The notes under the pieces: model-generated
What the model saw: only the letters and a program-made list of their open reading frames with translations
Database searches by the model: none
What the model was told of the DNA's origin: nothing
Program-made: the position numbers and the translations under genes
From: a virus
IMG/VR virus record: IMGVR_UViG_3300022591_000055
Location: 1 to 27,784 of that record
Direction: 5' to 3' (one strand)
Length of the DNA: 27,784 nucleotides
Shown here: in pieces, positions 1 to 27,784 of the stretch
Numbering within the stretch: position 1 is the stretch's first letter
Layout: the number at the start of each line of letters is the position of its first letter

Positions 1-2
1 GG

Positions 3-31
3 TTGACAAGGACATGGATGTCCTATATAAT
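3..31 (+). promoter_or_regulatory. Consensus sigma70 promoter P1 with internal operator-like dyad
   Basis: TTGACA at 3-8 and TATAAT at 26-31 are separated by 17 bp, a perfect match to the housekeeping consensus. The spacer contains the dyad GGACAT-GG-ATGTCC (10-23), a perfect 6-bp inverted repeat. The 17-mer TATAATATACACATACT recurs in P2 and P3. It lies 32 bp upstream of the first small gene, which has an AGGAG ribosome binding site at 51-55. Confidence 0.88.
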
Positions 32-62
32 ATACACATACTGAATAACTAGGAGCAAGAAG

Positions 63-245
63 ATGAGCAGAACATATACTAACAAATTATTTGACCTTAT
101 CGATAATGAAGTCCTCGATAAGGACTATGTATTAAAAACCATCCTATATTGGATGAGCGAGGTAGAGGTGGAAGCAATGTGCCTTAACAGCGATCTAGCA
201 GATGAGTTTGATGAGGAGGAAGACGATGAGGAATCAGAAACCTAG
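63..245 (+). CDS. Small acidic protein, unknown function (60 aa)
   Basis: I do not recognise this protein. It starts at ATG 63 behind AGGAG (51-55) and directly downstream of a consensus promoter, so expression is well supported. The last 17 residues are strongly acidic (Glu/Asp-rich from about residue 43). The middle holds an amphipathic stretch with the core YWMSEVEVEAM. It is the first of three tiny genes that each have a private strong early-type promoter, an arrangement typical of T4-like early host-modifying genes. That role is an inference from context only. Confidence 0.75.
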   Translation: MSRTYTNKLFDLIDNEVLDKDYVLKTILYWMSEVEVEAMCLNSDLADEFDEEEDDEESET

Positions 246-290
246 CTGTAACAGAACGCGCCTAGACAAGCGTGTGTGAGCAAGTGCATT

Positions 291-320
291 ACACGCCCAT
301 ACACGCCCATACACGCCCAT
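291..320 (+). repeat. Three perfect tandem copies of a 10-bp repeat
   Basis: ACACGCCCAT occurs three times without interruption at 291-300, 301-310 and 311-320, in the gap between the first gene and promoter P2. It is GC-richer than its surroundings. It could be an array of protein-binding sites; no function can be read from sequence alone. Confidence 0.9.
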
Positions 321-347
321 ATATAAGTATGTATACACATGAACACG

Positions 348-395
348 TATACATGATTAAAAAGTGGTTGACAATACAAATTAATCATGTATAAT
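348..395 (+). promoter_or_regulatory. Sigma70 promoter P2 enclosed by a 13-bp inverted repeat
   Basis: TTGACA at 368-373 and TATAAT at 390-395 are spaced by 16 bp. A perfect inverted repeat, TATACATGATTAA (348-360) and its complement (381-393), flanks the -35 box, and the right arm overlaps the -10 box. The geometry suits a repressor site or a competing hairpin. It drives the gene at 439. Confidence 0.82.
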
Positions 396-438
396 ATACA
401 CATACTTTGAATCATCAACCACATTACGGGGCAATCTT

Positions 439-669
439 ATGAACACAGTAATTACTACTCCATCTTTTAAATCTGAAGACGAAGCTAAAGACTGGCTTGG
501 TGAGCAAGACCTAGAATGTGCCGATAATTATAGGTTCGCCTTCATCGATGACCATGAAGCAGTCAATAAATATGAAGAAATTCAATCCAACGGATGCTGT
601 GGGTTCTTTGATTCTATTATTGAAATAAATGGTAGAAGGGCATATATAGGATGCAATTACGGCCATTAA
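439..669 (+). CDS. Small protein, unknown function (76 aa)
   Basis: I do not recognise this protein. ATG 439 lies 44 bp after the -10 box of P2. The ribosome binding site is weak (a GGGG tract at 427-430). The N-terminal third resembles a small acidic alpha/beta domain (EDEAKDWLGEQDLECADNY). The C-terminal half holds a CCGFFDS motif and ends in a Gly/Tyr/His stretch. A vicinal Cys-Cys pair plus the Cys in IGCNYGH could bind metal, but this is speculative. It is the second of three small genes with individual promoters. Confidence 0.7.
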   Translation: MNTVITTPSFKSEDEAKDWLGEQDLECADNYRFAFIDDHEAVNKYEEIQSNGCCGFFDSIIEINGRRAYIGCNYGH

Positions 670-673
670 ATGG

Positions 674-702
674 TTGACAAGGTCATGGATGTCCTGTATA
701 AT
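674..702 (+). promoter_or_regulatory. Consensus sigma70 promoter P3 with operator-like dyad
   Basis: TTGACA at 674-679 and TATAAT at 697-702 have a 17-bp spacer. The spacer contains GGTCAT-GG-ATGTCC (681-694), the same dyad as P1 with one mismatch. The downstream sequence TATACACATACTTTGAA is shared with P2. An AGGAG ribosome binding site follows just before ATG 733. Confidence 0.88.
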
Positions 703-732
703 ATACACATACTTTGAAAACAGGAGCTTAAC

Positions 733-954
733 ATGAATTTAAAAGAAATTGCAACTCAATTAACCGCCAACTCTAAAGGTTGGAGACACGCCGACCACAT
801 CACTGACGCTATGGAATTCTGGTGTCGCGGTCCTGGTAATAGCCTCGACGGTATCCTCCGCGTCCGCCAAGACGGCGACAACGTGTTTGCAGTATTTCAC
901 CCTGGCGGTGGAGAGTTTCAAGTTACATTTAAAAACGGTGTCGCAGTATTATAG
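733..954 (+). CDS. Small protein, unknown function (73 aa)
   Basis: ATG 733 follows an AGGAG site (722-726) and promoter P3. The protein has no motif I recognise. The C-terminal half reads as a small beta-rich domain (SLDGILRVRQDGDNVFAVF, then EFQVTFKNGVAVL). Its base composition (780-880) is clearly GC-richer than its neighbours, which may reflect a different origin. The TAG stop at 952-954 overlaps the first base of the tRNA-like element. Confidence 0.75.
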   Translation: MNLKEIATQLTANSKGWRHADHITDAMEFWCRGPGNSLDGILRVRQDGDNVFAVFHPGGGEFQVTFKNGVAVL

Positions 955-1097
955 TCAAGGTAGGAGGCTACCAGATTTAATGATTGGTTATGGGGTACTC
1001 AAAATATCCCGATCAGGGTTCGATTCCCTCCCGCTACTGGTTGTAGTATCTACCCAATCTTTAATACTCTCGCCTGGTTCAACTCCAGGCTTGACCA
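954..1097 (+). ncRNA. tRNA-like structured element with two T-arm-like hairpins
   Basis: Complementary GTCAAG (954-959) and CTTGAC (1090-1095) would form an acceptor-like stem. Immediately 5' of the right strand is a perfect T-arm-like hairpin, CCTGG-TTCAACT-CCAGG (1073-1089). Inside are hairpins 960-963/968-971, 992-997/1005-1010 (loop CTCAAAA, like a CAA anticodon loop), AGGG-TTCGATT-CCCT (1015-1029) and GTAG-TAT-CTAC (1043-1053). A long-range helix pairs GATTGG (982-987) with CCAATC (1054-1059). No single standard cloverleaf fits: D-stem and acceptor pairing for the inner copy fail. It may be degenerate tRNA genes or a distinct structured RNA. The strand is uncertain. Confidence 0.45.
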
Positions 1098-1104
1098 CCC
1101 CTCT

Positions 1105-1133
1105 ATTATATCATATTTTTTTCAGTTTGTCAA
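1105..1133 (-). promoter_or_regulatory. Leftward consensus sigma70 promoter abutting the tRNA-like element
   Basis: On the minus strand TTGACA (1133-1128) and TATAAT (1110-1105) are separated by exactly 17 bp. The predicted start, about 7 bp below the -10 box, falls near 1098, at the edge of the structured element 954-1097. Transcription would run antisense to the element and into the end of the 733-954 gene. No leftward reading frame of note follows, so the product may be a small RNA. Confidence 0.6.
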
Positions 1134-1183
1134 GTTAATATCACCCCCCCTCCCCTTCTATCATATTTCATCTAGTTTGTCAA
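1109..1183. repeat. 25-bp imperfect direct repeat with 50-bp period
   Basis: The copy at 1109-1133 recurs at 1159-1183 with 21 of 25 positions identical, both running from TATCATATTT to AGTTTGTCAA. The first copy carries most of the leftward promoter; the second keeps the TTGACA but lacks a matching -10 box. A C-rich tract lies between them (1143-1156). Confidence 0.75.
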
Positions 1184-1265
1184 TTTTTTTTTAACATGGG
1201 GCGGAGTTATTTACTAAAAGAAGGTTGACTTTGGTTTGTTCTGCAAAATATCTCAAAAATAATTG

Positions 1266-1294
1266 TTGACAATGTATTGTTATTTTTATACAAT
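1266..1294 (+). promoter_or_regulatory. Rightward sigma70 promoter upstream of the 1410 gene
   Basis: TTGACA (1266-1271) and TACAAT (1289-1294) have a 17-bp spacer; the -10 box differs from consensus at one position. It is the outer of two tandem promoters for the 189-residue gene. Confidence 0.6.
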
Positions 1295-1347
1295 ATGGTT
1301 TCTGTTTTTATAGTTTGTTTATTTTATTTTGTGAGCGAAAATAATTA

Positions 1348-1375
1348 TTGACAATGTTTAAAATCAGCGTATAAT
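1348..1375 (+). promoter_or_regulatory. Rightward consensus promoter for the 1410 gene
   Basis: TTGACA (1348-1353) and TATAAT (1370-1375), spacer 16 bp. The predicted start is about 28 bp before ATG 1410. The downstream sequence ATATCACATC resembles the conserved tail of P1-P3. Confidence 0.8.
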
Positions 1376-1409
1376 ATATCACATCAACAACAAGAGCGAG
1401 ATTAAAATC

Positions 1410-1979
1410 ATGAATACTAATACTATCGAATCACAAGTTAAATCACTTTTAAGCAATGTTAAAGGTACCACCTTCGCGAACGTAACTTATGTTACGGATG
1501 TGGCATTGAGTGCTAAAAATAAAGCGTTGAGTATTAAAAAACACACTAACGCTAATGTTATATTATTCGCTGGCATTAAAGATTATGAGGTGTATTACAA
1601 ATCAGTTATGAGATCTGTTAAAAAACTTAATGATATAGCAGATGACTTTGTATTCGAAAAGTCAGAAGCTACTTACTTTCATGATGCTGATTGTTTCAGC
1701 ATTGCCATCAATAAAAAAGATACAGATAAAAAATATTTGTATGCTATCTATAACAATGCCGAATCATTCTATACAATGAACGATAAAATCATAGATAAAA
1801 TGACTGTAGCAAGCTATATGACCCCTAGTGGTGCTAAGGCATTGCTTGATGATAAATCAATCGTGTATAGCGTTAAAAACGAGGTTAAACATAATGTAAT
1901 ATGTCGCACTGTATCATTGCATAACATCAAGAAAATAAAAGCAATGAAACAAGAGATAGAATTTTTAGACTTAGCATAA
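1410..1979 (+). CDS. Lys-rich protein of unknown function (189 aa)
   Basis: I do not recognise this protein. It is soluble-looking, rich in Lys and Asp, and has no signal peptide or membrane segment. Predicted secondary structure by eye is mixed alpha/beta: an N-terminal helix (about residues 1-20), beta-like stretches around TTFANVTYVTDVALS and ANVILFAGIKDYEVYY, and a C-terminal helix ending EIEFLDLA. ATG 1410 has only a weak upstream purine tract. Two tandem promoters (1266, 1348) precede it and a 13-bp stem-loop follows, so it is a single-gene transcription unit expressed early. Confidence 0.8.
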   Translation: MNTNTIESQVKSLLSNVKGTTFANVTYVTDVALSAKNKALSIKKHTNANVILFAGIKDYEVYYKSVMRSVKKLNDIADDFVFEKSEATYFHDADCFSIAINKKDTDKKYLYAIYNNAESFYTMNDKIIDKMTVASYMTPSGAKALLDDKSIVYSVKNEVKHNVICRTVSLHNIKKIKAMKQEIEFLDLA

Positions 1980-1986
1980 ACTCAAA

Positions 1987-2024
1987 GCAATGTCAATCAT
2001 TATTTTTATAGTGATTGACATTGC
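1987..2024 (+). terminator. 13-bp perfect stem-loop closing the 1410 gene
   Basis: GCAATGTCAATCA (1987-1999) and its exact complement (2012-2024) enclose a 12-nt AT-rich loop, 8 bp after the stop codon. The following DNA is T-rich but interrupted, so intrinsic termination is probable rather than certain. Confidence 0.65.
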
Positions 2025-2033
2025 ATAATGTTT

Positions 2034-2092
2034 TACTTATTTTTATCCGTAAGACCATACTTATTTTTTATAATAATTTTTTACTTATTTTT
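2034..2092 (+). repeat. TACTTATTTTT repeated three times at 24-bp spacing
   Basis: The 11-mer begins at 2034, 2058 and 2082, an exact 24-bp period, within intergenic AT-rich DNA between the 1410 gene and the late promoter at 2328. Phased A/T tracts could bend DNA or bind a protein. Confidence 0.75.
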
Positions 2093-2194
2093 GTAAGTAA
2101 GTAATTACTTAAGGCCATTATAAATTAAATAATAAGTAAGTAGTTAATTATAGTATCAAAATAAAGTCGATGTGGTCAGAAACAAGTGCCTGAA

Positions 2195-2319
2195 TCTGTA
2201 AGTACTTATATATAAATTTTTGCGCGACCCATTTTTTATCCGTAGAATTTGAAAAAATCTGTAAGTACTGTGTTAAAAAATTCCGTGACCAAAATTTTTT
2301 TCCGTGAGAGTTGAAAAAA
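2195..2319 (+). repeat. Imperfect tandem duplication of about 62 bp
   Basis: Two units begin with TCTGTAAGTACT (2195 and 2258) and end with TTGAAAAAA (about 2256 and 2319). They share the TCCGT and A/T-tract elements with scattered substitutions. The second unit ends 8 bp before the TATAAATA late promoter. Nothing else is visible in 2025-2327. Confidence 0.72.
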
Positions 2320-2327
2320 TTCTCCAG

Positions 2328-2335
2328 TATAAATA
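2328..2335 (+). promoter_or_regulatory. T4-type late promoter (TATAAATA)
   Basis: A perfect TATAAATA octamer, the T4 late-promoter -10 element used by gp55-programmed polymerase, lies 26 bp upstream of ATG 2362. A GAGGA ribosome site lies at 2344-2348. There is no -35 box, as expected for late promoters. It assigns the two kinase-fold genes to late expression. Confidence 0.7.
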
Positions 2336-2361
2336 AGACATATAGAGGAATAATAGATATT

Positions 2362-2700
2362 ATGAGAATTGATGAGTTAAGTGGATATAGAGATAATCCC
2401 ATATATAAGAAAGCCCAAGATGTTTTTAGTAGTCCTGAAGCAGGAGAGAGATATAGTCCGTTAGATCATGGGAGACGAAATCAGTTATTAAGATTTTCTG
2501 ATTATTTAGCGCAGTATGGATTTAGATATGTAGGCCAGGGATTTTATGGGATAGTATTTGAGAAGCCTGGCTATCCTTATATATTTAAAGTATTTAAAGA
2601 AGATCCTGGATATTTATCGTATGTACGATTTTGCAAGAGTCATCAAGATAATGTACATATACCCAAGATAAAGGGTAATATTATCAAGATAAAGGACTGA
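2362..2700 (+). CDS. Protein-kinase-like protein, N-lobe part (frameshifted gene)
   Basis: From ATG 2362 (MRIDELSGYRDNP...) this 112-residue frame has a glycine-rich loop (VGQGFYGIVFE) followed by a VAIK-like lysine strand (YIFKVFK), the N-lobe of a protein-kinase fold. It stops at TGA 2698-2700 just where the C-lobe should begin; the C-lobe continues one frame over at 2705-2959. The N-terminus resembles short N-termini of T4-type packaged proteins. The frame is open upstream to a TTG at 2311, but that start has no ribosome site and overlaps the tandem repeat. An 11-bp direct repeat CAAGATAAAGG (2664-2674, 2685-2695) just before the break suggests slippage. This is probably a broken gene; programmed +1 frameshifting at GAC-TGA-G is the alternative. 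Confidence 0.7.
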   Translation: MRIDELSGYRDNPIYKKAQDVFSSPEAGERYSPLDHGRRNQLLRFSDYLAQYGFRYVGQGFYGIVFEKPGYPYIFKVFKEDPGYLSYVRFCKSHQDNVHIPKIKGNIIKIKD

Positions 2701-2704
2701 GAAG

Positions 2705-2959
2705 TTGAGACCTATTGAAGGGAGAGTAGGTAATGCGATAACGAGTATGTCCAATTATATGAGAAAGATATATAGATATGAGAGGTTATCAGATTTTGCC
2801 AAGCAAGATTTAGAAGAGTTATCTGTTGAGTATCCGGGAATATATGAGTTATTTAAGTATTTTTTAGAGAATGGATATAATTTAGACATGCATAGTGAGA
2901 ACCTAATGATGAGAGGATCGGATATAGTATTGACAGATCCAGTGACCAGAGGAAGTTAG
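2705..2959 (+). pseudogene. Protein-kinase-like protein, C-lobe part (+1 frame of 2362 gene)
   Basis: This frame (readable from 2693, TTG at 2705) begins with EKLRPIEG and ends with a kinase-like catalytic region, NLDMHSENLMMRGSDIVL followed by TDP. The Asp and Asn of DMHSEN match the catalytic-loop pattern and TDP replaces the DFG metal-binding motif. It completes the fold started at 2362 and is unlikely to work alone. Joining requires skipping one base between 2692 and 2698. Compared with relatives as I recall them, the junction also seems a few residues short, which favours a real deletion over programmed shifting. Confidence 0.6.
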
Positions 2960-2961
2960 AG

Positions 2962-3612
2962 ATGAGAGTAAGAGATATAATAAGTGAAGCGCCGTTACCG
3001 CCAGAGTGGGATAAGAGTGTATTCACGCCGAATGTTGCGTATAAGAAGAGAATAGATTATGCTGTAGAGAGAGCGCATAGATTAGGGAGAGGATCCAGTC
3101 GTACTGCTGTAGAGATTATGTATGAAGGCCGAGCCACGGTATTAAAAGTAGCGCATAATATAAAAGGCATGGCACAGAATGCAGCAGAAGCTGAGTTATT
3201 ATCTGATGGTTATTTAGGTAGATTAGATATAGTTATACCGATAATTGATTATGACATGGAGCATAACGAGCCGGTATGGATCCATACTGAGAAAGCTGAA
3301 GTAGCGACTGATTATGCGTTATGTACTATGATGTGTTGTATAGATTTAGATTTATTATTATCGAAAGCATCTGATATGTCACATAATACAGGATTTAGTA
3401 AAGAATCCAAAGATGCAATTATCAATAGATATAGAGAAGAAGGGTGGGAAACTTTTGTAGAATATGCAGGAGAGTTAGCATCGTTAGCGAAGCAAGGAGT
3501 TGATTTAGGAGATTTTATAAGTAATGAGAATTGGGGTATATACCAAGGGAGACCAGTAGTAATTGATCTTGGCTACACCAATGATGTAAGAGATACGCAT
3601 TATAGTTTTTAA
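2962..3612 (+). CDS. Protein-kinase-fold protein with capsid-targeting-like N-terminus (216 aa)
   Basis: ATG 2962 lies 2 bp after the previous stop. Residues 1-9 (MRVRDIISE) followed by APLPPEWD match the T4 prohead-protease pattern (I/L)-x-E before a small residue. A glycine loop (LGRGSSRTAVEIMY, about residues 41-54), a lysine strand (ATVLKVA), an alpha-C-like Glu (AEAELL) and a hinge (PVWIHTEKAE) form an N-lobe. The C-lobe has ISNENWGIYQGRPVVIDLGY, resembling the catalytic Asn and a DLG metal site, but a clear HRD-type Asp is missing. It may be a divergent kinase or a pseudokinase. Late expression together with its neighbour fits a packaged, possibly injected, effector; that role is inferred. 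Confidence 0.72.
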   Translation: MRVRDIISEAPLPPEWDKSVFTPNVAYKKRIDYAVERAHRLGRGSSRTAVEIMYEGRATVLKVAHNIKGMAQNAAEAELLSDGYLGRLDIVIPIIDYDMEHNEPVWIHTEKAEVATDYALCTMMCCIDLDLLLSKASDMSHNTGFSKESKDAIINRYREEGWETFVEYAGELASLAKQGVDLGDFISNENWGIYQGRPVVIDLGYTNDVRDTHYSF

Positions 3613-3624
3613 AAATTCTTATTA

Positions 3625-3942
3625 TTATTTATTAGACGGGTTAAATTTAGTGAATCGTCCTTTATCGTTTCTGATAGAAGGGCCGACTAAATTTTTCCCT
3701 TGACTACGTTGCATGATATTAATATCAGCACCGTTATTAAAACTTTGGCTATGAGAGTTTACAGCAGTTGCTAATTTTTGTCTAGCCCAATACCAACCTG
3801 CTCTATGACCGGAGCAATCTTTAGTACATCTTGATCCATGGAATGTAAGTTCTTTTAGAATTTCCTCATCTAGAGCTTTTAGAATTTCCGATAATCCCAT
3901 ATCATAGACAGCTGATTCATTTAATAGGTCTTGCATTCTCAT
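3625..3942 (-). CDS. Conserved T4-superfamily protein with CTDCSGHRAG-type motif (105 aa)
   Basis: The N-terminus MRMQDLLNE|SAV again fits the short packaged-protein leader with an (L)-x-E cleavage-like site. The C-terminal half carries HGSRCTKDCSGHRAGWYWA, with paired Cys and two His that could bind metal, then a region rich in Asn/Ser and basic residues (SQSFNNGADINIMQRSQGK). I recall the CSGHRAG block from proteins of other large T4-like phages, function unknown. The start ATG overlaps the stop of the upstream gene (ATGA), so translation is coupled. Convergent with the kinase-like genes, leaving 12 bp between them. Confidence 0.75.
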   Translation of the reverse strand: MRMQDLLNESAVYDMGLSEILKALDEEILKELTFHGSRCTKDCSGHRAGWYWARQKLATAVNSHSQSFNNGADINIMQRSQGKNLVGPSIRNDKGRFTKFNPSNK

Positions 3943-4145
3943 AGTATTTGTTCTCTAGTTGTCGTCCAATATGGTTTAATTTTTTGAATATCTGAAGCAT
4001 TGTGAGGGGTCAAGTTGATATATTTTTTATCATTGACTGATGTTTTTACATGTTTAGCGATGAGTAGTTTAATATCGTCGGGTATTTTATTACCGTTTAG
4101 ACCACCCCAAAGACGTTTACGTTGAATAACTTCAAATATTTTCAT
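3939..4145 (-). CDS. Small protein, unknown function (68 aa)
   Basis: I do not recognise this protein. I chose ATG 4145 (MKIFEVIQRK); the frame opens at a TTG at 4160 overlapping the upstream TGA, and neither start has a clear ribosome site. It is basic, with a GGLNGNKIPDDIK segment and a C-terminus PYWTTTREQIL. It overlaps the 105-residue gene downstream by 4 bases and follows the 113-residue gene, so the three are likely co-transcribed. Confidence 0.6.
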   Translation of the reverse strand: MKIFEVIQRKRLWGGLNGNKIPDDIKLLIAKHVKTSVNDKKYINLTPHNASDIQKIKPYWTTTREQIL

Positions 4146-4156
4146 ATGAGTATTTA

Positions 4157-4498
4157 TCAATTATTTTCAGGTGGTTTTTCACGTTTAACGTTTTGATATC
4201 TACCTTTAGGAGTTTTAGTAAGAGCAACTTTTTCCTCAAACATTTTAACACCTAGATCGAATCCATATCTAATAATAAATGATCTAACACTAGAAGCATC
4301 GTTGCCGATACTTCTAACATATTTATAGTCGTTAACTATTTGTTCAAGAGACCAATTTTTTTTATTGCATTGAATAAGTGCATCGGTAAGCCATCTTCTA
4401 TCATCTGGATCAAATTCGATGCTATTAATCATGTTAATTTGTTCAGTAGTCCAATTATAGTTTATAAGAGTTTTAGATATGTTATAAAGGTTATTCAT
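4157..4498 (-). CDS. Hypothetical protein downstream of gp41 (113 aa)
   Basis: I do not recognise this protein. It looks all-helical, with two short repeats of similar flavour (NWTTEQINMINSIEFDPDD and NWSLEQIVNDYKYVRS) that suggest a duplicated Trp-containing helical hairpin. The C-terminus is basic (TPKGRYQNVKREKPPENN), which would suit nucleic-acid contact. ATG 4498 sits 1 bp after the stop of the helicase gene, so it belongs to the same operon; a helicase-associated role is possible but unproven. Confidence 0.7.
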   Translation of the reverse strand: MNNLYNISKTLINYNWTTEQINMINSIEFDPDDRRWLTDALIQCNKKNWSLEQIVNDYKYVRSIGNDASSVRSFIIRYGFDLGVKMFEEKVALTKTPKGRYQNVKREKPPENN

Positions 4499-4499
4499 A

Positions 4500-5903
4500 T
4501 TAGATATCGTCGTCTGGTAAATTATTGAGTAGTTCTCTTAATTTTGAGCTAGATACTTCTGCTTTTACTTTAGGTTGATTTTCCTCATCATTTTTTTGTG
4601 TAATAGTTCTATTTTTGATTGAGTTTAATAAACTAGAGCCAGCTGATGGTCTAGAAACATTATCATCTTCATCTTCGACTGACGATATTTTTAGAGTATC
4701 GACATTAAATTCCAAATCTAGTTTTTGTCCTATACCAGAACTAGACCGAGTTTTCATAAGTTGTAATTGATATCTGCCACGTTCTCGCATTGCTCTTGAA
4801 GTGAATATACCAAAAACGTTATCAGCTGTTTGAATTTTAGAGATACCACCTGAGATATGTGAGTGGTCAAATTCTACTTCCTCAACTGCACCACGATTAA
4901 ACTGTGCCGCTGTAATAAGAACACAATGTTTTTCCATTGCAAGGTTTCGCAATTGTTCGCTTACATATTTATCTTTTACGTATAAGTTTTCGGCACTAAT
5001 TTTCATACCGTTAGGCATTAGTAGATCTAAGTAATCTACTAATAGTACATCTATTTTCTTACCTGTTTTAACTTCGTATTCTTTCATATAACTACGAATA
5101 TCATTTGAAGTTTTTCCACTTGGCATATATTTTACTTGAAAGCTACCAGATTTTTTACCGAGCATTTTAACTTGCAGTTCGACATCATCTATTTTTTTAA
5201 ATACTTCTCTAGTTGAAATGCCGGTCATCATTGAATCCAAACGTAATGAGACCAATTCTTCAGATAACTCTAGTGTAATATAAAGAACATTAAGATCAGC
5301 TTGAACCCAGTTTATACCTAGATTAGCTAAGAATAAACTTTTACCACCGCCAGATGCCGCACAAAATACATTAAGTTCACCTCTATTAAACCCACCGAAT
5401 AATAGATGATCCAAGTCTTTCCATCCAGAAGAAACCTGACCATTATTATCTTTAATTTTTAAAAGTCGTGCTCTAGGGTCAGCAAAGTAATCAGTACCAA
5501 TATCTTTTTGCAGACCAACTTGAAGAGCATTTTTTATTTTTTCTTCGACTGGTCCGTATTCACCTTTTTCCAAAAGATCAGTTGATTCTAGTATTGCGCG
5601 TTCCAGTCCTTTATGAATAGTAAATGTTTCAAATTCTTTTAGAAGCCAATCAAAATTTTCTGCTTTTAAGTTTTCAGGTTGTTTAAGATCGGCATTTGTT
5701 GCTGCATTTACAATTTCGTATGTAGGCAGAATATTATATTCTTCAACATATACATTAATAAATTCAGCTTGAGTTTGTAATTTCCTATCAAAAAGAGAAT
5801 GATCAAAAATAGTCTGACACCGAACAAAAGTTTCGGCATCAGCTAACATCATTTCAATATAAAGTTTTTGTATAGTGTAATCATAATTTACATTTTGTTT
5901 CAT
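4500..5903 (-). CDS. 41: Replicative DNA helicase, DnaB-family (T4 gp41)
   Basis: The hexameric 5'-3' helicase that unwinds the fork and binds primase. The 467-residue length matches T4 gp41 (475). Residues about 1-130 form the helical N-terminal domain. The RecA-type ATPase domain starts near 160 with Walker A ASGGGKS (183-189), an LELSEE segment near 211-216 that carries the catalytic Glu, Walker B VLLVDYLDLL (286-295) and the DnaB sensor TAAQFNR (331-337). A tail rich in Ser/Asn/Glu follows. The ribosome site AAGGA precedes ATG 5903. It lies downstream of a second small DnaB-like ATPase and the gp61 primase, the natural partner set. Confidence 0.93.
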   Translation of the reverse strand: MKQNVNYDYTIQKLYIEMMLADAETFVRCQTIFDHSLFDRKLQTQAEFINVYVEEYNILPTYEIVNAATNADLKQPENLKAENFDWLLKEFETFTIHKGLERAILESTDLLEKGEYGPVEEKIKNALQVGLQKDIGTDYFADPRARLLKIKDNNGQVSSGWKDLDHLLFGGFNRGELNVFCAASGGGKSLFLANLGINWVQADLNVLYITLELSEELVSLRLDSMMTGISTREVFKKIDDVELQVKMLGKKSGSFQVKYMPSGKTSNDIRSYMKEYEVKTGKKIDVLLVDYLDLLMPNGMKISAENLYVKDKYVSEQLRNLAMEKHCVLITAAQFNRGAVEEVEFDHSHISGGISKIQTADNVFGIFTSRAMRERGRYQLQLMKTRSSSGIGQKLDLEFNVDTLKISSVEDEDDNVSRPSAGSSLLNSIKNRTITQKNDEENQPKVKAEVSSSKLRELLNNLPDDDI

Positions 5904-5913
5904 ATATTCCTTA

Positions 5914-6558
5914 TTAATCTGCTGTTATAATTTCTTCCGTGGTAGTTAGTTCAATTATAGATGATACTTTTCCTTTTCCGCTAATGTATTCCAAACTATC
6001 CCGTTCAACAATAAAGATATTATCTGCTGGTTTATTTTGATTAATAATACCTTGATTATTTATTTCACGCATAGTTTGAGTTGAAGCGAAACCAATTTTA
6101 TTATATGCCATTAAGTAGTTTTTAAACCCGGTTAGTGGATCATATGCTGATGCATTATGCGATGTTTGTCTATATGCAGTGAGTAAATCGATGTTATCGA
6201 CCATAATTATATCTACTTTACGTTTTGCTGTTCGTTCATAATCATTAATAAATTCTTTAATATTTTCGACGGTTGAACCGAATTTTAAACTTGATTCAAC
6301 GTGTACATGTTTACTAATTTCTTTTTGTGATTTTTTATTTACCACGAAGAATCTAATACGGTTAAGTATAGTTTCTGGATTTAGCTCAAATGAGATAAAA
6401 ACTATTTGTTTATCTAACATACTTGAAGTTAGTTTAGTTAATATGTTTGTTTTACCAGACCCTGTTTTACCAGAAAAAATAGTAAGTGAGCCTTTAGATA
6501 ATGGTTGTTCTAACACGTTATCAAGTTCTTCCCAGTTTGTGTAAGTTTCAATAGTCAT
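5914..6558 (-). CDS. Small RecA/DnaB-fold ATPase, truncated gp41 paralogue (214 aa)
   Basis: A stand-alone ATPase core: Walker A SGKTGSGKTN (29-38), a FELN segment (57-60) in the position of gp41's LELS, Walker B VDIIMVDNIDLL (115-126) and an ASTQTMRE sensor (158-165) matching gp41's TAAQFNRG. It lacks the N-terminal domain of DnaB helicases. The order of motifs and local similarity to gp41 (VDIIMVDNIDLL versus IDVLLVDYLDLL) suggest duplication of the helicase C-domain. It sits between primase and helicase with a good AGAGGAA ribosome site. It could be a helicase loader (the T4 gp59 role) or a regulatory subunit; this is inference. Confidence 0.8.
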   Translation of the reverse strand: MTIETYTNWEELDNVLEQPLSKGSLTIFSGKTGSGKTNILTKLTSSMLDKQIVFISFELNPETILNRIRFFVVNKKSQKEISKHVHVESSLKFGSTVENIKEFINDYERTAKRKVDIIMVDNIDLLTAYRQTSHNASAYDPLTGFKNYLMAYNKIGFASTQTMREINNQGIINQNKPADNIFIVERDSLEYISGKGKVSSIIELTTTEEIITAD

Positions 6559-6569
6559 GCTTTTCCTCT

Positions 6570-7547
6570 TTAGTTATGATTAATCCACATCTTTGCTTTT
6601 ACTCTAATTTTTAGTGGAGATGTTTCTTTGGAAGTTACGATTAGCCAGAGAGTGGCCAAACGCCCTAATTTTTTTACTGCATCATTTATATCTTTAATAT
6701 CAGTAGGCCATTTAGGCATACTTACTGAATACCCGTATTCGATAGCTTGTTCGATTAATGCCATACCAGATTTATCTCTATCTGGAACAAGAATAATTTC
6801 TTTATGTAAATGATTTAGTAAATGTTGTTGTCCTTCTTTTATTTCAGACCCCATAATTGCACATCCATCGATACTTATGGCATCAATTGGACCTTCGCAT
6901 ATTATTGAAAATACCCGGTCATCTCGTTGTTTATCTATATTAAAAACATAGCTTGGTTGTTGTGAAGATATATATTTTGGAGTTGTATTATTGATACTTC
7001 TTGCTGTATAACCAACTATTTGATTTTTATAAAAAAACGGAATAATTAGTCTATTGCTATAACCAATATATGGTGTCCAATAAAATGGATAATCTTCCAA
7101 GTATAGTTTTCTTTCTGCAAGATATTCCATAACAGGAATTAATTTTTCAGGACAGTTATCTATTAATTCTAATATTGGTTTAGCCCCAGAAGGCAGTTCA
7201 ACTGGTTTTATATCATGAATAATATGTTTATATTCGATTTCAGCTGGGCTGTTTAGTAGACGAATAGCACCTATACAAATTTGTGATATCTCAGATTCTG
7301 GAATTCCCAAATTTTGCATTAGTTTACGCATATTACCACTAATAATACGCCCTACTTGCCAGCTTGCCTTAAAGTTGCAATTAAAACAAGAATAACTAAT
7401 AACATCATTGTCAACAATAATACCACCGCGTTGGCGAGTATCACCACAGCAGACAGCATTACCGGATACCCATCCACCAGTTGTTACTCGTGTTTTACTA
7501 TGTGATTTCCAATATGATAATATTATATCAATTATTTCATTGTTCAT
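6570..7547 (-). CDS. 61: DNA primase (T4 gp61-type, zinc-binding and TOPRIM domains)
   Basis: Makes RNA primers for lagging-strand synthesis with gp41. The 325 residues (T4 gp61: 342) begin with a zinc-binding region: CC at 33-34 and CFNC at 54-57. A TOPRIM core follows, with the catalytic Glu in IICEGPIDA (218) and DRD in LVPDRDKSG (256-258), after a conserved YIGYSNRLIIPFFYK region. ATG 7547 has no ribosome site; it lies about 7 bp from the -10 box of its own consensus promoter, so the transcript may be leaderless. First gene of the primase, ATPase, helicase operon. Confidence 0.92.
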   Translation of the reverse strand: MNNEIIDIILSYWKSHSKTRVTTGGWVSGNAVCCGDTRQRGGIIVDNDVISYSCFNCNFKASWQVGRIISGNMRKLMQNLGIPESEISQICIGAIRLLNSPAEIEYKHIIHDIKPVELPSGAKPILELIDNCPEKLIPVMEYLAERKLYLEDYPFYWTPYIGYSNRLIIPFFYKNQIVGYTARSINNTTPKYISSQQPSYVFNIDKQRDDRVFSIICEGPIDAISIDGCAIMGSEIKEGQQHLLNHLHKEIILVPDRDKSGMALIEQAIEYGYSVSMPKWPTDIKDINDAVKKLGRLATLWLIVTSKETSPLKIRVKAKMWINHN

Positions 7548-7553
7548 TTATAT

Positions 7554-7582
7554 ATTATAAATGAATTTTAATAAAATGTCAA
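7554..7582 (-). promoter_or_regulatory. Consensus sigma70 promoter of the primase-helicase operon
   Basis: On the minus strand TTGACA (7582-7577) and TATAAT (7559-7554) are spaced by 17 bp, a perfect consensus. The -35 box begins one base after the stop codon of the upstream gene. The expected start point (about 7547-7548) coincides with the primase ATG. Confidence 0.83.
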
Positions 7583-7768
7583 TTATTGATTTTCTATTGT
7601 GATAGGTTTTTCTCTATCCAGTACGTAATATCCAGATTGGAAGAACAGGTCGATATCTTGAATTGTTTCATCATCTACTGAACATATCCAGTTATTACCT
7701 GATTGAGTAAATGATAATTTGATTGATCCATTTCTTGTAAGTGGAATAGACATTATTTTAGTTTTCAT
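7583..7768 (-). CDS. Small protein, unknown function (61 aa)
   Basis: I do not recognise this protein. Beta-rich by eye: MSIPLTRNGSIKLSFTQSG then WICSVDDETIQDIDLFF and YYVLDREKPITIE. ATG 7768 has an AGGA site located inside the end of the 271-residue structural gene, so it is translated with that late gene. Its position directly behind a putative virion protein suggests a small structural or assembly partner; nothing in the sequence proves this. Confidence 0.65.
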   Translation of the reverse strand: MKTKIMSIPLTRNGSIKLSFTQSGNNWICSVDDETIQDIDLFFQSGYYVLDREKPITIENQ

Positions 7769-7770
7769 TT

Positions 7771-8586
7771 TTATCCTGCAGTTATAGTGTTTACTTTACC
7801 AGTCGCACCATGATAAGTGCTATTTTGCCAACTAATGCGGAAGTATTTGAATTTTCCAATAGCGACATTATTAAATGCTACAGTAGTTGTTGCTGAAATG
7901 GTTGTATTGTAAGTCATCAATTTTTCTACATTTCTAAACGAGCTAATACTAATAGTATCATGTTCAGTACCTTCTAACCATATTGAACCAACAAAATTAG
8001 AAATATCTATATTAAAAGACATAGAAGTAGCTGGTACAGCTTCATAAAATGTCACTGGTATTGCGCTTGAATGTGTTATTACATTGCCAGCATAATCTAT
8101 TTCACCAGTAAAACCACCGTTAACTGAATCGTATACTTTATCATCTCTGAATGTAGGCATAGCATTTCCTACTAGTTCAATTGTTCCAACGGCATTAAAT
8201 AAACTATCACAATATAACATAACATCCAATCCATTTTGAACTGCACTTACACTATATTTTAAAAATTGATTATTTAAATCAGTTAAATCTGCTTGTGGAA
8301 TAGTTACTACTGCGATTCCTTTTTTTGCAGTAGTAGATAAAACATATGGACTATTTGGTAATGCTGTACCAGATACATCCATTATATTTAATTCTAATGA
8401 TGATAAAGTAGTTAAATCTACTCTTTTTTGGTCAGCATTTTTTATATCAAACTCAATCGTATTGTCTATGCCATTATAAATTTTTATAGTTCTTTGATAC
8501 ACTTTTGTATGCTCCACAGTAAATCCAGGCAAACCGATTAATAGTTCAATTCGATTTGGATAAAGATAACTTATTATTTTTTGCAT
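7771..8586 (-). CDS. Putative virion protein, baseplate/fibre-type (271 aa)
   Basis: Preceded by a T4-type late promoter and an AGAGGA ribosome site, so late expression is well supported. The N-terminal half (about 30-145) reads as a beta-sandwich similar to phage baseplate upper-protein N-domains: NTIEFDIKNADQKRVDLTT and LELNIMDVSG, then KKGIAVVTIPQADL. The C-terminal half is another beta domain rich in Ser/Thr/Asn (SMSFNIDISNFVGSIWLEG, FKYFRISWQNSTYHGATG), reminiscent of receptor- or sugar-binding modules. No transmembrane segment. The family assignment is a judgement from sequence style rather than a catalytic motif. Confidence 0.65.
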   Translation of the reverse strand: MQKIISYLYPNRIELLIGLPGFTVEHTKVYQRTIKIYNGIDNTIEFDIKNADQKRVDLTTLSSLELNIMDVSGTALPNSPYVLSTTAKKGIAVVTIPQADLTDLNNQFLKYSVSAVQNGLDVMLYCDSLFNAVGTIELVGNAMPTFRDDKVYDSVNGGFTGEIDYAGNVITHSSAIPVTFYEAVPATSMSFNIDISNFVGSIWLEGTEHDTISISSFRNVEKLMTYNTTISATTTVAFNNVAIGKFKYFRISWQNSTYHGATGKVNTITAG

Positions 8587-8604
8587 TGATAAATCCTCTT
8601 TATG

Positions 8605-8612
8605 TATTTATA
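8605..8612 (-). promoter_or_regulatory. T4-type late promoter (TATAAATA, minus strand)
   Basis: TATTTATA on the plus strand gives a perfect TATAAATA reading leftward, 18 bp upstream of ATG 8586 with a following AGAGGA ribosome site. There is no -35 box. It drives the putative virion protein. Confidence 0.7.
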
Positions 8613-8665
8613 TCTTTTTATTAATGATTTGCTAAATAAACTAACGACATAGGAATAGTAATTTA

Positions 8666-9034
8666 ATGAATGAAAGTACTCAAAATAATAATAACACATT
8701 ACTACCATTTATAAGTGTAATAAAATATGGTAATACCGAATATGTAGGCATCATATTAAATCAAGATCAACATGTTACTAGTTTTTATGATATCAATTTA
8801 ATAAAAACACAAAAAGAAAAAGAAGAATTTTTAGAAATTGGAGAAGCGTGGTGGTGGGAATCTAACCGTCAATTTCCAATTTCTATATTTTGTAAACATC
8901 AAATAAAACCATTTAATTATATAATAAAAACATTTAATAGTAAAGACGTAAGTATATTATTAGGGCCAGTTGTAAATTTATCTGGTTCGGCTATTAAACG
9001 TAAATCAGTTCACTTAGTTAGATCCAGCAAATAG
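8666..9034 (+). CDS. Conserved T4-superfamily protein, unknown function (122 aa)
   Basis: The only plus-strand gene inside the large leftward block. ATG 8666 follows an AGGAAT site. It has a conserved architecture I recall from marine T4-like phages: LLPFISVIKYGNTEYVGII, then QHVTSFYDI, then EAWWWESNRQFPISIF, ending FNSKDVSILLGPVVNLSG and KRKSVHLV. The tri-Trp WWWESNR block is the signature. Function unknown; mixed alpha/beta and soluble. Its 3' end overlaps the convergent minus-strand gene by 21 bp. No obvious sigma70 promoter is visible in the 79-bp divergent gap. Confidence 0.78.
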   Translation: MNESTQNNNNTLLPFISVIKYGNTEYVGIILNQDQHVTSFYDINLIKTQKEKEEFLEIGEAWWWESNRQFPISIFCKHQIKPFNYIIKTFNSKDVSILLGPVVNLSGSAIKRKSVHLVRSSK

Positions 9035-9589
9035 TTCTTCACAAATAAAATTCATTTGTACAGTAATTGCCACTGCATAACTTATGGCATGCGACTTTTT
9101 GTAATAATAATCATTGTTATTTGGTTTTTCCCAAACTTCTTTCATAATCGTAGTCCAATCTTTCCCAATCAGATAACGTTTCGCCGGTCTTATCATTGCT
9201 AATACGGCAGCTAATTGTTCCACTGAAGTCGGCTGGGTCTTCCGTAGAGTATCTCCGTGCCCGTTCAAATGAAAGAGTAGATTTGTAAACTCGTCGTTCA
9301 GCAGTAGTTCCCATATTGGTTCAATCTCCATTAGTTGCAATAAATGAGCATTGTCTTTGATACCTTTATAAACGTTAACATTTAAAAAATCTATTTTAAA
9401 ATACCCACGTTTTTCAGCTTCTTTAAAATTAAGTGTACTTAATCCAGTTAATGGATTGTGAGGAATATCTTGTACATATATACCAGTATTGTGTGCTATT
9501 TGTTTTTCATCTTCATTACGACTAGCAACAATATGTTTAAAATGTTTTAATGCGCCAGCTCTATCAACAAAATCTAAATCTACATCCAT
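9014..9589 (-). CDS. DnaE-like mini-protein (PolIII-alpha core fragment, 191 aa)
   Basis: Resembles a compact piece of bacterial DNA polymerase III alpha: MDVDLDFVDR matches the PDIDLDF block, TGIYVQDIP and GYFKIDFLNVNVYKGIKD match the catalytic-core region around KFDFLGL, and SVEQLAAVLAMIRPAKRYL matches the SFEDLVALVALYRPGP helix. It then ends with KKSHAISYAVAIT. At 191 residues it cannot be a whole polymerase (about 1,100). Similar small proteins occur in other T4-like phages as far as I recall. It may bind clamp or host replication proteins. ATG 9589 chosen; a TTG at 9604 is the alternative. It overlaps the upstream gene. Confidence 0.7.
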   Translation of the reverse strand: MDVDLDFVDRAGALKHFKHIVASRNEDEKQIAHNTGIYVQDIPHNPLTGLSTLNFKEAEKRGYFKIDFLNVNVYKGIKDNAHLLQLMEIEPIWELLLNDEFTNLLFHLNGHGDTLRKTQPTSVEQLAAVLAMIRPAKRYLIGKDWTTIMKEVWEKPNNNDYYYKKSHAISYAVAITVQMNFICEELFAGSN

Positions 9590-9795
9590 CGAATCAAGAA
9601 CCAACTATAATATTTATCATTTCTAAAAAATATAGAGGTACACATATCTGTATTATGGTACCCCCAACCTATCTTGTATTGGTTAATAAAACTAAATCGA
9701 CTTTTAGTACCGTTTCCAAATGCTTCTGTACACCATTTTATAATTTCAGGAAGTTGTTTAGTTTGATCATAAGTCAAATACACTTCTTGAATCAT
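9580..9795 (-). CDS. Small conserved T4-superfamily protein (71 aa)
   Basis: ATG 9795 (MIQEVYLTYDQTKQ) lies 1 bp after the stop of the upstream 56-residue gene; the frame also opens at a TTG at 9819, less likely. Sequence pattern LPEIIKWCTEAFG, then WGYHNTDMCTSIFFRNDKYY and a C-terminal FLIRWM, is one I recall from small genes of other T4-like phages, function unknown. It overlaps the DnaE-like gene by 10 bases from the chosen starts, which argues for coupled translation. Confidence 0.7.
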   Translation of the reverse strand: MIQEVYLTYDQTKQLPEIIKWCTEAFGNGTKSRFSFINQYKIGWGYHNTDMCTSIFFRNDKYYSWFLIRWM

Positions 9796-9796
9796 T

Positions 9797-9967
9797 TTAA
9801 TGAATAACGTCAGACTCAAATAACATTAACGGCAAATAAGTTAAAAGGTGATCTGCATAATCACTTGCAGCCTCACCTGATTCAAAACCAGTAAATCGTA
9901 TATAAACTTCAGATTTTTCTTCTGAAACTATTACTTCAAAGTCTATTGGGTATGTATCGTTATTCAT
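9797..9967 (-). CDS. Very small conserved protein (56 aa)
   Basis: A short gene easily missed by length cut-offs. It reads MNNDTYPIDFEVIVSEEKS, then EVYIRFTGFESGEAASDYA and ends LPLMLFESDVIH. Its ATG (9967) overlaps the TGA of the 226-residue gene as ATGA and its TAA is 1 bp from the next ATG, so it fits perfectly into the polycistronic chain. The FTGF and LLFES blocks are familiar from small T4-like phage proteins, function unknown. The beta-beta-alpha pattern is compatible with a small binding domain. Confidence 0.75.
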   Translation of the reverse strand: MNNDTYPIDFEVIVSEEKSEVYIRFTGFESGEAASDYADHLLTYLPLMLFESDVIH

Positions 9968-10644
9968 ATTTTTGATTCCTTAATTACTTGTTTAACTAAT
10001 GCCACATCATTCGGATATTTTTTAAATTTACTTATCCAATATTGTGGTTCTATTACTGCGTTGATAAGCTCTAATTGAGTATCATCAAATTTTTGTAGTA
10101 ATGCTCTACCATTGGAAGAATTTAATATAATCCACGGACTTATCTTACCATCTTTAATATCATAAGCAGCTCTTGAAATACTTACATATAAAAAGTAATG
10201 ATGCCATGCTGCTGAGTTACTATCACCCCATTCTAACATATGATTAATACTTCTTTCTAATGCCACCTCTACTGGTTCATGTTTAATTAAATTTATTACA
10301 TACTTATCATATAATGAATCCTTACACCAATGATCTAACTTTGCACCACTTGTAACTACATAGTCAATAAATTTATCAGGATATAATGGTTTTACGTTAC
10401 TCATAAAACTTCCAAATTTTATAAATGCATTATAATATGGACTTTTTATAAATTCTTCATATGTTTTATTTTTAGAACTGTTCTGTGTTGTTTTAAAAAA
10501 ATGATTATAAGTTTGAAAACCTAACAAAACATGTTTTTCGTTTTTAGACAGAGCCCTACGTTTTTGTTCACAAACATGAACAAACATTGTTGACTCTTGT
10601 GTAAATTTATTTTTACAATATTGACAAGTAAATTTTTCTGTCAT
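9964..10644 (-). CDS. Zinc-finger-containing conserved T4-superfamily protein (226 aa)
   Basis: The N-terminus is a single C2HC-type finger, FTCQYCKNKFTQESTMFVH followed by VCEQKRRA (Cys 7 and 10, His 23, Cys 25). A mainly helical body follows with conserved-looking blocks SPYYNAFIKFGSFM, KLDHWCKDSLYDKYV and KISPWIILNSSNG. I recall this family across cyanophage- and pelagiphage-like genomes without an assigned role. Nucleic-acid binding by the finger is likely but unproven. Its ATG overlaps the TGA of the gene before it and its own TGA overlaps the next ATG. Confidence 0.78.
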   Translation of the reverse strand: MTEKFTCQYCKNKFTQESTMFVHVCEQKRRALSKNEKHVLLGFQTYNHFFKTTQNSSKNKTYEEFIKSPYYNAFIKFGSFMSNVKPLYPDKFIDYVVTSGAKLDHWCKDSLYDKYVINLIKHEPVEVALERSINHMLEWGDSNSAAWHHYFLYVSISRAAYDIKDGKISPWIILNSSNGRALLQKFDDTQLELINAVIEPQYWISKFKKYPNDVALVKQVIKESKI

Positions 10645-11126
10645 TTTAATTTCTTATTAATTTCTTGTTTATCAAATCCATAATGTTCAGCGAGTACTTT
10701 TAATTCTTTATCAGAAGTTAATTCAGCTAACATTTGTACTTCATCCATTTTCATTGTTGGATATAATTCTGCTAAAAAATTAATCTTTTTATTATTACTT
10801 TTTTTGGTAGATTTAGGACTCTTACTTATCCATTCATGAAAGAATACAGTTTCACTATCATAGCTACACATACATAATAACATCCATAATAACTTTGGAT
10901 GCTTTTGTAGTTCAAACCAATGTCTATTATAATATTCGTTAACGGTTAATACAAAATGCTCTTGTATTTCACGGTTATTATTAGTTACATTGCTGATATA
11001 TCTGTTTAGAATAAATAATTCACCTTTGAGTGTCTTTTGTTGTTCTTCATCCATTTCATCCCATAAACTACGATAATTCAAGTCTACTGCTGCTATTTTT
11101 TCTGATAATTGTATTTTTTCACTCAT
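10641..11126 (-). CDS. Possible clamp-loader small subunit (gp62-like) or unknown (161 aa)
   Basis: All-helical protein. FILNRYISN, then VNEYYNRHW, KHPKLLWMLL and EWISKSPK are spaced like the NRAMS, NEM and KRFSKW blocks of small clamp-loader subunits of cyanophage type; this resemblance is weak and by eye only. The C-terminal part (ELYPTMKMDEVQMLAELTS) looks like a helix-turn-helix-sized bundle. A strong AAAGGAGAT ribosome site precedes ATG 11126 and a sigma70-like promoter lies just upstream, so it heads a transcript covering the genes down to the DnaE-like one. Confidence 0.5.
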   Translation of the reverse strand: MSEKIQLSEKIAAVDLNYRSLWDEMDEEQQKTLKGELFILNRYISNVTNNNREIQEHFVLTVNEYYNRHWFELQKHPKLLWMLLCMCSYDSETVFFHEWISKSPKSTKKSNNKKINFLAELYPTMKMDEVQMLAELTSDKELKVLAEHYGFDKQEINKKLK

Positions 11127-11145
11127 GTATTATCTCCTTTACAGT

Positions 11146-11174
11146 ATAATAACACAGTTAAAATATTTTATCAA
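11146..11174 (-). promoter_or_regulatory. Sigma70-like promoter upstream of the 161-aa gene
   Basis: Minus-strand TTGATA (11174-11169) and TATTAT (11151-11146), each 5/6 to consensus, with a 17-bp spacer. The -35 box lies in the last codons of the upstream gene and the predicted start is about 12 bp before ATG 11126. Confidence 0.5.
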
Positions 11175-11664
11175 GTTCAATTTGTTCACAATGTCTGGAA
11201 ATATCTTTTACAAAATATGCACATGGTGGATTTTCTCCTAGTCTAGTTGGAACTGCTAATAATTGACCGTTATCTAATTTAGGAAAATACCATTTTACAT
11301 CATTATAAAAATTTACAATTTCAATTTTTTTAAAATGAACTCTAAATGAAGTTATTGGGTTTACTACTAACGCATCAAATCCACGGTCATTTAAGCTAGT
11401 CATTGAAAGAAGTTCTATATTAGTTGAACTTGATCCATCACCAACTGCAATTTTCCAATCTAATGGCATAGTGACTTCATCTTCTCCGATTTTTAATACG
11501 ATTGCTGGTGAATTAAATGACTCAACATAAACTAGCGGAAGAAAATAAAAATCTGGATTGGCAGGTACTGAGTTATCAAAAATTGCAAAGCGAGTATCAT
11601 CATCTACTTCACTTGGTAAATGATTTAATGAGAAAGATTTGTTATTGATTGTTAATATGTTCAT
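11158..11664 (-). CDS. Conserved T4-superfamily protein, unknown function (168 aa)
   Basis: ATG 11664 is chosen because an AAGGA site (in the last codons of the homing endonuclease) precedes it; the open frame upstream to 11772 is a shadow of that gene. Blocks SLNDRGFDALVVNPITSFR, then YNDVKWYFPKLDNGQLLAV and ENPPCAYFVKDISRHCEQI are of a type I recall in cyanophage-like T4 relatives, where the function is also unknown. Beta-rich, soluble. In an uninterrupted ancestor it would follow uvsW directly, so a replication or repair link is possible. Confidence 0.75.
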   Translation of the reverse strand: MNILTINNKSFSLNHLPSEVDDDTRFAIFDNSVPANPDFYFLPLVYVESFNSPAIVLKIGEDEVTMPLDWKIAVGDGSSSTNIELLSMTSLNDRGFDALVVNPITSFRVHFKKIEIVNFYNDVKWYFPKLDNGQLLAVPTRLGENPPCAYFVKDISRHCEQIELDKIF

Positions 11665-11665
11665 A

Positions 11666-13462
11666 TTATCCTTTTTTGTTAATTTTATAAATCCATACCG
11701 AATTACCACAGTCCCATATTCTAGTATAGTTGTTGTTTTGCATGTTTTCCCATTCCGTAAGAGCAGGATCAAATGTTGCTAATAAATCTTTCTGTTTATG
11801 TTTTTGAAATTTAAGTCTACTCACTAATGATGGTTGTGAATTTAACGAGAAATAAAAATAGTTAGGAGTAGAATTATGTGAAAATTCAAAACCTAAATGC
11901 TTATACATATTTCCACTAAACCATCTTCGGTCAGCATATGTTATAATAGTAGTAGGTGAAAAATTTCTCACAAAATATAAAAACAATTTACTTGCTCCGC
12001 CAACTACATTAGTATGTGTCAACTGACAATACCTTACTAATTCCCACTCTATCGTTTTGTTGAATCTAGATTTACCAAAAGTCATCAATGCAGTTAATTC
12101 ATTATTAATATATAATCCTAAATTAACTGAACTGGCTGCATCACCTTGTAGATGGTTGTTTTGTAAAAATAATTTTTTATCTGCATTAGATACAATAGAT
12201 ATTCGACCTTTTCTTGCATACAATGTTTTATTTTTTTTCAAATATGAATTAATTACAGATGTTACAATATCACGTTGATTATACCATTCTATATCCCATA
12301 TATGCAATAATTGTATTCCTAGTTCATCACATTGTTCAGTCTTGTTAACGTGGTATTTTTTGTCTTTACCCTTTGCTTCAGAATGCCAATATACCCCATT
12401 GCATTCTATTGCTAACCTATATGATGGCAAGAAACAATCTATTTCACGAGGAGGTATAACATTCCTTGAATTAAATTCAACATCGTAATTTGATAACATG
12501 GTATTTCGAAAATCAATTTCAAATTTTGATATCGTATATGGGTTACACTTTCTACATATCGGAGTTCTTCCATTTATTATAGTGTCTTCAAACTCATGAC
12601 TGCAAGTAGTACATTTCCAGCAATACCTTTCTGTTGTGCCGTTATATTCAGCAACATCAAACAATGGTATAACCACATTGCTAACCCTATCTGGAATATT
12701 ATTATAAAAATTATCACGACGTGTTTCTTTAATGCAATTCTGTGCAGTAGTTAATTTAAATATATTATCAACACCATATTTTTCCAAACATGTGTTTTTT
12801 ATTTTATCATTAACCCCTGGTATATCCCTAGCATTTGTAACCCCATATTTTTCTGTTAATACAGATTTTAATTTCTTCATATGAGATATCGAATTAATCT
12901 TCCATGCTGCACTGCTTTTTGTTTTTATATGCTCGTTTTTTGCAGGATTATCTACTCCATATTTTTCCAAACATGTGTTTTTTATTTTATCATTAACCCC
13001 AGGTATTTCCCTGGCATTAGACACTGCATACTTTGTTTCCAGACTTTGTTTAACTCTTTCAGCACTTCTAAAATAATTGTCATATCCGTATTTCACTATA
13101 TTAGTTTCATAGCGTTTTTCATTTATTTTTGCTTTATCTTCATCAGTAAGAAGTTGCTTTGAGTTAATACAAGAACTGCGTTTTGATTTTATACAGCATT
13201 CACATTTAGAACCACAATAACGGTAACCTACTGCGAATGAAACAAATTTTACTAAGTTACTAGGGCAATGTTTATCGTTTTGATATTGAAAATTATATAA
13301 TAATTCACCATCAGTGTTGAATGGTTTACCAACCAAAGATACTACATCTTCCCACAAACCTTCAATTTTTAAATATGCAATAACTTTACGACTATTGTTG
13401 TTAAATTCTGCCAGTTTAGTGCTAATCAACAGTTGCAATTGTGTATGCGTATTTTTATTCAT
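11666..13462 (-). CDS. Free-standing homing endonuclease, EDxHD/Vsr-like family (598 aa)
   Basis: A DNA-cleaving mobile element gene. The catalytic domain (about 335-395) has REIDCFLPSYRLAIECNG, then VYWHSE, then HVNKTEQCDELGIQLLHIW, the pattern of Vsr-like EDxHD homing endonucleases related to I-Bth0305I. N-terminal to it are three or four EKYGV(D/T)N DNA-binding-type repeats (125-233) and zinc-ribbon cysteines (CWKCTTC at 281-287, CRKC at 303-306); another Cys cluster lies at 83-98. Its ATG overlaps the uvsW stop (TAATG) and its stop is 1 bp from the next ATG, so it is inserted seamlessly between two phage genes. The lowered codon-level conservation expected of a mobile gene cannot be tested here. 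Confidence 0.85.
   Translation of the reverse strand: MNKNTHTQLQLLISTKLAEFNNNSRKVIAYLKIEGLWEDVVSLVGKPFNTDGELLYNFQYQNDKHCPSNLVKFVSFAVGYRYCGSKCECCIKSKRSSCINSKQLLTDEDKAKINEKRYETNIVKYGYDNYFRSAERVKQSLETKYAVSNAREIPGVNDKIKNTCLEKYGVDNPAKNEHIKTKSSAAWKINSISHMKKLKSVLTEKYGVTNARDIPGVNDKIKNTCLEKYGVDNIFKLTTAQNCIKETRRDNFYNNIPDRVSNVVIPLFDVAEYNGTTERYCWKCTTCSHEFEDTIINGRTPICRKCNPYTISKFEIDFRNTMLSNYDVEFNSRNVIPPREIDCFLPSYRLAIECNGVYWHSEAKGKDKKYHVNKTEQCDELGIQLLHIWDIEWYNQRDIVTSVINSYLKKNKTLYARKGRISIVSNADKKLFLQNNHLQGDAASSVNLGLYINNELTALMTFGKSRFNKTIEWELVRYCQLTHTNVVGGASKLFLYFVRNFSPTTIITYADRRWFSGNMYKHLGFEFSHNSTPNYFYFSLNSQPSLVSRLKFQKHKQKDLLATFDPALTEWENMQNNNYTRIWDCGNSVWIYKINKKG
12774..13000 (-). repeat. 44-bp identical direct repeat inside the homing endonuclease
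   Basis: 12774-12817 and 12957-13000 are identical over 44 bases, 183 bp (61 codons) apart. They encode the duplicated GVNDKIKNTCLEKYGVDN segment. Identity at the nucleotide level indicates a recent duplication or gene conversion of DNA-recognition repeats. Confidence 0.88.
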
Positions 13463-14928
13463 TATTTGTTCCAGTCGATTTTTTCAATTGTAAATGGATA
13501 ATTTGCTTCTTTATAGAAAACCTTTCGCTGTGTTAAATGTCTTTTTGAAAATTTACAAGTTGAAGTTATATCCCATATATCAACATAGTCTTTATCTTTA
13601 GCTACACGAATACCACGCCCGATACTTTGTATAACTCTTACAAAACTTTTTCCAGGTTCTAACAGAATTAAATTAAAAATTCTAGGAATATTTAGTCCTA
13701 CCGCAGCAACACCATAAGTAGCAACTATAACTTTATTAGTGGAAGTTTTTATTTCATCATATTCTGCTTTTCTAGCTTTAGACTTTACTGACCCAGATAT
13801 AAATACTGAATCCTCGATTGATTCTGTTAAAAAGTTTCCAGAGTCAATACGATTAACTAAAACTAAAGTATTTCCAGTTAACGATATATTAGCTATTAAT
13901 TTTGCAATATATGTCATTCTATCTTTATTTGTGACTAGATATCCTACTTCATCAGCATATGATCTAAACTCTTTATAGTCATATAACTGTTTTATATTAA
14001 CATGGCATTTAGCTAATACACCTCGATCTTGTAAAGTAGATGCATGTAACTGACTGACTACTGGACCGATTGTAGCATATATTCTTTCTGCATCACATTC
14101 TAATTTAGGTATTGTTCCAGTTAAGCCCCATCGTATAGGAGCATTACATATATTTTTGGTTAATAAGCTCTGTAATATATCGGATTTTACCGAATGGCAT
14201 TCGTCAACTATAACAGTCTTAACATCTTCTAAAAATTCAGCAAGTGTTAATATATCAGCTTCGCCATTTTTTGATTTTTTATCTAATATGTTTAGACTTT
14301 GCCAAGTACAAATGGTATGAGTTTTATATAAATCTTTTTTATCGCCATAGTAAACCCCCACATCTAAACCGCAATTTATAAAGTCTTCCAATGTTTGTTC
14401 AACCAAGCCTTTGTTAGGAACAATAGTAATTGTTCTACCTATAGATTCACACACATGTGCTAGCGTTGCAGTAATAACAGTTTTACCAGCACCAGTCGCT
14501 AATACTTGTAAAGATTGTGTATTATCTAAAAAATCATTAACAGAATTTACTTGATAGTCACGCATCATAAGTGGTTCACCTGCCAGTGTATGTCCTTCTG
14601 GCCAAGTAATACCTTTATCTGCCCAATATGTTTCAGTTACTTTTGGTAAATTTAGATTTACAGGATTTCGTAAATCTTCAATTTCATCGATATACACCTT
14701 CATTGAATCCAAGATTTCTAGAATTTTTTCTAAATGAGAAATATACCCATCACCACCAATACTGAAAAGGCTTATTGATCCATCCCATCTACCCAATTTA
14801 TATGATGGACGATACTTTGCTGTTGGATCTTGAAATTTAAATTTTGCTGCCAATTTTTTCCTAGCATCCAACGGCAGACCAGAAAACTTAATTTTTACCT
14901 CGTCCACTATTGTTAGTTTTATTGTCAT
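13462..14928 (-). CDS. uvsW: UvsW, SF2 recombination/replication helicase
   Basis: The T4-type ATP-dependent helicase that unwinds R-loops and branched DNA and moves replication from origin- to recombination-dependent mode. 488 residues (T4 UvsW: 503-587 depending on start). N-terminal domain with YRPSYKLGRWDGSISLF (about 39-55), then SF2 motifs: Q-motif-like RDYQ (123-126), Walker A LATGAGKT (143-150), DECH box (242-245), WGLTGT near 266-271 and motif VI QSIGRGIR near the C-terminus. The ATG overlaps the TGA of the upstream gene. It sits in the same leftward operon as UvsY, UvsX and gp32. Confidence 0.93.
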   Translation of the reverse strand: MTIKLTIVDEVKIKFSGLPLDARKKLAAKFKFQDPTAKYRPSYKLGRWDGSISLFSIGGDGYISHLEKILEILDSMKVYIDEIEDLRNPVNLNLPKVTETYWADKGITWPEGHTLAGEPLMMRDYQVNSVNDFLDNTQSLQVLATGAGKTVITATLAHVCESIGRTITIVPNKGLVEQTLEDFINCGLDVGVYYGDKKDLYKTHTICTWQSLNILDKKSKNGEADILTLAEFLEDVKTVIVDECHSVKSDILQSLLTKNICNAPIRWGLTGTIPKLECDAERIYATIGPVVSQLHASTLQDRGVLAKCHVNIKQLYDYKEFRSYADEVGYLVTNKDRMTYIAKLIANISLTGNTLVLVNRIDSGNFLTESIEDSVFISGSVKSKARKAEYDEIKTSTNKVIVATYGVAAVGLNIPRIFNLILLEPGKSFVRVIQSIGRGIRVAKDKDYVDIWDITSTCKFSKRHLTQRKVFYKEANYPFTIEKIDWNK

Positions 14929-15833
14929 TTTATGTTCCGGTTAATGATTGGTTTATTTGGCGAATATGTAATTATTAAATCACAGCAATTTGCATATGTT
15001 GCTGATTTAATTGTTGGTGAATTTAATGATAATATACTCATTGGTTTCCAATCATTTTTTAAAAAGAATTTAGGAAAATTGCTATCTGAAATTCCAGCGA
15101 CTTGTGTATCTATATCCAATATTTTAGTATAATCAGAATCTACAATTAATCTATTAAATTTTCTACCTTGTTGATTTCCACTTGGTTCTCTAAAATGAAT
15201 ACCAACATTATCTATTAAATGTTTTTCAAAGGCTGGTTTTAATAGTTCAACTACTTGATTGCTTGATAATAAAAATGTTTTATTAAATACAATTAACAAT
15301 GGGAGTCTTTTTAATTCAACCAATGAATCAATAATATCAGTAATTGTGAACAAATTTGAGTCAATCCAGATATCAGGTTCAGTTCTATAAGCAATAAGTT
15401 CAGTTAATGTTAGTGGTTCTTCTTCACGAGTAATATGATATTGATATCTAATACTTCTATCCGCTAAAATAATATCTGGTATTTGTTCTATTGGGCCTAT
15501 TTCATTATATACTGAAACATATAATGTTTTATTATTATCTAATGAAAATTTTTCACGTTCTAAGGTTTCATCAAATAAGTTAATATAATTATAATAATCC
15601 ATTATGTTTGGAGTTATATCAAAATGTAGAGGCGGCAAACATCGCACTGCCTCTACCACATTCCGTTCAGTCAAAGGTATATGGAATATTTTTTTAGAGG
15701 TTGTTGCTTTTAACCCATCTAAATTTTTATTCAACATATTTACTATTTTGCGCATACGTGTTACATATGTAAATGTTATAACTAACAGTTGTTCATTTGC
15801 CACTGTTTCTATAAAAAGTTTATTATATTGCAT
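14925..15833 (-). CDS. Conserved protein between uvsY and uvsW (302 aa)
   Basis: I recognise this only as a type of conserved hypothetical found near uvsW/uvsY in marine T4-like phages. Features: ILADRSIRYQYHITRE (about 124-139), a region VGIHFREPSGNQQGRKFN, and LDIDTQVAGISDSNFPKFF followed by NDWKPMSILSLNS. Repeated hydrophobic strands with intervening helices look like an alpha/beta (RecA/helicase-like) scaffold, but no Walker motif is visible. It could be an inactive helicase-like partner of UvsW; this is a guess. Stop overlaps the uvsW ATG. Confidence 0.72.
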   Translation of the reverse strand: MQYNKLFIETVANEQLLVITFTYVTRMRKIVNMLNKNLDGLKATTSKKIFHIPLTERNVVEAVRCLPPLHFDITPNIMDYYNYINLFDETLEREKFSLDNNKTLYVSVYNEIGPIEQIPDIILADRSIRYQYHITREEEPLTLTELIAYRTEPDIWIDSNLFTITDIIDSLVELKRLPLLIVFNKTFLLSSNQVVELLKPAFEKHLIDNVGIHFREPSGNQQGRKFNRLIVDSDYTKILDIDTQVAGISDSNFPKFFLKNDWKPMSILSLNSPTIKSATYANCCDLIITYSPNKPIINRNIK

Positions 15834-15835
15834 AA

Positions 15836-16291
15836 TTATAATGATGCATCTTCCATTCCAGCAGTTCTTAATCTTACAATATTACTCAAAGCATATGATT
15901 TTTGATCAAGACCTTTGGAAACAGCAAGCCATTTATTTCTTAATAATGCAATTTCATTGATTAATAAATCAAAATCAACAATTTCACTTTCTCCATCAAC
16001 ATATTTTTCACAATCACGACTACTTAACACCCTTGCATAAGTTTCTTGATATTTTCTAAAATGTTTACTACGCAGTCTACGATGTTCAATGTTTAGATAT
16101 TCTAAGATTGCTTCAATTTCTTGAATTTGTCCAAATCGTTTTTCAACTATACCTGGCATTGCGGCTACTGCTTTTTCAACATTTCCTGAAATTTTACATT
16201 CTAACTTAGCTTGTAACAATTCAGATTCATAAAAAACAGTAGCTGCTGGTATCTGAGATATGTCTTTAGATATCACAGAATACCAATTCAT
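15836..16291 (-). CDS. uvsY: UvsY recombination mediator
   Basis: Loads UvsX onto gp32-coated single-stranded DNA. 151 residues (T4 UvsY 137), all-helical, with the diagnostic blocks EIEAILEYLNIEHRRLRSKH and YARVLSSRDCEKYVDGE, then NEIALLRNKWLAVSKGL and a LRTAGMEDASL terminus. The ATG overlaps the preceding stop (TAATG). Placement beside uvsX, gp32 and uvsW completes the strand-invasion module. Confidence 0.92.
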   Translation of the reverse strand: MNWYSVISKDISQIPAATVFYESELLQAKLECKISGNVEKAVAAMPGIVEKRFGQIQEIEAILEYLNIEHRRLRSKHFRKYQETYARVLSSRDCEKYVDGESEIVDFDLLINEIALLRNKWLAVSKGLDQKSYALSNIVRLRTAGMEDASL

Positions 16292-16530
16292 TAGAAATCG
16301 CCTTCGTCGTGGTAATCATCGTCATCATCTTCAACATTATCTTCGATATATGTGTTGATTGCATGATCTAAAATTGCATCAACACCTAACGCATGTTGTA
16401 ACACTGTTTCACTTACATCATGATCTACTAACAATGTCACGTATCTTTCTGCAACATCTTCTATTTGTTTTTTATCAATATAATCAGCAAATAGTGTCCA
16501 TACTTCTCCAATTTGTATCTCATTTAACAT
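16291..16530 (-). CDS. Small acidic protein between uvsX and uvsY (79 aa)
   Basis: Helical N-terminal part (EIQIGEVWTLFADYIDKKQ, then VAERYVTLLVDHDV) and a strongly acidic tail (NVEDDDDDYHDEGDF). The start overlaps the uvsX stop and the stop overlaps the uvsY start, both as TAATG. A gene of this size and character at this site is common in marine T4-like phages as I recall. The acidic tail could mimic DNA or contact UvsX or gp32; no function is established. Confidence 0.78.
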   Translation of the reverse strand: MLNEIQIGEVWTLFADYIDKKQIEDVAERYVTLLVDHDVSETVLQHALGVDAILDHAINTYIEDNVEDDDDDYHDEGDF

Positions 16531-18011
16531 TAATTATCCTCTAAATCATTATCTGTTTCTAATTCTGGTTTTTCAACCAATGGTATTTTTTTATTAAATT
16601 CTTCAATTACTAAATCAAATATACCATCAGTATTACGGTTCCATTCTTTTCTAAAATACTTATGAACTTCACCATTAAGGTCAACGTATGAATACCTATT
16701 ACCTTCTTTAGTAATCAAATTACGTTTTTCTAACAACTCGAACAAGCCACTATATGGACTCATTCCGGTCTCATACGGAATACGAATTTCAATATCTTCA
16801 AAAGGTTTATTATATCTAGTTTTCATTATTTTACATCCAGACCGAATACCATTTACAGTTGTAGTTTTGTTTCCATCATCATCTTCTTTGAGTTTAAACT
16901 TCTTCATTGCAACTACAATAGATGACGCGTATACAAACATACTACCACCACTGATTTTATCATCAGGGTTATATGGATCTTGTGATGCGTATGTATGATT
17001 AGTACACACCATACCAACATTATAACTTCCAAACATATTAACACAATTTCTCACTAGTGCTGCTAATGATTTAGGTTTTCTACCCATATCACCTTTCATA
17101 TCACCAGCTTCAAATTGATTAACATCAGTCGGAGTTAATAACATGCCCAGTGAATCAACTACAAACAGAATTTTAGGACGCTCATCTTCTGGCATGGATT
17201 TATACTCTTTCATGAATTCGCTAATAGTTTTAGCAACATCATCAATCATCGCCATGTTCATTTTTAGTAATTTTTCTGGGCTAGTATCTACCCCTAATGC
17301 ATGTAACCAGGTTTCGTCAAGTGCATTCTCACTATCAATAAGAATCACATATATACCTTGTTCTTGTGCATCTTTAATCATATTGCCTGAACATAGGTAA
17401 CTTTTACCGCTATTATGACTTGAAATACCATCACCCCAATAACGATGATTATCATGTAATATTTCAAAATCATAACATTCTTCTGCTTGGTTGCTTTCCA
17501 CCAAAATGATTTCTTCAACTCCAGTTCTAGTTAGAATCTTATCACCGATTGATAACTCACTAGCTAAAATCCAAGAATCGTCTGCTAACTGCAATAAGTG
17601 CCGTTCAGCACAGCGTGTCGCATAGTTTTCAGTAACAATATTAACTAGAGGCATTATACCTTTATTAAACCACTTACCGATAGACTGATATCCGTCAGGA
17701 GTATCGACTTCAATATTGTATAGGCCGCTGTCATAAAGTTCTTTAAGTTCTTCTACTGTTACTTCTTTTGTAATCTCTTCATTTTTCATTTTAATTTTTA
17801 TAGTAGCAGATTTAGGCAAGCACCCTGATTCACCAGCAAATACAGTCACTTTACCTAATGGTACTCCTTTTTTAAAGTCACCACTAATTAAATAATTTAA
17901 TGCATAACACCCAGTACTGACCCAATCAGTTGGGTCACTAAACCCAATACTGATTCCATCAATACTTTTTGTTATACTTTTACGAAATTTTGACAAGTCA
18001 AATGGTTTCAT
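16530..18011 (-). CDS. uvsX: UvsX recombinase (RecA family) interrupted by a mini-intein
   Basis: Strand-exchange protein for recombination-dependent replication. ATG 18011 (MKPFDLSKFRK) is chosen because ACGGAGG lies just upstream; the frame extends to 18053 without a better site. The precursor is 493 residues; removing intein residues 64-200 leaves 356 (T4 UvsX 391). The exteins rejoin to the Walker A sequence GESGSGKSYLC. Other RecA features follow: ILIDSENALDETWLHALG, Walker B PKILFVVDSLGML, and MVCTNHTYAS with DKISGGS. The C-terminus is acidic (ETDNDLEDN), as in RecA proteins. Activity requires intein splicing because the insertion splits the ATP-binding loop. Confidence 0.94.
   Translation of the reverse strand: MKPFDLSKFRKSITKSIDGISIGFSDPTDWVSTGCYALNYLISGDFKKGVPLGKVTVFAGESGCLPKSATIKIKMKNEEITKEVTVEELKELYDSGLYNIEVDTPDGYQSIGKWFNKGIMPLVNIVTENYATRCAERHLLQLADDSWILASELSIGDKILTRTGVEEIILVESNQAEECYDFEILHDNHRYWGDGISSHNSGKSYLCSGNMIKDAQEQGIYVILIDSENALDETWLHALGVDTSPEKLLKMNMAMIDDVAKTISEFMKEYKSMPEDERPKILFVVDSLGMLLTPTDVNQFEAGDMKGDMGRKPKSLAALVRNCVNMFGSYNVGMVCTNHTYASQDPYNPDDKISGGSMFVYASSIVVAMKKFKLKEDDDGNKTTTVNGIRSGCKIMKTRYNKPFEDIEIRIPYETGMSPYSGLFELLEKRNLITKEGNRYSYVDLNGEVHKYFRKEWNRNTDGIFDLVIEEFNKKIPLVEKPELETDNDLEDN
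17412..17822 (-). mobile_element. Mini-intein (137 aa) in the uvsX P-loop
   Basis: Self-splicing protein element. It begins with catalytic Cys (CLPKSATIKIK, block A), has a block-B-like region with His at intein residue 75 (CAERHLLQL), then ILASELSIGDKI, block F YDFEILHDNHRYWGD and block G GISSHN, followed by extein Ser (+1). The C-A-E-R-H form of block B recalls the C-S-E-E-H of phage inteins such as gp41-1. There is no homing-endonuclease domain: only about 137 residues. Both borders are verified in the DNA (TGC at 17822-17820, AAT at 17414-17412, then AGC). Confidence 0.93.
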
Positions 18012-18030
18012 GTATATCCTCCGTATTATG

Positions 18031-18054
18031 AGTGGGAAGAATTTTCTCCCCACT
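18031..18054 (-). promoter_or_regulatory. Intercistronic hairpin between gp32 and uvsX
   Basis: AGTGGGAAGAA (18031-18041) and TTCTCCCCACT (18044-18054) pair over up to 11 positions with one G-U or A-C mismatch depending on strand. It lies 22 bp after the gp32 stop and 20 bp before the uvsX ATG, just upstream of the GGAGG site. No T-run follows, so attenuation or mRNA processing is more likely than full termination. Confidence 0.6.
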
Positions 18055-18076
18055 TATTCCATGATTTAAGTTTAGA

Positions 18077-19096
18077 TTATTTACTGCGATTACGAATCAT
18101 TGCAAGAATATCAGCTGCTCTACTGTCACCACCAGCTGTAGCTGCGTCTGCTACAGGTGCTTCAGTCGGTGCTGGCGCGGCTACTGGCGCAACATACGCT
18201 TCTTGAATTACAGGTTGAGCATTATTAGTTTGAGTAGATGTCTCAAACGGTACCACATCATCTGAAGATGTATTTGTTGAAGATGTAGAGTTAATAGGTT
18301 TAAACCCAGCCGGTTTATAGTACTGCCCCCAACGTTGCTCATCATAAGGTTCGCCATTTATTGATGCTTCAAACATTTCTGAAATAACTTTAAGTTCTAC
18401 ATCTGAAGGTTTTTTAGGTAAGAATGATGATAAATTTTGTAATCCATAAGTAGCAATTGCATCAGATTCTGCTGCATTAAGTGGTCTTTCACGGCGACTC
18501 CAACTTGAAGTTGAATAATCTGCGTACTCTCCTTTTTTACCGCTTTTTAGACGGAAATCTAACCCATGAACATAATCCGTTGGTGATTCAAGCAATTCAG
18601 GATCAACCAATGATGCTTTAATGAGTGTGAATATTTGTGGTCCAATTAAGAATCTACGAATAGGATTTACTGGTGCATCTTTTTCACCTAAACCATCTTC
18701 TACTACAATACCTTGAAAAATAAAACTGCGTTTTTTCCAATATTTTCTAGCCATTGACTCTAAACTTGGATCTTTAAACCAAGGTCTTACCTCAGATAAA
18801 ATCGGACATACTGAACCATCTTCGTACATTTCCATGCAAGGTACTTGAACAACTACTTCTTTAGTATCAATTTCACCTTTGATTCCAGCAAAAGGCAATT
18901 TAATCATTGCACGTTCTACCCAGAAGAATGTATTTTTATCATTGCCGTCTGGTAAGAATCTAATAACAGATTCTCCACCTTCTTTAAGATTCCAGAATGG
19001 ATAACTTGTATTATCACCATTATTGGATTTGTTTGAATCTGAACCTCGTTGTTCAGCTTGTTTTAATTTTTCTCTAATTTCTTGAAGTGTTGCCAT
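18077..19096 (-). CDS. 32: gp32 single-stranded DNA-binding protein
   Basis: Coats single-stranded DNA in replication, recombination and repair. 339 residues (T4 gp32 301). N-terminal basic segment for cooperative binding (LQEIREKLKQAEQRG, 4-18), then the OB-fold core with the gp32 pattern YPFWNLKEGGESVIRFLPDG (32-51), FFWVERAMIKLPF and EVRPWFKD. Only two Cys (87 and 97) remain of the T4 zinc site, so zinc binding is doubtful. The C-terminal 70 residues are Ala/Pro/Thr-rich and end in RNRSK rather than the acidic tail of T4. AAGGA site upstream of ATG 19096. Own promoter and long structured leader. Confidence 0.92.
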   Translation of the reverse strand: MATLQEIREKLKQAEQRGSDSNKSNNGDNTSYPFWNLKEGGESVIRFLPDGNDKNTFFWVERAMIKLPFAGIKGEIDTKEVVVQVPCMEMYEDGSVCPILSEVRPWFKDPSLESMARKYWKKRSFIFQGIVVEDGLGEKDAPVNPIRRFLIGPQIFTLIKASLVDPELLESPTDYVHGLDFRLKSGKKGEYADYSTSSWSRRERPLNAAESDAIATYGLQNLSSFLPKKPSDVELKVISEMFEASINGEPYDEQRWGQYYKPAGFKPINSTSSTNTSSDDVVPFETSTQTNNAQPVIQEAYVAPVAAPAPTEAPVADAATAGGDSRAADILAMIRNRSK

Positions 19097-19141
19097 AGTT
19101 TTTTCCTTATTGTAATAAATTATTGTAATATACCCTATTCA

Positions 19142-19165
19142 GCAGATTACGCTCTGCGGCCAGCG
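19142..19165 (-). promoter_or_regulatory. Candidate gp32 autoregulatory pseudoknot in the mRNA leader
   Basis: Within the roughly 110-nt leader of gp32 mRNA, CGCT (19165-19162) pairs with AGCG (19153-19150), while GCAG in its loop (19157-19154) pairs with CTGC (19145-19142): an H-type pseudoknot with two 4-bp stems and 4-nt loops. A TTTAC/GTAAA hairpin lies just 5'. Downstream is AT-rich unstructured RNA with two copies of ATTACAATAA before the ribosome site. T4 gp32 represses its own translation through a leader pseudoknot and such an unstructured tract. Confidence 0.6.
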
Positions 19166-19214
19166 TTTACTTCTTGTAAATCATGCCTTGATCTTGCAAT
19201 CATTCACATAATAC

Positions 19215-19243
19215 ATTATACTATATTATGTTTATAATTGCAA
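19215..19243 (-). promoter_or_regulatory. Sigma70 promoter for gp32-uvsX-uvsY-uvsW operon
   Basis: Minus-strand TTGCAA (19243-19238) and a perfect TATAAT (19220-19215) have a 17-bp spacer. The predicted start near 19208 gives a leader of about 110 nt before the gp32 ATG. Confidence 0.65.
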
Positions 19244-19262
19244 GAACTATTTTATTTATTTG

Positions 19263-20441
19263 TTATCTTCCAGCTAGATGAATTATTCTTGCTAAACTAT
19301 CAGCTTCACCATATGAAACATGTTCCATTGTTGGTGCAGCAGTAGGATTTACTGGTTGTGGGCCAGTTTCATATGCAGTTTTAAACTCTTGTTGTGCTTT
19401 TTTTGTCGCAGGCCCCATAATTCCATCATCAGCACCAGCAGGCAAGTAACCAAATTTAATAAGAATTTGTTGTGCTTCTTTAACTTTTGGATTAAGCTGA
19501 CTTGGATTTTTAGGTGCGTGTGTACCCCAATCATCCCCGATTGTTGAACCATTTTCCCATTCAGATCCTGATAATAGTGAATTTACAGTTGCAACACCAG
19601 CTGCTGCACCTGCAACACCGCCTGCAACCTTGCCTGCCATCTTAACAGCATCTGGGTTATCATGAATACCTCTACCAATCGCATGTGCATTTTTTTCACT
19701 TTGTGAAATGGCACTAAATCTTTTAGTTACAGGATCGACTGTTTGTGGAGTAAATTTGGTACCTTTTAATCCAGCTGATGCAGCTTTTGCGTATTTACTA
19801 GCGGCACCCAATGCTGAACCTACCATACCTTCTGATAATATTTCCATATATGACTTTAATTCAGCAGCTGAATTTTCATAAACTCTAGTTTCAGCTACTG
19901 GTGTTTGAATGTTAGGAGTAATTGCTGCTGATGCAGCAGGTGCTAAATTAGATGGTGTTGGTTGTGCTTGTGGTACACCAGAACCTTGTGCTGGCGCCAA
20001 TGGCCTACCTTGATTTATTTTATCATACTCTACTGCTTTTTGAGTTTTTGGACCCATAATCCCGTCAGCTTTTAATGGATATCCTTTTGCAATTAAATCT
20101 TGTTGAATTTTTTGAACTGCTGGATCTGGTTTTGCAACTGGTTTAGCTACCACTGGTTTTGGCGGTGTTGGTTGACCAGCACCTTGTGGTTTAGTTGGAT
20201 CTTGTTCACCAGCATCAGCTGCACTCATTGTGTATGGTTTTGCTGGTTTTGATGGATATGTTCTCTTATCTATTGCGCTCGGAGAATTCCACCAATTTTT
20301 TAATTTATCCCATTGTTGTCCAACTTGTGCTCCATACGACGCTGGATATTGTTGAGCTAATTGTCCACCTTCGAGCATTGTCATGTATTCTCTAAGTGAG
20401 CTTATAGATTCTGATAATTGTTGTTCTGTATATTTTTTCAT
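19263..20441 (-). CDS. Virion-type protein with two peptidoglycan-binding domains (392 aa)
   Basis: Two PG_binding_1-like repeats: PAVQKIQQDLIAKGYPLKA with DGIMGPKTQKAV (108-137), and VKEAQQILIKFGYLPAG with DGIMGPATKKAQQ (320-351). A Pro/Ala linker follows the first, and a glycine-zipper hydrophobic stretch (269-290, VAGGVAGAAAG) precedes the second. The N-terminus and the centre share a motif (SLREYMTMLEGG at 15-26, ELKSYMEILSEG at 194-205), so the protein looks duplicated. No lytic catalytic domain is visible. It may anchor the virion or an injected protein to the host cell wall. AAGGAAT site before ATG 20441. Confidence 0.78.
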   Translation of the reverse strand: MKKYTEQQLSESISSLREYMTMLEGGQLAQQYPASYGAQVGQQWDKLKNWWNSPSAIDKRTYPSKPAKPYTMSAADAGEQDPTKPQGAGQPTPPKPVVAKPVAKPDPAVQKIQQDLIAKGYPLKADGIMGPKTQKAVEYDKINQGRPLAPAQGSGVPQAQPTPSNLAPAASAAITPNIQTPVAETRVYENSAAELKSYMEILSEGMVGSALGAASKYAKAASAGLKGTKFTPQTVDPVTKRFSAISQSEKNAHAIGRGIHDNPDAVKMAGKVAGGVAGAAAGVATVNSLLSGSEWENGSTIGDDWGTHAPKNPSQLNPKVKEAQQILIKFGYLPAGADDGIMGPATKKAQQEFKTAYETGPQPVNPTAAPTMEHVSYGEADSLARIIHLAGR

Positions 20442-20450
20442 AATAATTCC

Positions 20451-22676
20451 TTATAATCCTGCATATTTTCTAATCTGAGCCAAATCATCAGATTCATTAA
20501 CTTGTAATTCACGAACCATGATTGTCATTTTATCAAGTCTTGAATCACCATCATGTTTTTTAATACCAGCTAAATGCATAACGTCATCATGTTCTTGAGA
20601 ATGTACATCCGAGCTTGGATCATCTTCTTCAATTTCAGCTAATACTTGTTTAACGTCTTCAATAGTAGCATGTTTATATTCACCACCACGAAACTTCTTT
20701 TTAATTTTTTCTTTTACTGCAGTGCCGCCTATAGTATAATTACCATTGCCATTCTCACCATCTTCGTTCCAGAATCCTTCTATAGAATCTCTAACTTCTT
20801 GTATTCCATTTGACTCATTATCGTCTTCAGAAAATCCACATTCCATTGGGTTCAGACCACATTCTCTAATGGCATCTTGTAGTGTCATACCTTCAGCAAA
20901 TTGTGTAGATAATGTAGCGCCAGATTCACGAACTTTAATAAATTTTGCTTTTATTTTAGCTAATTTATCTGAGCTTTCTGCTATTGGAGCAGGCGGTGGT
21001 AATTCACCTTCTGGTGGAGGCGGCAATTCGCCCTCTGGTGGTAATGCAGCTTCTGGTGGAGCTAGTGGTGCTGGTGCTGGTGCTGGTGCTGGTGGAGCAG
21101 ACAAAGATTGATCACCTACCGCAGAACTGTCTCCAGTACCAAAATTTAATTGCATTGCCACGTCTTCATCTCGGTAGTTTACATATTTTTCAATCATGGC
21201 ACGCACATCTAAATTTGGATTAATATGTCTTAGAGATTCTATAAATGCAGGATCATCAATTATTCCTTGTAGACTGGCGATTGCAGTTATACCATCTGGG
21301 CCATTTAATAATTCACGAGAAAGAATATCATTAAGTTTATCAATTGCACGTTTTCTAGCACCTAAATTATTACTAAATAATTCATCTTTATCCTCGTTTA
21401 ATAAACCCTCAACAAATGACTCAAATTGTTTTTCTGGATTTAATACTTTGCGTTTTCTTGGACGAGATTTTGTATCATAATGCACTGGGCGTTCGTACAT
21501 GCCGGTATCATTACGATATATTACCATCACGCGTGGATGTCCTGTTTCATCTTCATAGTTAATTCTAGCAGTTTCACCATATGAAATGTTTTGTCCAAAT
21601 GGCCAGAAATCAATTAATCCTTCTGCTTCTAATGCAGCATTTAAAGTTGGAAACCAATTTTGTTTTGAATGACGGCTTCCTTCGTCTAATAAATCATCAA
21701 CTGATAATTCTTTAACTGGTGCAGCGGATTCGCCTACCAATTTATATATGTATGGAAATACTGATTTTAGATCTTCATTAAAGGTACGAATGGTTAACCG
21801 ATCAACCCAATCATTCATAATATCTTCCGGAATCATTTTTTCTTCAGTATCTTCGTATGAATCTGCAAAAGATTTGTAATACGTTTCTCTTTGTAAATTT
21901 TGAACATGTTTTTTGATGTCATTGATACGATCTCCGACTTGTTCATTGATGTCGCCCATTGCTTCTGATAATTGCTCTTGACGAGAAACATATCCTTTAA
22001 ATTTTCGTAGTTGATTTAATTCTTCGCTCAAACTAGTAATATGTTTTCCGATTAAATCATATGGATTACCACCGTGTTTTATATGTTCTGCTAAAGCTCT
22101 TGCCCCAGGTAAATGTTTATATGGGTAGCGAAACCGTTCACCTTCTGCATTTTCAATATAAATTTTATCAATATGCATTGAACGACCAGCAGCTACTGTT
22201 TCGTTCACTGATTGACTATGCTTTATGATTAATCTTGTTTCTCCTAAATCTTGGTAACTAATTTTTGATGTACCAAACATTTTATTTTCCATAATGGGTT
22301 TTTCCTTCCTTGTTGACACAAAGTTATATCGTTTCTGTAAATTATTTTGACCTATATGTTGTACATCAAAATTTAACAATCTATTTTTGGCAAATCGTCT
22401 AAATGATCTTAAAAATCTAAATGCAGCCTTATTTTTGTTTGTAGTTAAATCGCCGCATATCTGCACCAATATTCCATCATCTTGATCTAACGTTATTGAA
22501 ATAGTTCCTAAAGAGACTCCATCACGTAAATATTCAAACTCAAAAAATCTAGCTTCTGGGATATCATCTTTTTTGGTTAAAACTGTTCCATGTTTATCAC
22601 CAATTTTAATATCAGAAAATCTAGTTTGAATTTTTCCGTATAAGTCTAATGCTATTTTATTTAAATTATTGTCCAT
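20451..22676 (-). CDS. Large conserved T4-superfamily protein, probable virion component (741 aa)
   Basis: I recall this family from marine T4-like phages; function unassigned. N-terminal domain 1-125 (IALDLYGKIQTRFSDIKIG, FFEFEYLRDGVSLGTISI), then a second domain with SKISYQDLGETRLIIKHSQ and IYIENAEGERFRYPYKHLP (about 136-215), helical and coiled-coil-like region 215-300, a Pro/Ala-rich hinge with LPPEGELPPPPEGELPPP (about 562-600), and a helical C-terminus ending DLAQIRKYAGL. The hinge DNA contains GGTGCT microsatellite copies near 21066-21091. An internal ATG (22292) has a strong AAGGAAGGA site and could make a shorter product. Located beside terminase. Confidence 0.75.
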   Translation of the reverse strand: MDNNLNKIALDLYGKIQTRFSDIKIGDKHGTVLTKKDDIPEARFFEFEYLRDGVSLGTISITLDQDDGILVQICGDLTTNKNKAAFRFLRSFRRFAKNRLLNFDVQHIGQNNLQKRYNFVSTRKEKPIMENKMFGTSKISYQDLGETRLIIKHSQSVNETVAAGRSMHIDKIYIENAEGERFRYPYKHLPGARALAEHIKHGGNPYDLIGKHITSLSEELNQLRKFKGYVSRQEQLSEAMGDINEQVGDRINDIKKHVQNLQRETYYKSFADSYEDTEEKMIPEDIMNDWVDRLTIRTFNEDLKSVFPYIYKLVGESAAPVKELSVDDLLDEGSRHSKQNWFPTLNAALEAEGLIDFWPFGQNISYGETARINYEDETGHPRVMVIYRNDTGMYERPVHYDTKSRPRKRKVLNPEKQFESFVEGLLNEDKDELFSNNLGARKRAIDKLNDILSRELLNGPDGITAIASLQGIIDDPAFIESLRHINPNLDVRAMIEKYVNYRDEDVAMQLNFGTGDSSAVGDQSLSAPPAPAPAPAPLAPPEAALPPEGELPPPPEGELPPPAPIAESSDKLAKIKAKFIKVRESGATLSTQFAEGMTLQDAIRECGLNPMECGFSEDDNESNGIQEVRDSIEGFWNEDGENGNGNYTIGGTAVKEKIKKKFRGGEYKHATIEDVKQVLAEIEEDDPSSDVHSQEHDDVMHLAGIKKHDGDSRLDKMTIMVRELQVNESDDLAQIRKYAGL

Positions 22677-22688
22677 CTCTTATTTATC

Positions 22689-24287
22689 CTAATTCTGATA
22701 ACTTGTCGTTATGTAAATTGGCATAGGTGCATCCCATTCTGGTTCATCGTCATTTGAACTCAATGTTTCAAAAACGCGTGGATCCCATTCAGCTAATATA
22801 ACACTCATTCTGACTATTAGCAATAAAGCAGACACCAAATCATCATTTTGGCCAGATTTTGCTTTAAAACTAACACCGTTAGCAATATAAGTTTTAAGTT
22901 CAGATATCAACGATTTACTATTAATAGTCATCTTTTTTTCTTCAATTAAATATTTTAACTTAGCACATGCTGCTATCTTATTTCCATATGTAGTATTAAA
23001 ACCTTTTCTAAATTTTCTTACATGACCTTTTCTAACTGGCTCTGAAACAAATAATCCAGGAAAAGTTTCCTCGCCTAAATCCTTAATAACAATTAATGCA
23101 GCTTCACCTAATGAATTATTTTCAGTTGACCAATATATTTGCGATGCATTTGATTGACCAATTTCGTCACGGATATAATTTAAAATATCTCTAAATAATT
23201 TAACTTGTTGTTGAACTGGTGTGATGTTATGTCTCCACTCACCTACCTGTGTAAAACTTGGTAATTCAAAAATTTGTATTGCCGCATAATCACCACCAGT
23301 TCCTAAACTAGGATCTAAAGATGCCAAATATAATGAATTAGGGTCTAGTTTTTTATACCATCTTACTTCACCCAATTTACTGATAGGCTCCTTGCCTACC
23401 ATTTCAGATAACAAAATACTATTAACTAATGTTTCATCAAAGGCCAAGAACTCTAAACCATATTCACGTCTAAAAGCTTCTTCACCTATTCTTCCCATTT
23501 CTTTCTTTTTCCATTCTTCATCTCTATCAGGATGATCATACCATTCTGATCTAAAGCCATGGAACCCATTAATACCTAATCCAGTATCTGTTTCATTTCC
23601 AAACTCATCAAATTTATATTGGCTTTCTTTCCAAATTGTTGCAAAAGTATCTTCATCGCTGTTTGGTGTGCTTGTAATAATAGCACGCCCACCAGTTGCT
23701 AATGTTGGTGAGATTGATGTCCAAAATTCTGATGCAATATTTGGTGGAACAAACGCAAACTCATCATTGTAAAGTAAAGATATTGACATTCCTCGCCCAG
23801 TGTTACCAGTTGTAGTAGTACTGACGATTCTTGAACCATTATCAAATTCAATAGAACCTTTATTATAATTTACTACTCCACAACGTATATGGTCAGGGCA
23901 CAATTCATAGCCATATCGTATACGTTGCATTATTTCCTGTGCACCAGAGAATTTATGGGCAGCCACTAATATTGTTTGGTCTGGATGAAACATTGCGTGC
24001 CATAGAAGATATACACCAGCACAAGTAGTTTTTCCAGATTGGCGAGGAAGGATATTTATATTAAATGTATAATTATGATAACTTTTTAATAAGTCTTCTT
24101 GGAATTTATACGGTTGAAATAGCATTTTTCCTTTAGTAGGATGCTGTATATAATAGAAATTTTTTGCAAAGTAAAGATACCCATCTTCTGGATCAGAACA
24201 TGCAATTAAATCTTTTACATGTTCTTCTGTAAAGTGTTCTTTAATATTTGATTTTTTGGTTACTACGCCGTCTAGAAATTTTGCCAA
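22689..24287 (-). CDS. 17: Terminase large subunit (T4 gp17)
   Basis: Packaging motor ATPase and headful nuclease. 532 residues (T4 gp17 610). Walker A LPRQSGKTT (80-88), Walker B ISLLYNDEFAF (169-179) and coupling motif ITSTPN (204-209) form the ATPase. The C-terminal RNase H-like nuclease has ASLDPSLGTGGDYAAI (Asp 325 and 333), STENNSLGEAAL, and DDLVSALLLIVRM near the end. The start appears to be TTG 24287 preceded by GGAAG; no in-frame ATG lies between it and an upstream stop. It follows gp16 after two virion-type genes rather than directly, unlike T4. Confidence 0.94.
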   Translation of the reverse strand: MAKFLDGVVTKKSNIKEHFTEEHVKDLIACSDPEDGYLYFAKNFYYIQHPTKGKMLFQPYKFQEDLLKSYHNYTFNINILPRQSGKTTCAGVYLLWHAMFHPDQTILVAAHKFSGAQEIMQRIRYGYELCPDHIRCGVVNYNKGSIEFDNGSRIVSTTTTGNTGRGMSISLLYNDEFAFVPPNIASEFWTSISPTLATGGRAIITSTPNSDEDTFATIWKESQYKFDEFGNETDTGLGINGFHGFRSEWYDHPDRDEEWKKKEMGRIGEEAFRREYGLEFLAFDETLVNSILLSEMVGKEPISKLGEVRWYKKLDPNSLYLASLDPSLGTGGDYAAIQIFELPSFTQVGEWRHNITPVQQQVKLFRDILNYIRDEIGQSNASQIYWSTENNSLGEAALIVIKDLGEETFPGLFVSEPVRKGHVRKFRKGFNTTYGNKIAACAKLKYLIEEKKMTINSKSLISELKTYIANGVSFKAKSGQNDDLVSALLLIVRMSVILAEWDPRVFETLSSNDDEPEWDAPMPIYITTSYQN

Positions 24288-24310
24288 TTGACTTCTTCCA
24301 TGAAAGGGAT

Positions 24311-24337
24311 ATGATGCAGATGATATATCTGCATCAT
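24311..24337 (-). promoter_or_regulatory. 11-bp perfect stem-loop upstream of terminase
   Basis: ATGATGCAGAT (24311-24321) and its complement (24327-24337) enclose a 5-nt loop in the 59-bp gap between the 292-residue gene and terminase. No T-run follows leftward, so an mRNA processing site or partial terminator is more likely than a full intrinsic terminator. Confidence 0.65.
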
Positions 24338-24346
24338 TTGATTATG

Positions 24347-25225
24347 TTATCTAGTTTTTACTTCAGTATATAAACTTTGTAATTTTCCTAATAATGATTC
24401 ATCTAAATTAAAAAATGGATTACTACCGCCATTTTCTTTTCTAGCTGACAGACCTTTACTAGCCAAATCATTACCAGTTCTTGTAACCGCCGAAACATTA
24501 TATTTTATTGGTCCTGAACTATACTTAGCTGAATTTCCATAATCATCATCTAGGATATCTTCGTCATCATATTCTGGCTCAGTGGCTACTTTATCAGCAC
24601 CTAATAAAATATCATCTTCGGCATCATGATATAATGGTGCACTTTTATCTTCAAGATTAGAAAGGATTTTAAGTAAATCACGGATTCCACCAGCGCCTTG
24701 TCCATTGATGTTTACAGTAGCATTTACTGAATCTTGTTGCGCTGGGTGTTGAGCCGCTTTTGCATCACATTCTGCACATTCTTCAACAGTTGATTCATAT
24801 AGATCCCCAGCATTATCATAATTCTTAACATCATTTTGTTGAATCCAATCATGCAGTAATTCTTTTAACTCAGGATTTGAATTAGCTGCGTCAGTAACAT
24901 CAACTTTACTAGTGTCAAATGAATCATATCCGTTAGGATATGTGGTTGCTATAACATCGTGAAACTCAACATTGCCACGATGATCAAATGAATATGACAT
25001 CTTGATATCAGCCCCATCAAATTCAGAATTCTCATCTATACCAAACTCTTGTTTAAGATGCTGTGGAACATCAATTAATACATCTTCAACTGTTCTAACA
25101 TGACCATATGCGTCACCATAATCTTCTGGTGGAGCTTGACGATCTATAATTCCTTGTTGAAATTTATGCTCATTCACTGGAGTATCTAGATCTGCTATTT
25201 TCTTCAATAATTTATTAAAATCCAT
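24347..25225 (-). CDS. Probable virion protein, unknown function (292 aa)
   Basis: ATG 25225 (MDFNKLLKKIADLDTP) is chosen: AAGGA lies upstream and the previous stop is 1 bp away. Acidic overall. Residues 15-120 read as a mixed alpha/beta domain (YGHVRTVEDVLIDVPQHLK, IKMSYSFDHRGNVEFHD). The middle holds a CAECDAK motif and a Gly-rich VNINGQGAGGIRDLLKILS. The region from about 215 is Asp/Glu-rich and probably disordered, ending SLLGKLQSLYTEVKTR. I do not recognise a family with confidence. Its position in the head and packaging cluster suggests a capsid-internal or head-assembly protein. Confidence 0.7.
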   Translation of the reverse strand: MDFNKLLKKIADLDTPVNEHKFQQGIIDRQAPPEDYGDAYGHVRTVEDVLIDVPQHLKQEFGIDENSEFDGADIKMSYSFDHRGNVEFHDVIATTYPNGYDSFDTSKVDVTDAANSNPELKELLHDWIQQNDVKNYDNAGDLYESTVEECAECDAKAAQHPAQQDSVNATVNINGQGAGGIRDLLKILSNLEDKSAPLYHDAEDDILLGADKVATEPEYDDEDILDDDYGNSAKYSSGPIKYNVSAVTRTGNDLASKGLSARKENGGSNPFFNLDESLLGKLQSLYTEVKTR

Positions 25226-25226
25226 T

Positions 25227-25844
25227 TTATTTTCCTTTAACTGGGTCAACAATCAAATTTTGTTTAGATCCGACTGGACTTACACCTTTTTCAGATGTCG
25301 TTGTTTTGCTCGTTTGTTTTTTTTCTGTTGGTGCTTTTTTTGTAAATAATTTATTATTAGCACCTTTATATGGCTCACCTTGTGTTTTAGATTTACCTAA
25401 TTCTTTTAGGAATGCCAATGTATGTTTATCCCCTACTAAATCTTGGTTATTAGATTTTTCATACGGTTTATTAAGAAGTGATTCACCAGATTTCTCATCA
25501 TGTTGATGATTAATTTCATCTTCTTGATCTTCAAATATGTTTCTAACGACAACACAGTCATGTGATATTTTTAGAGTTTCAGCTACAATATCACGTACTT
25601 GAATGCTTGTTGCTGGATAATTTAGTACTATATCATATATAGTAACATTACTATTTTTATGTGATGGAAAATCTACCAGTGTTTCTTGAATTGGCGTTCT
25701 TGTTGCTTCTGAACAACTATCTAAGTCAAAACTTGAAAATGCTTTTTTTAATATATCTTGTGCACTATCATATTCGCCCGCTAATTTAATTTTAAACTCG
25801 TAAACCTTTTTAGTTTCGTTCATGTATTCGTATAATGATTTCAT
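25227..25844 (-). CDS. Conserved virion-type protein with packaged-protein N-terminus (205 aa)
   Basis: N-terminus MKSLYEYMNETKK resembles T4 capsid-targeting leaders (MKTYQEF-type) followed by a possible prohead-protease site. The domain at 13-105 contains YEFKIKLAGEYDSAQDILK, ATRTPIQETLVDFP and YDIVLNYPATSIQVRDIVA, blocks I recall in a conserved virion protein of marine T4-like phages. The C-terminal half is Lys/Thr/Ser-rich and probably disordered (KKAPTEKKQTSKTTTSEKG), suited to neutralising packaged DNA. The role is inferred from context and composition. Confidence 0.72.
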   Translation of the reverse strand: MKSLYEYMNETKKVYEFKIKLAGEYDSAQDILKKAFSSFDLDSCSEATRTPIQETLVDFPSHKNSNVTIYDIVLNYPATSIQVRDIVAETLKISHDCVVVRNIFEDQEDEINHQHDEKSGESLLNKPYEKSNNQDLVGDKHTLAFLKELGKSKTQGEPYKGANNKLFTKKAPTEKKQTSKTTTSEKGVSPVGSKQNLIVDPVKGK

Positions 25845-25852
25845 AATAATCC

Positions 25853-26326
25853 TTATTTCATATTTTTTAATTTTTCTAACAAACTATTCCGATCTGAAAC
25901 AATAAATCCATTACCTGGAATATTAACACTATTATCATCCGGACTAGTATCGTTATCTAATTTTTGCTTTTTAAGTTGTAACTCTATCATTTTCAACTTT
26001 TTATCTATTTTTGATGATTTAGCGTCAATGGCATTTTTAAGCATTGTTGATGCAACTTCAAATATTCTACTTGAATATCTTGCTTCAACATTCATACCCA
26101 AGTCCATTAAATCATCATATGCTGCTGTAGCTCGTCTTGCCAACGAATCAAATTCTTCATCAGAAATATCTCCAAGACCTTTGACTTGAGGCAATGCAGC
26201 TGAAATTTTATCAAATTCAGACATACTTCTAAGTGCACTCTTCTTAGGTTTTTTTTCTTTTTTTTCTTCTTCCTTAACTAATGATTTAGTTTCTGGTAAA
26301 TTTAATATTTCTTCTAATTTTCTCAT
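25853..26326 (-). CDS. 16: Terminase small subunit (T4 gp16)
   Basis: Forms the ring that recognises DNA and regulates gp17. 157 residues from ATG 26326 (MRKLEEILNLP; T4 gp16 164); the frame extends to TTG 26341 but neither start has a good ribosome site. N-terminal leader, Lys/Glu-rich linker (about 15-32), then the oligomerising helical hairpin AYDDLMDLGMNVEARYSSR and FEVASTMLKNAIDAKSSKI with a coiled coil (KLKMIELQLKKQK), and a C-terminal segment GNGFIVSDRNSLLEKLKNM resembling the gp16 tail VFMGSPTELMDEI. Identified by architecture and by the neighbouring gp17 and gp4. Confidence 0.8.
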   Translation of the reverse strand: MRKLEEILNLPETKSLVKEEEKKEKKPKKSALRSMSEFDKISAALPQVKGLGDISDEEFDSLARRATAAYDDLMDLGMNVEARYSSRIFEVASTMLKNAIDAKSSKIDKKLKMIELQLKKQKLDNDTSPDDNSVNIPGNGFIVSDRNSLLEKLKNMK

Positions 26327-26346
26327 AATAATAGTTATCAAATATG

Positions 26347-26772
26347 TTAATGAAACAAATCGTTCTCGGTCAAAACTCTGAACTTTATTCCTTGTTGTTT
26401 ACAATAAATTGAAGCAGCTTGCCATTTAGCTTGATTCTTTATGAATTGTGCTTGGTTATATCTACTTTTACCTGTTCGCTCCATTAATGTTTGACTTGCT
26501 GGCTTGATTTCTATTAATTCAACCATCATTTTATTATTTTTATCCAAATATTGTATAAAGAAATCAGGAACATATACTGTATTTTTTCCTGTTAAAGGAT
26601 CTTTATATGGTATACGTATTGCTTCACTTGCCCATTTTTGTACACTAGAATGTGTATCACAAAAATTACAAAAATTCCACTCCCAACTAGAACGATAAAT
26701 TGGAAGTTTAGTCCCTATATATTTATCTGGGTTCTTTGGTGTAAATTTTCCATTAGCAAATTTACTAGCCAT
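26347..26772 (-). CDS. 4: gp4 head-completion protein (nuclease-like fold)
   Basis: Completes DNA-filled heads before tail joining in T4. 141 residues (T4 gp4 150). Diagnostic blocks: NPDKYIGTKLPIYRSSWEW (14-32), FCDTHSSVQKWASEAIRIP, VYVPDFFIQYLD and MVELIEIKPASQT, the PD-(D/E)xK-like pattern of the gp4/TnsA-type fold with Asp in PDF and Glu-x-Lys in EIK. ATG 26772 overlaps the TAG or TAA region of the preceding gene by one base. Lies directly upstream of gp16. Confidence 0.88.
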   Translation of the reverse strand: MASKFANGKFTPKNPDKYIGTKLPIYRSSWEWNFCNFCDTHSSVQKWASEAIRIPYKDPLTGKNTVYVPDFFIQYLDKNNKMMVELIEIKPASQTLMERTGKSRYNQAQFIKNQAKWQAASIYCKQQGIKFRVLTENDLFH

Positions 26773-27125
26773 TAGATAACAATATTCCGTGATTCATACG
26801 CGTCCACGATTGATGATATTCTATAACCAAGTAGACTTGTTTTTTCTCTTGATGCATTTAAAATTTGTATTACAATTTGATTTAATTCAGAATCATCTAA
26901 TGTATTTAATGTATCAATTACTTCAAATACGTTTACATTGTCCGCTCTTGCCTGATTTAATATAACAATGGTTGTAGATCGGGCACTTTCAACATCAAAA
27001 CCGCGCTTTTCAAAAAAACCAGTTATTGCATCTATTTGATTTACTGGAAATGAAACTTGATTTTGAAAAGTACTATCAAAAAATTGTTTACTTTCAGTTG
27101 TTAATTTTGGTAAGTTTGATGACAT
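26772..27125 (-). CDS. Probable structural/assembly protein (117 aa)
   Basis: Helical protein with KQFFDSTFQNQVSFPVNQI, then AITGFFEKRGFDVESARST, IVILNQARADNVNVFEVID and LNQIVIQILNASREKTSLL followed by GYR. I recall small proteins of this pattern beside gp4 and tail genes in cyanophage-like genomes, described only as virion or hypothetical. ATG 27125 is 1 bp after the stop of the tube-like gene. No membrane segment or catalytic motif. Confidence 0.75.
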   Translation of the reverse strand: MSSNLPKLTTESKQFFDSTFQNQVSFPVNQIDAITGFFEKRGFDVESARSTTIVILNQARADNVNVFEVIDTLNTLDDSELNQIVIQILNASREKTSLLGYRISSIVDAYESRNIVI

Positions 27126-27126
27126 A

Positions 27127-27784
27127 TTATTTTTTACCTGTGTTTATTGGGGTTGCAATAGTTGGATCTTTTACTGTTTTAGGAAATGACACATATTGCA
27201 AACCATCAACTTGTGTTTTTACACGACCAGCAGTTAGTATACCAGGCTGTGCATATTTAGGACTTTGAAAGTATTGATTTGCGGTTATTTGCGCATTTTT
27301 TGCATAATCTAATTCAATTTCATTAATTTGTTCCAATGAATAGTTGCTATTTAATAATGTTTCAAACGTATCTATGGGAGATGGGGTCAAATCATAATAC
27401 TCAGACATAGCAAAATTTTCTGGTGCAACACCATCTTCCACTACACCATTGTCATATTCTACTGCTTCATATCCAACCTTCATTGTGTTTTCTGATCCAG
27501 TAGTAACTTCACTGTAGTCTACTTTACTACTTCCCCAACTTGCAATCATTGGATTTATTAATTTATAACTTACATATTCATGTCTTGATAATTGGTATAT
27601 TGTTATATAATTAAAAAAAGGAACCATCTGTTTAATGTTATTATCCAACCCATATGTCCTATTGACTGAGCTAAAACTTTTAGTTGCAGATCGACTGTAA
27701 GCTAGGGCATTTGATGCTGATGCTGGATCAGCATAATAATAACCGTAATAATCTTTCCACATTTTATGAATAATACCGACATTA
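27127..27784 (-). CDS. Tail-tube-like protein, 5' end cut by window (T4 gp19/gp54-type)
   Basis: The frame remains open to the window edge past ATG 27762 (reading NVGIIHKMWKDYYGYYYADP), so the true start is probably outside. The visible part has the tube-protein pattern FFNYITIYQLSRHEYVSYK, then LINPMIASWGSSKVDYSE, then NTMKVGYEAVEYDNGVV. This is the beta-barrel half shared by tube and tube-initiator proteins of contractile tails. Residues after that (NSNYSLEQINEIELDYAKN and an acidic, Pro-rich end) are extra compared with T4 gp19 (163 aa). Whether it is the major tube protein or a tube initiator cannot be decided from this fragment. Confidence 0.7.
   Translation of the reverse strand, partial: NVGIIHKMWKDYYGYYYADPASASNALAYSRSATKSFSSVNRTYGLDNNIKQMVPFFNYITIYQLSRHEYVSYKLINPMIASWGSSKVDYSEVTTGSENTMKVGYEAVEYDNGVVEDGVAPENFAMSEYYDLTPSPIDTFETLLNSNYSLEQINEIELDYAKNAQITANQYFQSPKYAQPGILTAGRVKTQVDGLQYVSFPKTVKDPTIATPINTGKK

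Follow-up and report, generated by a model that had tools for sequence, protein, structure and literature searches.

The closest described counterparts of the leader analysed here are the gene 32 operators of phages T4 and RB69. According to the available text of PMC535899 and PMC3014915, the T4 operator has two parts, both essential for repression: a pseudoknot of about 28 nt and a less structured RNA segment, longer than 40 nt, that carries UUAAA/UAAA repeats. In the same available portions the gene 32 leader of RB49 is reported without a pseudoknot, and the two sources differ on whether it retains A/U repeats. In T4 the gene immediately upstream of gene 32 is segG, which encodes a homing endonuclease, and the accessible part of PMC2988022 places the gene 32 promoters inside segG. 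Autoregulation by T4 gp32 is classic; its reach among phages had been open. Our literature searches, carried out mostly outside subscription journals, returned, among the papers listed, only those on T4 and RB69 as relevant for gene 32/gp32 pseudoknots, no jumbo-phage ssDNA-binding protein with translational repression, T4 reviews and unrelated work only for homing endonucleases combined with gene 32, pseudoknots or operators, and no account of the present leader or of an endonuclease that provides gp32 with a substitute leader.

The window studied here is a virus record of 27,784 bases, in which an intergenic stretch of 166 nt precedes a gp32-like gene. The encoded protein belongs to the gp32 family by its Pfam match, which at 27.9 bits is barely over the curated cut-off of 26.8. 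Homologues were found in 61 named phage records, more than 200 kb in 57 of the 60 listed. Among the matches listed, the closest named homologue is that of Sinorhizobium phage Phosso (57% identity), those of PA5oct, Atu_ph07, 121Q and RaK2 lying below it; several named homologues are annotated as ssDNA binding protein and others as hypothetical or structural protein. The window protein differs from T4 gp32, with which it is 23% identical in a 13-row alignment. As the initial annotation had recognised, the full zinc site is missing, since only two cysteines (C87 and C97) of the four T4 zinc-site residues are kept, and so is the acidic tail, the C-terminus being basic (DILAMIRNRSK). In T4, autogenous control is described as still intact after a small deletion in the C-terminal segment of gp32 (available text of PMC535899). 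Structure prediction was uninformative for the window protein (mean pLDDT 37.5), and a PDB sequence search gave no relevant match.

Read 5' to 3', the leader presents a promoter within a dyad, AAGTAAAC, a candidate pseudoknot, two ATTACAATAA copies with a period of 13 nt, AAGGA and the gp32 ATG (Table 1). The fold, ACGCU-GGCC-GCAG-AGCGU-AAU-CUGC, is predicted from 70 to 46 nt 5' of the ATG, which is the T4-operator distance (about 40-70 nt before the gene 32 start); run on the T4 record (L374), the same scanner detects the pseudoknot already known there, at -67. The 4-bp stems and 4-nt loops first proposed about 50 nt upstream of the start correspond to this fold, because with a 4-bp S1 the loops become GGCC and UAAU, and the two repeat copies then noticed before the ribosome site are the ATTACAATAA copies ahead of AAGGA. 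A pseudoknot of about 25-28 nt at this position, followed up to the Shine-Dalgarno sequence of gp32 by an A/U-rich, nearly unstructured and repeated tract (-1.2 kcal/mol for the last 46 nt), resembles the T4 and RB69 operators. However, there is no sequence similarity beyond chance, the best pairwise matches being 13 and 8 nt (E 0.46), the stems measure 5 and 4 bp in the window against 4 and 7 bp for T4 in the scanner's reading, and the repeated unit is ATTACAATAA, with no UUAAA. The repeat is 11 nt long, a length that also arose in 4 of 2000 trials when the 46-nt tract was shuffled and in 9 of 500 when the whole 166-nt leader was.

Table 1. Features of the gp32 leader, in window coordinates.
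Feature	Position	Strand	Basis or remark
Candidate H-type pseudoknot	19142..19166	minus	Sequence, scanner, shuffles, pair table, similar folds in L218/L219/L222 types
Pseudoknot stem S1, ACGCU with AGCGU	19166-19162 with 19153-19149	minus	Sequence
Pseudoknot stem S2, GCAG with CUGC	19157-19154 with 19145-19142	minus	Sequence
Pseudoknot loops, L1 GGCC and L3 AAU	19161-19158 and 19148-19146	minus	Sequence
A/U-rich tract with two ATTACAATAA copies (19129-19120 and 19116-19107)	19107..19141	minus	Predicted almost unstructured
Ribosome-binding site AAGGA	19104..19108	minus	7 nt before ATG at 19096; sequence
AAGTAAAC immediately 5' of S1 and sharing the first two S1 bases	19165..19172	minus	Leader comparison
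gp32-like ssDNA-binding protein gene, 339 aa	18077..19096	minus	Pfam PF08804 gp32, E 2.8e-6
Sigma-70-type promoter TTGCAA-N17-TATAAT	19215..19243	minus	10/12 consensus matches
Long dyad around promoter, TCTTGCAATTAT/ATGATTGCAAGA, 12 bp with one G-T; inner ACATAATATA/TGTATTATGT	19192..19245	minus	Fold and relatives' comparison

From the promoter we infer that transcription begins near 19208, which would put about 110 nt of mRNA ahead of the ATG; the promoter scan found 11 sites overall against 8.7 expected, a count that is not significant. Promoters within long dyads also occur in the gp32 region of related loci (L290, L246, L259, L296, L297 and L300, in addition to the window; longest arms 9-23 bp, G-T allowed). 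The sequence of these promoter-spanning dyads differs between phages, and the whole dyad hairpin would form solely in read-through RNA. The leader as a whole folds far better than its shuffles (z -5.2), mainly on account of the promoter dyad and not of the pseudoknot. Reading 19149-19166 as a plus-strand terminator (a 5-bp site) was rejected: the scan gave 3 sites against 1.4 expected, and no plus-strand gene was seen leading in. The pseudoknot scan also showed a hairpin, AGUGGGGAG...CUUCCCACU, between gp32 and uvsX (18016-18054, minus strand).

The pseudoknot was compared with chance by scoring 2000 dinucleotide shuffles of the 120-nt leader against its best variant (-17.1; S1 and S2 as tabulated give a stacking energy of -16.8). 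This energy was reached by 20 of the 2000 shuffles, 7 of them with the fold at a comparable position; the T4 control gave 11 and 3, respectively. Three sister leaders described below had their own stacking energies reached by 2 (L218), 13 (L219) and 24 (L222) of 2000 shuffles, and 28 of 692 segments of 120 nt from the window matched the energy of the leader pseudoknot. Taken alone, the fold is weakly better than chance; similar folds in relatives carry the case. Rfam returned no match at its gathering threshold in the window or in eight related loci including T4 gene 32; the best sub-threshold match in the leader was to a snoRNA family (E 0.052).

The nested minimum free energy structure of the leader contains a GCAGA/UCUGC hairpin instead of the pseudoknot. 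It is therefore conceivable that a plain 5' hairpin, formed by S1 or by GCAGA/UCUGC, stabilises the mRNA or nucleates gp32, and that the complementarity of S2 is incidental. S2 is not rare in locally shuffled sequence: when the 22 nt downstream were shuffled, an S2 of equal length appeared in 146 of 5000 trials for the window (L218, 470; L219, 277; L222, 882), and when the whole tract was shuffled, in 32 (L218, 5; L219, 21; L222, 516). S1 by itself makes a 7-bp hairpin in the L218, L219 and L222 types, but in the window it has 5 bp only and closes an 8-nt loop.

The sister types L218, L219 and L222 (locus equivalents L290, L246 and L259, respectively) were found by a search with a neighbouring, faster-evolving protein (20451-22676). 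Their leaders share one layout: AAGTAAA, S1, a short loop, S2, S1', a loop, S2', AGGG, an A/U tract, AGGGAAAU and ATG. The pseudoknot starts at -72 to -81 in the three sisters, hence at -70 to -81 over all four types. AAGTAAAC stands at S1 in the L218 and L219 types as well, with AAGTAAAAC in its place in L222. S1 reads ACGCU/AGCGU in the window, ACACG/CGUGU in L218 and ACACA/UGUGU in L219 and L222; S2 reads GCAG/CUGC in the window, GCAGU/ACUGC in L218, ACAGU/ACUGU in L219 and CAGU/ACUG with an outer A.C in L222. Two of the five S1 pairs are thus changed on both sides, pair 3 (A-U in all three sisters against G-C in the window) and pair 5 (U-A, G-C or A-U), together with one of the four shared S2 pairs (pair 1, G-C or A-U), the other three being invariant. 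A MAFFT alignment of the four leaders shifts S1 by 2 columns because the length of L1 differs, and the pairs were for this reason tabulated from hand-set stems and not by the pair counter, in a table without a shuffle control of its own. The absence of covariation, named at the outset as an outcome that would speak against the fold, was not what we found; the both-sided changes come from four types only, and S2 contributes a single covarying pair. For an incidental S2, the pairing of 4-5 bp in all four types, with one pair changed on both sides, is unfavourable.

The tracts of the sisters carry the T4-type element. In the last 40-50 nt, UUAAA occurs five times in L219, three times in L218 and in T4, once in L222 and not at all in the window; ACAATAA is present twice in the window tract and once in that of L222. 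Folding of the final 42-46 nt ahead of the ATG yields 0 kcal/mol for each of the three sisters, compared with -1.3 for the final 39 nt in T4. The parallel with the T4 operator drawn in the initial annotation is stronger than could be seen from the window alone, given the matching position, the pseudoknots of the sisters and the repeated UUAAA in two of them; the window's own tract has no UUAAA. At the sequence level, a pairwise search aligned the window leader with that of L222 (80% over 35 nt, E 0.001) and gave no match beyond chance with L218, L219 or T4 (best 8-13 nt, E 0.46-0.73). As the match is to L222 only, common descent of the four leaders rests on L222, the layout and the stems; L219 and L222 are close to each other in the leader region.

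This leader is not the common one of the gp32 group. The gp32-based scans of viral contigs, whose loci counts are lower bounds and beyond which closer relatives may exist, returned mostly leaders of another, AGGC type. The first yielded at least 80 loci, comprising a near-copy of the window (L001; its contig has 22 differences in 5667 nt, an identity of 99.6%, and its leader shows no change in the last 130 nt) and others with a different leader where a leader was present. Among 101 representative gp32 leaders, 75 carry at least two AGGC[AT] elements within the final 75 nt, the pseudoknot is present in 4, and the remaining 22 show neither feature. The AGGC-repeat leader is widespread (relatives L002-L080 and L293-L372), and two loci of this type, L003 and L016, gave no Rfam match. 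A pairing of AGGCA with the mRNA 5' end is possible, seen only as a nearly invariant UGC:GCA. Further searches covered genome contigs (no relative found), an exact-stem pattern (34 stretches, no gp32 leader by tblastn save that of the near-copy), a second pattern (50 stretches, 8 with gp32) and a third (5 stretches, of which 4 were gp32 leaders already known and L375 shows no gp32); blastn of the window leader against phages gave 84 records, and none of the 15 listed had an E value below 0.5.

In a large AGGC subgroup a hairpin stands before the first AGGC, with stems of at least 7 bp in 67 of 72 distinct segments against 20.5 expected, and in an alignment of 42 sequences both-sided changes occur at 5 of 9 consensus pairs. 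These relatives, many with a covarying hairpin, are comparable to RB49 as gp32 leaders departing from the T4 fold, to judge from the available account of RB49; theirs, too, is a leader with structure, of a kind other than that in the window. A covarying plain hairpin at so many related loci favours the simple-hairpin explanation of the window leader as well; set beside the S2 pairing in four of four types and the short S1 of the window, it leaves that explanation unlikely, and we continue to prefer a pseudoknot operator. That the AGGC leaders might hide the same pseudoknot was considered and rejected: 62 of 160 passed a limit of -14.5 against 3.7 expected, but the best folds listed were mostly promoter hairpins, which also shows that a scan score by itself lacks specificity. 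A PA5oct pseudoknot set by eye was also discarded, as the scanner (whose loop limits may exclude it) did not return it and the best other fold was matched by 21 of 200 shuffles.

In the three sister types the leader comes with a homing endonuclease gene. L290, L246 and L259 carry between the peptidoglycan-binding gene and gp32 a gene whose product has NUMOD3 above the cut-off, 28% identity to a SEG-like endonuclease of phiM9 (E 2e-7), a PADLOC HEase match (E 2.1e-4) and TIGR01453 below its cut-off; the protein that it matches best in the database comes from a Vibrio phage (31.5%) and bears the label head-tail adaptor. By NUMOD3 and Seg-type similarity it is classified as a Seg-like homing endonuclease. 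It resembles T4 SegG and other free-standing Seg enzymes in having NUMOD3, and its gene lies just before gp32, as segG does in T4; BLAST found nothing meaningful in common with SegG (best E 1.4), and, unlike segG, the gene is inserted after gp32's own start codon with a second gp32 leader behind. The endonuclease was detected (E 1e-6) in at least 16 loci, all with a pseudoknot-type gp32 leader, and in none of the other gp32 loci that could be judged; 241 of the 279 gp32 loci have at least 900 nt upstream, and 38 were not judgeable.

The arrangement around this gene records a replacement. Its 5' flank is a gp32 leader of the AGGC type which, start codon included, matches those of L296, L297 and L300 with 80-89% identity across 118-126 aligned positions; L296 and L297 are of the AGGC type and have no endonuclease at that place. 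The old gp32 start codon now opens a frame of 14-15 codons (MATIHTSQIWIILTL, MRAIQSSRSLEKEI and MATLQISQLWYMILR) whose stop overlaps the endonuclease ATG (in L290 this supposes a start at MTISLY, whose in-frame ATG is 18 nt into the ORF as listed). On the 3' side, gp32 has its own leader with promoter dyad (L246 and L259), pseudoknot and tract. With the native leader stranded 5' of the endonuclease, the pseudoknot leader replaces it in the three sister types, as expected if gp32 needs an operator, since the endonuclease separates gp32 from its native leader and a pseudoknot and tract stand there instead. On the gp32 tree the pseudoknot rows do not form one clade, the AGGC-type L296 and L297 falling among them; the endonuclease insertion and the leader change visible upstream offer a reason for this scatter. 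The pseudoknot leader of the window comes directly after the peptidoglycan-binding gene; this endonuclease and the native leader are both absent there, and either both were lost or a window-like leader was picked up by the endonuclease. That ATGATTTACAAGAAGTAA before S1 might be a scar of the endonuclease 3' end was rejected, because AAGTAAAC lies after the endonuclease stop in the L219 and L222 types.

These observations could also mean that the leader is the right end of a homing-endonuclease cassette, kept for its promoter and start site only, with a fold of no regulatory role. The pseudoknot leader does adjoin the endonuclease in three of four types, the endonuclease is found at no other gp32 locus among those judged, and the region behind it supplies a start codon and, in L246 and L259, a promoter dyad. 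Yet the window and its 99.6% identical contig keep the fold with no homing endonuclease beside gp32, the stems differ by both-sided changes, and the L218 type (L290) has no promoter dyad in the 96 nt examined while retaining pseudoknot and tract; we hold a passive cassette end to be improbable. For a gp32 operator, the best reading is that it has moved between phages. Tentatively, and at slightly less than even odds, we suggest that the T4-like gp32 operator, pseudoknot and repeats, is a transferable module that travels together with the Seg-like homing endonuclease, whose insertion point is immediately behind the gp32 start codon. The native operator and start would pass to the endonuclease through the 14-15-codon ORF, gp32 would receive a replacement operator and start, and the phage of the window would keep, or resemble the source of, this replacement without the endonuclease.

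Other putative mobile elements were seen in the window and its relatives. The UvsX/RecA ORF (16530-18053, minus strand) has an apparent mini-intein in its Walker A motif (GESG|CLPKSATIK...HN|SGKSY), which by its motifs is a putative intein; uvsX of L296 has a similar insert start at the same point, and L246, L259 and L290 have none. The TerL genes of the sisters (L259:8169-10742, L246:7006-9579 and L290) look intein-interrupted by their motifs, L290 with further inserted ORFs, and the window TerL (22689-24287) has no such insert. A 598-aa ORF (11666-13462, minus strand) beside a UvsW-like helicase has DUF7487 and a sub-threshold match to the restriction-endonuclease-like MTES_1575, and is possibly another mobile endonuclease. 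The 141-aa protein at 26347-26772 (minus strand) has a TnsA-like endonuclease N-terminal domain (PF08722, E 1.6e-23); T4-like phage proteins of this kind probably serve in head completion.

We assign a probability of roughly 0.57 to the reading of the leader as a T4-like gp32 translational operator, a value slightly lowered by the single UUAAA of L222 and the weak sequence similarity to L218 and L219. By analogy with T4, as set out in the available text of PMC535899 and PMC3014915, the mRNA would start at the dyad promoter and fold into the pseudoknot about 40 nt further on; once the protein exceeds the ssDNA of the cell, the pseudoknot would nucleate gp32, more monomers would bind cooperatively along the unstructured, repeated A/U tract, and gp32 would cover the ribosome-binding site and stop translation. 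With repeats that are not UUAAA and an autoregulation that is predicted only, the leader does not qualify as an established member of the T4 operator class. The operator might conceivably serve another regulator, such as a RegA-like repressor or an RNase, given that sequence does not identify the ligand, that T4 has other leader-binding repressors (available text of PMC3014915) and that read-through RNA would contain a strong hairpin just upstream; however, the T4 order of pseudoknot, UUAAA repeats and Shine-Dalgarno sequence is described, in the accessible portions of the literature, for gp32 control, and the gene behind this leader is gp32, which makes another regulator very improbable.

A gp32 operator of T4 type would thus occur in a distant jumbo-phage group, beside relatives with an unrelated AGGC/hairpin leader, a setting in which one can test if several unrelated RNA operators are recognised by a single family of ssDNA-binding proteins. 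The sister loci further suggest a route by which a selfish endonuclease may enter the front of an essential gene, namely by bringing a working replacement for its control region.
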